Below, piece by piece: positions 1 to 64,000 of a DNA stretch of 64,000 nt (position 1 is its first letter; each line of letters opens with the position of its first letter). The position numbers and the translations under genes were made by a program. The notes below the pieces were generated by a model. The model saw nothing but the letters and a program-made list of their open reading frames with translations, did no database searches and was not told where the DNA came from. Location of the stretch: assembly GCA_012837935.1 (NCBI GenBank), contig DUQG01000016.1, forward strand, positions 62,001 through 126,000, given 5' to 3'. Origin of the DNA: Bacteroidales bacterium (GTDB lineage Bacteria; Bacteroidota; Bacteroidia; Bacteroidales; Paludibacteraceae).

Positions 1-1
1 G

Positions 2-1432
2 CATAATAAAGGCTACGATTTTTATTCGGCTTTCTTTGAATTGAAAAATGTCGGTAGATTGAAAACGCTAGTTCTAGGAGATTTTAGAGCCAATTTTGGG
101 CAAGGCTTAGTTGTGCGCACCGACTTTTCAATGGGAAAATCGGCATACGTTATGCAAGTTACACCACGCTCCACCGGATTGAAAAAATTTAGCTCCACTG
201 CTGAATACGATATTTTTAGAGGTGCAGGCGCTACGATTAATCTTGGCAAACTGGATGTAACTGCATTTTATTCTCGTAAAAGAATAGACGCTGATACCGA
301 TACTATCAACGGCACTTTCTCATCGCTTACGCAAACAGGCATTCATCGTACGCTCAAAGACTTAGAAAAGAAAAACACCGTACTACAACAGGCCATTGGT
401 GGAAATGCCACTTTCACACATCAATGGTTTCAAGTAGGTACAACTGCATTTTATAATCACTTTGACCACAGTCTTCAACCTCGTTCAGCAAACTACAATC
501 AGTTCTATTTCTGCGGACAAGAACAGTGGGCAGCAAGCGTAAACTATCGTGCACGATGGCAAAAGATAAATTTCTTTGGTGAGACAGCCATAACTGATAA
601 GTCTGCTCTGGCTACACTTAATGGAATGAATTTCAATCCGACATCTCGCGTAAGTCTTGTGGCATTGCATCGCTATTTCTCCAAAGAATACGACGTACTA
701 TTTGCTCGCACTTTCTCTGAATCGTCCCGTGTGAATAACGAAACCGGATTTTATCTCGGCGCAGAAGTTCGTCCTATTAAATACTGGAAAATATCGGCAT
801 ACGTGGATAGTTATCGATTTCCATGGGCAAAATTTGGCATTGATGTTCCATCCATTGGTAAAGATTATTTGGTGCAAGTTGATTATTTTCCGAAACGTAA
901 CATTAATATGTATTGGCGGTTTAAGTTGGAAGAAAAAGCTCGCAATTTCACCGACACCGTGAGCACGATGTCCGTCGTTACCAATCAAACCAAGTGGCAA
1001 GCACGCTACTTACTCAACTACACATTTGGCAGATTTAGCTTCAGAAATCAGTTGGACGCCAACGGTTTTCAGCACACACCCAAGCAAGCCACCTACGGAT
1101 TTTCTGCTTTGCAAGACGTAGCTTATGATTTTAAGAAATTTCCTCTTAGCATCAACGCTCGCTTCCAAGTTTTTGATGCACAAAACTACAACAATCGCAT
1201 TTACGTCTATGAGCGAGATGTACTTTACGCCTTCTCCGTCCCGATGAATTACGGTCTGGGAAGTCGTTACTATCTAAATTTACGTTACGACTTGGGAGAA
1301 AGTCTCTCTTTTTGGCTAAAATTCGCACAAACAGTTTATGCTGACGGACGTACATCTCAAAGTAGCGGAAACGAAGAAATACCCGGAAACAGAAAAACGG
1401 ATTTTAGATTTTTGCTACGATGGAAATTTTAA
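2..1432 (+). CDS. Outer-membrane beta-barrel protein, 5'-truncated (HHH-domain protein C-terminus)
   Basis: The reading frame is open through the left edge, so the start lies outside the window; the TTG at 41 is only an internal codon. The visible ~476 residues are a long run of alternating aromatic/polar beta-strands ending in a C-terminal aromatic (RWKF), as in outer-membrane barrels. The segment with FGQGLVVRTDFSMGKS near the start resembles the barrel part of Bacteroidota 'helix-hairpin-helix domain-containing' secreted proteins, whose HHH repeats would lie upstream. No function is established for that family that I can name. The family assignment is from memory of the motif and is moderate; the barrel character is clear. 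Confidence 0.7.
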   Translation, partial: HNKGYDFYSAFFELKNVGRLKTLVLGDFRANFGQGLVVRTDFSMGKSAYVMQVTPRSTGLKKFSSTAEYDIFRGAGATINLGKLDVTAFYSRKRIDADTDTINGTFSSLTQTGIHRTLKDLEKKNTVLQQAIGGNATFTHQWFQVGTTAFYNHFDHSLQPRSANYNQFYFCGQEQWAASVNYRARWQKINFFGETAITDKSALATLNGMNFNPTSRVSLVALHRYFSKEYDVLFARTFSESSRVNNETGFYLGAEVRPIKYWKISAYVDSYRFPWAKFGIDVPSIGKDYLVQVDYFPKRNINMYWRFKLEEKARNFTDTVSTMSVVTNQTKWQARYLLNYTFGRFSFRNQLDANGFQHTPKQATYGFSALQDVAYDFKKFPLSINARFQVFDAQNYNNRIYVYERDVLYAFSVPMNYGLGSRYYLNLRYDLGESLSFWLKFAQTVYADGRTSQSSGNEEIPGNRKTDFRFLLRWKF

Positions 1433-1526
1433 TTCTTGTCTTGTTTTAAACTTTTTACACATTGTCTTGTCCTATTTGTACTTTTACAGATTATTACACA
1501 CAACATATTTCTACCATTAATAATCA

Positions 1527-2669
1527 ATGAGAACAAAACCAATTGCTGCATCCGCTTATTCGGACAGCAAACCGCATTACGAAATTCTTAACGGTCTGCG
1601 TGGTGTTGCTGCTTTGATGGTGATATTCTACCATATTTTCGAAGCTTTTGCCACGAGTCCTTTCGACCAAAAATTCAATCACGGTTACTTAGCCGTTGAT
1701 TTTTTCTTTGTCCTTTCCGGATTTGTTATTGCCTATGCGTATGACGACCGTTGGGGTAAAATGAGTACAAAAGACTTTTTCAAACGCCGACTTATCCGCC
1801 TTCATCCGCTGATTGTGATTGGCTTCGTTTTCGGTGCCATTACATTTCTTATTCAAGGCAGCGTAAAGTGGAACGGTTCGCCTACACCACTTTCCATGGT
1901 TATGCTTGCTACGTTACTTAGTCTTTTCTTGATTCCGGCATATCCGGGTGCAGGCTATGAAGTTCGTGGCAATGCAGAAATGTTCCCGTTAAATGGTCCT
2001 ACGTGGTCGCTGTTTTTTGAGTATATCGGCAATATTCTTTACGCTATTATGCTACGTCGAATAAACACCAAAGCACTTGCTACACTCGTTCTTGTAAGTG
2101 GCGTTGGACTTGCCTATTTCTCTATTTCTGGAATGTCTGGTTACGGACATTTGGGCGTAGGTTGGTCTTTGGCTGATAATAATTTTCTAGGCGGAATGCT
2201 CAGAGTAATATTCTCTTTCTCTATTGGACAGCTACTATCAAGAACATTTAAGCCTATAAAAATCCGTGGTGCATTTTGGTTTACTAGTTTGGTTATCGTG
2301 GTGCTACTGGCTATGCCTTACGTTACAGGTGAAGCCACCATGTGGATAAATGGAATTTACGACGCCGTAGTTGTTATCTTCGTTTTTCCATTTCTGGTTT
2401 TTCTGGGTGCTTCCGGCAAAACTACCGATAAGTTTACCACAAAAATGTGTAAGTTTATGGGTGATATCTCCTATCCGCTGTACATTGTGCACTACCCTTT
2501 TATGTATCTTTTCTATGCTTGGATTTGGAAAAACGGATACACCTTTGCACAGACTTGGCACGTAGCAGTTCTTCTGATAATTAGCTGTATTCTACTAGCT
2601 TATTTAGTGTTAAAACTCTATGATATTCCTGTTCGTAGATATCTGACTAAAAAGTTTATGAAGAAATAA
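1527..2669 (+). CDS. Acyltransferase 3 family membrane protein (OafA/YrhL-like)
   Basis: A 380-residue polytopic membrane protein. The N-terminal motif LNGLRGVAALMVIFYH, with the conserved R and H, and the following VDFFFVLSGFV are diagnostic of the acyltransferase 3 family, which transfers acyl groups to sugars of surface polysaccharides, lipids or antibiotics at the inner membrane. About ten hydrophobic segments follow, and the C-terminus is basic (RRYLTKKFMKK). Length is normal. It stands alone, 94 bp after the barrel gene, and converges on pckA with a shared terminator. The acyl acceptor cannot be deduced from context. Confidence 0.9.
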   Translation: MRTKPIAASAYSDSKPHYEILNGLRGVAALMVIFYHIFEAFATSPFDQKFNHGYLAVDFFFVLSGFVIAYAYDDRWGKMSTKDFFKRRLIRLHPLIVIGFVFGAITFLIQGSVKWNGSPTPLSMVMLATLLSLFLIPAYPGAGYEVRGNAEMFPLNGPTWSLFFEYIGNILYAIMLRRINTKALATLVLVSGVGLAYFSISGMSGYGHLGVGWSLADNNFLGGMLRVIFSFSIGQLLSRTFKPIKIRGAFWFTSLVIVVLLAMPYVTGEATMWINGIYDAVVVIFVFPFLVFLGASGKTTDKFTTKMCKFMGDISYPLYIVHYPFMYLFYAWIWKNGYTFAQTWHVAVLLIISCILLAYLVLKLYDIPVRRYLTKKFMKK

Positions 2670-2678
2670 TGTCAGATT

Positions 2679-2746
2679 GTTTGGGGTGCAACAGCTCTCA
2701 GCCGTTCCATTTAATATTGTCGGCTTCCAGCCGACAAACCCCAAAC
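2679..2746. repeat. Nested intergenic inverted-repeat element
   Basis: A 9-bp outer inverted repeat (GTTTGGGGT at 2679-2687, ACCCCAAAC at 2738-2746) encloses two consecutive 7-3-7 hairpins. One is AACAGCTCTCAGCCGTT with one mismatch. The other is the perfect GTCGGCTTCCAGCCGAC at 2719-2735. The GGCT-NNN-AGCC core recurs in hairpins at 15-18.4 kb. Confidence 0.7.
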
Positions 2747-2764
2747 AAACTCTCACTCAACAAA

Positions 2765-2797
2765 AAAATCCCGCTTCTCATTTGAGAGCGGGATTTT
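2765..2797. terminator. Bidirectional terminator, acyltransferase/pckA
   Basis: AATCCCGC at 2767 pairs with GCGGGATT ending at 2795. An inner TCTCA/TGAGA stem closes the loop, with one bulged T. The stem is flanked by A-runs and T-runs on both sides, suiting the convergent gene pair. Confidence 0.8.
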
Positions 2798-2817
2798 CTA
2801 TCTAATTTATTATCAAA

Positions 2818-4428
2818 TTACAATTTCGGTCCAGCAGCAACCAATGCTTTGCCTGCTTCGTTTCCTGTAAACTTCTTGAAGTTATTGATGAAACGTCCTG
2901 CAAGATCTTGAGCTTTTTCGTCCCAAACTTTAGCATCAGCATAAGTGTCGCGCGGGTCAAGGATAGCTGGATCTACACCCGGAAGTGCTGTTGGAACTTT
3001 GAAGCCAAAGTATGGAATTTCTTTAGTTTCAGCTTTGTCAATAGAACCGTCAAAGATAGCGTCAATAATACCGCGAGTATCTTTAATAGAGATACGTTTT
3101 CCTGTTCCGTTCCATCCTGTGTTCACCAAGTAAGCTTTCGCCCCTGATTTTTTCATTTTCTTCACTAACTCTTCAGCATATTTTGTTGGGTGCAATGACA
3201 AGAAAGCAGCACCAAAACAAGCTGAGAAAGTAGGAGTCGGTTCAGTAATACCACGCTCTGTACCGGCTAATTTTGCAGTAAATCCAGACAAGAAGTAGTA
3301 TTGAGTTTGAGCTGCATCTAAGATAGATACCGGAGGAAGCACACCAAATGCATCAGCAGACAAGAAAATAACTTTTTCTGCAGCAGGTCCTTTTGATTTT
3401 GGCTTAACGATATTTTCAATGTGATAAATCGGGTAAGAAACACGTGTGTTTTCGGTTACCGATTTATCAGTGAAATCAATTTTACCATTTTCGTCAACCG
3501 CTACGTTTTCAAGTAATGCGTCACGCTTAATAGCATTGTAAATATCAGGCTCAGATTCTTTGTCAAGGTTAATAACTTTAGCATAGCAACCGCCTTCAAA
3601 GTTAAATACGCCTTCGTCATCCCATCCGTGCTCATCGTCACCGATTAGCAAACGTTTCGGGTCTGTAGAAAGAGTGGTTTTTCCGGTTCCTGACAGTCCA
3701 AAGAAAATAGCTGTGTTTTTTCCTTCAAGGTCTGTGTTGGCAGAACAGTGCATAGAAGCCATGCCTTTTAATGGAAGCAGATAGTTCATATAAGAGAACA
3801 TACCTTTTTTCATCTCACCACCGTACCAACTACTGCCTATAACTTGCATTTTTTCTGTCAAGTTGAAAACAGTAAATGTTTTTGAATTCAATCCAAGTTC
3901 TTTCCAGTTTTCACCTGCATCGGTTTTTGAAGCGTTAAGAATCACGAAATCCGGTTCGCCGTAGTTAGCTAGTTCCTCTTCCGTTGGACGGATAAACATG
4001 TTTTTCACAAAGTGAGCTTGCCATGCAACTTCCATGATAAAACGGAATTTTTGACGCGAGTTTTCGTTGGTTCCGCAGAAAGTATCAACAACAAATAATC
4101 TTTTGTTAGACAATTGCTTGGTAGCAATTTTCTTCAATTCCACCCAAGTAGATTGAGGAAGCGGTTTGTTGTCATTTTTATATTCATCGGAAGTCCACCA
4201 AATAGTATCTCTTGAAACATCATCCATGATAAAGAATTTATCTTTTGGAGAACGTCCTGTGTAAACGCCTGTCATTACGTTAACAGCGCCTAATTCAGTA
4301 ACTTGACCTTTTTCAAAACCTTCTAATTCCGGTTTTGTTTCTTCAGCAAAAAGCTGATCGTATGACGGGTTGTGTACAATTTCAGTTGTACCTGTAATGC
4401 CATACTTTGTTAAATCTAAATTTGCCAT
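2818..4428 (-). CDS. pckA: Phosphoenolpyruvate carboxykinase (ATP)
   Basis: A 536-residue cytosolic enzyme interconverting oxaloacetate + ATP with PEP + CO2 + ADP. In Bacteroidota it serves gluconeogenesis or CO2 fixation toward succinate. The phosphate-binding kinase-1a loop [13 protein letters not shown] lies near residue 245. It is followed by GDDEHGWDD (metal and kinase-2 region) and the substrate-loop motif TGRSPKDKF near residue 60. Length matches the ATP-type family (~530-540). It is monocistronic: terminator downstream, 369-bp divergent intergenic region upstream. A TATTTTTA hexamer-like -7 box about 50 bp upstream is a weak promoter candidate. Confidence 0.98.
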
Positions 4429-4797
4429 TTGAAAAAATTTAATTGATTTATTTTTTGTTTTTATCTCCTAGTTTTTCAGGGTATAAAAATACGATAATAT
4501 TTCGACACTCAAAAACAATTAAAGAAATTTTTCTTTAATTGTTTTGCTTTTTAGATTCTTAACAAGTCTGAAGCATTAGTTAATCAAGCTCTTTCGTTAT
4601 TTCCATACTATAATATTAATTTTCCATTACAAAAAAAGGCAAAAACCAGCCTAGTGATTTTACCGATAATTCACTGTGTTTCTTTGAGTTATACACCTAT
4701 ATATCTTTTGGCACGGAAATTGTTTTTTAATCAGTACTCGAGCAAAGTAAAAAGTAATTAAAATAAATTATTCACACACTTTTAAATACATACAACT
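4429..4797. other. Divergent promoter region pckA / SRS-rich protein gene
   Basis: No coding potential. It holds the pckA leader, an AGTGA/TCACT interrupted palindrome around 4651-4673, and the sigma-54-like promoter annotated separately at 4709-4724. Confidence 0.6.
4709..4724 (+). promoter_or_regulatory. Sigma-54-like promoter
   Basis: TGGCACGGAAATTGTT matches the RpoN consensus TGGCACG-N4-TTGC except for T instead of C at -12. The GG and G(C/T) elements are 12 bp apart as required. The predicted transcription start near 4735 is about 63 bp before the ATG at 4798. No TAnnTTTG box was seen for this gene. Confidence 0.5.
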
Positions 4798-6282
4798 ATG
4801 AAAACAAAAATTACAAGCATGTTGGCATTCGTAGTTTCAGCCTTTTTTATCACATCATGCACCACTTACGCACAGTCATCATACGGCTACGACGATGATT
4901 ATTATGGAAGAAGAAGCAGCAACAACACTCGTTACTCCACCAGAAATGTAACCGTGCAAGCTGAAAATTCAGATATTAGCTACAACCTTGACTTACGTGC
5001 AGTTGCCAATGTTTTTGCCGACTCTCGTGACTTGGAAGAGTTTGAAATGCGTATTAACGATTATGATACCGGAATTAACAACCTTGACTTGAATATGGAT
5101 GGACAAGTTGATTACCTTCGTGTAATTGAAACATCAAAAGGTAATACCCACTTGGTAGTTCTTCAAGCAGTGGTTGGTTACGATACATATCAAGATGTGG
5201 CTTCCATCGTAGTAGAACGAAGAGGTAGTCGCAGACATTATGTGCAAGTAATTGGCGACCCGTACATCTACGGTCCATATTACATTATTGAGCCGATTTA
5301 CGTGTACAATCCGCCAATCTTCTCGTTCTTCTGGGGACCACGCTACTACAGATGGCATTCACCTTACTACTGGGGATATTATCCATCCTACTGGCACTAT
5401 TGGCATCCACGTCCGGTAAATGTATATGTTACAAATATCAATATATACAATAACAACTACAACCATACTTACAACTACTCAAATCGTATCAGAAGTAATT
5501 ACTACAACGATATGCGTAGTCAAGTAAGCAGAAATGATTATTCAAGAGCTAATCCGGAACGTTCGTTTGCAAGTAGAAATGCTTCAAGAAGTAATGTGAA
5601 TAACCACAGAGATTTGGTTCGCAATTCAAATAGTCGTTCAGCTATTAACAGCAGAACAAACTCTAGAACAAATTCGCAAGTACGTGGAACTACTCCCGAT
5701 AGAAACAACAATGCAGTAAGAAGTGGTTCTAGCACTAGAGGAACTGATGCAGGAGTACGTAGTAACACTAATAGTAGAATTAGCACTAGAAACTCAACCG
5801 GTGCTGTAAGAAATAACCAAGAATGGAACAACCAACGCTCTTCTCAGACTCGCTCGCAAGATGCTTCAAGAAATAGCTCAGGTGTTCGTTCCGGCTCTTC
5901 AAATAATGAAAGAGGTTCAATAAATACGCCAAATAGAGGTACTTACGAACAATCCGGCAGAACAAACAATGGTTCAAGCAACAATAGAGAAGTAGTTCCT
6001 AGAACTAACCAGCAAAGACCTTCTACTTACAACAACTCAAGTAGTCAGTCGAGCAGAAACTCTAACGTAGCACCTCGCAGCACTCAAACCAATAGAAGTA
6101 GTGGCTCTGTAAGTACGCCGAACAGAAGTTCTAGTTCACGTAGCGGAAGTGTTAGTACTCCAAGCAGAAGCAGTTCCAGTTCAAGAAGTAGCGGTAGTTA
6201 TAGCACACCAAGTAGAAGTTCATCTTCCTCATCAGGAACTACGAGCAGTGGAAGAAACAGTAGCAGAAGTTCTAGAAGATAA
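4798..6282 (+). CDS. Secreted Ser/Arg/Asn-rich low-complexity protein, possible lipoprotein
   Basis: 494 residues, function unknown. The N-terminal signal ends in FFITSCTTYAQS, a possible lipobox (TSC) or an ordinary signal peptide cleaved after AQS. Residues ~45-155 look folded and contain NLDMNMDGQVDYLRV-like acidic turns (LDLNMDGQVDYLRV, EF-hand-like DMDGQVD). Residues ~155-225 are extremely Tyr/Trp/Pro-rich (YYWGYYPSYWHYWHP). From ~225 to the end the chain is almost only S, R, N, T and G, with repeated STPSRSSS-type units, and is surely disordered. A strong hairpin terminator follows. It is probably a surface or envelope-stress protein; that is inference. Confidence 0.75.
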   Translation: MKTKITSMLAFVVSAFFITSCTTYAQSSYGYDDDYYGRRSSNNTRYSTRNVTVQAENSDISYNLDLRAVANVFADSRDLEEFEMRINDYDTGINNLDLNMDGQVDYLRVIETSKGNTHLVVLQAVVGYDTYQDVASIVVERRGSRRHYVQVIGDPYIYGPYYIIEPIYVYNPPIFSFFWGPRYYRWHSPYYWGYYPSYWHYWHPRPVNVYVTNINIYNNNYNHTYNYSNRIRSNYYNDMRSQVSRNDYSRANPERSFASRNASRSNVNNHRDLVRNSNSRSAINSRTNSRTNSQVRGTTPDRNNNAVRSGSSTRGTDAGVRSNTNSRISTRNSTGAVRNNQEWNNQRSSQTRSQDASRNSSGVRSGSSNNERGSINTPNRGTYEQSGRTNNGSSNNREVVPRTNQQRPSTYNNSSSQSSRNSNVAPRSTQTNRSSGSVSTPNRSSSSRSGSVSTPSRSSSSSRSSGSYSTPSRSSSSSSGTTSSGRNSSRSSRR

Positions 6283-6367
6283 TTAAGCTAAAAAAACAAT
6301 TGAGATAGTATGATTAGTTAATATGGTTTTGATTTCAGTTTGTTTATGTTTATGGTGATTTTTTGAA

Positions 6368-6399
6368 AACGGCGAAGTGAAACTATTCACTTCGCCGTT
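6368..6399 (+). terminator. Terminator of the SRS-rich protein gene
   Basis: A perfect 14-bp stem AACGGCGAAGTGAA / TTCACTTCGCCGTT with a 4-nt loop ACTA, followed by a T-rich run. Confidence 0.85.
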
Positions 6400-6590
6400 G
6401 TTATTTTGTCAATTAGCGAGAACGAGGCAGATGGAAAGATTATCCATTTTCTTACACCGAGTACATTGCATTTAGTGATGTATTCGTTTTTTATGAGACC
6501 ATTAATGTAATAATGATGTATTATTGAAATCAAAAAAATAAAATTTCAACTTAAAGTCAAAGTTTTTTCTAAATCTTCCACGGAAACTGA

Positions 6591-6620
6591 TTGTTACTTA
6601 ACAATAAGGGTGTATATTTG
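6591..6620 (+). promoter_or_regulatory. Bacteroidota promoter for the T9SS/RHS block
   Basis: TTG at 6591 and TATATTTG at 6613-6620 are separated by 19 bp, the canonical -33/-7 arrangement. The ATG at 6681 follows after about 60 bp. Confidence 0.75.
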
Positions 6621-6680
6621 CGGCGAACATTTTCTACTTAGAAAAGTATTTTATAAATCACTTCTAATTTCTTAAGAACA

Positions 6681-7712
6681 ATGAAACACAAATTATTAAT
6701 TCTAATCTTCTACCTTATTGGAAGTATGATTGCTTTTGGACAAGCATCCCTAAAACTTACCAAAGAGAGTAATTATTATCAAGCAGGCGACAGCCTATAC
6801 AAGTATCAAGTAGTATATAAAGACCCGGGTAGCAGCGGGCAAGAACTGGAATGGGACTTTAGTCATTTGCAAACCATCAATGAGAATTACCAGCTTAAAT
6901 ACTCGTATGCCGACAGCTTGGACACAAGTCTGATATGTGGCACAGAGCATCGTACACGCTACTATTTCCGCCAACATGCAGATAGCGTTTGGGCTACAGG
7001 GTTTGAAAACTACACCACTAAGATGGATTATACCACACCCGAATTACGTATGGTTTTTCCATTTAGCTATTCGGATACGCTCTTTAGTCGGTTTGAAGGA
7101 GAAGGGATTTATAGCAATATGCTTACACTAAAACTAAAAGGCTACACACGCACTGTGGCAGATGCAAGCGGCAAACTGATATTACCCGACTTAAAAGTTA
7201 ACAACGCACTGCGCGTTCACAGCTCACGACACTATACCGAAACGGGAAAAGACAGCATGGAAATGACATTGGATACCTACAGTTGGTATGCTAAAGACAT
7301 CCGTTATCCTGTTTTTGAAAGTATTAAAACAACTATCCACCGACAGGGTCAAGATACTACCGTTTTCCGTACATCTTTCTACTACACACCGGAAGAGCTA
7401 CAGTATGGCGGTAGCTATGACGACTCAGAAGAAGTGCTACCGGAGATAGAAAAAATCTTTACCGAAGCTACGCTTTACCCTAATCCCGTAGTAAATGATT
7501 TAAGAATTGACTACAAACTTACCCGTAATGCCACTATCTGGTTTTCCATTCACAATAATATAGGACAACCCATGAGCAGAACCATACAGCGAAAACAATC
7601 CAAAGGATGGAATAGTGAGATAATTCACATGGGACATCTTCTACAAGGAACCTATACACTCTATGTGCATGTGGATGATATGGTGATGAGTAGAGTGGTA
7701 GTGAAGAAGTAG
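6681..7712 (+). CDS. T9SS type A sorting-domain secreted protein
   Basis: 343 residues with an N-terminal signal peptide (hydrophobic core LLILIFYLIGSMIAF, cleavage near FGQ). The C-terminal ~80 residues carry a T9SS type A sorting domain: ATLYPNPVVNDLRI, then GQPMSR, then LLQGTYTLYVHV, and a short basic tail VVVKK. Such proteins cross the outer membrane by the Por/type IX machinery. The central region (residues ~22-250) is unrecognised. It lies 58 bp upstream of the first RHS gene and may share its promoter at 6591-6620, although its codon composition is less AT-rich. Confidence 0.85.
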   Translation: MKHKLLILIFYLIGSMIAFGQASLKLTKESNYYQAGDSLYKYQVVYKDPGSSGQELEWDFSHLQTINENYQLKYSYADSLDTSLICGTEHRTRYYFRQHADSVWATGFENYTTKMDYTTPELRMVFPFSYSDTLFSRFEGEGIYSNMLTLKLKGYTRTVADASGKLILPDLKVNNALRVHSSRHYTETGKDSMEMTLDTYSWYAKDIRYPVFESIKTTIHRQGQDTTVFRTSFYYTPEELQYGGSYDDSEEVLPEIEKIFTEATLYPNPVVNDLRIDYKLTRNATIWFSIHNNIGQPMSRTIQRKQSKGWNSEIIHMGHLLQGTYTLYVHVDDMVMSRVVVKK

Positions 7713-7770
7713 AAAACATACGAAAAAATAATCAAAAAATGAATTGTATAAACTTTATAATTAATTTAGT

Positions 7771-10700
7771 ATGAAGATAGTTTATTGGCCTATAGTTTTA
7801 TTTTTTTGTCTTTTATCATTAGAGATAGTCAACGCACAAATAAAAGACGAATGGATAAGTCCACAAACACCTAACACTGCAAGTCTTGGTACCTATGGTG
7901 CAATACCTGTATCTTTATATACCGGCACTCCAACCATATCAATACCATTGACTGAGTTAAAAGGTGAAAATTTGACAATTCCCATCAATATTTGTTATCA
8001 TTCAGGAAATATTAAGCCAAACCAACGAAGTGGTTGGGTTGGGAATGGCTGGACTATTCCAATCGGCACGATTTATCGAGAAGTGAGAGGCCTTCCTGAT
8101 GAGATGTACAATGACCTACTTAAGGGTACAGGATATTATTTTAGAAGAAATTTTGTGAACTCGGACTGGGATAAGTTCGGAGAAGCACCAAACCTTTCTA
8201 GAAAAAATAGAATAGATTTTCATCGTGAATTAGCATATTATAAAGATTTGGAACCAGATATTTTTCATTTTAATATAAACGGATTGCAAGGTTGTTTTTT
8301 TCTAGATCAAAATGGAAAATGGTGTGTTCAAAGTGATTATTTTGTAAGCATACAATTGGATTCGAATGAACCTCTTGGCTATTCTGTATTTACATATTCT
8401 TTCTCACAGCCTTCTTATGCATCTAAAATTTTCAAGAAGTTTATACTAACTGACAACATTGGTAACAAATATACATTTGGTGGCGAAGAATCTTCGATTG
8501 AATACAGCTTTGTAATTAACAGTGGGAGTATTATGTTTACTGCAAACTCGTGGCATATCAAAGAAATTCAGATAAACGGTAGTGAAGAAAAAGTGTTATT
8601 TGAATATGAAAGAGGTCCTTTTACATCAAGTTTATACAAGTATTCATGTGGCAATAATACTTATAAAAATGAAGGATGCAATTCTTCTGGATATAAGGGA
8701 TGGGAGATGGGCGGCACCCTATTGTTACCTGTTTACTTGAAAAAGATAAAATACAATGCTCAAGAACTATCATTCGCCTTTTCAAAGTCAGATGAATTAA
8801 ATTATAATAGAAACGACTATTATTGGGATACCAATATCATTGGAAATTTAAATGAATTTATCGGTAGAGCAAGACACAATATACCGTTTTATAGAAGTCA
8901 ATATGCATCTGATTTTTATGATCACATTACATGGGTAAAATTAGACAATATTGAACTAAGAGTAAATGGTACTGTTAGAAATCGGATAAATTTTGGGTAT
9001 AATAACTCAAACACAGAGAGACTATTTCTTGAATCAATTTCGATTAAAGGCGAAATGTTATATCAAGATCAAGATATACAGAAATTTTCTTTCAAATATA
9101 GGAATACACATTTATTGCCAAAATATTTAGAATGCATAACCGACCATATGGGATATTATAATGGGAACTCATTCTCATCTTTTAATGGTGGGAATATTTT
9201 TTATCTACGCCAAACAAATGAAAATTTAATCACAACAGGTATATTGGAAGAAATAAAATATCCTACAGGAGGAAAAACAGTATTTGAATATGAAGCAGGT
9301 CAATACTCTAAAATAATTGATGGTAATGATAGGAAACATTTGATTGATGAAATAGGGTATGCAGGCATTAGAATAAAGAAGATAACTTCTTATTCTGAAG
9401 ATTATTCAGTTGCATGGAGTAAAGAATATAACTATAACAAAAATGCCGTTTTAGGAGGAGATGTTTCATCCGGAATCTTAACAAATAAACCGATATACTA
9501 CATTGGTAATGGCAGTGCGATTGATATGTCAGGAGGTACATTTTCTTTTTCATCTACCAATAGCAGCTCCCTTACAAATATTATAGATGACAATGGTGTC
9601 TTAATAGGATATAGTGAAGTGACAGAGGTCGTTTCTGCTAATAATTCAAAAACCTATATTACTAAAAAATTCACTAATCATGATAATGGATACACCGATG
9701 ACAACCCTACTTATACTTTCAAAGCAGATTTATTGATGAATAAAAAATTTTCATCAAGAGCTTATGAGAGAGGGAGAGAGAAAGAGATTATTTACTATAA
9801 TTCGGATAAAAAAATCGTCAAATCTATTGTCAACCACTGGGGAGCTAAATTCTCACAAGAAAAGTCATCTCGAGCTCTTATGTATAATTATTTAGATGTA
9901 GCGTATTGGTGTAATCATGAGTATTATTATCCCTCATCTGTTGCATACTTAAATTATTATTATCCGGTTTTTCTTGATTCCACTATAGAAACACAGTTTG
10001 GAACGAATGGTAGCAACGACTCTATTGTTACAAAATCAAAGTATAAATACCACGAAACAACTAAATTGTTGAAAGAAAAAGAGATTACAGATAGTAATGG
10101 AGATATTTATATGACTAAAATAACATATCCCTTTGATTATCTTACTCTCAATTTTCCGACACACATAAACTCTCAAATGATTTTATCGAATATGCTTAAT
10201 TATCCGCTTGAAGAAAAAATGTTCAAAAATGGAAAAATTATTAGTGCAACTGGACAAACATATACTCAAGTGTCGCCAAACTTTATCATAAAGCCCGCGG
10301 ATAAGTATATTCTGAATGTTACATCACCTATAGATGATGAGAATTTTGTATTTCCTGTAATTAGCACAGAACTATACGGCATTAATGCTAAAATAAGTAA
10401 AAATATTTCACTGACTTATCATGAGAATGGAACTGGAAAAATTAAAGAGATTATTAATGCACAAACAAGTGTTTGCACCACTTATCTTTGGAGCTACAAC
10501 CATCAACATCCAATTGCAGAAATAAAAAATGCCTCTTATTCTGAAGTAGAGAATTTGGCAAAACAAATTTTTTCTGTAACAAGCTATGATGATTTATCAT
10601 CACAAACAACACCAAATGAAAGCAAACTAAGAGACGGTAGTTTACAACGTGCTCTTCCTCATGCTCAAGTTACCACTTACACTTACAAGCCTCTTGTAGG

Positions 10701-10857
10701 TATGATTTCTAAAACTGACCCACGTGGCGTAACAACTTATTATAAGTATGATGGTTTTGGACGACTTATTGAGATTAGAGAAAACAATGAAAATGGAAGA
10801 ATAATTCAGCGTTTTGACTATCATTATAAAAGCAACTTTATCCCGATAATATTATGA
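7771..10857 (+). CDS. Secreted RHS/YD-repeat protein, N-terminal partner
   Basis: 1028 residues with a Sec signal peptide (MKIVYWPIVLFFCLLSLEIVNAQ). The early segment NTASLGTYGAIPVSLYTGTPTISIPL and GWVGNGWTIP is the typical beginning of Bacteroidota RHS/YD proteins, where the SpvB/TcaC-like shell starts. The C-terminus contains YD-like repeats (DPRGVTTYYKYDGFGRLIEIR). It has no RHS core or toxin tip of its own; the reading frame stops at 10857 and the next RHS frame starts in a 4-bp ATGA overlap. This suggests translational coupling and a two-piece shell. The gene is visibly more AT-rich than the first 2.5 kb of its partner. Confidence 0.88.
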   Translation: MKIVYWPIVLFFCLLSLEIVNAQIKDEWISPQTPNTASLGTYGAIPVSLYTGTPTISIPLTELKGENLTIPINICYHSGNIKPNQRSGWVGNGWTIPIGTIYREVRGLPDEMYNDLLKGTGYYFRRNFVNSDWDKFGEAPNLSRKNRIDFHRELAYYKDLEPDIFHFNINGLQGCFFLDQNGKWCVQSDYFVSIQLDSNEPLGYSVFTYSFSQPSYASKIFKKFILTDNIGNKYTFGGEESSIEYSFVINSGSIMFTANSWHIKEIQINGSEEKVLFEYERGPFTSSLYKYSCGNNTYKNEGCNSSGYKGWEMGGTLLLPVYLKKIKYNAQELSFAFSKSDELNYNRNDYYWDTNIIGNLNEFIGRARHNIPFYRSQYASDFYDHITWVKLDNIELRVNGTVRNRINFGYNNSNTERLFLESISIKGEMLYQDQDIQKFSFKYRNTHLLPKYLECITDHMGYYNGNSFSSFNGGNIFYLRQTNENLITTGILEEIKYPTGGKTVFEYEAGQYSKIIDGNDRKHLIDEIGYAGIRIKKITSYSEDYSVAWSKEYNYNKNAVLGGDVSSGILTNKPIYYIGNGSAIDMSGGTFSFSSTNSSSLTNIIDDNGVLIGYSEVTEVVSANNSKTYITKKFTNHDNGYTDDNPTYTFKADLLMNKKFSSRAYERGREKEIIYYNSDKKIVKSIVNHWGAKFSQEKSSRALMYNYLDVAYWCNHEYYYPSSVAYLNYYYPVFLDSTIETQFGTNGSNDSIVTKSKYKYHETTKLLKEKEITDSNGDIYMTKITYPFDYLTLNFPTHINSQMILSNMLNYPLEEKMFKNGKIISATGQTYTQVSPNFIIKPADKYILNVTSPIDDENFVFPVISTELYGINAKISKNISLTYHENGTGKIKEIINAQTSVCTTYLWSYNHQHPIAEIKNASYSEVENLAKQIFSVTSYDDLSSQTTPNESKLRDGSLQRALPHAQVTTYTYKPLVGMISKTDPRGVTTYYKYDGFGRLIEIRENNENGRIIQRFDYHYKSNFIPIIL

Positions 10858-13800
10858 AACGAATACTATTCTTAATATTTTTTGCAGTTATTGGTTGGAT
10901 ACAAAGTTTCTCTCAAACATTCGATCAAAACTACATAATGTCTTGTGTATATAATTATAACACATCAAACGGCACAGATTCTATTAAATCCATCCAATAC
11001 TATGACGGATTGGGGCGTCCTGTTCAAACCGTACAAAAAGGTATAACCCCGCAAGGTGATGACCTTGTAACCCTGACCGAATATGACGAAGTAGGACGTG
11101 AATACAAACATTGGCTACCTAAAACCAACAACGGTAGCGGTGCTTTTGTTCCTGTAGGTACTTTTAAAGACATAGGCGAGCCTCTGTATAACGGCGACAG
11201 CCGTCCCTTTTCTGAAACTATCTATGAGCCTTCAGCACTTAATAGAGTTACTGCTCAGAAAGGACCTGGCGCCGCCTGGGAAAGCCACCCTATAACCACA
11301 AGCTACCAGACCAATGCGGGCAATGAAGTAAAGCAGTTTGTTCTTAGTGGCACCAAGTCTATAAGTTACACGGGTTATTACTCCGCTGCTACTCTCTACA
11401 AAACGGAAACTGCCGACGAAGACGGTAAAACCACCACAGAATACAAAGATAAACTGGGGCGAGTAGTAATGCAACGGCAAAGTAGCAACGTGGACACCTA
11501 CTATATCTATAACGACCTGGGTCAGCTTGCTATCGTATTGCCACCCTTAGCCGCAGATGCCAACGGAAGCAACGATGCCATAAATAAATATGCTTATGTA
11601 TATCAGTACGACGAACGAGGCAACTGTATTTATAAAAAACTACCCGGATGTGAGCCTATTTGGATGGTCTATGATAAGGCAGACAGATTGGTGCTTAGTC
11701 AGGACGGTAATCAACGTCCCAAAGGAAACTGGATAGTCAACAAATACGATATGCTGGGACGAGTGCTCTATACCTCAGAGGTTACAGCCGGAGGCGATTT
11801 GTTAGGTATGGTCAATGCGTTCAAAAACTGGATAATACTGGAAACTTTTTCCACCGGAGGACAAGTCTATCCGCAAGAAGATACGGGATACTCCAAAGGA
11901 TGGTACCATGAGGCACCTACCAAGCTGCTTACCGTAAATTATTACGACGATTATCGGTTTCTTGAGCTTCCGGCAATGGCACCTCATAAAGCCAAACTCA
12001 CTTACCAAGCCAAAGACGGCTACAGCAAGCAATACAGCTCTGCCAAAGGCTTACTTACAGGCACACGCACTTACCTGCTGGACAATAGCGGAACATACAC
12101 CACTACCGCTTACTACTACGATGAGCGGGGCAATATAGTGCAAGAACGCTCTACCAACTACTTAGGCGGTTACGATATTACCTATCACAATCTGGATTTT
12201 ACGGGTAACCCTAAAGAAACGCTAATTGAACACAATGTACCCGGTGTATCTTCTAACGAACTCTATAAATACACCTATGACCATGCAGGCAGACTCACTA
12301 CCACTACTTATAAACTGGATAATGCAGATGAAATAGCACTTTCCACCGTAAGTTACGACGAACTGGGCAGAGCCGTACAAAAACTTCGACACAACGGTAC
12401 CGATACCGAAAAGTACAAGTATAATATACGCGGATGGACTACCGAGATAGAGAGCGGCAGCTTCTCCCAATCCTTATTTTATAACGGCTCACTGCCACCT
12501 GCTACAGAAGCTTGCTACAATGGTAATATAGCTTATATGCAGTGGAATTATGGAGATAAGCATTACAGCTATCGTTACCGTTACGATGAACTTAACCGCC
12601 TTAAAGAGGCTATAACAAGTGTAACAATTAGCAATCCAAGAGATAGAACTAATGCGGAATACTTCTCTTATGATAAACACGGAAATATTGAGCATATTTT
12701 TCGATTCCGAACCCAAGGGATGGTATTGGATAATCTGTATTTCAACTATAATAACAGTAATCAAGTACAAAGCATAGACGACTACTCCTCCGGTCAATAT
12801 CAATACGGACTAAAAGAATACCAAAACTTGGCAAACTTCGAACAAGAAATGCGTTACGATGCCAATGGAAATTTAATTATGGATTTAGATCGTGATATTC
12901 TTACTATTCAATATAATTTACTAAATTTGCCTGATGTTATACTATTTAGGAACGGCAACCAGATACGTAATCTATACGATGCATCCGGCACTAAGCTGCG
13001 TAGCATGACACTTATTAATCCTCTTCCTACACAAGCACCTATATTTCTTACCGAAGAACAATTTCAAGAGGCTTGCGGTTGGCTGCAAGCTACAGGATAT
13101 ATTAAGAACAGGGAATACACGCTGTTTAATTGGGGCGGAGAGTTTACCTGGGGAATGGACAACCGATTAGTAAAAACCTATAATCCCGAAGGCTACAAAG
13201 CAGGCAGAGGTATGCACTACTACCGCCGCGACCACCTGGGCAGCATTCGTGAAGTATGGCGAACAGCTTATACGGTAGGCAGCACCACCTATCCCGATAC
13301 TACCCTGCAACGCACCCAATACTATCCATCAGGCTTACCCTGGGCAGAAGGCGAAGGCAGCAATGAGCAACAACGCAAATACAACGGCAAAGAATGGATA
13401 GAGGCACATGGGCTGGATGAGTATGACTACCACGCACGTGGATATTATCCGGCTATTTTGCGTTTTACTACGATGGATCCGCTGGCGGAGAAAAAGCCGT
13501 GGCTTACGCCTTATCATTATTGTGGTAATAATCCTATCATGAGGGTAGATCCGACTGGAATGGATTGGGTAGAAAATAATGAAACAGGCAATATAACATG
13601 GAATAAAAATGCTACATCAGCCGACAATACTCCTGAAGGTTTTACTTATCGAGGAATAACTTATGCACGAGAAAAGGAGTGGAATAATAACAAATATGTA
13701 GGAAAAGTTGTAGAAGTGTACCGTCCCGATGGCTCTGGATTAGACTATTATACACCCAATGAATATGGGATGTATCGGGTACCTGAATCTGGGAGGGGAT

Positions 13801-14240
13801 TTGAAAGATACATGAAGTCCGATGGAACTTCAAGTGGAAATAATGAAAATTATACTGTAAATGGAAAACTACATACAGGAGACAACTACGCCTCTTCGGC
13901 TACTTTTGTCAGTTTTTATAACACTATTCAAGATTTTCACAGTGAAACAGGTGTTACTATTCACTATGGGGATATTTCCGCTTATGACCCGTCTATAAAT
14001 TTAGGACATTCAACTCATTATACAGGCAATTCTATTGATATTCATTATTTTGGGTCGAAAGGAGAAGAACTTAGAGGAGCTAATGCTTATATGAAAGCAG
14101 ATGTTTCTCTTACTAATACTTTTTTTGAACATGCTCAAAATAATGGTTTTTCTAAAAACTATTCTTTTGGTAATAGATTTACACATAAAGGGAACAATAA
14201 TCAGAAACTACACAAAGACCATTTACATATAGGAAGATGA
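10854..14240 (+). CDS. Secreted RHS core protein with C-terminal LAS/M15-like metallopeptidase tip
   Basis: 1128 residues: signal peptide (~1-21, ending SFSQ); DUF6443-like start (SIQYYDGLGRPVQTVQKG); YD repeats (~50-780); RHS-associated core (YRRDHLGSIREVW, then DYHARGYYPAILRFTTMDPLA, ending YCGNNPIMRVDPTGMDW near residue 900). After the core a ~225-residue unique tip follows, the usual site of polymorphic-toxin domains. Near its end the tip has S1053-x-H1055-x2-G1058-x3-D1062 and H1123-L-H1125 three residues from the C-terminus. This is the zinc-ligand pattern of LAS peptidases (VanY, MepA), which cleave peptidoglycan peptides. The tip is more AT-rich than the core, as with exchanged toxin tips. 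The stop overlaps the next gene by 4 bp (ATGA). Predicted activity is inference from motifs. Confidence 0.85.
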   Translation: MKRILFLIFFAVIGWIQSFSQTFDQNYIMSCVYNYNTSNGTDSIKSIQYYDGLGRPVQTVQKGITPQGDDLVTLTEYDEVGREYKHWLPKTNNGSGAFVPVGTFKDIGEPLYNGDSRPFSETIYEPSALNRVTAQKGPGAAWESHPITTSYQTNAGNEVKQFVLSGTKSISYTGYYSAATLYKTETADEDGKTTTEYKDKLGRVVMQRQSSNVDTYYIYNDLGQLAIVLPPLAADANGSNDAINKYAYVYQYDERGNCIYKKLPGCEPIWMVYDKADRLVLSQDGNQRPKGNWIVNKYDMLGRVLYTSEVTAGGDLLGMVNAFKNWIILETFSTGGQVYPQEDTGYSKGWYHEAPTKLLTVNYYDDYRFLELPAMAPHKAKLTYQAKDGYSKQYSSAKGLLTGTRTYLLDNSGTYTTTAYYYDERGNIVQERSTNYLGGYDITYHNLDFTGNPKETLIEHNVPGVSSNELYKYTYDHAGRLTTTTYKLDNADEIALSTVSYDELGRAVQKLRHNGTDTEKYKYNIRGWTTEIESGSFSQSLFYNGSLPPATEACYNGNIAYMQWNYGDKHYSYRYRYDELNRLKEAITSVTISNPRDRTNAEYFSYDKHGNIEHIFRFRTQGMVLDNLYFNYNNSNQVQSIDDYSSGQYQYGLKEYQNLANFEQEMRYDANGNLIMDLDRDILTIQYNLLNLPDVILFRNGNQIRNLYDASGTKLRSMTLINPLPTQAPIFLTEEQFQEACGWLQATGYIKNREYTLFNWGGEFTWGMDNRLVKTYNPEGYKAGRGMHYYRRDHLGSIREVWRTAYTVGSTTYPDTTLQRTQYYPSGLPWAEGEGSNEQQRKYNGKEWIEAHGLDEYDYHARGYYPAILRFTTMDPLAEKKPWLTPYHYCGNNPIMRVDPTGMDWVENNETGNITWNKNATSADNTPEGFTYRGITYAREKEWNNNKYVGKVVEVYRPDGSGLDYYTPNEYGMYRVPESGRGFERYMKSDGTSSGNNENYTVNGKLHTGDNYASSATFVSFYNTIQDFHSETGVTIHYGDISAYDPSINLGHSTHYTGNSIDIHYFGSKGEELRGANAYMKADVSLTNTFFEHAQNNGFSKNYSFGNRFTHKGNNNQKLHKDHLHIGR

Positions 14241-14803
14241 AAAAAATAAGTTTACTATTATTGCTATTACATTGTTTTATATTGGGGAGTTGCCAAGGTA
14301 AACAGCATTCTAAAAATGTAAAATTGGCATCTTGCTATTATGAAAATAATGTTATTGATTTAGGAGTGGGTATAGCTATGTGGAATTATGATTGCGATAA
14401 AAACATAATTATTTTTAGTGACTCTCTATTAAAAAATGAAGTTTATAATTTTAATATTTGTAATAATGCAATAAACGAAATTTGTCCATTTTTTTATAAA
14501 CCTGACTATGGTATTTATCATTTCGTTGTAACAAGACTCTCAGATGAATGGTATGAGATACTATATAATAATGACAAAAAGGGATATATACAAGCAAATC
14601 TTATTTTTAAGTTTGTATATTGGGATACTTTACTAAAAGATTATTCAACAGGGATAAGAGAAAAAAAGACAGGGATAATCTACTCCGTAAAAAAAGTGAG
14701 TGAAGACACCCTTTTGGTAGTAGAAAAAGATAATAACATCGAAAGAGTAATAAAGTGGAGGAATAAGAATCAACTTTTAATAGATATTGCCTTATTAGAA
14801 TAG
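14237..14803 (+). CDS. Small lipoprotein, candidate immunity protein to the RHS tip
   Basis: 188 residues. The signal MKKISLLLLLLHCFILGSCQ has a lipobox GSC, predicting a lipid-anchored periplasmic or outer-membrane protein. The mature part is AT-rich and unlike any family I recognise. The 4-bp ATGA overlap with the toxin-tip gene, the small size and the position directly after an RHS tip are those of an immunity gene. A lipoprotein would be in the right compartment to block a peptidoglycan hydrolase. Immunity function is inferred only from position and localisation. Confidence 0.7.
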   Translation: MKKISLLLLLLHCFILGSCQGKQHSKNVKLASCYYENNVIDLGVGIAMWNYDCDKNIIIFSDSLLKNEVYNFNICNNAINEICPFFYKPDYGIYHFVVTRLSDEWYEILYNNDKKGYIQANLIFKFVYWDTLLKDYSTGIREKKTGIIYSVKKVSEDTLLVVEKDNNIERVIKWRNKNQLLIDIALLE

Positions 14804-14875
14804 CTTCTTGGAAATAACTTTGACCCGTCCCAAGGGATATGCAGAACGATCAAGAAAGTAGTTGCGTCGTTGGTT

Positions 14876-14896
14876 GGCGGGATTTGTAATCCCGCC
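14876..14896. repeat. GGGATT triloop hairpin, copy 1
   Basis: GGCGGGATT-TGT-AATCCCGCC, a perfect 9-bp stem with a 3-nt loop. Confidence 0.75.
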
Positions 14897-14968
14897 TTGT
14901 ATACTATAAGAATTTCTAATTCGAATTACAAATCCCTGTCTGCGATAGGTAGGCTGATAATAATAGAA

Positions 14969-14989
14969 GCTGGGATTATAAATCCCGGC
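14969..14989. repeat. GGGATT triloop hairpin, copy 2
   Basis: GCTGGGATT-ATA-AATCCCGGC, a 9-bp stem with one mismatch and a 3-nt loop; same core as 14876-14896 and 43701-43719. Confidence 0.7.
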
Positions 14990-15037
14990 GACGTAATGCA
15001 CAAAATTCTTATGATTAAGAAAAATATCCGAAAGGGC

Positions 15038-15062
15038 GAGGCTAGCTAAAAGCCAGTCCCTC
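15038..15062. repeat. GGCT/AGCC hairpin, degenerate copy
   Basis: An imperfect hairpin whose arms contain CTAGCT and AGCCAG, flanked by GAG and CTC. It is similar to the better copies at 16795, 16921 and 18343. Confidence 0.5.
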
Positions 15063-15086
15063 ACAAAATCAATGTTTTAATTTCCT

Positions 15087-16736
15087 TTATTTTCTATTAT
15101 CCAATTCTTCCTGTGTTTTCTGTCTGAGTCCCGGATTTTCTTTAATCATCTCACGCTTAACTGCTTCCGGATATCCTGCACGAATTATTGAAGCCGGACC
15201 ACCGTACTCGTTTTTAAGGAAAACACCATTTTCTTCTCGCTTAATATTTCCATCCAAGAACTTAACCAACAAAAACTCACCCAGTTTTTTCCATTCCGTA
15301 TGAACATATTCTGATGTGTTTACACTATAATCCGTCAAGAAATCACATGCCTGCTCTTCGTCCATAGCCATGGCTTTAGCTTCTATATCGGGTAATTCTT
15401 GTTCAAACTCCGACTCTAATTCTGATTGTCTTTTCTTAATGTCTTTCATCATCAGTGCGTATTTGCCATAAGCATAATTGGCCACAAAGTTAAAACTCCA
15501 AAACGCCGATGTAGAAGAATAATCAAGTAAGCTACCGTTATTTTCGTCAAAACACCAAGGCACTTCACTCGTAGTACAGAAAATAGGCACATACACCGTA
15601 CTGGCAGCATCATCCATTCCAAACCAAAGGATTCCACCCACATGATTCGGTATCCAGCTACGCATCTGAGCAACAAACGAAAATCCGGTTTGCTGTGTAG
15701 CAATGGGACGTTCATGACCATATTCCACACCATCTACTTTAAAAGTCAACGGACTATGACGAAGTTTACTACCAAAATTGCCTGCTCCAACACCTTTGGT
15801 CATATCAAACTCTGTTCCTTCATACATATCACGCATCAATGCTTTCAAATCATTTACGTTCAGCTTTCTATCCGGTTTAATCCATAGTGGCATACGCTCT
15901 TTTGTTTCTCCTTTTACATAGGAAATATAATCGTCCATTTCGCTATTTACACTTTTGAAAAACGACCAAACACGTGCTTCACAAATACGCAATCCGGAAT
16001 AATCAAGCGGATTATAGACATCTGAAAAACTAAACTCACTATCTTCACCCGTAAAATATCCTTTCTCGCGTGCAAAAGAAATCACATCGGGTGAATAGAT
16101 ACAGTTTTCTTTATCATCAAATGGAATAGTTGTAATCCGTGCCTGATTCGCATGAGCTGAGACACAGTCATCAGGTACACGTAGAGCAACCCATACAGCA
16201 CCTTTTCTACCCGAACCTTTCCCTATCATTTCCAATATCCAAACTTCATTGGGATCTGCTATAGAAAAGGACTCGCCAGAACTGCGGTAGCCATATTCTC
16301 CCACCAAGTCTGTAATGGTTTTTATAGCTTCACGAGCTGTTCGTGAACGTTGGAGTGCGATATACATAAGGCTTCCATAATCCAAAATGCCTGTTGTATC
16401 TACCAACTCAGAATGTCCGCCAAAAGTAGTTTCTCCAATGGCAAGTTGATGCTCGTTTATATTCCCAATCACATTATAAGTTCTGGATGCTTCTTTAATC
16501 TGACCAAGATATTTTCCGCTATCCCATTCATAAATATCCCGCATAGTTCCTTCGGGATGATTTTCTGCTGGATAATGATACAATGCTCCGAACAAATAGT
16601 ACGAGTCAGCAGAATAAGATATAAAGGTAGAGCCGTCAGTTGTGGCTTTTTTACCTACTAAGAAATTGGTACACGCCCAAGCCGGAGCTACAAGTAGCAT
16701 AAGCGCAAGGACTACAAATGAAGTTTTTTTAGACAT
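15087..16736 (-). CDS. C69-family dipeptidase, secreted
   Basis: 549 residues. A signal peptide ends at PAWA and the next residue is Cys22, followed by TNFLVGKKAT and DGSTFISYSAD. In C69 peptidases this Cys becomes the N-terminal nucleophile, so removal of the signal peptide would itself expose the catalytic residue. Other family blocks are GNINEHQLAIGETTFGG and VSAHANQARI. These enzymes hydrolyse dipeptides and short peptides, here presumably in the periplasm. Length is normal for the Bacteroidota members. The flanking intergenic regions both carry GGCT/AGCC hairpins. Confidence 0.92.
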   Translation of the reverse strand: MSKKTSFVVLALMLLVAPAWACTNFLVGKKATTDGSTFISYSADSYYLFGALYHYPAENHPEGTMRDIYEWDSGKYLGQIKEASRTYNVIGNINEHQLAIGETTFGGHSELVDTTGILDYGSLMYIALQRSRTAREAIKTITDLVGEYGYRSSGESFSIADPNEVWILEMIGKGSGRKGAVWVALRVPDDCVSAHANQARITTIPFDDKENCIYSPDVISFAREKGYFTGEDSEFSFSDVYNPLDYSGLRICEARVWSFFKSVNSEMDDYISYVKGETKERMPLWIKPDRKLNVNDLKALMRDMYEGTEFDMTKGVGAGNFGSKLRHSPLTFKVDGVEYGHERPIATQQTGFSFVAQMRSWIPNHVGGILWFGMDDAASTVYVPIFCTTSEVPWCFDENNGSLLDYSSTSAFWSFNFVANYAYGKYALMMKDIKKRQSELESEFEQELPDIEAKAMAMDEEQACDFLTDYSVNTSEYVHTEWKKLGEFLLVKFLDGNIKREENGVFLKNEYGGPASIIRAGYPEAVKREMIKENPGLRQKTQEELDNRK

Positions 16737-16794
16737 AATCGTAGTTTTTATTTTGAGTTATTTTTCTTGCTTGACCCAAGTATAATATCCAAAG

Positions 16795-16811
16795 ACTGGC
16801 TTAGAGCCAGT
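16795..16811. repeat. GGCT/AGCC triloop hairpin
   Basis: ACTGGCT-TAG-AGCCAGT, a perfect 7-bp stem with a 3-nt loop, upstream of the C69 gene. Confidence 0.75.
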
Positions 16812-16897
16812 TCTTGAGTAAATTATCCAAGGATAAATCTTTTTCTGAACAACAAAAATAAATAATAACTTACTAACTACCAAAACAAATAATTTAC

Positions 16898-16905
16898 TAT
16901 CTTTG
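16898..16905 (+). promoter_or_regulatory. -7 box for the GlsB-like gene
   Basis: TATCTTTG matches the Bacteroidota -7 consensus. No clear -33 TTG is present. Transcription would start near 16912, so the hairpin at 16921-16945 would lie in the 5' leader. Confidence 0.55.
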
Positions 16906-16920
16906 ATTTTCAGAGTATCC

Positions 16921-16945
16921 GGAGTTTGGCTTAGAGCCAGACTCC
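16921..16945. repeat. GGCT/AGCC triloop hairpin with extended stem
   Basis: An 11-bp stem (one G-U pair): GGAGT plus TTGGCT on the left, AGCCAG plus ACTCC on the right, loop TAG. It lies in the predicted leader of the GlsB-like gene. Confidence 0.75.
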
Positions 16946-17023
16946 AAATTTTTAAACCAATTCACATCTTCGATTGTTTATATTTTAATATCAAACATTA
17001 TTAACTTAAATAAACAACTTAAT

Positions 17024-17260
17024 ATGGGATTTTTCGGATCAATTATTATTGGAATTCTTGCCGGATTTATTGCCGGAAAAATTATGAAGGGCGGCGGATT
17101 TGGACTACTTATCAATCTGTTTGTAGGTTTAATCGGTAGCATGCTGGGTGGCTGGCTATTTCGCTTGCTAAGCATAAGCTCAAGTGATAACTTTCTGGGA
17201 CAATTGGTAACTGCTACCGTTGGGGCAATTGTTTTTCTTTGGATTTTATCGCTTTTTTAA
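17024..17260 (+). CDS. GlsB/YeaQ/YmgE family small membrane protein
   Basis: 78 residues with three hydrophobic segments. The start GFFGSIIIGILAGFIAGKIMKGGGFG and the glycine-rich GLIGSMLGGWLF are typical of the transglycosylase-associated / GlsB stress-response family in the inner membrane. The molecular role of the family is poorly known. Transcription likely comes from the TATCTTTG at 16898 and ends at the hairpin at 17328-17356. Confidence 0.9.
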   Translation: MGFFGSIIIGILAGFIAGKIMKGGGFGLLINLFVGLIGSMLGGWLFRLLSISSSDNFLGQLVTATVGAIVFLWILSLF

Positions 17261-17286
17261 AAATAGTTAATTATAAAAACACCTAT

Positions 17287-17308
17287 AGCCTGACTTTGAG
17301 TCAGACTA
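17287..17308. repeat. Triloop hairpin of the CTGACT variant
   Basis: CTGACT-TTG-AGTCAG (17290-17304), a perfect 6-bp stem extended by TAG/CTA across one mismatch. It has the same architecture as the GGCT/AGCC hairpins nearby, with compensated base changes. Confidence 0.6.
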
Positions 17309-17327
17309 TGAGTAAAGATAGTTTCAA

Positions 17328-17356
17328 AAAAGGATATTCAATGCGAATATCCTTTT
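17328..17356. terminator. Bidirectional terminator
   Basis: AAAAGGATATTC / GAATATCCTTTT, a 12-bp stem with loop AATGC, between the convergent GlsB-like gene and the 309-residue protein gene. Confidence 0.8.
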
Positions 17357-17387
17357 CCGTTTTACACTTATCTTGATAATTGATATT

Positions 17388-18317
17388 TTATAGAATCTCT
17401 ATTTCCTCTTCTTCAATTTTAAATGTGTTTCCCATAACTACCTCAGTTGTCATAATACTGTAAATAGGCCAACCACTTGAACCGTGTATTTGCGAAGCAA
17501 CTCGAGTCTGATTGATTGCCTTGGGTAAGCCTTCGAAAATATCATTATCTTCAATACCAAGCTCTTTGTTCACATTGCGTAATAACTGAAAAACAGCATC
17601 AGTCAACTGCTTTTCATCTACATTTTGCCACATACGCATAATATAAAGGTCATTTTCTACATCAATATTATCAAGCAACACGGTCATATGTGCATCGAAA
17701 GGTTCACCACCCAACATATTTGACTGCTTAACTACAGCATTTACCTCTTCTCCAAGCTTATATTTTACTCCATGAAACATATGAAATTGATTAATAAGTT
17801 TGCCTACAGACCCTCTAATTATCTCATCTGTCATAACACTTCGCTCTATTGCATTAATCACTAAATCCATACCCTCAACATCCTTAAAACTCTCCTTTAT
17901 AACACCGAAAGCCTTCTCATACTCTTTCTTAATATCTTCCAAATTCAAAATCTCAATAAACTCACCCAACTCTGTTATTTTAAAAATAACCTCTGAACTC
18001 GAAGTAGCTTCAATTGCTTTTTTCATTATCTCATTCTCAATACCCTCTATTACAGCATCATAACTAGTCCATTTAATTGTGTAGGAATTTGCGGTTGAGT
18101 CCACTACTTCCACATCAACCTTATAAGTAATCATCTCATTTTCAACGGTATCAACATCGTTCTCCACCTTAATTGACGTGCTAGTAATAAGATAAGTATG
18201 TTTTTCATTTTTATCCCAATAACTTATTACCTGAACTGTAGAATCAGCTTCATTTATTTGAGCAAAAAGACTGATGCTAAAGCAAATAAACAATAAACTT
18301 ACTATATTTCTTATCAT
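17388..18317 (-). CDS. Secreted hypothetical protein
   Basis: 309 residues with a signal peptide (MIRNIVSLLFICFSISLFAQ). The mature chain is soluble and predicted beta-rich at first (ITYKVDVEVVDSTANSYTIKWTSYDA), then helical with many Glu/Lys, and ends ...TEVVMGNTFKIEEEEIEIL. I do not recognise a family with certainty. It stands alone between a terminator and a hairpin repeat. Confidence 0.75.
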   Translation of the reverse strand: MIRNIVSLLFICFSISLFAQINEADSTVQVISYWDKNEKHTYLITSTSIKVENDVDTVENEMITYKVDVEVVDSTANSYTIKWTSYDAVIEGIENEIMKKAIEATSSSEVIFKITELGEFIEILNLEDIKKEYEKAFGVIKESFKDVEGMDLVINAIERSVMTDEIIRGSVGKLINQFHMFHGVKYKLGEEVNAVVKQSNMLGGEPFDAHMTVLLDNIDVENDLYIMRMWQNVDEKQLTDAVFQLLRNVNKELGIEDNDIFEGLPKAINQTRVASQIHGSSGWPIYSIMTTEVVMGNTFKIEEEEIEIL

Positions 18318-18342
18318 GGTTGATTTGATTTTTTAGCATACC

Positions 18343-18366
18343 GGAGGCTGGCTAAAGCCAGACTCT
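18343..18366. repeat. GGCT/AGCC hairpin
   Basis: CTGGCT-AA-AGCCAG (18348-18361), extended outward by GGAG/CTCT across one mismatch. It lies just upstream of the 17388-18317 gene. Confidence 0.65.
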
Positions 18367-18506
18367 AGTAACTCTATAATTTAACGACATAAAGGTAGTA
18401 TTTTTATTTAAACTAAAAAAGCTCAAAATACCGCATTGGGAAAGTTCCACAAATCAACTGTCTTTGCGAAAAGTTAATAAATTATCACCAAATTTCAGAA
18501 CATAAT

Positions 18507-18540
18507 AAAAATCGCTTTGTAAATTTACAAAGCGATTTTT
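18507..18540. terminator. mscL terminator
   Basis: A perfect 34-nt palindrome: arm AAAAATCGCTTTGTAAA and its complement. Located 20 bp past the mscL stop; on the minus strand it ends in a T-run. Confidence 0.85.
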
Positions 18541-18560
18541 ATTAGTTTTTCTAAGAAATA

Positions 18561-18998
18561 TTATTTCTTCTCTTTTAGCAAGTCTCTAATTTCCCCAAGC
18601 AACGTTTTTTCGTTAGATGGTACTGCAGGTGCTTCAGGCACAACTGATTCTTCTGCTTTTTTCAGTTTGTTAATAGCTTTTACCATCCAAAAAATAACCA
18701 AAGCTAACAATAAGAAGTTAATCGCTACGGTAACAAAGTTACCCCAAGCAAAGATTGTTGTATCTGCAATCTTACGTGCTTCTTCCAACGGTGTTCCTGC
18801 AGGAACAGTTCCTTTTAACACTAAGTACAAGCTACTAAAATCAGGCTTACCGATAATAGCACCTACAAGTGGCATAATTAAGTCATCAATTACGCTGGTT
18901 ACTATTTTACCAAAAGCTCCACCAATGATAACACCGACAGCTAGATCAACTGCATTGCCCTTAACAGCAAATTCTTTAAATTCTTTTACGAATCCCAT
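18561..18998 (-). CDS. mscL: Large-conductance mechanosensitive channel
   Basis: 145 residues, an inner-membrane channel that opens under hypo-osmotic membrane tension. Visible are the amphipathic N-terminal helix ([13 protein letters not shown]), the pore-lining TM1 ([27 protein letters not shown]) and TM2 ([20 protein letters not shown]). The C-terminal helical bundle ([15 protein letters not shown]) is also present. The periplasmic loop carries a short insert rich in Gly/Pro. It is a single gene with its own promoter and terminator. Confidence 0.98.
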
Positions 18999-19027
18999 AA
19001 TTAAATGTATTTTAAATTAATAATACA

Positions 19028-19059
19028 CAAAAATATAATTTTAGAAAATAACATTCAAA
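19028..19059 (-). promoter_or_regulatory. mscL promoter
   Basis: On the minus strand TTTG (19059-19056) and TATTTTTG (19035-19028) are 20 bp apart, about 30 bp before the start codon. Confidence 0.7.
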
Positions 19060-19138
19060 TTTTAATCTAAATAATTTCATTTCCCATTAAAAATAAAAGT
19101 TCCTGTTAACCGGGACTGTAGAAATTCTTTTTATACAA

Positions 19139-19171
19139 AAAACCTTGCAATGCGATTCATTGCAAGGTTTT
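19139..19171. terminator. secDF terminator
   Basis: AAAACCTTGCAATG / CATTGCAAGGTTTT, a perfect 14-bp stem with loop CGATT, just past the secDF stop. Confidence 0.85.
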
Positions 19172-19208
19172 AAGGCTTTATAAAAAATACGAATTACTAT
19201 CTATACCA

Positions 19209-22200
19209 TTATTTTCTAGCAGCTGCAAGTTCCAGTTTCTTTTGCTTGTGCGCTCTTTCTTTAATAATGAAGTCATAAGCAATCGGCACTGCTACAAAGA
19301 GTGTTGAGTAAACCCCAAAGATTGTACCGAGCAACATAGCAAAGATAAATCCGCGGATAGTATCACCACCGAAGAAGAAAATAGCAATCAACACCACCAT
19401 AACACTCGCCGATGTACTAAATGTACGGCTCAGCGTATCGTTAAGAGCTTCGTTGATAATATCTTTTTCATCTCGTTTCGGATACAGACGTTTATTCTCA
19501 CGGATACGGTCAAAAATAACAACCGTATCGTTCGTAGAGAAACCTACATAAGTCAGCAAGGCTGCAATAAACGACTGGTCAACCTCCATTGAGAACGGTA
19601 AAATACCCCACAACAAGGCAAACGTTCCAATAATCAACACTACGTCGTGTGCCAAAGAAGCAAGTGCTCCCAACGAGAAACCTAAGTCATTAAATCGGAT
19701 AAAGATATAAAGTGCTACAAGAGCTAACGATATTAACACAGCCCAAATAGACGAAACTTTAATGTCGTCAGCTACAGTTGGTCCCACTTTCTGTGAGTTA
19801 ATCAAGTTTACAGTTGTAAATTGAGTTAAATCCACATTATCTCCTAATACAGGTTTTAAGCCTTCGTAAAGTCTCTCCGTTGCTCTTAAGTCTGCATCTT
19901 CAGAAGTATCTTCAATCAGATATTTAGTGGAAATTCTCACCTTATCTTTGTTTGTACCAATGCTGATAACTTGTGCTGCCGCATCATCAAAGTTGCCCTC
20001 CAAGAGTTGTCTGACTTCCTCTGTATCCACCTCTTTATCGAATTGAACAATGTAGTTTCGTCCACCGCTAAAGTCAATACCATAGCTCATACCTCTTATT
20101 CCAAAACCGGCAACACATATTACAATCAAAGCTAATGAAATGATATAAGCTTTTTTGCGGATTCCTATAAAATCAATTTTCATGTTTTGGAACCATGCTT
20201 GAGTAACTTTTGTAGTAAATGGAAGTTGTTTTGCATTTTCACGGTTTGCATACATTTCAAGCATCATACGTGTCAGGAACACAGAAGTAACGAATGAAGT
20301 TACAATACCGATAATCAATGTAGTAGCAAAACCTTGAATAGGTCCTTGTCCAAAAATATAAAGTACAATACCCGTAATCATAGAAGTGGCGTTGGCGTCA
20401 ATAATTGCCGAAATAGCATGATTGAAACCATCATGAACCGCTTTCTTCATATTTTTACCGGCATCAATCTCTTCACGCACACGCTCATAGATAAGTACGT
20501 TACCATCCACCGCCATACCAAGCGTGAGCACAATACCCGCAATACCAGGTAAAGTAAGCACCGCACCGAAGGAGGCGAGAATACCCATTAGGAAGAATAC
20601 GTTCACAAACAGTGCCAAGTCGGCAATAAGCCCCGGTATTAATCCATAATAGAATATCATGTAAAGCATTACCAACAAGAACGCCACCAAGAATGACCAC
20701 ATACCACTGCTAATAGCCTCTTCACCAAGAGATGGTCCTACCACGTCTTCTTGAACAATACGTGCAGGCGCAGGCATCTTACCTGATTTCAGTACGTTTG
20801 CCAAGTCTTTTGCCATTTCCGGTGTAAAACGACCGGAAATTGAAGATTGACCTCCGGTAATTTCACTATTAACGGTAGGGAAAGAATAAATATAACCATC
20901 TAGCGCAATAGCAATACATTTTCCGATATTTTCTTTTGTCATTCTTGCCCAAACTTTTGAACCTTCCGCATTCATCGTCATGCTTACTTCAGCATAAGAT
21001 GAATGTTGACCAAATTGGTCTCTGGCATCTGTAATTACGCTACCTGTAAGCGGCGCACGACCATCACGACTGGTAACTTTGATAGCAATCAACTGATAAT
21101 ATCTATCGTTTTCATCTACGGCGTTTACACTCCAGCGTAGTGCCAAGTCACGTGGCAATACTTCTTTTACTTGTTTTAGTCCAAAATAGTGATTAATAAG
21201 TGCAGTATCTTTGCTTTCTGCCATACCAATCACGGGGCCGACACCCACTTGTCCTCCATGTGCATTTACGGCTAGTACTGCAAACAAAGGATTAGCCTTT
21301 CTGTCTTGCTCTACTTGACGTAAAGAGTCTGCTGCCGTTTGAGTTTTAGATGCTAAGGTAGCTTTCAAGCTATCCATTGCTGAGGTTACTGTTGTAGTAT
21401 CTACCGCCGCAGGCTCAACCTCTAGTGCAGTCTGTGCTATTAGAGTACTATCAGTCGATAAAACACCTGATTCATTCAGTTTTGCAATAACAGAATTTGC
21501 TTCTACAATACTATTGATAATCTCACTCAACTCGTAAGTTGGCCAGAACTCCAAATTAGCAGAACCTTGAAGCAATTTACGAACACGCTCCGGTTCTTTT
21601 ACACCCGGAAGTTCAACCAGAATACGTCCTGAGTTCTCTAGTTTTTGAATGTTTGGTTGAATTACCCCAAAGCGGTCAATACGAGTACGTAGCACGTTGA
21701 AAGAGTTGCTGATGGCAGCATCAATTTCTGCTTTCAAAACAGCGTACACTTCGTCATTAGTGCTACTTAAAGAAATTTGGTCTTTCAAATCAAATGTACT
21801 AAAGATAGTAGCTAGTTTTACTTGAGGGTCAATCTCTTTATAAGCTTCAACGAACAAATCTAGAAACTGCTTACCGGTAGTTGATTTCTGACGCTCGGTA
21901 GCCATTTGAATAGCTTGATTGAAGTTTGGCGAAGTGTTATAGTTGGACAACGCACGGATAATATCCGGAACAGAGATTTCCAAAGTTACGTTCATACCAC
22001 CTTTCAAGTCAAGACCTAAATTCACACCTTTTTGACGTGCTTCTTTTAGAGTATAACCTAAATAAACTTTCTGTTTCCCAACCGAATCTAAATAGCTATA
22101 GTAAGCCTTGTTACCTATACTATCCAATTGAGAGCTTTTTTCTTTTGCTGATAGATTTGCAAATGCAGCGCTTTTTTCAAATTCACTTTTTGCTAAAGCT

Positions 22201-22316
22201 GCTACTGCTTCCGCCTTGTTCTCGTAGTGCATTGTCACCAAGTTAAATGACAAATAAAACATACAAATTAGCGCAAGTGCAATTCCAAGAATTCTTATAA
22301 GTCCTTTGTTTTGCAT
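19209..22316 (-). CDS. secDF: Protein translocase SecDF fusion
   Basis: 1035 residues, the fused SecD-SecF typical of Bacteroidota. The protein uses the proton gradient to complete Sec export at the inner membrane. TM1 is at residues ~8-28; the SecD P1 signature VNLGLDLKGGMNVTLEI is near residue 97. The SecD membrane bundle (SSGMWSFLVAFLLVMLYMIFYY onward) is around 540-700. The SecF part starts near residue 715 with KIDFIGIRKKAYIISL and MSYGIDFSGGRNYIVQF. A minus-strand TATATTTG lies about 60 bp upstream. Confidence 0.97.
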   Translation of the reverse strand: MQNKGLIRILGIALALICMFYLSFNLVTMHYENKAEAVAALAKSEFEKSAAFANLSAKEKSSQLDSIGNKAYYSYLDSVGKQKVYLGYTLKEARQKGVNLGLDLKGGMNVTLEISVPDIIRALSNYNTSPNFNQAIQMATERQKSTTGKQFLDLFVEAYKEIDPQVKLATIFSTFDLKDQISLSSTNDEVYAVLKAEIDAAISNSFNVLRTRIDRFGVIQPNIQKLENSGRILVELPGVKEPERVRKLLQGSANLEFWPTYELSEIINSIVEANSVIAKLNESGVLSTDSTLIAQTALEVEPAAVDTTTVTSAMDSLKATLASKTQTAADSLRQVEQDRKANPLFAVLAVNAHGGQVGVGPVIGMAESKDTALINHYFGLKQVKEVLPRDLALRWSVNAVDENDRYYQLIAIKVTSRDGRAPLTGSVITDARDQFGQHSSYAEVSMTMNAEGSKVWARMTKENIGKCIAIALDGYIYSFPTVNSEITGGQSSISGRFTPEMAKDLANVLKSGKMPAPARIVQEDVVGPSLGEEAISSGMWSFLVAFLLVMLYMIFYYGLIPGLIADLALFVNVFFLMGILASFGAVLTLPGIAGIVLTLGMAVDGNVLIYERVREEIDAGKNMKKAVHDGFNHAISAIIDANATSMITGIVLYIFGQGPIQGFATTLIIGIVTSFVTSVFLTRMMLEMYANRENAKQLPFTTKVTQAWFQNMKIDFIGIRKKAYIISLALIVICVAGFGIRGMSYGIDFSGGRNYIVQFDKEVDTEEVRQLLEGNFDDAAAQVISIGTNKDKVRISTKYLIEDTSEDADLRATERLYEGLKPVLGDNVDLTQFTTVNLINSQKVGPTVADDIKVSSIWAVLISLALVALYIFIRFNDLGFSLGALASLAHDVVLIIGTFALLWGILPFSMEVDQSFIAALLTYVGFSTNDTVVIFDRIRENKRLYPKRDEKDIINEALNDTLSRTFSTSASVMVVLIAIFFFGGDTIRGFIFAMLLGTIFGVYSTLFVAVPIAYDFIIKERAHKQKKLELAAARK

Positions 22317-22372
22317 GGAAAAATTGTTATAATTATAAATGATTAAATAAATACAGTATTTTAAAACAGGTG

Positions 22373-22380
22373 CAAATATA
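22373..22380 (-). promoter_or_regulatory. Probable secDF -7 box
   Basis: TATATTTG on the minus strand, 57 bp before the secDF start. No convincing -33 element was found. Confidence 0.5.
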
Positions 22381-22525
22381 CGACTTTTTTTTTATTTAGG
22401 CATAAAAAAATGATAATCAGCGCACCAAAACTTTAATATTATTGTAAAAATGATGTTTTTCTCACTTTTTCGCAAGTGATTAATGTCGTTTTTTCAACTT
22501 GTCGAAAAAAATAAGCCGTCACAAT

Positions 22526-22556
22526 TTTGGCAAATCGAAAAAAAGTTGTATCTTTG
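22526..22556 (+). promoter_or_regulatory. Initiator tRNA promoter
   Basis: TTTG at 22526-22529 and TATCTTTG at 22549-22556, spaced 19 bp; the tRNA begins 15 bp later. Confidence 0.8.
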
Positions 22557-22571
22557 CAGTCGCAAACACAT

Positions 22572-22682
<111 letters not shown>

Positions 22683-22693
22683 TCTCTCTTAGT

Positions 22694-22721
22694 AGCTGGT
22701 TGGTGCATATCCGTTAGCTAA
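22694..22721 (+). repeat. Degenerate tRNA-derived fragment F1
   Basis: AGCTGGTTGGTGCATATCCG followed by TTAGCTAAC resembles the D-anticodon region of the decayed copies at 23068 and 23174. Confidence 0.5.
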
Positions 22722-22796
22722 CTTTAGGCTAATCAGACCTTTAAAACTATATAAGACAAATTTATTTTCACTTCTTCTTTATGAATCTCTCAACAC

Positions 22797-23051
22797 ATGT
22801 TTACAGTTTATGTCCTTTACAGCAAGAGTTTCGACAAAATTTACATCGGCTACACTTCCAATATGGAGGCAAGGTTAATTGCACACAATCATCCTAAAAA
22901 TAAAGGATGGACTAAAAGATATATGCCGTGGGAGCTTATCTATAAAGAAACCTTTGAAACTAAAGCGGAAGCTATGAAACGAGAAAAGGAAATGAAATCT
23001 TTTCGTTTCAGACAATTTATTAGAAACGAAATCCTTCCTAACCTAACTTGA
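22797..23051 (+). CDS. GIY-YIG nuclease family protein
   Basis: 84 residues, the length of a minimal GIY-YIG domain (UPF0213/YhbQ-like). Motifs: VYVLYS at residues 4-9, YIGYTSNMEARLIAHN with the catalytic-type Arg, and a C-terminal basic helix KREKEMKSFRFRQFIRNE. The family is related to UvrC-type and homing endonucleases, but roles of the stand-alone bacterial members are mostly unknown. It lies between an intact initiator tRNA and a duplicated tRNA 3' end, so it may have come in with the duplication. Confidence 0.9.
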   Translation: MFTVYVLYSKSFDKIYIGYTSNMEARLIAHNHPKNKGWTKRYMPWELIYKETFETKAEAMKREKEMKSFRFRQFIRNEILPNLT

Positions 23052-23067
23052 CCGTTCTTTCCAATTT

Positions 23068-23126
23068 AGCTCATTGGGCTCATATCCGCTAACTAGCGGA
23101 CGTTGGTTCGAATCCGGCCTCCGCAA
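23068..23126 (+). pseudogene. tRNA-fMet remnant F2
   Basis: AGCTCATTGGGCTCATA still shows the anticodon region, but the 3' side of the anticodon arm is replaced by the hairpin CCGCTA-AC-TAGCGG. From 23101 it is identical to the intact tRNA 3' end. The 5' acceptor and D-stem start are missing, so it cannot form a tRNA. Confidence 0.75.
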
Positions 23127-23165
23127 CTATCGGAGAGGAACTTTTTCAGTTCCTCTTTTTTGTTT
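23101..23165 (+). repeat. 65-bp direct repeat, copy 2
   Basis: Exact copy of 22618-22682, including the terminator hairpin (23134-23161), 483 bp downstream of the first. Confidence 0.9.
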
Positions 23166-23173
23166 CTATTAGT

Positions 23174-23222
23174 AGCTTGTATGGCTCACATCTGTTAGCT
23201 AACGGACGTTCAGTTCGAATCC
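23174..23222 (+). pseudogene. tRNA-fMet remnant F3
   Basis: AGCTTGTATGGCTCACATC, then TGTTAGCTAACGGACGTT and AGTTCGAATCC. It follows the same plan as F2 but is more diverged and lacks the 3' acceptor. Confidence 0.6.
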
Positions 23223-23246
23223 AAAAAACTAAGGGTTAACTTATTA

Positions 23247-23278
23247 AAAAGGACTCAAAACTAGTTTTGAGTCCTTTT
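23247..23278. terminator. fhs terminator
   Basis: AAAAGGACTCAAAAC / GTTTTGAGTCCTTTT, a perfect 15-bp stem with a 2-nt loop, about 20 bp past the fhs stop. Confidence 0.85.
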
Positions 23279-23299
23279 CATTTTAAACGGTTTTGTCAG

Positions 23300-24967
23300 C
23301 TAGCTCAACCCAACTATCTCACCATCAACCAAGTCAATATGTTTCGCTTGCGGCTCTTTAGGCAACCCCGGCATACGCATCATGTTTCCTGCTATTGCCA
23401 CAATAAATTCTGAACCGTTGTTAAGCACCAAATCACTTACGTTTAAGGTAAAGTCTTTTGGAACACCATGCAACTTAGGATCATCCGAAAACGAATACTG
23501 CGTCTTAGCAATACATACCGGATAGTGACTAGCACCTAATTCCTCGATTTTTGAAATCATTTTTTTAGCCTTGTCTGATAGTTCTACTTTTTGAGCTCCA
23601 TAGAGATTTATCGCGATCTTCTCGATTTTCTGCTGTATCGTATCTTCGTCTTTATAGGTAAGCTTCAATTCTTTGCTAGTTTTGTTTTCGGTCATCTCAA
23701 CTACCTTTTGAGCCAATTCTACAGCACCTTTACCACCTTCTGCAAAAGCATTATTTACAGCAAACTCTACCCCCATCTCCTTGCAGTGCATACGAAGCAT
23801 TTCAATTTCCTCGTCTGTATCAAATCCGTATTTATTAAATGCTACCAACACATTTTGACCGAAAGATTTTAGATTTTCAATATGTTTATCCATATTCTCA
23901 AATCCTTTTTTCAGACCCTCTGCATTTGGCGCCTTAATATCTTTCACATCTACTCCACCGTGTAATTTCAAGGCCTGAGTTGTAACCACCAAAACAGATA
24001 AAGCAGGCTGAAGTCCGGACTTTCTACATTTAATATTAATGAATTTTTCCGCACCAAGGTCAGCACCGAATCCCGCCTCTGTAACAGTAAATTCAGAGTA
24101 ATTCATTGCGGTTTTTGTTGCTATCACTGAGTTACAGCCATGAGCAATATTTGCAAAAGGACCACCATGAATAAACGCAGGTGTGCCTTCAGTGGTTTGA
24201 ACCAAATTAGGACGCAAAGCATCTTTAAGCAATACAACAATAGAACCTGCTACACCCAAATCTTTTACTGTAAAAGGTTTTCCGGAATGGGTAAATCCAA
24301 GAATTATTTTTTCAATTCTGCGTCTTAAGTCCGCTTCATCTACAGCCAGACAGAGAATGGCCATAATTTCCGATGCAGGTGTAATATCAAATCCGGCTTC
24401 AGTAGGCACACCGTCCGTATAGGCTCCAAGACCGGAAACAATATTTCTTAAACTTCTGTCGTTTACATCCAACACCCTACGCCAAAGCACTTGTTTGATT
24501 CCATCAGCTTCGTGCTGATTTTGATACCTATAATTATCAAAAAGTGCTGCAATCATATTATTTGCCGAAGTGATAGCATGAAAATCACCTGTAAAATGAA
24601 GATTAATTTTTTCCATCGGTAACACCTGAGCATAACCGCCACCGGCAGCACCACCCTTTATTCCAAAACATGGACCCAGCGAAGGTTCACGCAAAGCAAC
24701 CACCGCCTTACGACCTATTTTATTCAGTCCGAGCGCCAATCCAATCGAAACCGTTGTCTTTCCAATTCCGGCTTTTGTTGGTGTTATGGCAGTTACTAAA
24801 ACCAATTTGTTGTCTTTTTGTATTGATTCTCTCGACTTTGGCGTAACCACCTTAGCCATATGCCTACCATAAGATTCGAGGTTTTCCTCCTTAATACCAA
24901 TTTCTGCTGCCACATCGGCAATGTCTCTCAATTTAATTTCTTGTGCAATTTCAATATCAGATTTCAT
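23300..24967 (-). CDS. fhs: Formate--tetrahydrofolate ligase
   Basis: 555 residues. Makes 10-formyl-THF from formate, ATP and THF in the cytosol. The ATP-binding loop [20 protein letters not shown] lies near residue 63. The family blocks [26 protein letters not shown] and [16 protein letters not shown] follow directly. The length and C-terminus (GEIVGL) are those of full-length enzymes. It lies 42 bp downstream of the Gfo/Idh gene on the same strand, so the two may be co-transcribed. Links with gcvP (27.8 kb) through one-carbon folate metabolism. Confidence 0.98.
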
Positions 24968-25009
24968 TGTTATTTTATTTTTTAATTAGATAAATTAAAC
25001 TAAAACTTA

Positions 25010-26023
25010 TTATTTTATAGATTCTCTATTTTTGTATTCAGAGGTAATATTATTAAGAACAGTTGTTGTTCTAATCGCTGAAGTTCCTCTACTTGGACAA
25101 ACAGAACTTCCCCCTATCAGTTCATCAATAATACTCTCAATCAATGGTTGCTGAATATGCTGAGGATGCTCAATTTCTATCACCTCGGTTCCTTTTTCTG
25201 TTTTCATATCAATAACCATCGGACTACCAAAGGTATTAAAAACAATATGTCCTTTACTTCCAAGAATGGTTATCATCTCCTTTTCCGAAGAAGCATGAGC
25301 CGTAAAACACCAAACGCCTGCCCCCACTATCCCACTTTCAAATTCAAATGAAGCAGTTACAATATCTTCTGCCGGATACAACCCTGCTTGATTGACAGCA
25401 ACTCCTTTTGACTTTGTGATTTTCCCAAACAAATAATCCAAAAAATCCAGCTGATGCGATGCCAAATCGTGAAAATGTCCACCACCCGAAATCTCTGGAA
25501 AGACACGCCAGTTATTTTCCGGATTTAAATCATAAGAACGAGGCACACGATACATTTCAATATTCACAAAGCGCACATCACCAATTATACCACTTTCAAT
25601 CAGCTCTTTTAATCTCAAAAATCCCGGTAACTTTCTTCTATAATACGCCACAAACAGCGGTACATTTGCCTTTTCGCAAGCCTCTATCATCCGCTCACAC
25701 TCTTCCACAGTATTCGCCATAGGCTTTTCCACATAGACAGCTTTGCCTGTTGTCGCAGCTCTAAGCGTATATTCACAATGCGTATTAGGCGGTGTAGCTA
25801 CATAAACAATATCAATCTCGGGGTCAAAGAATATATCATCAGCGTTATTAGTAACAAAAGGAATACTGTGTCTCTGCGCATAATCTTCAGCTTTGTCAAG
25901 ATTACGACGCATAATAGTCTTAACCTCAGAACATGCTGTTTTATACATCCCAGGTACGCTTTTCACTTCACAAACATTTCCGGCACCAATTACACCCCAA
26001 ACAATTTTATCTTTTTTTCCCAT
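25010..26023 (-). CDS. Gfo/Idh/MocA family oxidoreductase
   Basis: 337 residues. The N-terminal Rossmann fold has VIGAGNVCEVKSVPG in place of the usual GxGxxG, and the conserved VEKPMANTVEECERM block carries the catalytic-type Lys at about residue 98. Middle motifs include YYRRKLPGFLRLKELIESGIIGDVR and SGGGHFHDLASHQLDFLDYLFG. Family members oxidise sugars or cyclitols with NAD(P). The substrate is not predictable. It is probably transcribed together with fhs downstream. Confidence 0.92.
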   Translation of the reverse strand: MGKKDKIVWGVIGAGNVCEVKSVPGMYKTACSEVKTIMRRNLDKAEDYAQRHSIPFVTNNADDIFFDPEIDIVYVATPPNTHCEYTLRAATTGKAVYVEKPMANTVEECERMIEACEKANVPLFVAYYRRKLPGFLRLKELIESGIIGDVRFVNIEMYRVPRSYDLNPENNWRVFPEISGGGHFHDLASHQLDFLDYLFGKITKSKGVAVNQAGLYPAEDIVTASFEFESGIVGAGVWCFTAHASSEKEMITILGSKGHIVFNTFGSPMVIDMKTEKGTEVIEIEHPQHIQQPLIESIIDELIGGSSVCPSRGTSAIRTTTVLNNITSEYKNRESIK

Positions 26024-26137
26024 AGAGTTCAGCTTCTGAATCGTCTAATTTTATCAAAAAAACTTCGGATTGCAAGTTAGCTAAATTCTTTCTCGTTATA
26101 AAATATTTCACAAACTATTTCTAAGTATAGAACAAAA

Positions 26138-26162
26138 AAAGGCTGTCGCAATGACAGCCTTT
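26138..26162. terminator. ompA-like gene terminator
   Basis: AAAGGCTGTC / GACAGCCTTT, a 10-bp stem with loop GCAAT and flanking A- and T-runs. Confidence 0.8.
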
Positions 26163-26186
26163 CTATTTTTTATTAATAAAATTAAA

Positions 26187-27371
26187 TTATTTAATAACTT
26201 CAAACTCTACGCGACGGTTAACTTTACGACCTTCAGCAGTATTGTTAGTAGCGATTGGTTGGCTTTCACCATAACCTTCAGTTGAAACTGCAGACTCAGC
26301 AACACCTTGAGATACTAAGTAATCTTTTACTGATTGTGCACGTCTTTCAGACAATGTTTGATTGTAAGCTTCTGGACCTGTGCTATCTGTGTGACCTTTA
26401 ATTTTCAAAGTTCCCCAAGTTGGGTTGTCTTTAAGAATGGTAGCAACTTGATTCAAAGTAGGATAAGAATCTTCTGTCAACTCAGAAGAGTCAAATTTGA
26501 ACTCAATGTTATCGAAAGATACAGTAACTACACCGGTAGGTCTGTTTTTAAGATCTCTTACGTCTTGCTCTAGTTTGCTCAAACGATTTTGAATATCTTG
26601 ATTTTGTCTATCAAGATTATCCAAACGATTGATAATTTGAGAGTCATCATAAGCGTTTGCTACTTGTTGAACAACTGGTTCAATAGCTGGATAGTACTCA
26701 CCCATTGTCATATTGCGCACATGATCTGCACCAAGTTTAAAACGCAATGAAAGCATAGCAGTAAGAGCATCGTCCTGACGATCTTTGGAAAATTGACCTC
26801 CTAAAAGTTCCATTGTATAGTAACGATATCCAATCTCAGCACCCAATGCAACAGTTTTACCTAGACTTACTTCCGGATGTATAGCAGCTGTGAAAACAGG
26901 CATAACACCTTTTTCTGCAGGTTTACCATTAAATTTGTTGGTTACAACAGGATTGTCATTACTCCAAATTGCAGCACCACCACCAAATTTAGTGTAAAAA
27001 TTCCAATTAGCAAATTGGCGATGCGGGAAAAGTAGATTAGAAAGATTGATAGATGCAAACAATGTTGGATCAATAGTTTTCCCTTTATAACCACCTTCAA
27101 TGGGATAGTTTAAATAATTAACGTCTAATCCCATACCAAATAAAGGACTGGCTGTACGTTCAACTGTTAAACCGGCACCCCAACTAAGTAGGTCAATAGG
27201 ATTAGTAGTAACTACTTGCGGAGCAATACGATAATAAGTAGCACCGCCTTTTAGACCAATAGACCATTTAGATGCTTCAGGTGAATCACCAACAGCTGCA
27301 CTTTGAGCTGATGTGAAAGTGATAGCACTAGCTACCATCAATACACTTAAAAATAGTTTTTTCATTTTCAT
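26187..27371 (-). CDS. OmpA-family outer-membrane protein
   Basis: 394 residues: signal peptide (~1-22, TFTSAQ); an N-terminal 8-strand-like barrel (~35-215, many aromatic-alternating strands); a short coiled linker (NRLDNLDRQNQDIQNRLSKLEQDVRDL, ~240-270); and a C-terminal OmpA/MotB peptidoglycan-binding domain. In that domain the TDSTGPEAYNQTLSERRAQ segment holds the diaminopimelate-binding Asp and Arg. Anchors the outer membrane to the cell wall. Single gene with a terminator; a minus-strand TATTTTTG at 27447-27440 could be its -7 box. Confidence 0.95.
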   Translation of the reverse strand: MKMKKLFLSVLMVASAITFTSAQSAAVGDSPEASKWSIGLKGGATYYRIAPQVVTTNPIDLLSWGAGLTVERTASPLFGMGLDVNYLNYPIEGGYKGKTIDPTLFASINLSNLLFPHRQFANWNFYTKFGGGAAIWSNDNPVVTNKFNGKPAEKGVMPVFTAAIHPEVSLGKTVALGAEIGYRYYTMELLGGQFSKDRQDDALTAMLSLRFKLGADHVRNMTMGEYYPAIEPVVQQVANAYDDSQIINRLDNLDRQNQDIQNRLSKLEQDVRDLKNRPTGVVTVSFDNIEFKFDSSELTEDSYPTLNQVATILKDNPTWGTLKIKGHTDSTGPEAYNQTLSERRAQSVKDYLVSQGVAESAVSTEGYGESQPIATNNTAEGRKVNRRVEFEVIK

Positions 27372-27852
27372 TTTTTTTAAATTTTATATTAGCAGTTAAA
27401 TAATTCAAGTCAATTGCATTGACATTTAGATATTTTTTACAAAAATAACACTTTATTTTTAAAAAGAAAGAGTTTTGTGAAAATATTTGACTTTATACCG
27501 TTTTTTGACCGTTCCAATCAAAAATTAGGTCTTGTCAATCATGAAAGATATCATTAATCTTTACCATCAATTTTAGTGCCAAAGTTAAAGAATCAAAAGA
27601 AAATTATTACAACAACAGCAAATTGTCTTCTTTTTACTTTTTTCATCTTTATTTTCGAGCAAACTATCTTCTACATTACTCTTCATTCATATAAACAAAT
27701 CTAAACCTTGTACTAATTTTAAACACATAAAACACGAAAAATGTTTACAAAACATAAAAAACATTCAATATAATATTAATTGTATAGAGTATATTTCAGA
27801 ATAACTAGAAAAATAGGTATCTTTGAAGACAAATAATTTTAAGATTAACATC
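27372..27852. other. Divergent promoter region ompA-like / gcvP
   Basis: Very AT-rich, with no gene seen. It holds a minus-strand TATTTTTG (27447-27440) for the OmpA-like gene and the gcvP -7 box at 27818-27825. No riboswitch fold was recognised. Confidence 0.6.
27818..27825 (+). promoter_or_regulatory. gcvP -7 box
   Basis: TATCTTTG. Transcription would start near 27832, so a start codon inside this box (TTG at 27823) is impossible and ATG 27853 is the start. Confidence 0.7.
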
Positions 27853-30711
27853 ATGAACAACTACCTAACAAACAGACATTTAGGCATCACCGAAAAAGAC
27901 AGAGATTTCATGTTGAAAAAAATTGGTGTAAATAGCCTAGACGACTTAATTAAAGAAACTATCCCTTCAAACATTTTGTTGGATGAAAAAATCCAACTTC
28001 CGGCACCTTTAACTGAGCGACAATATGCAGAGCACATTGCGGCTATAGGTGCTAAAAACAAACTTTTCACTTCGTATATCGGACAAGGATGGTATGACAC
28101 CTGTACTCCGGCAGTAATTCTAAGGAATGTATTCGAGAACCCGTCTTGGTACACTTCTTATACGCCTTATCAAGCTGAGATTTCACAAGGACGATTAGAA
28201 GCGTTACTAAATTTCCAAACCGCAGTTGCCGATTTTACGGGACTTCCACTGGCGAACGCATCTTTACTGGATGAAGCTACTGCAGGTGCAGAAGCTGCTA
28301 CAATGATGCACAACCTTCGTAGCCGCGACAAGGTGAAAGCAGGTGCGAATATAATTTTCGTAGATGAGAATATTTTCCCACAAACTTTAGCAGTAATCAA
28401 AACCAGAACATTTGTTCAAGGTATTGAGTTGGAAATTGGCGATTTCACAACTGCCAAATTAACAGAAAATCATTTTGGTGCGATTGTTCAATACCCTAAT
28501 TCAAACGGGAACATCGAAGATTATGCGGATTTTATAAAACAAGCACACGAAAAAGGATGTAAAGTAGCAGTTGCAGCTGATATCCTCAGCTTAGCTCTTC
28601 TAACTCCTCCGGGCGAATGGGGTGCTGACATTGTATTTGGTTCCACACAACGCTGGGGAATTCCTATGTATTTTGGTGGTCCATCTGCTGCTTATTTTGC
28701 TACTCGCGAAGAATTCAAACGTGAAATCCCAGGCAGAATCATTGGAATAAGTAAGGATGCTAATGGCAAATATGCTCTTAGAATGGCACTACAGACACGC
28801 GAACAACACATTAAACGTGAAAGAGCCACATCTAATATTTGTACTGCTCAAGCGCTACTTGCTACTATGGCAGGATTTTACACCGTATATCATGGTGCAG
28901 AAGGAATCCGCAATATTGCACAACGCATACACTCAATTACTAGTTATATCAATGAAGTTTTAGAAGTTTATGGATTTTCGCAAGAAAATGAAAACTTCTT
29001 CGATACACTGAAAATCACCCTGCCTGAAAATGTGAAATTAGAAGATTTCAGAAAGCTAGCTTTAGAAAACGAAGTAAACTTCCGCTATTTTGAGACTGGT
29101 GAAATTGGTTTAAGCATTGATGAGACGACAGATATCGACGACGTAAATACTTTAATTGAGATATTTGCAAATGTGGTAGGCAACAATCCTGTTTATCCTG
29201 AAGAAAATGCAATATTTGGACTAAAAACATTTGATGAAAGTTTTGAAAGAAAGTCCGAATACCTTACTCATGATGTGTTTAAGCTGTATCATACCGAAAC
29301 GGAAATGATGCGTTACATAAAAAAACTGGAACGCAGAGATATTTCACTTACTCACTCCATGATTTCACTAGGTTCTTGCACCATGAAATTGAATGCTGCT
29401 TCTGAAATGCTACCGATTAGTCGTCCGGAATTTACCGGAATTCATCCACTTGTGCCACAAGACCAAGCAGAAGGCTATCTTGAAATGATACACGAACTGG
29501 AAGACCTGCTTAGCGAAATTACGGGACTGGACGCTTGCAGCTTGCAACCTAACTCAGGTGCAGCAGGTGAATTTACCGGACTTTTGGTTATAAAATCCTA
29601 TTTGCTTTCAAAAGGTGAAGACCAACGAAATATTATTTTAATTCCGGCTTCCTCGCACGGAACAAACCCGGCAAGTGCCGTTCAGTGTGGATTTACGCCT
29701 GTAGTAGTGAAAAGTGACGAGCGCGGTAACGTGGATTTAAACGATTGGTATGAAAAAATAAAAAAACATGCCGATACGCTTGCCGGATGTATGATTACTT
29801 ATCCTTCCACACACGGAATTTTTGAAACTGATATTAAAGAAATGTGCGACAGCATCCATGCGCACGGCGGACAAGTATATATGGACGGTGCGAATATGAA
29901 TGCACAAGTAGGTTTGACACATCCGGGTATTATCGGTGCAGACGTATGTCACTTGAACTTGCACAAAACATTTGCTATTCCTCACGGTGGTGGTGGTCCG
30001 GGTGTAGGTCCTATCTGCGTGAGAAAACATTTGGAAGAGTTCTTACCTGACAAAAACATGGGTAGAAACACCGTTTCATCTGCACCTTACGGCAGTGCCG
30101 GTGTACAAGCGATTACCTACGGATATATCAGAATGATGGGTGCAGAAGGTTTGACCCTAGCTACACAGTACGCTATTCTTAACGCAAACTACTTGGCTAC
30201 ATTGCTTAAAGATAGTTATGGAATTGTTTACACAGGTGAAAATGGACGAGTTGGACACGAACTTATCCTGGAATGCAGGAATTTCAAAAGCACATCCGGC
30301 GTAACTGAAACTGACATTGCAAAGCGCCTGATGGACTACGGTTATCATGCTCCTACTCTATCATTCCCTGTACATGGAACGCTAATGGTTGAGCCGACAG
30401 AAAGTGAATCTCTCGCTGAATTGAATAAATTTGCAGATGCTATGCTGAAAATCTATGCTGAAATTAAAGAGATAGAAGAAGGCAAAGCTGATAAAGATAA
30501 CAACGTGTTGGTAAATTCTCCGCATCCGGAATACGCGATTGTAGGCGATGAATGGAACTTCCCATACAGTCGTAAGAAAGCGGCTTATCCGGCTGAATGG
30601 GTGGCTGAAAATAAATTCTGGATAAATGTAGCTCGCGTGGATAATGCATTTGGTGATAGAAATCTGGTTTGTACTTGTCAGCCTACAACTGATTGGCTTG
30701 AAATAAGCTAG
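27853..30711 (+). CDS. gcvP: Glycine dehydrogenase (decarboxylating), P protein
   Basis: 952 residues from the chosen ATG (MNNYLTNRHLGIT). PLP enzyme of the glycine cleavage system: decarboxylates glycine and loads aminomethyl onto lipoyl-GcvH, feeding methylene-THF. It is the single-chain form, with an N-terminal half (~1-440) and a C-terminal half carrying the PLP-lysine motif HLNLHKTFAIPHGGGGPGVGP near residue 705. The longer open frame upstream begins with TTG inside the -7 box and is not used. gcvH and gcvT are not in the window. A bidirectional terminator follows. Confidence 0.97.
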   Translation: MNNYLTNRHLGITEKDRDFMLKKIGVNSLDDLIKETIPSNILLDEKIQLPAPLTERQYAEHIAAIGAKNKLFTSYIGQGWYDTCTPAVILRNVFENPSWYTSYTPYQAEISQGRLEALLNFQTAVADFTGLPLANASLLDEATAGAEAATMMHNLRSRDKVKAGANIIFVDENIFPQTLAVIKTRTFVQGIELEIGDFTTAKLTENHFGAIVQYPNSNGNIEDYADFIKQAHEKGCKVAVAADILSLALLTPPGEWGADIVFGSTQRWGIPMYFGGPSAAYFATREEFKREIPGRIIGISKDANGKYALRMALQTREQHIKRERATSNICTAQALLATMAGFYTVYHGAEGIRNIAQRIHSITSYINEVLEVYGFSQENENFFDTLKITLPENVKLEDFRKLALENEVNFRYFETGEIGLSIDETTDIDDVNTLIEIFANVVGNNPVYPEENAIFGLKTFDESFERKSEYLTHDVFKLYHTETEMMRYIKKLERRDISLTHSMISLGSCTMKLNAASEMLPISRPEFTGIHPLVPQDQAEGYLEMIHELEDLLSEITGLDACSLQPNSGAAGEFTGLLVIKSYLLSKGEDQRNIILIPASSHGTNPASAVQCGFTPVVVKSDERGNVDLNDWYEKIKKHADTLAGCMITYPSTHGIFETDIKEMCDSIHAHGGQVYMDGANMNAQVGLTHPGIIGADVCHLNLHKTFAIPHGGGGPGVGPICVRKHLEEFLPDKNMGRNTVSSAPYGSAGVQAITYGYIRMMGAEGLTLATQYAILNANYLATLLKDSYGIVYTGENGRVGHELILECRNFKSTSGVTETDIAKRLMDYGYHAPTLSFPVHGTLMVEPTESESLAELNKFADAMLKIYAEIKEIEEGKADKDNNVLVNSPHPEYAIVGDEWNFPYSRKKAAYPAEWVAENKFWINVARVDNAFGDRNLVCTCQPTTDWLEIS

Positions 30712-30736
30712 AATAATAACTACAAACACACAATAG

Positions 30737-30770
30737 AAAAGCCGATTTGACACTTATCAAATCGGCTTTT
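30737..30770. terminator. Bidirectional terminator gcvP / DUF2807 gene
   Basis: AAAAGCCGATTTGA / TCAAATCGGCTTTT, a 14-bp stem with a 6-nt loop, between convergent genes. Confidence 0.85.
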
Positions 30771-30791
30771 TTCAAACAATTATCCCAAAAA

Positions 30792-31559
30792 TTATCTTAT
30801 GGTAATCGCTGAAGCTCTTGAAACGCTTTGTTTCACGCTTTTTGGACTTCCGTTACATACTAGTTTCGATGCACCTTTTAAGTCGGCATCAATTTCTTCC
30901 GTGGCATGAACCTCTGCTCGTCCTGCACCGCTTAATTCGACTTTTACAGTTTTTGCTTTCAGGTTTTTTCCATCCAAAGAACAAGCACCATGCACCCCAA
31001 CAGTCAACTTATTCGTTGAACCGACTACATCCATCTTAGAAGCTCCCGTAAGCGATACGTTTAATTCTTTAGCTATTTCCACGTTCAAATTAACTTTTGA
31101 AGCATCGCCAATACTCATATAGAGTGTTTGCAGCTTGAGTTTTCCATTCGTTTCAAGCGTGGTAGCTCCGGCAATATTTATAATATTAATGTTCGTTACG
31201 CCAATATGAATTTCGATTGGCTGACGAATCAGGTAATCGTTGTATTTTGTTTTTAAGCCGTCAATAATTCCTTGTTCATCACTTTTGTCTTTCATATTAA
31301 CCCTCAAGACACCATTTGCAGATGTGGTTTCCACATTTTCGATAAACCTTGCAGCCGTAATTACCGAAACTTCCGATTTCTGACTCGCATAAAGTTTTAC
31401 CAAAAATCGACCGCTAATATCAATAGATTGAAAATCTGAAACTTCTCTATTTTGAGATACAACCGTAAACTCCGTTGTACTCTCATTGTTATTCTGAGCA
31501 AATACCGTTGCTGAAAACATAATAAGCAGGCTTAAAGCCAACATCATTTTTTTTCTCAT
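30792..31559 (-). CDS. Secreted DUF2807 (head-GIN) protein
   Basis: 255 residues. A signal peptide (~1-21, TVFAQ) precedes a DUF2807 beta-helix-like repeat domain with recurring ISGRFLVKLYAS, IAGATTLETNG, LTGASKMDVVG, LSGAGRAEV and LKGASKLVCNG rungs. The role of this domain is unknown; a surface-exposed beta-solenoid is plausible. It lies 30 bp downstream of the PspC-DUF2807 gene with the same C-terminal type of domain, so the two are likely co-transcribed and evolved by duplication. Confidence 0.88.
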   Translation of the reverse strand: MRKKMMLALSLLIMFSATVFAQNNNESTTEFTVVSQNREVSDFQSIDISGRFLVKLYASQKSEVSVITAARFIENVETTSANGVLRVNMKDKSDEQGIIDGLKTKYNDYLIRQPIEIHIGVTNINIINIAGATTLETNGKLKLQTLYMSIGDASKVNLNVEIAKELNVSLTGASKMDVVGSTNKLTVGVHGACSLDGKNLKAKTVKVELSGAGRAEVHATEEIDADLKGASKLVCNGSPKSVKQSVSRASAITIR

Positions 31560-31589
31560 AATTTATTCCTTAAAAATTTCTGACATAAA

Positions 31590-33329
31590 TTAATCGTCGT
31601 ACCTGATGGACGATCCGCCACTTGTCGAATTACTTCGTTTTGCCGGATTGCCGGAAACTTCTATACGACTAGCTCCGCTTACCGAACCTTGAAACTCTTC
31701 CGTAGTGTGAACATCAGCACTTGAAGCACCGGATAAATCTACGACAGAAACTTTGGTTCGCAAATCGTCTGCATCAACTTTTGACGCCCCGGTACTGTTT
31801 AACAAAAGTGTATCCGCTACACCTTGCGCTTCCAGTTTACTAGCTCCGGATACTTTTACGTCCAATTTCTGTGCCGAATTTAATTTCAACTCCGTTTTAC
31901 TGGCACCACTTATGTCAATATTTAATTTTTTAACATTAAAGTTATCTAAAAATGCTACTTTCGATGCACCTGAAACTTTAAGATAGGCAATGCTGTCTAA
32001 GCCAATTTGCACTTTTACCGAAGGACGAATCAGTGTGTTGGAAGAGTAGATTTTCAGCACGCCGTTTACCACTTCTGTTTTGATATTTTCTTGATAATCT
32101 ACCAAAGTTCGTACTGAAAGCGATTGTTCTACTTGATTTCTCAATTCCACATTGATGGCTGAACTTACCTCTATTGCGTGAAAAGCTGGTACTTCTCTTT
32201 CTTGTGTTAGGAAATCTGCCGTAGTTTCATCCCATTTCCTGCTTTTTACCATGTCATTATCCCAAAACCAAATGGTTCCATGTTCATCAATCTGATGTTT
32301 TATCAATTTTCTGAGAGTTCCGGCTCCGGTTGCCACAAAAAGAATAATTCCTACCAACCACAAACCCAAAGAAATCCAAAGTCCCGTGTGGTATTTGTTT
32401 TTTCTATCTTTAGAAATTGTATTTAAACTCCAGTAGATAAGTGCAAAAACAGGCGTTCCAATAATAAGTACCAAAGAAATAACGAATAATATAACCTTAT
32501 CCGGCGATGTAGAGCCAAACACCGCAAAAAACTCAGGGAATAAAGCAGCGATGGCTTCCGGTTCGAGTAGGAAAATAATCAATCCGATAATCAGCGCTAC
32601 AACAGCAATTACACCAACAATTCCAACAACAGCACCTACGAATGTCAGCACAACTTTTACCAAAGTAGTAAGAATTTCTACAAAGCGATTTCCTATACTG
32701 TTCGCACTTTCTTTGAATTTATCGCTTTCCACATATTCTTTGGCATCTACTATGATATTTTTAATGGTTTCGATATTCACATCTTCTCCTTTCATCTCCA
32801 ACTTTTGTGCAGCAGTAACTGCTTTAGGGACAATTATCCACATAAGCAGATAGATAAGAACAAAGGTACCGGATGTTATGAAAGCCAACACCAAGAAAAT
32901 CACTCGCACAAGTGCTATGTCCCAATTCAGGTAAGCAGCTAAACCTGAAGCAACACCACCCAAAAGTCGATTGTCAACATCGCGATAGTATTTTTTTGAT
33001 CCGGTTTTGGCTTGTTCATTATCGGCACTTGCGCTTTCTGAACTATAAGATGATTCTTCCTCATCAGTATCTACAAACTGACTCGGCTTACCCATAATGG
33101 TAATAATGGCATCCACATCTTCAATGGTAATCACATTCTTCTGCCTATCCATTCTCTCTGTGAAAAGCTCTGCAATGCGAGCTTCGATATCGTTCATGAT
33201 ATCTGCTTTTTCACTTTCCGACTTTAAATGATTTCCAACTTCTGCCAGATAGGATTGCAGTAGTTCATACGCATCATCGTCAATATGAAAAACAATATTG
33301 TTTAAGTTTATCGTAAAAGTCTTTTTCAT
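31590..33329 (-). CDS. PspC-domain membrane protein with C-terminal DUF2807
   Basis: 579 residues. Residues ~1-95 form a soluble helical region. A PspC domain (~112-172: YRDVDNRLLGGVASGLAAYLNWDIALVRVIF) follows, then several TM segments (~215-335). From ~385 comes a DUF2807 beta-solenoid with GASK rungs (VSGASKVAF, ISGASKTEL, VSGASKLEA, STGASKVDA). Probably an inner-membrane envelope-stress sensor or effector; that is inference. It sits 57 bp downstream of padR. PadR next to a PspC protein is a recurrent Bacteroidota pair. Confidence 0.9.
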   Translation of the reverse strand: MKKTFTINLNNIVFHIDDDAYELLQSYLAEVGNHLKSESEKADIMNDIEARIAELFTERMDRQKNVITIEDVDAIITIMGKPSQFVDTDEEESSYSSESASADNEQAKTGSKKYYRDVDNRLLGGVASGLAAYLNWDIALVRVIFLVLAFITSGTFVLIYLLMWIIVPKAVTAAQKLEMKGEDVNIETIKNIIVDAKEYVESDKFKESANSIGNRFVEILTTLVKVVLTFVGAVVGIVGVIAVVALIIGLIIFLLEPEAIAALFPEFFAVFGSTSPDKVILFVISLVLIIGTPVFALIYWSLNTISKDRKNKYHTGLWISLGLWLVGIILFVATGAGTLRKLIKHQIDEHGTIWFWDNDMVKSRKWDETTADFLTQEREVPAFHAIEVSSAINVELRNQVEQSLSVRTLVDYQENIKTEVVNGVLKIYSSNTLIRPSVKVQIGLDSIAYLKVSGASKVAFLDNFNVKKLNIDISGASKTELKLNSAQKLDVKVSGASKLEAQGVADTLLLNSTGASKVDADDLRTKVSVVDLSGASSADVHTTEEFQGSVSGASRIEVSGNPAKRSNSTSGGSSIRYDD

Positions 33330-33385
33330 TTTTATAAATATTTGTTCCGCTTATTCGGCGAAGGGTTGTTTGTTTTAATTATTAA

Positions 33386-33724
33386 TTAAGAATTTATTAC
33401 AGCTTGTTTTAAGCTGTTTACCGTGTTGTTCAGTTCTTGCCAAACATTGTCCAGTTCAATTAAAAACTTCTCACCTTTGGCAGTAACTTCATAATACTTC
33501 CGTGGCGGACCAAGTGGACTTTCTTCCCACTTATAATCGAGTAAATCACTGTTTTTCAACCGATTAAGAAGCGGATACATTGTTCCCTCCACCACAATCA
33601 ACTTAGCGTCTTTCAGCTCCGATATAATATCCGAAGCATAAGCAGGTTTCTTTTTGAGAATAAGCAAAATGCAATATTCCAAAAAGCCTTTACGCATTTG
33701 GGATTTTATATTTTCTACATTCAT
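33386..33724 (-). CDS. PadR-family transcriptional regulator
   Basis: 112 residues, a winged-helix regulator of the short PadR type. Blocks: KSQMRKGFLEYCILLILKKKPAYASDIISEL (helices 1-3), VVEGTMYPLLNRLKNSDLL (recognition helix), PPRKYYEVTAKGEKFL (wing), and a C-terminal dimerisation helix. Such regulators commonly repress multidrug efflux genes and their own operon. It lies between the efflux operon and the PspC gene on the same strand. A candidate operator is at 40899-40917, in front of the whole cluster. Confidence 0.93.
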   Translation of the reverse strand: MNVENIKSQMRKGFLEYCILLILKKKPAYASDIISELKDAKLIVVEGTMYPLLNRLKNSDLLDYKWEESPLGPPRKYYEVTAKGEKFLIELDNVWQELNNTVNSLKQAVINS

Positions 33725-33893
33725 TTCTCTTTATTTTTATAGTTAAAAGTTCGAAGTACGAAGTGGTGTATAATATAAAGTTTATGGTCTAAAAAAAATG
33801 ACAAATGCAATATAACAAATGAAATTATAAACCTATAAACAACCAAACATCTGAACAACTTCCTACTACCATCTCCCGTCTTCCGACTTCTTA

Positions 33894-35204
33894 TTATTTC
33901 ATTAATTCCAACATTTTCAACCTAAACACATATTCATACTTCGACTGAGTTTGTTCTGAAATAGCTTGCGCCAGGTTGTTTTTAGCCTGATTTACTTCGT
34001 ATTGACTTGCTCTACCCACTTCGAATTTTTCGTTGGCAAAGCGGTAGGCTTCTTCATTGGCTTTTACTAATTTTTCACTCGCATCCCATCTGTTTTTTGC
34101 TCCAATGGCGTTGTAATACGCTTGTTGGATGCTTTTGTGAAGTTCTTTTTTTACATTTTCAATTTCTAACTTGGATGATTCTACGCTAAGTTGTGCACTT
34201 GCCACCTGACTTTTCGTTTCCATGCGATTGAAAATCGGGATTGACAAGCTCAGTCCCACGCCTGTACTCATATTGTTTTTGAATTGGTCGGCAAAAGGTG
34301 TGTTTTGGGGTACGTTGCTCATGTTGTAATAGCCTGTTCCCCAGGAAGCTCCTGCCGAGAGTGACGGCATATATCCGGATTTTGCTATTTCTACATTTTT
34401 CTCGTTGCTTTGCAGACGATATTCAGCCGATTTTATCTCCGGTCGGGATTGCAGTGCACTTTTATACACTTCATCAGCACTAAGCAGAGACAATTCATTT
34501 GCCAAAAGATTGTTTGGCACCACTACATCCAATCCGCCGACCTCTTCCAAATCCATAACCAATGCCAAATCGAGTAGTGATAGCTCCAAATTGTTTTTTG
34601 CCTGTAAGAGTGCATTTTCCTCTTTTGCCAGCTGGGATTGCAGTTCGTATATTTCGCCTTCGGCTAATTTTCCCTCTTTTATAAGTTCTTTACGGCGAGT
34701 GATGTTTTCTTGCGTAATGGCAAGCAGATTTTCGGCATTCGCCAAAAGTTCCTTGTTTTGAAGCACTTGCAGAAAAACAGTGGAAACATTCATCACAATG
34801 TCTTTCTCTATTTTTTGCAAATCGGCTCCCGAAGCCAGCAACTCCGCACGGCGTGCATCAATGGTGTTTTTTACCCGAAATCCGCTGAACAGATTCAAAC
34901 CGCTCGAAATACTGAAATTTGTAGTTTGCGAGTTTGAATTTTGATAGGTATTGTCTATTGCCAGCGAGCGTCCGAAGTTAAAATTTTGTCCCACGGAAGC
35001 GTTCAAATTCGGTAGCTGAGCATATCTTGATTGTTGATAAGCAATGTTTCGTGAATCGTAGGTAAGGCGTTGCAACTTCATATTTCGGTTGTTTGCCAAC
35101 GCCGTATCGATGCACTGTTTGAGCGTCCAAACCCGCTGAGCTTGTGCCGATGCCGTCAGGACAAACACCGCAATTATTCCTATAATGATTGATTTAGTTC
35201 TCAT
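33894..35204 (-). CDS. TolC-family outer-membrane efflux protein
   Basis: 436 residues with a signal peptide (~1-22, SAQAQ). There are two OEP halves with long coiled-coil helices (KDIVMNVSTVFLQVLQNKELLANAENLL; KELHKSIQQAYYNAIGAKNRW). The strand motifs SFSISSGLNLFSGF and VGLSLSIPIFNRMETKSQ form the barrel. It is the outer-membrane channel of a tripartite exporter. It lies 5 bp after the adaptor gene, so it is translationally linked to it. Confidence 0.95.
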   Translation of the reverse strand: MRTKSIIIGIIAVFVLTASAQAQRVWTLKQCIDTALANNRNMKLQRLTYDSRNIAYQQSRYAQLPNLNASVGQNFNFGRSLAIDNTYQNSNSQTTNFSISSGLNLFSGFRVKNTIDARRAELLASGADLQKIEKDIVMNVSTVFLQVLQNKELLANAENLLAITQENITRRKELIKEGKLAEGEIYELQSQLAKEENALLQAKNNLELSLLDLALVMDLEEVGGLDVVVPNNLLANELSLLSADEVYKSALQSRPEIKSAEYRLQSNEKNVEIAKSGYMPSLSAGASWGTGYYNMSNVPQNTPFADQFKNNMSTGVGLSLSIPIFNRMETKSQVASAQLSVESSKLEIENVKKELHKSIQQAYYNAIGAKNRWDASEKLVKANEEAYRFANEKFEVGRASQYEVNQAKNNLAQAISEQTQSKYEYVFRLKMLELMK

Positions 35205-35209
35205 CGTAT

Positions 35210-36334
35210 TTACCCTTCTTTTTCAACGGTTACTTTTTTACTTTCAATAATTTCTGCTCCGCGAATTTCCTGTCCTTTTTTCAATCCTTCTTTTATCTCG
35301 ATATTGATACCGTCTGAAAGACCGATTTTAACAGGTGTTTTCTTAAATTCTTGCGGTTCTTTTTTGGTTAACACCTGCACGAAAGCACTGTCGCCACTAA
35401 ATTCCACGCAACTTTCGGGTACGGTCAGTACATCTGCCGCTTGTTGCAGTAGAATTTCGGCATTGGCGCTGTATCCGGCTCGAATAAATACGCCAGACGG
35501 CACTTTTACGCGTGCTTTCATCTCAAACATAACGGCTCCGCTCTCTTCTTTTCCCTTCGGGGAAATGTATTCCAATTCAGCCGTCAGTTTAAAGTCCTGC
35601 AATGCTCCAATCGTAATGTTCATCGGCATTCCGTTGTGGATACGACCGATTTCCGTTTCGTCCAATTTTCCGATAAAAAGCATATCGTTCATATTGGCAA
35701 CAGTAGCAATGGTGGTTCCGTCGTTGAAGTTATTGGACTGAATAACCGAATTTCCCACTTTTATAGGCACATCCAGAATTGTTCCCGTAACGGTAGAGCG
35801 AACCAGCGTATTACTGTACGATGCTGTACGGCTCGAAATTCCGTCACGAACAAGGCTTAGATTGTCCTCTGCCGATTTCAATTCTTCTTTGTTGTTGTTC
35901 ATTTGTAGCGTTGATTTTTCAAATTCCTCTTTGGAAATCACTTTTTTCTCAAAGAGTTCTTTGTCGCGGTTATACACGTTGAGTGCCTGCTCGTAACTAA
36001 GTTTTGCCAACTGTACACGCGATTCAGCCGAGTTTAAGTTAACCAAATCGGGTATTACCTTGATTTTTGCAATTACATCGCCTGCCTTTACTTGGTCGCC
36101 GGCTTCGCGATAAACTTCGGAAATAATTCCCGACATCTGCGGTTTAATCAAAATTTCGTTGCGTGGTTCTACTTTTCCGGTTGCAACGGTGCGTTTTTCA
36201 ATAGTTCCGACAGCTACTTGCTCAATTTTGTAGGTCGTAACTTTGGGTTTCGACTTTTGATACAAAAAGTACAGGGTGGCAATAAACACCAAGCCGAGAA
36301 TAACCCATAAGGAAATTTTTAGAATCTTTTTCAT
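35210..36334 (-). CDS. Periplasmic adaptor, HlyD/MacA family
   Basis: 374 residues: one N-terminal TM anchor (~5-24), a split biotinyl-lipoyl hybrid (RTVATGKVEPRNEILIKPQMSGIISEVYREAGDQVKAGDVI), and an alpha-hairpin (~95-165). A beta-barrel domain and a membrane-proximal domain complete it. It bridges the ABC permeases to TolC. The nearest gene upstream (permease 2) is 174 bp away because an inverted-repeat element sits between them. Confidence 0.95.
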   Translation of the reverse strand: MKKILKISLWVILGLVFIATLYFLYQKSKPKVTTYKIEQVAVGTIEKRTVATGKVEPRNEILIKPQMSGIISEVYREAGDQVKAGDVIAKIKVIPDLVNLNSAESRVQLAKLSYEQALNVYNRDKELFEKKVISKEEFEKSTLQMNNNKEELKSAEDNLSLVRDGISSRTASYSNTLVRSTVTGTILDVPIKVGNSVIQSNNFNDGTTIATVANMNDMLFIGKLDETEIGRIHNGMPMNITIGALQDFKLTAELEYISPKGKEESGAVMFEMKARVKVPSGVFIRAGYSANAEILLQQAADVLTVPESCVEFSGDSAFVQVLTKKEPQEFKKTPVKIGLSDGINIEIKEGLKKGQEIRGAEIIESKKVTVEKEG

Positions 36335-36379
36335 TTGATTATAAGTGAATTGTTAAAAATATTTTTGTTTTTATTTATA

Positions 36380-36472
36380 TTTAGTCGCACCCCGAGTATA
36401 AGGCGTTTCTTTGATGTCTAATTTATTTTTTCTCATTATGCCGTGAAAAGTTCGACTCGGGGTGCGACTAAA
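36380..36472. repeat. TAGTCGCACCCCGA inverted-repeat element, copy A
   Basis: An 18-bp perfect inverted repeat (36380-36397 and 36455-36472; core TTAGTCGCACCCCGAGT) brackets a 57-bp AT-rich interior. The same ends recur at 63173-63264 with an unrelated interior. It lies within the efflux operon between permease 2 and the adaptor. Confidence 0.85.
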
Positions 36473-36508
36473 AACATCCAACACCCCACATCTGGCATCC
36501 AGCATCCA

Positions 36509-37840
36509 TCAATTCTCATCTCTAATTGCTTCGATGGCTTTAATATCCACCGCTCTTTTTGCCGGAATAAGTCCTGCTAATGTTCCAATTATCAGAATAA
36601 CCATAAGTCCGCCAACTGCCACACTAAAACTGATTTGCGGGTTTTTAAGGAAAAAATCGGTGTCGCGGGTTACAATTTCGATAATTTGCAAAATTCCAAC
36701 GCCTAACAACATGCCGAAAACTCCGGCTATTAAAGTCAAAATCACACTTTCCGTCATAATCTGTCGCATGATATTGCCCGGTGTGGCTCCCAAAGCCCGT
36801 TTAATACCAATCTCTTTGGTTCGCTCCCGAACGGTTACCAGCATAATATTGCTCACACCGATTCCGCCCGCCATCAATGTGCCTAAGCCCACAATCCAAA
36901 TTAAAATGCTGATTCCCAAGCCTAAATAAAGAAACATGGTAAACATATCTTCCATATTCATAGAAAAAACAGCTGTTTTGTCGGTAGGCGAAATATCGTG
37001 AAGTTTTTTCAACTCGTCTTGCACTGCTTTTTCTACCGTGCTTACTTTTACACCCGGATTGGCTGTGATAGCTAAAAAGTGAACAATATTTCCCTGATTA
37101 AAAGCCTGTTGCATGGTTGAGAAAGGTAGTATAATGGTCTCTTCCGCCCTTCCACCGATATTAATATTCGATGAATTTCCGGTAACTCCTACCACCTGAA
37201 AATAGATTCCGTTCAGTCGTATGGTTTTTCCCAGCGGATTTTCGCCGTTGTTAAAAAGCACTTCATAAACCCGTTTTCCGATTACACACACTTTTCGTTT
37301 TTCGGCTATGTCAATATCGTTGATAAATCTACCGTAAGTCATTTTGTTTCGGTCAATTTCATTGTAGTTCGGAAAAACTCCTTTTGAGTTGAAAGAACCT
37401 GATTTTTCGCCCCGAATTACATTTGAACGGTTGCCGAAAAGCACGGGGGAAAGGTATTGCATTTCCGGAATTTTTTGTTCCAAAATAGGTAAATCCGAGT
37501 TTACAATATCCCACGAACGTCCTTTTTTGAAACCTTTGTAGGGTTCGGAAGTGGTAGCTGTACCTACAAAACATGAGTTGGTAGCAAATCCTTCAATTTC
37601 CTGTTGCATCCCTTTTTGCAGCGAATCGCCGGCGCCCACCATAATCACAAGCATAAACATTCCCCAAAACACACCAAATGCAGTCAGTATGCTTCTCGAT
37701 TTGTTTTGCGTGATAGCTTGCCAAATCTCCTGCCATCGGTCGATGTCAAAAATGCCTGCACCTCTAACTTTCTCCCAAAATGTGCTTTTTCGTGAAATTT
37801 GTTGTTGTCTTTCAAAAGAATTATTATCCTTTGCTTTCAT
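36509..37840 (-). CDS. ABC transporter permease, MacB type (second)
   Basis: 443 residues from MKAKDNNSF; the open frame extends 17 codons further upstream, but that segment is not family-like. TM1 follows NKSRSILTAFGVFWGMFMLVIMVGAG; a MacB periplasmic core domain spans ~85-300; the C-terminal FtsX domain has three TM segments with VRERTKEIGIKRALGATPG. MacB-like exporters move antibiotics, peptides or lipoproteins by mechanotransmission. No ATPase domain is fused; the separate ATPase is at 39389. It is paralogous to the next permease upstream. Confidence 0.93.
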   Translation of the reverse strand: MKAKDNNSFERQQQISRKSTFWEKVRGAGIFDIDRWQEIWQAITQNKSRSILTAFGVFWGMFMLVIMVGAGDSLQKGMQQEIEGFATNSCFVGTATTSEPYKGFKKGRSWDIVNSDLPILEQKIPEMQYLSPVLFGNRSNVIRGEKSGSFNSKGVFPNYNEIDRNKMTYGRFINDIDIAEKRKVCVIGKRVYEVLFNNGENPLGKTIRLNGIYFQVVGVTGNSSNINIGGRAEETIILPFSTMQQAFNQGNIVHFLAITANPGVKVSTVEKAVQDELKKLHDISPTDKTAVFSMNMEDMFTMFLYLGLGISILIWIVGLGTLMAGGIGVSNIMLVTVRERTKEIGIKRALGATPGNIMRQIMTESVILTLIAGVFGMLLGVGILQIIEIVTRDTDFFLKNPQISFSVAVGGLMVILIIGTLAGLIPAKRAVDIKAIEAIRDEN

Positions 37841-37960
37841 TATTTTATATGATTTATCGTATTTTACCATTAAGAGATTAAGATTTTTCATTAAGTTTGT
37901 CTTAATGCCTCTAAACTCCTTAAAAATCTCAATGGTTTTCTATCTTTTTCAAAACTCGTA

Positions 37961-37996
37961 ACCTGAAACACGAAACCCGAACCTGAAACACGAAAC
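37961..37996. repeat. Short tandem repeat, period 20
   Basis: ACCTGAAACACGAAAC occurs exactly at 37961 and 37981, with degenerate GTGAAAC units to 38017, between the two permease genes. Confidence 0.7.
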
Positions 37997-38017
37997 GTGA
38001 AACATGGAACGTGAAAC

Positions 38018-39349
38018 TTATTCTTCTCTCATTGCTTCAATCGGTTTAATCCGCGTGGCTCTGCGTGCCGGCATATAACCTGCAATCACACCCGAAATAA
38101 TCAAAACAACAGTAGAAAAGACCACATAGCTTAGCTGTACAGTAGGATTTTTAAAAATAGACATATTGTCAGCCGGATTAGTACTATCCACATTTTGTGA
38201 AGCACCTTGTTCCATAATAAAATTGACGACTTCTGTCAGCCCAATCCCGAGTATCATCCCAATGTAACCGAATAGTGCTGTGATAAGGATTGACTCGATA
38301 ACGATGGAACGAAGTATGCTTGCAGGCGGTGCACCAATGGCTTTGCGGATGCCTATTTCGCGAGTTCGTTCCTTGACAGAAACAAGCATAATATTGCTTA
38401 CTCCCACTATTCCGGCTATTAGTGTAAAAATTCCCACAATGGTAACGAAAAGATTCAGTCCGTTGAAAATTTTCATGGTTTGAAGGTAGTCTTCCTGTGA
38501 ATTGCTAATCCAGAGTGCTCGTTTGTCTTCCGGATCAAACTGCATAGTTTGCGACATATTCTGTCTCAACTTTTCGTTGAATTTTTCATTTTCCTGCTTG
38601 GTATCCAATCCCTTTGTGGTAAAAGCAATAGATTCGAATTTTTTATTCGGATTGTAAATGGTTTGTGCCGTTGTGAATGGGATATAGCTCTGAGAACCAC
38701 CCCAATCTTCTTTTTGGGTGTTTACCCCGATAACTTTGAACATAATGGAACCAACTTTTACATATTCGCCCAGCGGATTTTGCTTTTTGAAAAGTGTTTC
38801 GGCTATTTTTCTGTCCAATACAATGACTTTATCACTGCTTTTTATATCTAAATTATTGATAAACCGTCCGTTGCCCGGCTTAAACTCCAAATTAAAAACC
38901 TGCTCGTAAGCCGGATGTACTCCTTTTATTGTATAAGAACCGTACTCTTGTTTGTAGGTTATAATGGAAGTTTTATTGATAATTCCGGTTTGGTCTTCTT
39001 TTTCGTGAATTGACTCATCGATACTGTTTAATTCTCGTTCAGAAAATGAGAGCGAACGGTTAGATTTCAATCCTTTAAAGGGTTTGGAAGTAGTTCCGGA
39101 CCACATTTGTATGGTATTGATGGCTCTTCGCCCGAAATTGGAAGTAACTCCATTTTTCAGCCCATTTCCCGCTCCCAAAAGCACGATAAGGATAAATATT
39201 CCCCACGAAACAGAGAGTCCGGTCAACGTAGTGCGAAGTTTGTTCTGCTTTAACGCCGAAAATATCTCTTGCAAAAGTTCGCCGAAATTGCTTAAAGGAA
39301 ATTTTCTTTTTACTGAGCCGTTTTTAATATTTTTGAATTTAGCTGACAT
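38018..39349 (-). CDS. ABC transporter permease, MacB type (first)
   Basis: 443 residues with the same plan as its neighbour: N-terminal TM (NKLRTTLTGLSVSWGIFILIVLLGAG), MacB periplasmic core, and a C-terminal FtsX module with VKERTREIGIRKAIGAPPASI and QYMPARRATRIKPIEAMREE-like ending. The two permeases probably form a heterodimer using the ATPase encoded 39 bp upstream. Confidence 0.93.
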   Translation of the reverse strand: MSAKFKNIKNGSVKRKFPLSNFGELLQEIFSALKQNKLRTTLTGLSVSWGIFILIVLLGAGNGLKNGVTSNFGRRAINTIQMWSGTTSKPFKGLKSNRSLSFSERELNSIDESIHEKEDQTGIINKTSIITYKQEYGSYTIKGVHPAYEQVFNLEFKPGNGRFINNLDIKSSDKVIVLDRKIAETLFKKQNPLGEYVKVGSIMFKVIGVNTQKEDWGGSQSYIPFTTAQTIYNPNKKFESIAFTTKGLDTKQENEKFNEKLRQNMSQTMQFDPEDKRALWISNSQEDYLQTMKIFNGLNLFVTIVGIFTLIAGIVGVSNIMLVSVKERTREIGIRKAIGAPPASILRSIVIESILITALFGYIGMILGIGLTEVVNFIMEQGASQNVDSTNPADNMSIFKNPTVQLSYVVFSTVVLIISGVIAGYMPARRATRIKPIEAMREE

Positions 39350-39388
39350 AAAATAGACATTTAGACTATTAGATATTAGACTGTTAGA

Positions 39389-40048
39389 CTACTCAATCAT
39401 ACCATCCTTTATCCGAATAATTCGGTCGGTGCTATCTGCTACGGACTGTTCATGCGTAACGATAATGGTGGTAATTCCGGTTTGGTTTAGTTCTTTCAGT
39501 ACATTCATTACTTCTGCCGAAGTTTTACTGTCAAGCGCTCCGGTGGGTTCATCGGCAAGCAAAACTTGCGGTTGGGAAATAATAGCACGAGCTATTGCCA
39601 CACGCTGTTTCTGTCCGCCCGACATTTCATTCGGATAGTGCGTAGCCCAATCTTTCAATCCCATCATATCCAGATACTCCAAGGCAATGGCGTTCCGTTT
39701 TTTCCGATTAATATTTTTGTAGTAAAGCGGAAGTGCTACGTTTTCCATTGCATTTTTGTAGTTGATCAGGTTAAATGATTGGAACACAAACCCTATCATC
39801 TCATTGCGATAAAGTGCCGCCTGTTTTTCCGAAAGGTCTTTTATCAACTTTCCGTTTAGCAGATACGAGCCTTCATCGTAGGAATCCAAAATCCCGAGAA
39901 TATTCAGTAAAGTTGACTTTCCCGAACCCGATGCTCCCATAATAGATACATACTCTCCGGCTTCTATGGTCAGGTCTATTCCTTTCAATACATGAAGCGA
40001 TGTAGCTTCGGTGTAATAGGATTTGTGTATGTTTTTTAAATTTATCAT
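39389..40048 (-). CDS. ABC transporter ATP-binding protein, LolD/MacB type
   Basis: 219 residues. Walker A GASGSGKST (~38-46), Q-loop FVFQSFNLI, signature MSGGQKQRVAIARAI, Walker B VLLADEPTGALD, and the H-loop in IIVTHEQSVA are all intact. It powers the two downstream permeases. The 174 bp upstream of it hold the hairpin comb at 40063-40197. Confidence 0.96.
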   Translation of the reverse strand: MINLKNIHKSYYTEATSLHVLKGIDLTIEAGEYVSIMGASGSGKSTLLNILGILDSYDEGSYLLNGKLIKDLSEKQAALYRNEMIGFVFQSFNLINYKNAMENVALPLYYKNINRKKRNAIALEYLDMMGLKDWATHYPNEMSGGQKQRVAIARAIISQPQVLLADEPTGALDSKTSAEVMNVLKELNQTGITTIIVTHEQSVADSTDRIIRIKDGMIE

Positions 40049-40062
40049 TGTTTTTACTTCAT

Positions 40063-40197
40063 GTTATTTGGACTTCGTCCGTTATTTAGCTTCGCTGTTA
40101 TTTGTCCGACTTCGTCGGACGTTATTTGCTACGCGTTATTTAGTTGTTATTAACTGTACAACACAATTATTATTGAATAACGCCGAAGGCAAATAAC
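40063..40197. repeat. Comb of GTTATTT-separated triloop hairpins
   Basis: GTTATTT alternates with short stems, mostly with TTC loops: GGAC-TTC-GTCC (40070), AGC-TTC-GCT (40088), GTCCGAC-TTC-GTCGGAC (40104), GC-TAC-GC (40128), and AGTT-GTTATT-AACT (40142). An inverted module GCC-GAA-GGC bracketed by GAATAAC/AAATAAC lies at 40175-40197. Confidence 0.75.
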
Positions 40198-40222
40198 CAT
40201 TAATAACAGCGTCAGCACATTG

Positions 40223-40822
40223 CTACTTTGTTTTAAAAAAACGAATGCTTAAAGGATAGTTCCATACTTCACCGTTACTAGCTTTAATTGCACCGATAAT
40301 GGTAAAGATAAAACCAAGAACTCCAAGTAGAATAAGCGGGGTTATAAGTATACCCAAAGTTCCTAAAAAGCGGAAGACCATAAACGGACTTTCATCTACA
40401 AATCCATCAAAAGTGCCATTTTCATACGCAAGTCCCGACATTGCCATTGAGCCACCAAAAACTAAAATCGCAGCTACAAGAAGCATAACCAGGATTATAA
40501 CATAAATAAATACACTGATAGTCCAGTTTAGAATAATTTTACCGTTCTTATCCACACTTTCACTTTCATCTCTTCGGGTTGCCCACATTACGATGGGAAC
40601 AATGATACCCAAAAAGGGAAACAAATAGCCGGAAAATCGCGACAAGTGCATTATTGCATTGTAACTGCGATTGTCGTCGGCTACACCAGTTTGCACGTTC
40701 TTATTATTTCCGAGCGTGTCATTGAAAATTTTCTCTTTTTCTGCCTGAAATTCGGCTTCTGTGATAATACCTTTTGCGTAAAGGTCTCTCAATTTTTCTA
40801 AATCGTCGTATTTGCTTGACAT
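40223..40822 (-). CDS. SHOCT / DUF4870 membrane protein
   Basis: 199 residues. The N-terminal SHOCT motif (DDLEKLRDLYAKGIITEAEFQAEKEKIF, ~5-32) is followed by a DUF4870 domain: HLSRFSGYLFPFLGIIVPIVMWATRRDES, NGKIILNWTISVFIYVII and two more TM segments. Function unknown; DUF4870 proteins are small inner-membrane proteins. It is the first gene of the minus-strand efflux cluster, directly behind the promoter/operator at 40878-40917. Confidence 0.9.
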   Translation of the reverse strand: MSSKYDDLEKLRDLYAKGIITEAEFQAEKEKIFNDTLGNNKNVQTGVADDNRSYNAIMHLSRFSGYLFPFLGIIVPIVMWATRRDESESVDKNGKIILNWTISVFIYVIILVMLLVAAILVFGGSMAMSGLAYENGTFDGFVDESPFMVFRFLGTLGILITPLILLGVLGFIFTIIGAIKASNGEVWNYPLSIRFFKTK

Positions 40823-40877
40823 AGCTTATAAAGTTTAATGGGTTAGTTGTAAAAAAAACACAGTTCCTTGTACGGCA

Positions 40878-40908
40878 CAAAAGTATGTAAAACTATAATA
40901 CCATGCAA
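40878..40908 (-). promoter_or_regulatory. Promoter of the efflux/PadR cluster
   Basis: On the minus strand TTG (40908-40906) and TACTTTTG (40885-40878) are 20 bp apart, about 55 bp before the SHOCT gene. Confidence 0.7.
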
Positions 40909-40917
40909 TACATAGTA
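40899..40917. promoter_or_regulatory. Candidate PadR operator
   Basis: TACCATGCAATACATAGTA, a 19-nt imperfect palindrome (outer TAC/GTA, inner ATG/CAT), overlaps the -33 element. Many PadR regulators bind ATG/CAT-type dyads. Confidence 0.45.
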
Positions 40918-41042
40918 CTGTATTTAAAATAAAAATATTTGATGTTAAAATCATAATAACTTAAATATCAATCTATTACATATTAATAAAAAATCAAACT
41001 TTAACTTATTTTAACTTTATGAATTTCAAATATATTACAAAA

Positions 41043-41090
41043 AAAGCGAAAGGCAAGGAATGTATCCCTGCCTTTTTGGCTTTTCGCTGC
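41043..41090 (-). terminator. Probable terminator of the DUF6398 gene
   Basis: On the minus strand an outer AGCGAAA/TTTCGCT and inner GGCAGGGA/TTCCTTGCC stem precede a T-run. Confidence 0.55.
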
Positions 41091-41108
41091 TATTGCTGGC
41101 TGACGTTC

Positions 41109-41606
41109 TTATTTAGTCGTGAATGAGATATCTTTACCTTCGGCTCGTGCTTGCTTTATCATTTGTTGATATTCCTCAGGTAATGAATCCAGCGGAACAA
41201 TAAATCCGTCAACCATTACAAGATTTGCGAAAGGGTCGCTATCCTGCATGTTCTTGGTTGAAAACTCATTATTCCAATAGCTAAGTTTTAGTAAATCCCG
41301 AATTTGTTTTGATTTGTTTCCGGTTGTTGATTTTTTTGTTCCGAAATAATCATTGATGTCATCTAATGAAAGATAAGGCTCAAAGGATTTGTCAAACAAA
41401 AAATTAATAGTCCCAAGTGCGTGAATGATTGCTGCCGCCCAAATTTCCGGTTTCCCTGTTACGAAAGGAACATCTCGTTTGCGTCCAAGTTTTTGTACCA
41501 TCCGTTCAGACAATTCAAAATATTCTTGATTAAGTTTTTCTTCGCAAAACTCTCTAAGAAGGTCAAGAATTTTTTGCTTTTGTTGTTCTACTTTTTGTTT
41601 GTCCAT
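41109..41606 (-). CDS. DUF6398 family protein
   Basis: 165 residues, cytosolic and helical. Contains a basic start (MDKQKVEQQKQKILDLLREFCEEKL), GRKRDVPFVTGKPEIWAAAIIHALGTINFLFD and a predicted helix-turn-helix-like LDDINDYFGTKKSTTGNKSKQIRDLL. I recognise it as DUF6398, function unknown. It lies 200 bp downstream of the HNH-DGQH gene on the same strand. Confidence 0.8.
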   Translation of the reverse strand: MDKQKVEQQKQKILDLLREFCEEKLNQEYFELSERMVQKLGRKRDVPFVTGKPEIWAAAIIHALGTINFLFDKSFEPYLSLDDINDYFGTKKSTTGNKSKQIRDLLKLSYWNNEFSTKNMQDSDPFANLVMVDGFIVPLDSLPEEYQQMIKQARAEGKDISFTTK

Positions 41607-41725
41607 AAGATTTTTGTATTTGAGTTGGGAATGTTTTTTGCGTATGAAGTAGTTACCGAGAATTCTTCGGTAACTGAATTATTGGCTATGCTGTTTCGTA
41701 TTTGTAGTTTTTTCTTTTTATCCAT
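41588..41725 (-). CDS. Possible 45-residue small protein
   Basis: An ATG frame coding MDKKKKLQIRNSIANNSVTEE and on to a WTNKK end. It overlaps the DUF6398 start by 19 nt in another frame. Basic N-terminus, no recognised domain. It may be chance or a remnant of a larger gene; low confidence. Confidence 0.2.
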   Translation of the reverse strand: MDKKKKLQIRNSIANNSVTEEFSVTTSYAKNIPNSNTKILWTNKK

Positions 41726-41794
41726 TTTTCAATATTTTGTACGGATAGAAAGTTGCTAATATTCAGATAGTTTTTGGCATTTGTTTAATGGGAT

Positions 41795-41804
41795 GTTAGG
41801 TAAC
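41795..41804. repeat. Inverted repeat at the HNH-DGQH gene, 3' side
   Basis: GTTAGGTAAC, 5 bp past the stop. Its inverse partner (9 of 10) is at 43454-43463. GTTAGGT fits the integron core-site pattern GTTRRRY. Confidence 0.5.
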
Positions 41805-41808
41805 GTGG

Positions 41809-43416
41809 TTATTCATTTAGTTTTATCATTTCAACAAAATTCAATGGTTTAGCAATTACTTGAACATTGTCAGAAGTCTTAGATGTTTCAAAAATAGTTT
41901 TCCAATAATCATAATTGTTCTTGCCCGAAAATATTGTACTTGCCATACTTCTATCTTTCCACAATGGAAGATTTTTCAAATTAATCAGGAAATTTCTGAT
42001 ATTATTCCAAAGTTGGTCAGGAAATTGAAATTGAAAAAGCTTATTACTTTCATATATCTTCCCTGTATTTATAAAGTAATTCTCAATTACCTTTCTCAAA
42101 TAAATCAACCAATTATACATAATTTCCTCTTTACTGATTCTATATGCGACTAAATGGTCATCTGTAATGTCTATGTCTTTTTTATCAATGATTTTTTGTT
42201 CAATTCTGTAAACACCAATTTCAGGATTAAACTTATTAATGTATATTTCTTCAGCGATAATGTTCAGCAATCTAACTATTTGGCTAATTTCCAATTCTCT
42301 TGGATTTAATCCTTCGTCAGATTTATAGCTAATATTTGTTTTCAAGATTAATTTTGAGTCTATAAATACTGAAAGGAAAGTCTTATCGAAAGCACTGTAA
42401 GATATTGGAAGTCCTTTAGCCTTTCCTTCAAAATCAATGTAATCTTTAAGTTTATTATCTTTTGAATAAGTAATTGAGTGTTTTATGCTATCAATAATAT
42501 ATTTTTTTATGTTTACATTTTCTCCTTTAAAATATTCGACCAATTGCTCTTCTGAGAAATCAAAACAATCTTCTTGCAATGTGTGGTCTGTTTGATATTT
42601 CCTTACTCGTTCAAAATAAAGTGTGTTATTTAACTGCCTCATAATTGATTTGTCAAAAGCAATCTGTCTAAGTGAGCTACCAGCATTTGTATTAGTTTCT
42701 GTTAGCCTATCAATATTAGGGTCTATGAACAAACGGACTAAAAGTTTTTTTGACCCAAGTAATATTTGGGCAACAGCCTTATGTTGTCCATCAAATACTT
42801 TTATTTTACCATCATCAATCCTTGCTAATGTTAAATGTAATTGTGGATTCCCTTTATAAAATTCTTTAACTAACAAATTTATGCTACTATTAATTCCGCG
42901 CGGATTTATCAATTCATCATGAAATAAAAATTCTATTGGAACTTCAATAAAACAAGATGTTTCATCGGATAATAAATCTTTAAATAGAGCTGATTTATAA
43001 ATTTTTGTATCCCCATTTTTATCAAACGAATATTCGATGCTTTCTCCATTTAGATTGTATTGAAAATTAAATTTAGAACCGCCATAATTATTAAGCACAT
43101 CCTTTAACGAGGCTGCTCGTGTCTCTTTAGAATTAATATCTTCTTGGATATGTTTTAGCCTATGTAAAACCCTTGCAATTGTAAGATTTGCATCTTGTTT
43201 TGATTTATTGCATGTTTCATGTGTCAGAGCAAAATTATCCTCACTATCTTTTCCTTTATTTGCAAGAGGAATTATATGGTCGATGTTTGTATTTTGTATT
43301 TGTAAATCAATCTCTTGCTGACAGATATAACAAATCCCATTTTGGATATTAAATAATTTGGTTGTCAAATCTTTATATTCTTGGTCTGTCAATGATTTTA
43401 AGAATTTTGATGCCAT
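41809..43416 (-). CDS. HNH endonuclease fused to a DGQH (ParB/DndB-like) domain
   Basis: 535 residues. N-terminal HNH domain: C29-x2-C32, D46-H47 (IDHIIPLANKG), N61 and H66-x2-C69-N70. Thus one zinc Cys is replaced by His, but the catalytic DH is intact. A central domain (~155-290) has the sequence VFDGQHKAVAQILLG, matching the DGQHR motif of ParB/DndB-like DNA-associated proteins, followed by NTNAGSSLRQIAFDKSIM. The C-terminal ~230 residues are helical and unrecognised. It is AT-rich and stands between inverted repeats. It could be a restriction or phage-defence nuclease, or a modification-linked regulator; that is inference. Confidence 0.82.
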   Translation of the reverse strand: MASKFLKSLTDQEYKDLTTKLFNIQNGICYICQQEIDLQIQNTNIDHIIPLANKGKDSEDNFALTHETCNKSKQDANLTIARVLHRLKHIQEDINSKETRAASLKDVLNNYGGSKFNFQYNLNGESIEYSFDKNGDTKIYKSALFKDLLSDETSCFIEVPIEFLFHDELINPRGINSSINLLVKEFYKGNPQLHLTLARIDDGKIKVFDGQHKAVAQILLGSKKLLVRLFIDPNIDRLTETNTNAGSSLRQIAFDKSIMRQLNNTLYFERVRKYQTDHTLQEDCFDFSEEQLVEYFKGENVNIKKYIIDSIKHSITYSKDNKLKDYIDFEGKAKGLPISYSAFDKTFLSVFIDSKLILKTNISYKSDEGLNPRELEISQIVRLLNIIAEEIYINKFNPEIGVYRIEQKIIDKKDIDITDDHLVAYRISKEEIMYNWLIYLRKVIENYFINTGKIYESNKLFQFQFPDQLWNNIRNFLINLKNLPLWKDRSMASTIFSGKNNYDYWKTIFETSKTSDNVQVIAKPLNFVEMIKLNE

Positions 43417-43453
43417 ATTTTTGTAATTAATTGTCTGTTTGTGTCTTTACCAT

Positions 43454-43463
43454 GTTGCCTAAC
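43454..43463. repeat. Inverted repeat at the HNH-DGQH gene, 5' side
   Basis: GTTGCCTAAC; its complement GTTAGGCAAC matches 41795-41804 at 9 of 10 positions. Confidence 0.5.
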
Positions 43464-43700
43464 GTATAATTTACATAATAAACTTTCGTAAAATATCTCC
43501 AAATCAATAGGTGTTTACGAAAATTTTACGCTCTACAAATGTATTAATATTTAGTCAATTACTAAAATTTTATAAATAAGTCATCTTTATTGTTTATTCG
43601 GGATTTTATTCTTTTTTCCTAAATTTTAGGATATGTTTTTCTCAATTTTGATTAAGTTTTTCAGGATTTTTCTACATTTTTTTCAGAATTTCCATTGTAT

Positions 43701-43719
43701 GCGGGATTACAAATCCCGC
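43701..43719. repeat. GGGATT triloop hairpin, copy 3
   Basis: GCGGGATT-ACA-AATCCCGC, a perfect 8-bp stem, 3-nt loop. Confidence 0.75.
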
Positions 43720-43741
43720 TATCCAGCGACAATTTTCTCGC

Positions 43742-44467
43742 TTACTCCAATCCCGACTTCACTATCTCTTGCGTATCTCTTACCAGTGCAGATGATTCAT
43801 CCTGTCCATACTGCTTAACATCTATCGGTTGATGCACAGTCATAGTAATAGTGCCGGGATTTACCATCAAGCTACGAATTTTCAATCGTTCGAAACCACC
43901 TTTTAGTGTAATGGGTACAATGGGCAAACTTAATTCCATAGCCAACAAAAAGGCTCCACGCTTAAATTTATTGACTCTTCCGGTTTTGGTGCGTGTTCCT
44001 TCAGGAAAAATAACCACAGAATTACCTTTTGTCAATTGCTCACCTGCTTTGAGTAAACTATTTTTGGCTGCAATAGGATTGCTTCTGTCAATAAAAATAT
44101 GTCCGGCAGAAACACAAGCCGGACCGACCATAGGAATTTTTTTCAGTTCGTACTTCATTACCCATTTAAAAATAAACGGAATCCAGCCATACACCACAAA
44201 AATATCGAACATGCTCTGGTGATTGGACACAAAAACATAGGATTGATTTTTGTCCAGATGGTCAAAACCGTTTGTTTTCACTCGAATAAAGAAAATCCAA
44301 CACATCAACTTGCCCCACCAACGTGCCGGAAAGTAAGAAATCGGATGATTGGGCAGAATAGGCGACAAAATCATTGTAAACAAAGCTGTCAACAAAGTTA
44401 ACACTATGCCAATAGGATAGGCAATTAACCAATGATAAATAAAATAAAAAGGATACCAAGCTTTCAT
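43742..44467 (-). CDS. plsC: 1-acylglycerol-3-phosphate O-acyltransferase family protein
   Basis: 241 residues. N-terminal TM segments (~8-35), then the acyltransferase block I NHQSMFD (HX4D, ~82-88), block III FPEGTRTKTGRVNKFKRGAF, and block IV LPIVPITLKGG. It makes phosphatidic acid from lysophosphatidate at the inner membrane. Length fits. Apparently a single gene; its 3' flank holds a triloop hairpin repeat. Confidence 0.93.
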   Translation of the reverse strand: MKAWYPFYFIYHWLIAYPIGIVLTLLTALFTMILSPILPNHPISYFPARWWGKLMCWIFFIRVKTNGFDHLDKNQSYVFVSNHQSMFDIFVVYGWIPFIFKWVMKYELKKIPMVGPACVSAGHIFIDRSNPIAAKNSLLKAGEQLTKGNSVVIFPEGTRTKTGRVNKFKRGAFLLAMELSLPIVPITLKGGFERLKIRSLMVNPGTITMTVHQPIDVKQYGQDESSALVRDTQEIVKSGLE

Positions 44468-44605
44468 TGTATTCTATATTTAATGTATTGAATGAAGTTG
44501 TATTTTTAAAACATCTGCTAAATGTCAGAAACAGAAATAAAAAGTAGTCTTACTATGGATACTATTAACAACTCTAGATAATATCACAAAAATAGTCATT
44601 TATAT

Positions 44606-44676
44606 AACTACGAACCCCGATAATTATCGGGGCGAATTGCACGAATAAATTCGTGTTATTCGTGAAATTCGTAGTT
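44606..44676. repeat. ACTACGAA/TTCGTAGT element, copy 1
   Basis: 71 bp. Ends AACTACGAA (44606-44614) and TTCGTAGTT (44668-44676). The interior has CACGAAT-AA-ATTCGTG (44640-44655). Unlike the other copies it holds an extra perfect 18-bp palindrome CCCCGATAATTATCGGGG (44615-44632). Confidence 0.85.
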
Positions 44677-44715
44677 TTATTAAAAAAACGAGTAGTTTAT
44701 CTATTAAGTTTCTTG

Positions 44716-45624
44716 TTACGAAATAGTTTCCTCTGTCTTGACTTTTTTCTGACTGAAAAAAACTCCCACCACTACTACTAAAACACCCATCCACTGCAAT
44801 AAGTTTAATATTTCTTTGAATAAAACCCATGAAAACAGAGCAGTAAAAACCGGAATAAGATTGGTGAAAACTTGCGATTTAGCAATACCAATTTTACGAA
44901 CCGCATCGGCAAAAAGCACAAAAGCAATTACGGATGCGAAAATCGTCAACATCAAAACAGCTGCCACAGCTTCACCGTAAATCTGAATATGCGGCAATTT
45001 TACTCTATCTATCAGCAAAACAGATGGAACAAAATAAATCAGTCCAAGCAAACTTTGATAATAAATAATAGTAGTGGCTGAATATTTAGCCGGAATTTTA
45101 CGCAAAATTAGTCCATAAACTATTGCCGAGAAAGCCGCCAACAAGAGCAATAAAACACCTTTCAAAGATGTAGAACTACTATCTGAACCTTGACTTACAA
45201 TTAGATAAACACCCAGTACCGATATAATAATTCCGATAAAATTAGCTAACGAAAGTTTTTCTTTCAGAAATGCGAATGCAAAAAATGGCGCAAAAACCGG
45301 AATCAACGCAACAATCACCGAAGCAAGTGTCGGCATAACCATTGTTAAGCCGTAAGTTTCACCAATATAATAAAGAAAAGGCTCAAAAAAAGCCAGTAAC
45401 AAGAAAAGTTTCAGGTCGCCTTTTTCAATTCTTTGCAACTTTCCCGTTGTTTTCAAAAATAAAAACAGAAAAAAGGAAGCAAGTGTCAAACGCAGTGTGA
45501 TTAACGTAACAGGCGGAAAAGAAACTAAAGCTATTTTTGTCCAAATAAGTGAAAATGACCAGCACAACATAGCGATGACCATGAGAATATATAGTTTCAG
45601 TGTGCCAGTCTGTTGTTGCATCAT
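44716..45624 (-). CDS. EamA/DMT-family transporter
   Basis: 302 residues with ten TM segments in two EamA repeats (LYILMVIAMLCWSFSLIWTKIAL at the start; FSAIVYGLILRKIP... and AKSQVFTNLIPVFTALFSWVLFKE in the second half). Drug/metabolite exporters of the inner membrane; the substrate is unknown. It begins 19 bp downstream of the real end of the kinase gene, so the pair is probably one operon. Confidence 0.93.
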   Translation of the reverse strand: MMQQQTGTLKLYILMVIAMLCWSFSLIWTKIALVSFPPVTLITLRLTLASFFLFLFLKTTGKLQRIEKGDLKLFLLLAFFEPFLYYIGETYGLTMVMPTLASVIVALIPVFAPFFAFAFLKEKLSLANFIGIIISVLGVYLIVSQGSDSSSTSLKGVLLLLLAAFSAIVYGLILRKIPAKYSATTIIYYQSLLGLIYFVPSVLLIDRVKLPHIQIYGEAVAAVLMLTIFASVIAFVLFADAVRKIGIAKSQVFTNLIPVFTALFSWVLFKEILNLLQWMGVLVVVVGVFFSQKKVKTEETIS

Positions 45625-45643
45625 ATAAACTCTCTAAGTTTTA

Positions 45644-46629
45644 TTAAGCGATTTTTACAATCTTATCTATCTTATCAGCAATCTCTTTCCATGTTTTATC
45701 CGACATTTGAGTTCCTATCACTTCCACCACTTTGGATGAAACAAGTGAGCCAATCTGTCCGCAAATATCAAGTCCGTATCCTTTTGCCAAACCATACAGA
45801 AAACCTGCCCGTAAAAATCGCCGGCACCGGTTGTATCTATACTTGCTACTGGATGCGGTTCTATCACATGCAACTCATCGCCGGACTGGATATAAGAGCC
45901 ATCTTTACCAATCTTCACAACGGCAATTTTACAGATTTTGGCAATTTCAGCCACGGCTTCGAGCGGTTCTTTTCCTGTAAAACCTTGCGCCTCTTCCTCG
46001 TTAGCAAAAGTTATATCTACGTATTTCTCTGTAATTTCATGTAAAAACTCAAGATTATCTTGTACCACGGTAAAACTTGCCAAATCAATAGAAGTAGTCA
46101 AACCTGCCTCTTTCGCCATTTTTAAAGCCGTACGAATTAAATCATGATTCTGAACCAAATAACCTTCGATATGGAAATAATCATAACCATTAAATACTTC
46201 CGGCGTCAAATCTTCCGCGTAAAGTTCACTGGCTGCACCCAAAAAAGTACAAAGTGTGCGTTCGCTATCCGGCGATACAAGCACAGTACAGTGTCCTGAA
46301 GGCGTTTCGCTTAATTGCATATACGGCGTTACGCCGTTTTCAAGACTATGAGCTGAAAAGAAACGACCAATTTCATCATCACCCACCTTACCGATAAATC
46401 CGGTTTTCAAACCAAGCTTGGCAACTGCGTTAATCGTATTGGAAGCTGAACCACCGGTTGCCATGATTGCACTTGATGAATCAAAGTGCGATTTAATCAT
46501 TTCCGACTGACCGTTTTGTATCAATTGCATCCCGCCTTTTAATAAATCTAACTCTTGAAGTATCTCGTCATTTTCTATTTTAAATAAAATATCTGTTAGA
46601 GCATTGCCCATTCCTAAAACTTTTTTCAT
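45644..46629 (-). pseudogene. PfkB-family (adenosine-kinase-like) kinase with a frameshift
   Basis: The chosen start MKKVLGMGNALTDIL is the usual family start; a frame 8 codons longer also exists. The N-terminal GGSASNTINAVAKLG and the catalytic DTTGAGD motif are intact. Two codons after DTTGAGD, near 45806-45813, one base appears to be missing: translation runs into an unrelated tail (QVFCMVWQKDTD) and stops at 45718. In the next frame the DNA continues as AGFLYGLAKGYGLDICGQIG to a stop at 45644 (KIDKIVKIA), giving the normal length (~328 residues). It is either a real disrupting mutation or a sequencing/assembly error. The product would phosphorylate a nucleoside or sugar. Confidence 0.85.
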
Positions 46630-46735
46630 ATTTTGCAGTTTACTCTTAAGCACTATATATCAATAAATTATCTGTTGTTTTTTTAAATTCACAAAAAAAT
46701 AAATTTAATTTTTTGACAAATTTATTGCAAAGATA

Positions 46736-46766
46736 TTGCATATTTCAAAATAAACCACTATTTTTG
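46736..46766 (+). promoter_or_regulatory. tRNA-Asn promoter
   Basis: TTG at 46736-46738 and TATTTTTG at 46759-46766, spaced 20 bp. Confidence 0.7.
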
Positions 46767-46794
46767 CAACGCATTTGAAAAAAATGCACAAAAT

Positions 46795-46868
46795 TCTTCC
46801 TTAGCTCAGTTGGTTAGAGCACCTGACTGTTAATCAGGGGGTCCTTGGTTCAAGTCCAAGAGGGAGAG
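46795..46868 (+). tRNA. tRNA-Asn (anticodon GTT)
   Basis: Acceptor TCTTCCT/AGGGAGA (one G-U), D arm GCTC/GAGC, anticodon arm CCTGA-CTGTTAA-TCAGG with GTT at 46823-46825 of the + strand loop (46829-46831), T arm CTTGG-TTCAAGT-CCAAG, discriminator G. The loop coordinates are 46827-46833, so the anticodon is 46829-46831. CCA is not encoded. Confidence 0.95.
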
Positions 46869-46871
46869 CGA

Positions 46872-46899
46872 AGAGTTACTTTCGAGTAACTCTTTTTTT
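46872..46899 (+). terminator. tRNA-Asn terminator
   Basis: AGAGTTACT-TTCG-AGTAACTCT followed by seven or more T. Confidence 0.85.
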
Positions 46900-46988
46900 G
46901 TTTAAATAAGTTTTACTGTCAGAAAAAGAAAAGAGAATACATTTAATGCATTCTCTTTCTCATATATTCTAAATTCAGAAAAACTTAA

Positions 46989-49451
46989 TTAACTTCTCAA
47001 CTTCGCATCTAATTTAGTTTCGATATTTTTCTGAATTTTCTGCATCACTTTATCAATTGCTGCATCGGTAAGCGTTTTGCTCTCGTCTTGCAAGGTAAAA
47101 CTTACAGCGTAAGATTTTTTGCCTGCTTCGATATTTTTACCTTCGTAAACATCAAACAAGCTAACATCTTTCAAAAGGTTACGCTCACTTTCAAATGCAA
47201 TTTTCTCTATTTCAGCAAATTGTATATTCTTATCAAGTAAGAACGCTAAATCACGATAAACTTCCGGATATTTCGGCAGTTCTTTATATTGTACGGCAGC
47301 AGTATCCAGCACGCTAAGAATATTCGTCCAGTTTAAGTCTGCATAATAAACCTCTGCATCCACATCGGTCATTTTTTTCACCACATCGCTTACAATTCCA
47401 AAAGTAGCCAGCAAGCGTTTATTGGGTGATTTTATGCACATGGCTTCCGAATAAATATCGCTTTCGTGCTCTTCCATACGCAGTTTTCGCAAGTCAAATC
47501 CCAGACGCACCAAGATATTTTGCAAATAGGCTTTTAATTCATAAACAGTTGATTTTTGTGTACCGGAAGTCCAGGAATTTTCAAATTTATTTCCGGTTAC
47601 CCACAATCCCAAGTGATACTCTTCAGAAAATTCTGCCAAATTTTCGCCTTCTTTTTTGTTTTCAGCCGTGTATTGATAGCAATTTCCAAATTCATACAGA
47701 CGCAAATCGGCATTTCTATGGTTGATATTGCGTGCAATATTTTCCATTCCGCCGAAAAGTAAGGTTTGACGCATCACGCCTAAATCATTGCTTAGTGGAT
47801 TCATAATGCGAACTGAATTTGCATCGGAATAGGAAGTCAAGTCAGCATAGTAGCTCACTTTTGTCAGTGAGTTATTTAGCACTTCGTTGAAACCTTGTGC
47901 GGTCAGTTGTTCTGAAATCAGCACTTGCAATTTATGGCTATCCGGTTTTTTCACAAAACTCAACGTAGAAATCAGGTTGTGACCAATTTCCACATTATTA
48001 TAACCGTAAATACGTAAAATATCCTCAATCACATCCACATCGCGTTGCACATCTACACGGTAAGCAGGCACTTTCAATTCGTATTGCTCGTCGTTTTCAA
48101 AAACGATTTCCATTTCCAAACCGTTTAGGATTTTCACAATTTCCTCCCTGCTTATCTCTTTTCCAATCAGCGTATTAATTTTCTTTTTGGAAAGTGTAAC
48201 CTCAAAAGGCTTAATCGGTGTAGGATATCTATCTACAATTTCACTTGAAATAGTTCCTCCGGCTACTTCTTGAATTAAAAGTGCAGCACGTTTTAGTGCA
48301 TAAATCGTTATTTCCGGATCGCATCCACGCTCAAAACGGAATGATGCATCGGTGTTCAATCCGTGACGACGAGCTGTTTTGCGAATGCTCACAGGATTAA
48401 AATAAGCACTTTCCAAGAAAACATTTTTAGTAGTTTCGGTCACACCCGAAGTCAATCCGCCAAAAACGCCTCCGATACACATCGGTTCATCGCCGTTACA
48501 AATCATCAAATCAGCCGGATGTAGTTTTCTTTCTACTTCATCCAAAGTAACAAACGGTGTGTTTTCCGGCAAATTTTTCACACGTACTTCGCCTGAAATG
48601 ATTTTATCCGCATCAAAAGCATGAAGCGGTTGTCCAAGTTCGTGAAGCACGAAGTTCGTAATATCTACAATATTATTAATAGGTCTTTGACCGATATTTA
48701 ATAAGTGCTCTTTCAGCCACTTGGGTGACTCCGTAACGGTAACTCCCGAAATAGTTAGTGCCGAATAACGTGGACAGGCATCCGTATTTTCAACAATTAC
48801 GGGAATAGGGAGATTGCTATTATCCACTTTGAAAGCATCCACAGATGGTTTTTTCAACTTTACATTTTCATCATGCAAAGCGAAATAAGCTGCCAAATCG
48901 CGCGCTACACCGTAGTGCGACGCAGCATCAGCACGGTTGGGTGTGATGTCAATTTCAATTTGCACATCGTCTTTGATTTCGTAATAATCTTTTGCCAACG
49001 TACCCACTTTCACTTCTTCCGGTAGCACGATTATACCTTCGTGGCTTGTTCCAATCCCGATTTCATCCTCAGCACATATCATTCCATTAGATTCTACGCC
49101 ACGGATTTTTGTCTTTTTTATGGTAAAACTTTCCTCACCGGAATAAAGCACAGTACCCAAAGTTGCCACCACAACCTTCTGTCCGGCAGCTACATTCGGT
49201 GCGCCACATACAATTTGCTGCGGCTCGCCTGTACCCAGATTAACGGTAGTAACGCTTAGTTTGTCAGCGTTTTCGTGTTTTTCACAAGTCAACACTTCGC
49301 CGATTACCAAACCTTCCATACCTCCTTTTATGGTTTGGACTTTTTCTACTGTCCCCACTTCAAGACCGATAGATGTAAGAATTTGAGATAATTTTTCAGG
49401 TGATACATTAATATTAATGTACTCTTTCAACCAATTGTAAGAAATATTCAT
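46989..49451 (-). CDS. pheT: Phenylalanine--tRNA ligase, beta subunit
   Basis: 820 residues. Domains in order: EMAP-type tRNA-binding OB fold (~40-155, GLVIGEVLTCEKHENADKLSVTTVNLG), B3/B4 editing domain (~210-385, ending VSIRKTARRHGLNTDASFRFERG), B5 (~405-475, with KKKINTLIGKEISREEIVKILNGL), catalytic-like core (~490-700), and the C-terminal FDX-ACB domain (YPEVYRDLAFLLDKNIQFAEIEKIAF). It charges tRNA-Phe as an alpha2beta2 enzyme; pheS is not in the window, so the two genes are separated. Confidence 0.98.
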   Translation of the reverse strand: MNISYNWLKEYININVSPEKLSQILTSIGLEVGTVEKVQTIKGGMEGLVIGEVLTCEKHENADKLSVTTVNLGTGEPQQIVCGAPNVAAGQKVVVATLGTVLYSGEESFTIKKTKIRGVESNGMICAEDEIGIGTSHEGIIVLPEEVKVGTLAKDYYEIKDDVQIEIDITPNRADAASHYGVARDLAAYFALHDENVKLKKPSVDAFKVDNSNLPIPVIVENTDACPRYSALTISGVTVTESPKWLKEHLLNIGQRPINNIVDITNFVLHELGQPLHAFDADKIISGEVRVKNLPENTPFVTLDEVERKLHPADLMICNGDEPMCIGGVFGGLTSGVTETTKNVFLESAYFNPVSIRKTARRHGLNTDASFRFERGCDPEITIYALKRAALLIQEVAGGTISSEIVDRYPTPIKPFEVTLSKKKINTLIGKEISREEIVKILNGLEMEIVFENDEQYELKVPAYRVDVQRDVDVIEDILRIYGYNNVEIGHNLISTLSFVKKPDSHKLQVLISEQLTAQGFNEVLNNSLTKVSYYADLTSYSDANSVRIMNPLSNDLGVMRQTLLFGGMENIARNINHRNADLRLYEFGNCYQYTAENKKEGENLAEFSEEYHLGLWVTGNKFENSWTSGTQKSTVYELKAYLQNILVRLGFDLRKLRMEEHESDIYSEAMCIKSPNKRLLATFGIVSDVVKKMTDVDAEVYYADLNWTNILSVLDTAAVQYKELPKYPEVYRDLAFLLDKNIQFAEIEKIAFESERNLLKDVSLFDVYEGKNIEAGKKSYAVSFTLQDESKTLTDAAIDKVMQKIQKNIETKLDAKLRS

Positions 49452-49809
49452 TTTACAGATTTATTTTTTGGGAAAGACTTTTAGATTGATAGACCGCTGC
49501 GCTGTGAGACTGACAGACCGCTTGCGCTTTTTGACATTTAGAGTTATATAATAATGTAGCCTAAAAAATTTATAATGTAGTTTCACAAAGTCTTTTATCT
49601 GAAAGTCTAATGTCTAACAGTCTATTACCTATATCTTCCTATTTTTATTTTTTGAAATAATTTGCAAAGTTACTGAATTTTTCTTGTATCGGCGATTGTT
49701 CGTAATTTTAAAATGAACTATTTTCATTAAAAATATTGCACATTTTTGTTGGATTTGTGTAATTTTTGTATTTTTGCCGAAAATATTTTTAAAAAACATT
49801 TAAGAAATA
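49452..49809. other. Divergent promoter region pheT / acyl-CoA ligase
   Basis: Contains a direct repeat AGACCGCT(T)GCGCT (49491 and 49515), a GTCTAATGTCTAACAGTCTA segment (49606) related in inverse to 39375-39389, and the promoter at 49745-49776. No gene seen. Confidence 0.5.
49745..49776 (+). promoter_or_regulatory. Acyl-CoA ligase promoter
   Basis: TTTG (49745-49748) and TATTTTTG (49769-49776), 20 bp apart; ATG at 49810. Confidence 0.75.
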
Positions 49810-51537
49810 ATGATTAAAGAGAATTTTATTCGCCTGTTCGAAGACAGTTTTAGAAGTAACTGGGACTTAAATGCATACACCAATTATGGTGAAGGTCTTA
49901 CTTTGACTTATGGACAAGTAGCAGAAGAGGTAGCGAAACTTCATTTGCTATTTGAGCAAGCTGAAATAAAACAGAATGATAAAATTGCCTTGATTGGAAG
50001 AAATAATGCCAATTGGGCAATAACCTATATTGCAACAGTAACTTATGGTGCTGTAATTGTTCCAATCTTGCAGGACTTCAATCCGACAGATGTTCATCAC
50101 ATCATTAATCATTCAGGCTCAAAAGCCTTGTTTGTGAGCGACCATATCTGGGAAAATCTGGATGACAGTAGTCTGCACCACATTAAGGCTGTGTTTTCAC
50201 TCAACTCGTTTGAGTTAATTACACTTGTAAATCAACCCATACCACAGCTTTTGGAAGAGATGGAAAACCCAGATGATGTGGAAATTCCGCTTGATTCTCA
50301 AAAACTTACCAAAAATTGTATCGACAGATTGTTTAATGAGAAATTTGACAGCGACTTTCACAAAGACGATGTAAGATATGTGGATAAGCCAAACTCTGAA
50401 CTTGTGTGCATCAGCTATACTTCCGGAACTACCGGATTCAGCAAAGGTGTGATGCTTACAGGAAACAACTTTGCCGGAAACATTACATTCGGTATTCGTA
50501 CCGGACTGCTGGCACCGGGATATAATGTGGTAGCATTTTTACCTTTGGCACACGCATACGGCTGTGCTTTTGACTTCCTGACCGCTACTTGTACCGGAAG
50601 CCACGTTCACTTTATCGGACGTACACCGTCTGCACGTATTCTACTTAATGCTTTTGCTGAAGTAAAGCCAAACGTGATTTTCTGTGTACCATTAATAATA
50701 GAGAAAATTTACAAAAAACAAATTCAACCTATTCTTGGAAAATCTGCCGTTCGCTGGGTATTGAAAGTGCCATTTTTAGACCAAACCATCCTTAGCCAAA
50801 TCCGAAAAAGATTGGTTGATGCTTTTGGAGGTAATTTCTCACAGGTTGTAGTAGGTGGCGCACCACTTAACGCCGAAGTGGAAGATTTTTTCCATAAAAT
50901 CAAGTTCCCGTTTACCGTTGGATATGGTATGACTGAGTGCGCTCCGCTAATCAGTTATTCACATACAGATGATTTTATTCCAAAATCATCCGGTAAAATT
51001 CTGGATATTATGGAAGCAAAAATTGACAATCCGGATCCGAAAACAGGAATTGGGGAAATTTTTGTACGTGGTGAAAACGTGATGACAGGCTACTATAAAA
51101 ACGAGGAAGCTACTCAAGAAGTTCTTGACGATGAAGGCTGGCTGCATACCGGCGACTTAGGCACAATTGACGAAAATGGCAATATATTTATCCGTGGACG
51201 CAACAAAACGATGCTTTTAAGTGCAAACGGACAAAATATTTATCCGGAAGAAATTGAAGCCAAGTTAAACAATATGCCTTATGTACTTGAAAGTTTGGTG
51301 GTTGAAAACAACGGAAGATTAGTTGCACTAGTATATCCGGATTATGACACGATGGATGCTGATGGAGTATCGCATGACCAACTCGATGAGATAATGGAAG
51401 AGAACAAAAAACAGTTGAATGAAGTTGTAGCCGCCTATGAGAATATAGCGAGAATTCAGCTTTATCCTCACGAGTTTGAGAAAACACCGAAAAAAAGCAT
51501 CAAGCGATACCTTTATAGTACAGTTGCCGGTAATTAA
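49810..51537 (+). CDS. AMP-binding long-chain acyl-CoA synthetase family
   Basis: 575 residues. Adenylation motifs: A3-type YTSGTTGFSKGVMLTG (~200-215), VVVGGAPLN, A5 YGMTECAPLIS, A7 WLHTGDLG, A8 RNKTMLLSANGQNIYPEEIE and the C-terminal Lys in TPKKSIKRYLY. It activates a carboxylate, most likely a fatty acid, to acyl-AMP and acyl-CoA. Single gene with its own promoter. Confidence 0.95.
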   Translation: MIKENFIRLFEDSFRSNWDLNAYTNYGEGLTLTYGQVAEEVAKLHLLFEQAEIKQNDKIALIGRNNANWAITYIATVTYGAVIVPILQDFNPTDVHHIINHSGSKALFVSDHIWENLDDSSLHHIKAVFSLNSFELITLVNQPIPQLLEEMENPDDVEIPLDSQKLTKNCIDRLFNEKFDSDFHKDDVRYVDKPNSELVCISYTSGTTGFSKGVMLTGNNFAGNITFGIRTGLLAPGYNVVAFLPLAHAYGCAFDFLTATCTGSHVHFIGRTPSARILLNAFAEVKPNVIFCVPLIIEKIYKKQIQPILGKSAVRWVLKVPFLDQTILSQIRKRLVDAFGGNFSQVVVGGAPLNAEVEDFFHKIKFPFTVGYGMTECAPLISYSHTDDFIPKSSGKILDIMEAKIDNPDPKTGIGEIFVRGENVMTGYYKNEEATQEVLDDEGWLHTGDLGTIDENGNIFIRGRNKTMLLSANGQNIYPEEIEAKLNNMPYVLESLVVENNGRLVALVYPDYDTMDADGVSHDQLDEIMEENKKQLNEVVAAYENIARIQLYPHEFEKTPKKSIKRYLYSTVAGN

Positions 51538-51655
51538 ATATTTTCAATCTAAAATGTCACAGTTTTTTAACAAAAACACAAACATTTGACATTTAGGCTA
51601 TTAGGAAAACATTTTTAGATTTAACAACATTTTTTTGAAAATAGTTGGCAAATAA

Positions 51656-51688
51656 TTTGCAAATGACGATATAATTGTATTAACTTTG
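51656..51688 (+). promoter_or_regulatory. Orphan promoter
   Basis: TTTG (51656-51659) and TAACTTTG (51681-51688), 21 bp apart. No long gene follows for 340 bp. Confidence 0.5.
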
Positions 51689-51715
51689 CACTGTTTTTAA
51701 CTTCAATTGTAAAAA

Positions 51716-51829
51716 ATGTTAAAAGAAGTTTTGCTTTTTTACTTTTACAGAAAAACAAAAACAAAATCTAAGCGTTTTATTTTTAGAGGATTAAGCGTAA
51801 CCAACTTGAAAACGCACACAAAGACTTAA
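51716..51829 (+). CDS. Possible 37-residue basic peptide
   Basis: ATG frame MLKEVLLFYFYRKTKTKSKR continuing to TNLKTHTKT. Hydrophobic start, strongly basic middle, about 20 bp behind the orphan promoter's predicted start. It could be a small protein or chance within a small RNA. Confidence 0.25.
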   Translation: MLKEVLLFYFYRKTKTKSKRFIFRGLSVTNLKTHTKT

Positions 51830-51968
51830 TTTAATTTTTTTCATATAACATCTTATAATAAAGGGATAGAAAGAAAAAATTTTAAGGTTTTTTTGTGGTT
51901 TAATAGTTAAAGCTAAAAATAAAATAAAAAAAAATGAGAAATATTAACGCAATATCAAAATATTGATG

Positions 51969-51976
51969 TATCTTTG
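51969..51976 (+). promoter_or_regulatory. -7 box of the 59-residue lipoprotein gene
   Basis: TATCTTTG, 60 bp before the ATG; no clear -33 TTG. Confidence 0.6.
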
Positions 51977-52036
51977 CAAAGATTTTGAATTGAACAAAAT
52001 ATATAACATGTTAAATTTTTAAAGGATTAAAACAAA

Positions 52037-52216
52037 ATGAAAAAAGTATTTGCAATCGTTGCTATCGCTGCTATGTTCGTAGCTTGCAACAAACCTGCTC
52101 AAACCGAAGAAGGAACTGTTGACTCTGTAGCTACAGAAGTAGTAGAAACTGTTGACTCTGCTGCTCTAGACTCTACTGTTGTTGCTGCTGCTGACTCTCT
52201 AGCTGCTGTTAACTAA
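52037..52216 (+). CDS. 59-residue lipoprotein
   Basis: A short gene coding MKKVFAIVAIAAMFVACNKP, a complete lipoprotein signal with lipobox VAC. The mature ~42 residues are acidic and repetitive: VDSVATEV, VDSAALDS, VVAAADSLAAV. Only Ala, Val, Asp, Ser, Thr, Glu and Leu occur in its second half. It has a -7 box and a strong terminator, so it is a stand-alone transcription unit. The composition suggests an abundant small envelope lipoprotein; no function is known to me. Confidence 0.8.
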   Translation: MKKVFAIVAIAAMFVACNKPAQTEEGTVDSVATEVVETVDSAALDSTVVAAADSLAAVN

Positions 52217-52240
52217 TTGAGTTAAGCAATCAATTATTAC

Positions 52241-52273
52241 AAAGCCCGTTATTCGTAACGGGCTTTCTTTTTT
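52241..52273 (+). terminator. Terminator of the small lipoprotein gene
   Basis: AAAGCCCGTTA-TTCG-TAACGGGCTTT, an 11-bp stem with a UUCG loop, then C and a T-run. Confidence 0.9.
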
Positions 52274-52287
52274 TCAATTTATTTGTT

Positions 52288-52295
52288 TAATTTTG
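52288..52295 (+). promoter_or_regulatory. hisG -7 box
   Basis: TAATTTTG, 22 bp before the hisG ATG; -33 not evident. Confidence 0.5.
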
Positions 52296-52317
52296 CAAGT
52301 TAATCAACGAAAATAAC

Positions 52318-53169
52318 ATGTTACGAATTGCGATACAAACAAAAGGGCGCCTAAACGAAGATACGATGCGCCTAATTCAAGAAACAGGCATCAAACTTGA
52401 ATTCGGAAGACGACAACTACTGCAAGCTGCTAAAAACTTCCCTTTGGAAGTTCTTTTTTTACGTGATGACGACATTCCTCAATCCGTAGCTGACGGTGTA
52501 TCTGATATAGGAATAGTAGGCGAAAACGAATTTGCCGAAAAGAAAAAAAACGTAGAAATAATCAAACGACTCGGTTTTAGTAAGTGCAGACTCTCACTCG
52601 CCATCCCAAGAGCCACAGAATACACCGGACTGGAATGGTTCAACGGCAAAATAATAGCCACCTCCTACCCTGTAATTTTAGAAGATTTCCTGAAATCAAA
52701 GAATATTCAAGCTGAAATTCATGTAATCAGCGGCTCTGTAGAAATTGCGCCCGGCATTGGACTGTCTGATGCGATATTTGACATTGTAAGCTCAGGTAGC
52801 ACATTGGTTACCAATCACTTGAAAGAAGTAGAAGTGATAATGCACTCAGAAGCTGTGCTAATCGGCAACAAAAACTTAAGCAACGAAAAAAGGGCTGTTT
52901 TAGATGAGTTTTTGTTTAGAATAGAAGCTGTACAATTAGCAGAAGATAAAAAATACGTTTTGATGAACGTACCTACCGACAAAATAGAAAAAATAGTAGA
53001 AGTTATACCCGGAATGAAAAGCCCAACGATAATGCCTTTGGCAAAAGAAGGCTGGAGTTCGTTGCACGCGGTAATTAGCGAGAAAAGTTTTTGGGATATT
53101 ATCGGTAAGCTTAAAAACCTGGGGGCTGAGGGTATTTTAGTCATTCCAATAGAGAAAATGATTCCTTAA
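52318..53169 (+). CDS. hisG: ATP phosphoribosyltransferase, long form
   Basis: 283 residues. First step of histidine synthesis: ATP + PRPP to phosphoribosyl-ATP. Motifs include the start LRIAIQTKGRLNEDTMRLI and SDIGIVGENE. The PRPP-binding EIAPGIGLSDAIFDIVSSGSTL lies near residue 145. The ~75-residue C-terminal ACT-like domain (KYVLMNVPTDKIEKIVEVIPGMKSPTIMPL) marks the long, His-feedback-inhibited form that needs no HisZ. No other his gene is in the window; the next gene downstream is unrelated. Confidence 0.97.
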   Translation: MLRIAIQTKGRLNEDTMRLIQETGIKLEFGRRQLLQAAKNFPLEVLFLRDDDIPQSVADGVSDIGIVGENEFAEKKKNVEIIKRLGFSKCRLSLAIPRATEYTGLEWFNGKIIATSYPVILEDFLKSKNIQAEIHVISGSVEIAPGIGLSDAIFDIVSSGSTLVTNHLKEVEVIMHSEAVLIGNKNLSNEKRAVLDEFLFRIEAVQLAEDKKYVLMNVPTDKIEKIVEVIPGMKSPTIMPLAKEGWSSLHAVISEKSFWDIIGKLKNLGAEGILVIPIEKMIP

Positions 53170-53335
53170 AATCAGTGCAATTGCTTGATTTTACGGTTAT
53201 TTTGCAGAAAAGAAGGTGTTGTTTCAGTTTTTTTAACGGTGAGAACAAATTTTCATTTTCAAATGAAAATTAAATGTGCCATCTTTGCATATTCAAATTT
53301 AATACTCAGTTTTGGGTAATTCAAGACAAATATTA

Positions 53336-54571
53336 ATGCAATACAGAAAATTATTTTTCGCAGCAATTTTGCTGATTTTTTCAGCGCAGTTTGCTGCCAG
53401 TCAAAACAATACAAACTCTCCATACACTCGTTTCGGATATGGGGATATTACAGAATGTACAGCTACCGAATTACGTGGAATGGGTGGAATTTCCATCGCT
53501 AACCGCTCGCTAAACACCATAAATAGCGTAAACCCTGCATCGTATAGTAGTGTGGATAGCTTGACATTTATGTTTGACCTTGGAGCATCTGCCAGATTTT
53601 CCCGCTTTTCAGATAAGAACAATGCCAGTAGCACGTTCAATGGAAACTTGGACTATCTTACCATGCGTTTCCCTGTTACAAAATGGCTTGGATTTAGTGC
53701 CGGAATGCAACCTTTTTCGCTAGTCGGTTACAACTTTAGTCAAAAAGGCTCGCTATCAATCCCTGAAACAAATAAAAAAATAGGTTATCAGCAAAGCTTT
53801 AACGGTTCTGGCGGAATTTCGCAAGTTTATGCCGGACTCTCAGTTAATTTACTAAATCACGTTTCTCTGGGTGCAAATGCATACTATATCTTTGGGGATG
53901 CGAACCATTATGCCATACAAAGCTTTGACAACACAAACGGCTTTAACCCATCCTATTACAACAAAAGAATAAAAGTTAATGACTTTAAACTTCGCTATGG
54001 TGTGCAAGTTTATAATACGTTTGCCGATAAACATAATGTAACGCTTGGATTAATTTACGAAAACAAAAACAGGCTAAACGGTGAATTTACCGCTACGCTC
54101 AATAATGACACCATAAACAACATTAGTGGCTTTGAACTTCCCGGTACGTTTGGTGCAGGTATTACTTACACATACAATAAAAAACTGACCGTAGGTTTTG
54201 ATTATGTACAGCAAGGTTGGAATGATGCACTCTTTTTTGGAAAAACAGATACGTTAGTGAACACCTCAAAATACGCTGTTGGACTGGAATATATCCCGAA
54301 TCCAACAAGTCTGAAATACTCTGATCTAATCCGTTATAGAGTTGGTTTCTGCACTTCCAATCAGTATTACAAAGTGGACAACGTATTACAACCCAGAAAT
54401 TTCATCGTTTCTGCAGGTATTGGTTTCCCTACACGCACAGGAAAAAGCATACTTAATTTTGCTTTGGAGTATGGAAAAATTGGGTCAGTTAACAGACTTC
54501 GTGAGGATTATCTGAAACTAACTTTCAGCACCTCAATCAATGAGTTCTGGTTCTTTAAGCCAAAATTGTAA
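53336..54571 (+). CDS. Outer-membrane beta-barrel protein
   Basis: 411 residues from the chosen ATG (MQYRKLFFAAILLIFSAQFAASQ is a clear signal peptide; the upstream TTG at 53312 would add eight residues before it). The mature start NSPYTRFGYGDITE and GMGGISIANRSLNTINSVNPASYSSVDSLTF resembles Bacteroidota FadL/PorV-like barrels, and strands continue to the end (FSTSINEFWFFKPKL). Role unknown. It lies 47 bp before lptC, with which it probably shares transcription. Confidence 0.85.
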   Translation: MQYRKLFFAAILLIFSAQFAASQNNTNSPYTRFGYGDITECTATELRGMGGISIANRSLNTINSVNPASYSSVDSLTFMFDLGASARFSRFSDKNNASSTFNGNLDYLTMRFPVTKWLGFSAGMQPFSLVGYNFSQKGSLSIPETNKKIGYQQSFNGSGGISQVYAGLSVNLLNHVSLGANAYYIFGDANHYAIQSFDNTNGFNPSYYNKRIKVNDFKLRYGVQVYNTFADKHNVTLGLIYENKNRLNGEFTATLNNDTINNISGFELPGTFGAGITYTYNKKLTVGFDYVQQGWNDALFFGKTDTLVNTSKYAVGLEYIPNPTSLKYSDLIRYRVGFCTSNQYYKVDNVLQPRNFIVSAGIGFPTRTGKSILNFALEYGKIGSVNRLREDYLKLTFSTSINEFWFFKPKL

Positions 54572-54618
54572 TCTTTCTTTATTCAAAAATAATTTTGCGC
54601 TAAAACAACTTATACTAA

Positions 54619-55197
54619 ATGCATCGCTATATAAAAGAAATATCCAAACAACTAACAACCGCCTTCTTGGTGGTTGTTCTGTTAGTGACCCTATCTTGCT
54701 CAAAAGACGAGAAAGAAAAAATCGATGCAGTAGAGGACAGACAAGCTTTACCCGGATTGTCGGTTACCAAAATTACCACAGTAATTTCCGACTCAGGAAT
54801 TACGCGCTACCGAATTGCAACCGATAAAATGGATGTTTTCGATAAAGCCAATGAACCATATTGGGATTTTCCAAAAGGAATTTACTTTGAACGATTTGCC
54901 GAAAATCTTGCTGTTGACGCCAATTTTAGAAGCAACAAAGCCAGGTACTACGAACGAAAAAAACTTTGGGAATTCCAAGGCAAAGTGAAGGCTATCAACC
55001 TGGAAGGCGATATGTTTGAAACTGATTTACTTTACTGGGACGAAGCCAATGGTCGTATTTACTCTGATAAGTTTATCCGCATAACCGAGGAAAGGGGAAT
55101 TTACACCGGCGTAGGATTCGAGTCGGATGAGACGATGACAAGATGGCATATCAAACAATTGGAAGCCGACGTATATTATAAAGAGGAAGAAGAGTAA
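54619..55197 (+). CDS. lptC: LPS export protein LptC
   Basis: 192 residues. An N-terminal hydrophobic segment ends in LLVTLSCSKD, a possible lipobox instead of the simple TM anchor of enterobacteria. The periplasmic part has LptA/C beta-jellyroll features: SDSGITRYRIATDKMDVFD, WDFPKGIYFERF, ARYYERKKLWEFQGKVKAINLEGD and TDLLYWDEANGRIYSDKFIRI. It passes LPS from LptB2FG to the periplasmic bridge. It follows an outer-membrane barrel gene. Confidence 0.93.
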   Translation: MHRYIKEISKQLTTAFLVVVLLVTLSCSKDEKEKIDAVEDRQALPGLSVTKITTVISDSGITRYRIATDKMDVFDKANEPYWDFPKGIYFERFAENLAVDANFRSNKARYYERKKLWEFQGKVKAINLEGDMFETDLLYWDEANGRIYSDKFIRITEERGIYTGVGFESDETMTRWHIKQLEADVYYKEEEE

Positions 55198-55266
55198 ATC
55201 TTTATTGTATGATGCGAGATGTATAATGTGAGATATTACAAATATTTAAAATACACTTTATAAACC

Positions 55267-56742
55267 ATGAAAAAACTATTTATTCCAATATTTTTATTGT
55301 TGACAATCGGTATTTCTACCTCCAAAGCCGATGTAAACTCAGAAATTGAGCTAAGCGTCCAAACTACAGAAAAATGTGATGCAACAAAGCTGGAGTCACA
55401 ACGTCCTGTGGTAAGTGAACGACTTTTTAAATCCGATGCGGTAGAGAAAAAAATCCAATGGGTAGTGAACCAACTAAAAAATCCCCACTTAGCTTGGATG
55501 TTTGAAAACTGCTTTCCAAACACGCTGGACACCACTGTACATTACAGAGTAATTGATGGAGAAGATGACACATTCGTTTACACAGGGGACATTCACGCTA
55601 TGTGGCTACGTGATTCTGCTGCTCAAGTTTATCCCTATATTCAGCTTGCCAATGAAGATGAAGCGTTGAAAAAAATGCTTCGCGGTGTTATTTTGCGTCA
55701 GCAGAAACTGATAATCATTGACCCTTACGCCAATGCTTTTAATGATGGTCCAACAGGAGGACATTGGCAAAGCGACAATACCGACATGAAACTTGAAGTG
55801 CACGAACGGAAATGGGAAATAGACTCGCTCTGCTACCCTATTCGACTTGCATACCAATATTGGATTACAACGAGGGACAGCAGCGTTTTTGGAAAAAATT
55901 GGGAGGAGGCTATTCGCTTGACTGTACAAACTTTCAGAGAGCAACAACGCAAAAATGGAAACGGGCCTTATCGTTTTCTGCGTGTAACGGATAGGCAGCA
56001 CGACACCCTTTCAAATGTAGGTTGGGGTTCGCCTATAAATCCGGTGGGCTTGATTGTTTCTTCGTTCCGTCCTTCGGATGACTCTACTATTTTCCAATTT
56101 CTTATTCCATCCAATTTTTTCGCGGTAACCTCGCTCCGCAAAGCCGCTCATGTGCTTAAAGAGGTAAATAAGAATGAAAAACTTGCCAATGAATGTTTGA
56201 GCTTGGCAAAAGAAGTGGAAACTGCTCTGAAAAAATACGCGATACACAAACATCCTAAATACGGTAAAATTTATGCTTACGAAGTAGATGGATTTGGCAA
56301 CCAACTACTTACAGACGATGCTAACGTACCTAGTTTGCTTAGCTTGGCGTATCTCGGCGATGTGGATGTAAAAGATAAAATTTATCAAAATACCCGTCGA
56401 TTTGTTTGGAGTAAAGACAATCCTTACTTTTTCAGCGGAAAAGCAGGAGAAGGAATTGGCGGACCACACATTGGCTATGATATGGTGTGGCCAATGAGCA
56501 TTATGATGAGGGCATTTACAAGCAATAAGGATGCAGAAATAAAGGAATGTGTGGAAATGCTGATGAAAACAGATGCAGGAACCGGATTTATGCACGAATC
56601 GTTTAATAAAGACGACGACAGCAAATTCACACGTGAATGGTTTGCTTGGCAAAATACGCTTTTCGGTGAATTAATTATCAAGCTAATTGACGATGGAAAA
56701 TTGGATTTACTTAACAGCATTGAATATCAAGGTAAAAAATAA
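55267..56742 (+). CDS. Glycoside hydrolase family 125 (exo-alpha-1,6-mannosidase type), secreted
   Basis: 491 residues with a signal peptide (~1-22, TSKADVNS). GH125 blocks: MFENCFPNTLDTTVH, FVYTGDIHAMWLRDSAAQVYPY, DPYANAFNDGPTGGHWQSD, and GGPHIGYDMVWPMSIMMRAF, with acidic residues in the WLRD and ADGxGNQ-like contexts. Members known from gut Bacteroidota and Clostridia trim alpha-1,6-mannose from N-glycans. No SusC/SusD genes surround it, so this is not an obvious polysaccharide utilisation locus. Confidence 0.92.
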   Translation: MKKLFIPIFLLLTIGISTSKADVNSEIELSVQTTEKCDATKLESQRPVVSERLFKSDAVEKKIQWVVNQLKNPHLAWMFENCFPNTLDTTVHYRVIDGEDDTFVYTGDIHAMWLRDSAAQVYPYIQLANEDEALKKMLRGVILRQQKLIIIDPYANAFNDGPTGGHWQSDNTDMKLEVHERKWEIDSLCYPIRLAYQYWITTRDSSVFGKNWEEAIRLTVQTFREQQRKNGNGPYRFLRVTDRQHDTLSNVGWGSPINPVGLIVSSFRPSDDSTIFQFLIPSNFFAVTSLRKAAHVLKEVNKNEKLANECLSLAKEVETALKKYAIHKHPKYGKIYAYEVDGFGNQLLTDDANVPSLLSLAYLGDVDVKDKIYQNTRRFVWSKDNPYFFSGKAGEGIGGPHIGYDMVWPMSIMMRAFTSNKDAEIKECVEMLMKTDAGTGFMHESFNKDDDSKFTREWFAWQNTLFGELIIKLIDDGKLDLLNSIEYQGKK

Positions 56743-56769
56743 TAAACTAATTTTCAATAATAAACATTA

Positions 56770-56813
56770 AAAAAAGCAATAAGTAGTCCTGTAATTTTAC
56801 TTATTGCTTTTTT
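56770..56813 (+). terminator. GH125 gene terminator
   Basis: AAAAAAGCAATAAGTA / TACTTATTGCTTTTTT, a 16-bp stem with a 12-nt loop. Confidence 0.8.
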
Positions 56814-56857
56814 TATTTTTAACCTAAGTTTTTTTAGTTTAATTCAAAAAAAATGAG

Positions 56858-56865
56858 TAATTTTG
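56858..56865 (+). promoter_or_regulatory. -7 box of the DUF1846 gene
   Basis: TAATTTTG, 38 bp before the ATG at 56904; no clear -33. Confidence 0.5.
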
Positions 56866-56903
56866 AAACCCGTTAGCATTAAACAAAAAAAGATTAACGG
56901 GAC

Positions 56904-58430
56904 ATGAAATACTATTCACAAATCGGTTTTGACAACGACAAATACTTACACGAGCAGTCAGAAGCTATCCTCAAACGTGTAAGTCGCTTCAACGACAAAT
57001 TATACTTGGAAATGGGTGGTAAAATTCTCTACGATTACCACGCAGCTCGCGTTTTGCCCGGTTTTGACCCGAATGCAAAAATCCGTTTACTTCAAAAATT
57101 AAAAGATAAAATTGACGTAATTCTCTGTGTCCATGCCGGCGACTTAGAGCGCAACAAGGTACGTGCAGATTTCGGAATTACCTATGACGTAGATGCTTTT
57201 AAAAGCATTGACGATATGAAATGGTTTGGTATTCACGTAGCTGCCGTAGTAATTACGCGTTTCAAAAACCAACCAGCCGCCATTACTTTTCAAAATAAAT
57301 TGGAGCTAAAAGGGATTAAAGTCTATCGTCATTTCCTAACAAAAGGTTACCCGCTTGATGTAGAAACCATAGTAAGTCAGGAGGGCTACGGCGCTAATGA
57401 ATATATCGAAACCACAAGACCCATTGTAGTAGTTACCGGACCCGGTCCGGGAAGTGGAAAGCTAGCTACTTCTTTGTGTAACATGTATCATGACCACAAA
57501 AAAGGAATAAAGGCGGGTTATGCAAAATTCGAAACATTTCCTGTTTGGGACTTACCACTTAATCATCCTGTAAACGTAGCGTATGAAGCTGCTACCGCCG
57601 ACTTGCGCGACAAAAACATGATTGACCCCTACCACTTGGAAGCATATGACGTTGAAGCTGTTAATTACAACCGTGATATTGAAGCATTCTCGCTTTTGGA
57701 ACGCATTATTGAGAAAATTACAGGTGGAAAAGGTACTTACAAGTCGCCTACTGATATGGGTGTTAATAGAATCAGTTCCGGAATTGTTGACGAGAAGGTA
57801 GTTAAAGAAGCTGCAAATCAAGAAGTTATTCGTCGTTATTTTAGAAGTTCGGTAGAATATATCATGGGAGTGACTAGCAAAACTACTTTGGAACGTTCCT
57901 CTGAAATTATGCGCCGAGCCGGTGTCAGTGAAAATGACCGTAAAGTAGTAGCTGCTGCTCGAAAAGCTGCCAAAGAGGCTGAGAAAAAGAGGAAAGGCTA
58001 TGGTGGAATTTACAGCGGCGCAGCCATTGAACTACGTGACGGTACGATTATTACAGGTAAAAGTTCGCCACTGTTTCACTCTTCGTCCGCTATGATTTTG
58101 AATGCTACGAAACACCTTGCCGGACTGCCTGATAATATGTTTTTACTTCCTGAAAGCATTATTGATTCTGTAACGCATTTGAAAAAAGATATTTTGAATG
58201 GTAAGCAGGTAAGTCTGGATGTAGAAGAAACGCTTATTGCACTAGCCATAAGTGCCACATCCAATCCGGCTGCAAAAATGGCGCTCGAAAAACTTACGGA
58301 ATTGTACGGTTGCGAAATGCACTCAACTCACATTCCTACTCCGGGCGACGAAGCGGGTTGCAGAAAGCTAAAAGTGAATTTAACTTGCGACCCTGTCTTT
58401 TCAAGTAAAAGGCTGTTTGTCAGCGAGTAA
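56904..58430 (+). CDS. DUF1846 family protein
   Basis: 508 residues, cytosolic. Starts KYYSQIGFDNDKYLHEQSEAIL and contains RPIVVVTGPGPGSGKLATSLCNMYHDH, which includes a P-loop-like GPGSGKLAT. It also contains the conserved PTDMGVNRISSGIVDEKVV and the C-terminal MHSTHIPTPGDEAGCRKL. These are the family blocks of DUF1846, whose length (~500) it matches. A nucleotide-dependent enzyme is plausible, but the reaction is unknown to me. Confidence 0.93.
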   Translation: MKYYSQIGFDNDKYLHEQSEAILKRVSRFNDKLYLEMGGKILYDYHAARVLPGFDPNAKIRLLQKLKDKIDVILCVHAGDLERNKVRADFGITYDVDAFKSIDDMKWFGIHVAAVVITRFKNQPAAITFQNKLELKGIKVYRHFLTKGYPLDVETIVSQEGYGANEYIETTRPIVVVTGPGPGSGKLATSLCNMYHDHKKGIKAGYAKFETFPVWDLPLNHPVNVAYEAATADLRDKNMIDPYHLEAYDVEAVNYNRDIEAFSLLERIIEKITGGKGTYKSPTDMGVNRISSGIVDEKVVKEAANQEVIRRYFRSSVEYIMGVTSKTTLERSSEIMRRAGVSENDRKVVAAARKAAKEAEKKRKGYGGIYSGAAIELRDGTIITGKSSPLFHSSSAMILNATKHLAGLPDNMFLLPESIIDSVTHLKKDILNGKQVSLDVEETLIALAISATSNPAAKMALEKLTELYGCEMHSTHIPTPGDEAGCRKLKVNLTCDPVFSSKRLFVSE

Positions 58431-58438
58431 ACATAAAG

Positions 58439-58461
58439 AAGCAACGAATAATTCGTTGCTT
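58439..58461. terminator. Bidirectional terminator
   Basis: AAGCAACGAAT / ATTCGTTGCTT, an 11-bp inverted repeat with T-run, between the DUF1846 gene and the convergent 95-residue gene. Confidence 0.8.
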
Positions 58462-58466
58462 TTTCT

Positions 58467-58754
58467 TTATACATCTATTAAATTGTATCTTTTGCCTATC
58501 TCTGCTTGCGCCGACATCATTTCCTGAAAGGTGGGATACTTAATCTTATAGTTCGTTTCCTCACCATTCTCATCGGGTGCAGTATATTCAAAGTACCCAT
58601 CATCACCTTTTTTCATGCTTTTCCATCCTGTACTTTCACTGTGCCAATATTCGCAGTAGTGAAAAAGTATTTCAAAACGATAAAGCTCGAAAACCACTCG
58701 TACTTTGCGGTCGTTTGGACGTTCAAATTCTATATAATCGGTATGTTCTTCCAT
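58467..58754 (-). CDS. Hypothetical 95-residue protein
   Basis: Soluble, acidic, aromatic-rich: EEHTDYIEFERPNDRKVRVVFELYRFEILFHYCEYWHSESTGWKS begins it (Tyr/Trp-rich strands) and YPTFQEMMSAQAEIGKRYNLI ends it as a helix. No family recognised. It lies 68 bp downstream of the anSME gene on the same strand and before a terminator, so the two are likely co-transcribed. Confidence 0.7.
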   Translation of the reverse strand: MEEHTDYIEFERPNDRKVRVVFELYRFEILFHYCEYWHSESTGWKSMKKGDDGYFEYTAPDENGEETNYKIKYPTFQEMMSAQAEIGKRYNLIDV

Positions 58755-58822
58755 TTTTACAAAATACCTTTAATAAGAATAACGCTAAAAACGAGTTTTA
58801 GTTTAATGTTTAGCAAAAACAT

Positions 58823-60058
58823 TTATCGAATTCCTTTTGCGTAATACATTACATTTGCCGGAGGACGTTTATTGTGCAATTCATTTGCCATAAATTCCAT
58901 ATAGGGCAATGCGTGTTTAAAAAACGCCTTAAAACCTGCACAAAGATAATTTAATCCCAGTTCACCGTCAGCTGTTTTGGCAATGCGATTTTTCGGACAT
59001 TCACCATGGCAGAATTTCAGCACTTCACACTCTTGACATTGGCGTGGTAGTTTATCTTTTTTGTCCGAACCAAATCGAAGCTGTTTTTCCAAAAACATCA
59101 TCTCAAAAATGGTCTGATTCCGCACATTTCCGAGTTTATATTCCGGAAATACAAAATGGTCGCAAGCATATACATCGCCATTGAATTCCATTGCTACGGC
59201 ATGTCCGCATTTCTCAGCAAAAATACAAACACCCGGCTGCGCACCGACCATATTGGCAAGCATGGCATCAAACATTTGCACAAAATAGACACCTACATCA
59301 TTTCGTACCCACTCATCAAAAATCTTGATGTAAAACTGTCCGAATTTCTTTGGGTCAACCGACCAAGAAGCTAATTTTCCATCAACCTTATCATTAGGCG
59401 GCAATAGCGTTAAACCATCGGCACGTTCATCGGAAACTCGCTCTACAACAGGCGCAAACTGCATAAACTGACTGCCAATTTCTTTGAAAAACCGATAGAC
59501 ATCCAACGGAAATTGAGAGTTGTAATCATTGATTACAGAAAGCGTATTAAATTCTACTTGGTGCTTTTGAAGCAGCTCAATTCCTCGCATTACTTGCTTA
59601 AAAGTAGGTCGTCCGCCTTTATTCGTCCGATAAACATCGTGACAATGCTCCGGTCCATCAATGGAAATTCCAATCAGAAAATTATTATCTTTGAAAAATC
59701 GACACCATTCATCACTAAGCAAAGTTCCGTTGGTCTGCAACACATTATCAATCTGCCTGCCGCGACCGTATTTTTTCTGCAACTGCAACGCCTTTCTGTA
59801 AAAAGAAATATCTCGCAAAGTTGTTTCACCACCGTGCCAAGTGAAAAGCACCTCTTTTACAGGCTGAGCTTCGATGTAGCTTTTCGTGAAAATCTCCAAC
59901 AATCCATCGCTCATTTCCATCTTTTTGCGATTTTGGTAAAGTTTCTCCTTTTCCAAGTAGTAACAATACTTACAATCCAAATTACAGAGTGAGCCTATCG
60001 GTTTTGCCATCACGTAAGAAGGTAGCGCAAGCGGATTAAATGCAATAGTTTTTGACAT
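58823..60058 (-). CDS. Radical SAM enzyme, anaerobic sulfatase-maturase (anSME) type
   Basis: 411 residues. The SAM cluster motif is C25-x3-C29-x2-C32 (CNLDCKYCYY), with WHGGETTLRD and VLQTNGTLL as further radical SAM blocks. The C-terminal SPASM region has the Cys-rich CIFAEKCGHAVAMEFNGDVYACDHF and CQECEVLKFCHGECPKNR, for two auxiliary Fe-S clusters. anSMEs convert Cys or Ser to formylglycine in sulfatases. No sulfatase gene is in the window, so it either acts on distant sulfatases or on another target. Confidence 0.92.
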   Translation of the reverse strand: MSKTIAFNPLALPSYVMAKPIGSLCNLDCKYCYYLEKEKLYQNRKKMEMSDGLLEIFTKSYIEAQPVKEVLFTWHGGETTLRDISFYRKALQLQKKYGRGRQIDNVLQTNGTLLSDEWCRFFKDNNFLIGISIDGPEHCHDVYRTNKGGRPTFKQVMRGIELLQKHQVEFNTLSVINDYNSQFPLDVYRFFKEIGSQFMQFAPVVERVSDERADGLTLLPPNDKVDGKLASWSVDPKKFGQFYIKIFDEWVRNDVGVYFVQMFDAMLANMVGAQPGVCIFAEKCGHAVAMEFNGDVYACDHFVFPEYKLGNVRNQTIFEMMFLEKQLRFGSDKKDKLPRQCQECEVLKFCHGECPKNRIAKTADGELGLNYLCAGFKAFFKHALPYMEFMANELHNKRPPANVMYYAKGIR

Positions 60059-60219
60059 GCTGTATGTTTTTTTTGAGAATGTAAAGTTACATTATTTTTT
60101 GAAAATAAAAGAGAAGTAATGAAAAGACGTGGATAACTTAGAGATTTCAGTGATATTGAAGTTGTTTTGATTAAGAAATATCTTGACTTTCATAAAAACA
60201 CAAAGATATTCGTTCTATT

Positions 60220-60278
60220 AACTACGAATACCACAAATTGCACGAATTTTATTCGTGTAATTCGTAAAATTCGTAGTT
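60220..60278. repeat. ACTACGAA/TTCGTAGT element, copy 2
   Basis: 59 bp. Ends AACTACGAAT and ATTCGTAGTT. Its reverse complement aligns nearly base for base with copy 3 at 63692-63751. Confidence 0.85.
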
Positions 60279-60381
60279 TAATTCAAGATAGTGTTTCTTT
60301 GGCATTAGGTAGTCTAGATTTTCATTAAGCAATTCCTAATCATTTTTCAGAAATTGTAGTTAGTTGTTTAGCTTTTTTTGT

Positions 60382-60389
60382 TAATTTTG
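60382..60389 (+). promoter_or_regulatory. -7 box of the M81 gene
   Basis: TAATTTTG, about 110 bp before the ATG at 60501; the -33 spacing is not convincing. Confidence 0.4.
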
Positions 60390-60500
60390 TAAGGATTAGT
60401 TATTTGCTTGAAACATTATATACAAATCACTACAAACAAGTAGCTTTTTCGATTAATTCCTACGAAATTAATTTTAAGAATCCATATAAATTTTATTCCC

Positions 60501-62051
60501 ATGAAAAAAATTATTTTTATTTTTACCGTTGTTGCTTTACTTGTTACAGGCTGTAAATCAACAAAATCCGACCTTCCACGTGTAGCCATAGCCGGAATTG
60601 CCATCGAGTGTAGTACATTTTCTCCTGCTATTTCTGATTCGGCAGCATTTCCACTACGTATTGGTGATAGTATTTTTTCTTATTACAATTTCTTTGTTCC
60701 CGACTCGGGTGTAGTCCAACGTGCCGAATGGGTGCCAACGCTTCGCACTCACGCTATGCCGGGCGGAATTGTAAAACGAGATGTGTATGAAAATATGGTA
60801 AACAAAACTCTGAAAATGCTAAAAGAATCACTGCCGATTGATGGACTGTTTTTTGATATTCACGGTGCTATGAGTGTACAAGGTTTGGAAGACCCAGAAG
60901 GTGATTTTATCGTTCGCATTCGTGAAGTGATTGGTGATGAAGTGCTTATTTCTACTTCGATGGACTTGCACGGCAGCGTTTCGCCACGCTTGATTAAAAA
61001 CACCGACTTGATAACTTGCTACCGATTAGCACCGCACGAAGATGCTATGATTTCTAAAAAACGTGCTTTAACTAATCTGCTGGACAGATTGGAAAACGGA
61101 AAAGACAAACCCGCTTACAAAGCTTGGATACCTGTTCCGATTTTATTACCCGGCGAGAAAACAAGTACTCGCATTGAACCCGGGAAAACACTTTACGAAC
61201 AAATACCAACAGTTATTGATGGTGATAATGTAATTGATGCTTCCATCTGGATGTCGTATCCGTGGGCAGATGAGCTAAGAAATCACGGTGTGGTGGTGGC
61301 TTACGGCGACGATAAAGAAGCTGTGGGAAAAGCCGCAGAGAAACTCGCAAAACATTTCTGGGATGTGCGTGATAAATTTGAGTTTGTGGCGCCTACTGAT
61401 TATTTGCCGGCTTGTATTGATTTGGCACTAAAAAGTACTGAAAAGCCTTTTATTATCAGCGATATGGGCGATAACCCAACAGCAGGTGGTGCCGGGGATG
61501 TTACTTGGACATTGACCGAATTGCTTAAACGTCCGGAATTTAAAAACGAAAATGGGAAAAGTGTGATTTATGCTTCTTTGCCAGATGCTGAATTTGTGGA
61601 AAAAGCCAAAGCAATAGGTGTTGGCGGCAAAATTGATGCTACCGCCGGTGCTCGTGTGGATAACCGCTACGCTCCGCCCGTTCGTCTAAACGGAACCATC
61701 ATAAACATTGCTGATGACGATACAGAAAACACGCTTGTAACCGTAAAAGTAGGAAGTATTTCTGTGATTGTTACCGCAAAACGCAAGGCTTTCCACTACG
61801 AAAAATGGTTCACTTTGGCAGGATTACAACCGAGAGAAACGGATATTTTGGTGGTAAAAATCGGTTATCTTGTTCCTGAACTTTACGATATGCGAAAAGG
61901 TTGGATTATGGCACTTACACCGGGTGGTGTTGACCAAGATTTGTTGCGCTTGCCTTATAAAAATCTTAATCGTCCAATTTATCCGCTTGATAAAGATATG
62001 GCGAATCCGGATTTAAGTGCACAGTTTATTCCGTTGGCGAATGAAAAGTAG
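60501..62051 (+). CDS. M81-family metallopeptidase (MlrC-like) lipoprotein
   Basis: 516 residues. MKKIIFIFTVVALLVTGCKS is a lipoprotein signal with lipobox TGC. The M81 body follows at once: RVAIAGIAIECSTFSPA with the conserved Glu, DGLFFDIHGAMSVQGLEDPEGD, ISTSMDLHGSVSPRL (DxH) and YRLAPHEDA, which supply the Asp/His metal ligands of the MlrC family. The C-terminal MlrC domain has SDMGDNPTAGGAGDVTWTL. MlrC cleaves small modified peptides (microcystin breakdown products). A lipid-anchored envelope location is unusual for the family as I know it. Confidence 0.9.
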   Translation: MKKIIFIFTVVALLVTGCKSTKSDLPRVAIAGIAIECSTFSPAISDSAAFPLRIGDSIFSYYNFFVPDSGVVQRAEWVPTLRTHAMPGGIVKRDVYENMVNKTLKMLKESLPIDGLFFDIHGAMSVQGLEDPEGDFIVRIREVIGDEVLISTSMDLHGSVSPRLIKNTDLITCYRLAPHEDAMISKKRALTNLLDRLENGKDKPAYKAWIPVPILLPGEKTSTRIEPGKTLYEQIPTVIDGDNVIDASIWMSYPWADELRNHGVVVAYGDDKEAVGKAAEKLAKHFWDVRDKFEFVAPTDYLPACIDLALKSTEKPFIISDMGDNPTAGGAGDVTWTLTELLKRPEFKNENGKSVIYASLPDAEFVEKAKAIGVGGKIDATAGARVDNRYAPPVRLNGTIINIADDDTENTLVTVKVGSISVIVTAKRKAFHYEKWFTLAGLQPRETDILVVKIGYLVPELYDMRKGWIMALTPGGVDQDLLRLPYKNLNRPIYPLDKDMANPDLSAQFIPLANEK

Positions 62052-62077
62052 TACTTAATTTGCTTTCTATAATAACA

Positions 62078-62109
62078 TGGCGGTAAATTGGTAGTTCAAT
62101 TTACCGCCA
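62078..62109 (+). terminator. Hairpin after the M81 gene
   Basis: TGGCGGTAAATTG / CAATTTACCGCCA, a perfect 13-bp stem with loop GTAGTT, followed by AAAATTT; the T-run is weak. It could be a terminator or an attenuator before the CPBP gene. Confidence 0.65.
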
Positions 62110-62141
62110 AAATTTATCTTTATTTTCAACCAACTTAGTTT

Positions 62142-63164
62142 ATGTTTATCAAAGAAGAAATAATTGATCTTTTTCGCTTTTTAAGAAAGCCAAAAGATGC
62201 AGCTTTAAGAGATGCACCCACTTCTAAAAAATGGAAACTCTGGACAACAACTTTACTTCTAGAACTTGTTTTTAGCACTATTATAGTCGTCTTGCTTGCT
62301 TTGCTGGATAGTTTTGTCGTGCCATTAGATTATACAGATTCACTTTTAGAAGAGCATATAATCGTAGTTTTCTTAGCAATGTGTGTTTTTGCACCACTTA
62401 TTGAAGAATTTATTTTCAGGCTTCCGCTTAGGTATCGCAACAATTATATTTTCCAACTTATTGATAAGTTTACAAAAAGAAGACTTGTCCGATTTTGGTA
62501 TAAGCATTACGGGGTTTTCTTTTATGCTTTTGCCATAGCTTTTGGACTTATTCATATTACTAATTACAACAACAACTCATTCATCTTTTATGCTTTTGCT
62601 CCAATCATAGTAGGTTCTCAGATTTTTGATGGTTTAGTCATGGGTTACACACGTGTAAGATTAGGATTTTGGTGGGGTGTTCTCCAACATAGTGCTTTTA
62701 ATTTTATGCTGTTTCTACTGCCCCTGACATTATTCAACACAGACACAAAAATTGACATACAGAACAAAGGTAGAATTGAAAGTTTAAAATTGGAAGAAGT
62801 TGAGTTTAGAACGGGAAGCAAAGAAAAAGATATTCGTTTACATTCTTATATGCTTATAGAAAAAAAAGGTGATAGCTTCTATACTTTTGATAGTTTGCAA
62901 TACCATGAAATAAAAATAAAATATATGTCATTAAAAAGGCTTATTGACGAAATTGCCAATCAGCCAATAAATATAGCAAAAGACAGCCTTTCTTACTATG
63001 CAAAACCAGAAAATGGACACAAATATCAGCTTTTGGATAATAATGTCTTGGTTAATTTTCACTTAAAAGCCAAAGAACCGATTTTGGTAGATGAGATAAT
63101 GGATATTATTGCCAAAGAATATGATATTGAGATTGTGAAAGACACGGCTCGAATTGGTGAGTAG
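62142..63164 (+). CDS. CPBP-family intramembrane metalloprotease
   Basis: 340 residues. About six TM segments in the first 210 residues carry the CPBP motifs: EEFIFRLPLR (EExxxR, motif 1, ~87-96), FGLIHITNY (motif 2 His) and LQHSAFNFML (motif 3 HxxxN). The soluble C-terminal ~130 residues (LEEVEFRTGSKEKDIRLHSYML onward) are unrecognised and may be a periplasmic or cytosolic sensor part. The family is related to Rce1 prenyl-proteases and to bacteriocin self-immunity proteins. Confidence 0.9.
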   Translation: MFIKEEIIDLFRFLRKPKDAALRDAPTSKKWKLWTTTLLLELVFSTIIVVLLALLDSFVVPLDYTDSLLEEHIIVVFLAMCVFAPLIEEFIFRLPLRYRNNYIFQLIDKFTKRRLVRFWYKHYGVFFYAFAIAFGLIHITNYNNNSFIFYAFAPIIVGSQIFDGLVMGYTRVRLGFWWGVLQHSAFNFMLFLLPLTLFNTDTKIDIQNKGRIESLKLEEVEFRTGSKEKDIRLHSYMLIEKKGDSFYTFDSLQYHEIKIKYMSLKRLIDEIANQPINIAKDSLSYYAKPENGHKYQLLDNNVLVNFHLKAKEPILVDEIMDIIAKEYDIEIVKDTARIGE

Positions 63165-63172
63165 TGTTAATA

Positions 63173-63264
63173 TTAGTCGCACCCCGAATAATGCTTTTAT
63201 CAAAAGTAAAAAGTAGGACGAAACTACTTAACCTGATAAGCAAATCAACTCGGGGTGCGACTAT
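63173..63264. repeat. TAGTCGCACCCCGA inverted-repeat element, copy B
   Basis: A perfect 14-bp inverted repeat TAGTCGCACCCCGA (63174-63187) / TCGGGGTGCGACTA (63250-63263). The interior has inner GCTTTTATCA/TGATAAGC and AAGTAG/CTACTT pairs. Ends match copy A at 36380-36472; the interior does not. Confidence 0.85.
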
Positions 63265-63278
63265 TTATAACGGAACAA

Positions 63279-63632
63279 TTACTTCAATAATTCCGTCCAT
63301 TCTTCTTCTTTGAAACCCACTAAAACCCTATCGCCTGCAAGCAATACCGGACGTTTTACAAACATTCCATCCGAAGTCAAAATTTCAAGCAATTCGTTTT
63401 CTGGCAAGGTTTTTACTTTCTCTTTTATATTATTTTCCCTATACAGCAATCCGCTTGTATTGAACCACTTATTAATGGGAAGTCCACTCTTTTCTTTCCA
63501 AAGTTTCAACTCGTTGAAACTTGGATTTTCTTCTTTAATCGGACGATAAGTATATTCTATCCCATTTTCTTTAAGCCATTTTTCGGCTTTACGGCAAGTT
63601 CCGCATTTGGTATAACAAAGAATTGTGATCAT
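63279..63632 (-). CDS. ArsC/Spx/YffB-family protein
   Basis: 117 residues with a thioredoxin-like fold. Begins ITILCYTKCGTCRKAEKWL; the C9-G-T-C12 pair (from CGTC) sits where ArsC/Spx proteins have CxxC or CxxS. Also GLPINKWFNTSGLLYR and VKRPVLLAGDRVLVGFKEEEW, the family cis-Pro and C-terminal blocks. It may be a glutaredoxin-dependent arsenate reductase or a redox regulator of the YffB/MgsR type; no ars genes are nearby. Confidence 0.9.
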   Translation of the reverse strand: MITILCYTKCGTCRKAEKWLKENGIEYTYRPIKEENPSFNELKLWKEKSGLPINKWFNTSGLLYRENNIKEKVKTLPENELLEILTSDGMFVKRPVLLAGDRVLVGFKEEEWTELLK

Positions 63633-63691
63633 ATCTTATAAACATAATATTTTAACACTCAAATATTTAGCTTTTACAAACATTATATAAG

Positions 63692-63751
63692 AACTACGAA
63701 TTTTACGAATTACACGAATAATTATTCGTGCAATTTGTGTAATTTGTAGTT
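63692..63751. repeat. ACTACGAA/TTCGTAGT element, copy 3
   Basis: 60 bp. Ends AACTACGAA and TTTGTAGTT (one change). In opposite orientation to copy 2. It lies just past the rseP stop. Confidence 0.85.
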
Positions 63752-63767
63752 TTAAAAGTATCCATAT

Positions 63768-64000
63768 TTATTTAAACGCTCTAAAAATATCATTCCCGAT
63801 AGCATATACAAAAAGTAACATCAGCAAGCCCATGCCTACCATTTGCGCCACCTCCATAAATCGGTCGCTCGGTTTGCGTCTTGTAATCATTTCGTAAATC
63901 AAGAACATAATGTAGCCACCATCAAGTCCGGGTATAGGCAGAAAATTCATAAACGCCAAAATAAGCGAAATCAGTGCTGTCATTTCCCAAAAACTTAGCC
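63768..64000 (-). CDS. rseP: RIP metalloprotease RseP, 5'-truncated
   Basis: The frame is open to the right edge (LSFWE before MTALIS), so only the last ~77 residues are seen. They contain the site-2-protease third motif NFLPIPGLDGGYIMFLIYE, where the Asp is a zinc ligand, and the C-terminal TM segment VGMGLLMLLFVYAIGNDIFR. RseP cleaves anti-sigma factors and remnant signal peptides in the inner membrane. The usual LDGGH is LDGGY here. Confidence 0.93.
   Translation of the reverse strand, partial: LSFWEMTALISLILAFMNFLPIPGLDGGYIMFLIYEMITRRKPSDRFMEVAQMVGMGLLMLLFVYAIGNDIFRAFK

Follow-up and report, generated by a model that had tools for sequence, protein, structure and literature searches.

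A probable family of small TA-ended mobile repeats with conserved inverted ends and divergent interiors in a Paludibacteraceae genome

Two short elements in one stretch of Bacteroidales DNA, copies A and B, carry the same inverted ends around different interiors. Are they mobile DNA of the MITE/REPIN-like kind, or are they structural modules selected for their stems, as the first-pass annotation framed the choice? Copy A adds a second question, since it lies inside an operon and was suggested as a possible tuner of the ratio of the two products encoded beside it. The stretch analyzed, hereafter the window, is 64,000 nucleotides long and corresponds to positions 62001–126000 of contig C37 in a genome (G000) of 2.8 Mb, 85 contigs and 99.3% completeness.

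The near-perfect sharing of the ends was confirmed at the level of exact identity. Thus, the window contains the 14-bp sequence TAGTCGCACCCCGA four times, each element having it at both ends in inverted orientation (36382–36395/36457–36470 and 63174–63187/63250–63263); with up to 3 mismatches it has six matches against 1.8 expected, a number reached by none of 100 shuffles. The view of two ~90-bp elements holds as well, with bounds that lie 1–2 bp inside those first proposed (Table 1). Copy A indeed sits in an operon, with a MacB/FtsX permease on one side and the HlyD adaptor belonging to it on the other; provided that transcription runs through the operon, the mRNA must include the element. 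The closest named relatives of the permease are from uncultured Paludibacteraceae/Paludibacter-type Bacteroidales.

Table 1. Positions in the window of the two elements, their ends and the adjoining genes
Feature	Coordinates	Strand	Remarks
Copy A	36382..36470	- (probable, weak)	89 bp; covariance model 67.2 bits, E 1.3e-10; was in the model
Copy A, one 16-bp end, TAGTCGCACCCCGAGT	36382..36397		
Copy A, other 16-bp end, inverted	36455..36470		
Copy B	63174..63263	+	90 bp; covariance model 84.2 bits, E 2.4e-14; was in the model
Copy B, left 16-bp end	63174..63189		
Copy B, right 16-bp end, inverted	63248..63263		
MacB_PCD/FtsX permease	36509..37891	-	Operon, upstream of copy A
HlyD-type adaptor	35210..36334	-	Operon, downstream of copy A
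Rce1-like CAAX protease family gene	62142..63164	+	Ends 9 bp before copy B
ArsC-family gene	63279..63632	-	Convergent; ends 15 bp after copy B

The two copies are far from alone in their genome. The 12-base core of the end, GTCGCACCCCGA, has 25 matches there at up to 1 mismatch, compared with one for the same pattern reversed, which served as the control; 24 of the 25 belong to elements or one-ended remnants, and only C46 falls outside them, with no partner. A covariance model built from 13 copies (C23, C71a, C18 and C47 were outside it) finds 17 places, 15 of them at E ≤ 1e-9 and two weak (C18, 0.02; C47, 0.06). The search for paired ends across the genome, proposed as the first check, therefore yields multiple copies, and the case of only two copies, which would have spoken against mobility, does not apply. 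Four remnants with one good end each (C53, C59:115761, C33 and C35:131050) are not among the 17. When 3 mismatches are allowed, G000 has 53 single ends against 15 for the control, and the congener G006 has 35 against 26; more decayed copies may be hidden among those without a partner.

Outside this genome the family is rare. The covariance model finds five places in G006 and one in the congener G005; the five remaining congeners have none, nor do two genomes from other families. Over the bacterial family, 3 of 358 genomes match the model, in a search with stricter filters and 12 candidates scored per genome that misses weaker copies, and 2 of the 358 match a strict two-ended pattern, which is found in none of the genome_contigs or viral_contigs sequences. 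The 12-mer alone, at 1 mismatch, is frequent elsewhere, and in most relatives about as frequent as the control. A plasmid search returned no match over 80% of the query, and the matches listed were short pieces at E 0.2–0.5. Likewise, 78 permease loci of other genomes hold no paired ends, only isolated ends at 2–3 mismatches in seven of them, and the covariance model has no match in the 30 of these loci to which it was applied.

A typical copy consists of TAGTCGCACCCCGAGT, about 57 bp of interior, and then ACTCGGGG[C/T]GCGACTA, and so starts and ends with TA. The length is narrowly distributed (mean 89.6 bp, s.d. 2.0; range 83–93 bp), with 14 of 17 copies at 88–91 bp. GCACCCC is the usual reading of the left end, GCGCCCC that of the right end when reversed; among 21 aligned copies, 15 leave pair 8 of the stem unpaired. 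The interiors are A/T-rich. Among 15 copies, a set that excludes the degraded C18 and C47 and takes copy A in direct orientation, the mean pairwise identity is 90% for the ends and 50% for the interiors, the latter against 30–34% in ten sets with shuffled interiors. The interiors of copies A and B do look unrelated (30% identity), as had been claimed, but this does not extend to the family, whose interiors have drifted into subfamilies: C39/C73/C81, C11b/C59a/C59c/C23/C71a and C84/C11a/C5/C18 form groups. The interior of copy B clearly belongs to the family, with C11a as its nearest member (z 5.9). That of copy A, in direct orientation, scores no better than chance (mean z 0.3); when reversed, it resembles best, if weakly, C73, C39 and C81 (z 2.5, 2.4 and 1.8; mean 0.5), suggesting, without proving, that copy A is an inverted member of that group. 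By the same weak comparison its family orientation is probably the minus strand, that of the operon.

Because the ends are alike while the interiors differ, the ends must be under continuing selection in many separate lineages. For mobile units, such selection would amount to continued transposition that needs the ends only, as is argued for REPINs (PMC3116915). The narrow spread in length points to a role for the spacing of the ends as well.

Comparison of orthologous junctions provides a second line of evidence. At the copy A junction, permease and adaptor are found without the element in 5/5 readable congeners, G004 and G006 (two of the seven) giving no match. It is absent from the ispH (LytB family)–pfkA junction in 7/7 congeners and from the 3′ end of folK in 6/6 readable ones, the contig of the seventh ending there; in G001, only 1 bp separates the folK stop from the convergent one. 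In the interval from panD to the adjoining DFP-domain gene, G006, the one congener looked at, has 11 bp, compared with 169 bp including the element in G000. At the ~70–78% identity of gene DNA in these comparisons, alignment fails between genes, leaving the exact empty site unreadable. The empty sites looked for in relatives were thus found as absence at four junctions, not as exact empty-site alleles. Since the element is missing from every readable congener at all four, it represents DNA that was inserted, not a control element inherited from an ancestor. Furthermore, no filled site common to G000 and either G006 or G005 was seen when the loci of their copies were set against those of G000.

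None of the 17 copies interrupts a recognized protein domain, in a window of which genes cover about 85%. The neighbors are functionally mixed, including pfkA, argS, folK, panD, rlmN, a TetR regulator and a GH20 gene among others; some copies lie between convergent genes, and copies other than A show no preference for an orientation or a gene function. By our own reading of the 12 copies between tandem genes, seven point with the genes and five against, the orientation of copy A being weak. The extragenic status of two copies is ambiguous. At C73, the frame of an AraC-type (AraC-binding-domain) regulator runs through the element without a stop (L069:3980-4711), so that translation beginning upstream could read the element as protein; an ATG follows the element, however, and the regulator domain starts about 57 residues past its end. 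C18 sits among overlapping frames without tested function. Short mechanical frames also overlap C39, C81 and C71b. At C71a, the TAG at the end of the element is the stop codon of folK (L076:2626-2628, G000:C71), and the C-terminal end of the folK product differs from that of the congeners. By eye, terminator-like hairpins with T runs lie within tens of bases of C39, C59:115761, C33, C35:131050 and C11b, whereas C18 has a plain hairpin; the impression is as if insertions clustered next to terminators.

The flanks may hint at the target. Direct repeats outside the element do not exceed chance, except for 3–4 bp at one copy; the terminal TA is compatible with a 2-bp duplication but could instead be end sequence. 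Candidate target-site duplications, another mark looked for, would thus be limited to this TA and the single exception. T occupies position −3 of the left flank in 15/17 copies (p 1.9e-6, uncorrected for 120 tests), and when both flanks are pooled outward, G at −8 (16/34) and T at −3 (23/34) stand out. Two readings fit this signal: a target with partial symmetry about TA, or an element end that extends slightly further out.

Taken together, the copies throughout the genome, their absence at readable congeneric junctions and their placement outside recognized domains favor the MITE/REPIN-like branch of the original alternative, and we consider it quite probable that the elements are a family of small, ~90-bp, TA-ended, non-autonomous mobile DNA. 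A transposase acting in trans would recognize only the two ends and their spacing, and would insert the unit at TA-containing, T-rich intergenic sites, with any interior tolerated. Continued movement from several source lineages would keep the ends alike while the interiors diverge, as has been argued for REPINs.

Which enzyme would mobilize them is a separate matter. The Y1_Tnp, DDE_3 and DDE_Tnp_1 loci of the three element-bearing draft genomes (G000, G005 and G006) were covered, and the transposase with matching ends that was sought does not appear among them. Of the possible origins, a plausible one, though we stop short of calling it likely, is a MITE of a TA-duplicating DDE insertion sequence whose full copy has been lost or left unassembled. 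DDE groups that duplicate TA include the IS630 type and the TA-target group of IS5. The TA at both ends and a flank preference partly symmetric about it would fit, the T at −3 being mostly one-sided, however. TA-terminated bacterial MITEs are known, for example RUP with IS630-Spn1 (PMC2229807). Against this, the IS630-type domain DDE_3 has no match in the three genomes, and none of 14 DDE_Tnp_1 loci holds an element end at up to 3 mismatches within ~1.5 kb (less at contig ends). It is possible that an insertion sequence copy is collapsed or missing in the draft genome. Two candidates near transposases were rejected. A weak model match beside a transposase of G006 (L126, E 0.14) was set aside because its sequence lacks the element ends, and a relative of the L121 transposase lies ~2.7 kb from C71b (L076:18725-19387), with no end at up to 3 mismatches in its locus (L134).

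That the elements are REPINs proper, with the 16-bp ends acting as REPs that a RAYT tyrosine transposase moves in single-stranded form, appears unlikely. REPINs of Pseudomonas fluorescens SBW25 are described in PMC3116915 as two invariant 16-mers, with first residues 71 bp apart in group GI; the present elements likewise have paired, inverted, invariant 16-mers at a near-fixed spacing (74 bp in a 90-bp copy), are extragenic and dispersed, and leave one-ended remnants. The arms, however, are not REP hairpins, having an internal palindrome of 3 bp only (TCG/CGA) and no constant GTAG foot. Nor was a RAYT with matching repeats found. Pfam Y1_Tnp has seven matches in G000, four in G005 and one in G006; two of the seven are RAYT-like, judging from NHFH/NHVH and NP motifs and the Y1 motif classes of PMC6006769. 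The end core at up to 2 mismatches is absent within ~1.5 kb (less at contig ends) of all seven, as it is from the Y1_Tnp loci L055, L057 and L061; isolated 2-mismatch cores without a partner at two G005 loci (L054 and L059) were taken as chance. Both RAYT-like genes were rejected as mobilizers, for they are flanked by other repeats, neither resembling the element. Thus, one (G000:C61:22735-22905, L063) has GGCGGGATTTGTAATCCCGCC / GGGATTATAAATCCC repeats of the GGGATT...AATCCC type on both sides, and the other (G000:C50:27838-28059, L064) is flanked by GGACAGYCGRTTTCCYAAYCGRCTG hairpins, apparently that gene's own REP family; these covarying hairpins, ~22 bp long and of the GACAG[CT]CG[AG]TTTCC[CT]AA[CT]CG[AG]CTG type, occur several times on both sides. 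A truncated relative of the C61 gene, with similar repeats upstream, was noted in G006 (C124, L055).

We offer a third origin tentatively, as a rather improbable one: an enzyme that is neither a RAYT nor a recognizable parental insertion sequence transposase might drive a REPIN-like population. It would read 16-bp ends ~74 bp apart, about seven helical turns, with only the ends and the spacing inherited and several interior lineages coexisting.

By contrast with these mobile origins, it is very unlikely that the elements are modules of structural RNA or protein binding, retained at their sites for the stem and tuning their neighbors. Copies A and B do fold strongly (z −6.5 to −8.0 over both strands; copy A as RNA, z −6.5), and in three pairs both partners have changed, as at position 15, which is A-U in C84 and C-G in C71b. 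These pairs lend weak support to selection on the stem, as 67 of 500 shuffles reach the same count; the other four covariation measures are reached by 18–30 of 500. For sequences that are related, covariation on this scale is modest; pair 8, as noted above, is mostly open. Because the covariation is matched by some shuffles, the neighbors are unrelated and the orientations are mixed, selection of an RNA stem place by place is the less likely course, and the absence from readable congeners at four junctions also stands against it. Searched with Rfam, the window gives two tRNAs only, with no match to the element at gathering score; copy A as the query draws just two microRNA models, both falling far short of the gathering score. 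A scan for terminator-like sites at copy A was negative. A putative effect of copy A on the permease-to-adaptor ratio is possible. For the mobile family favored here, copy A would be carried as a hairpin in the transporter mRNA with at most incidental effects, a caution that a hairpin inside an operon need not be a dedicated regulatory device.

Invertible promoter switches are known in Bacteroidales, the order of the host, and inverted ends ~90 bp apart, the same at several loci, could suggest segments flipped by a recombinase. We regard this as most improbable: in 15 of 21 copies the ends differ from each other at the fixed pair 8, copies also lie between convergent genes, and a scan around copy A, for E. 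coli-type promoters only, gave one site against 1.2 in shuffles. Integron attC sites were dropped, the core motif by which attC is recognized being absent.

How do the elements compare with other small repeats? RUP, Correia/NEMIS and ERIC elements are similar in their ~100-bp scale, TA termini, A+T richness, hairpin formation and intergenic location (PMC2229807); they differ in that no parental insertion sequence was found here and that the interiors here are far more diverged than the ends. This is a comparison of features, the sequences having been compared through library searches only. The TIR repeats associated with TIRYTs share G-rich inverted ends, dispersal and moderate abundance, according to PMC3733652 and PMC6006769; the ends here read GGGGTGCG or GGGGCGCG in place of the GGGGWSAS motif given there, and no Y1 gene lies between paired ends. 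Within the Bacteroidetes, MITECca01 of Cardinium is likewise a lineage-specific, mostly intergenic MITE, derived from IS982, with 240 bp, 169 copies and its parental insertion sequence present (PMC9769881), and BrickBuilt MITEs are mentioned in a P. gingivalis paper (PMC5771137). In the open-licence literature searched, neither the exact end sequence nor, among reports on Bacteroidales/Bacteroidetes MITEs and REPINs, a description of this family was found.

The elements thus display the generic features of a MITE apart from a parental insertion sequence and an established target duplication: they are short non-coding units with terminal inverted repeats, dispersed copies and absence at orthologous sites. 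As these are present, whereas REP palindromes, a cognate RAYT and the TIRYT motif were not found, we place the elements in a new family of small mobile repeats, non-autonomous and lineage-restricted, of a well-known kind, whose mobilizer did not appear among the loci covered. The family adds to a little-studied Bacteroidales lineage, and its conserved ends and spacing around free interiors make it a test case for persistence without a visible transposase. Finally, short tandem AACATCCAAACAACC-like runs were seen by eye to adjoin several elements directly, at 36474–36510 of the window and in the flanks of C5, C59a and C84.
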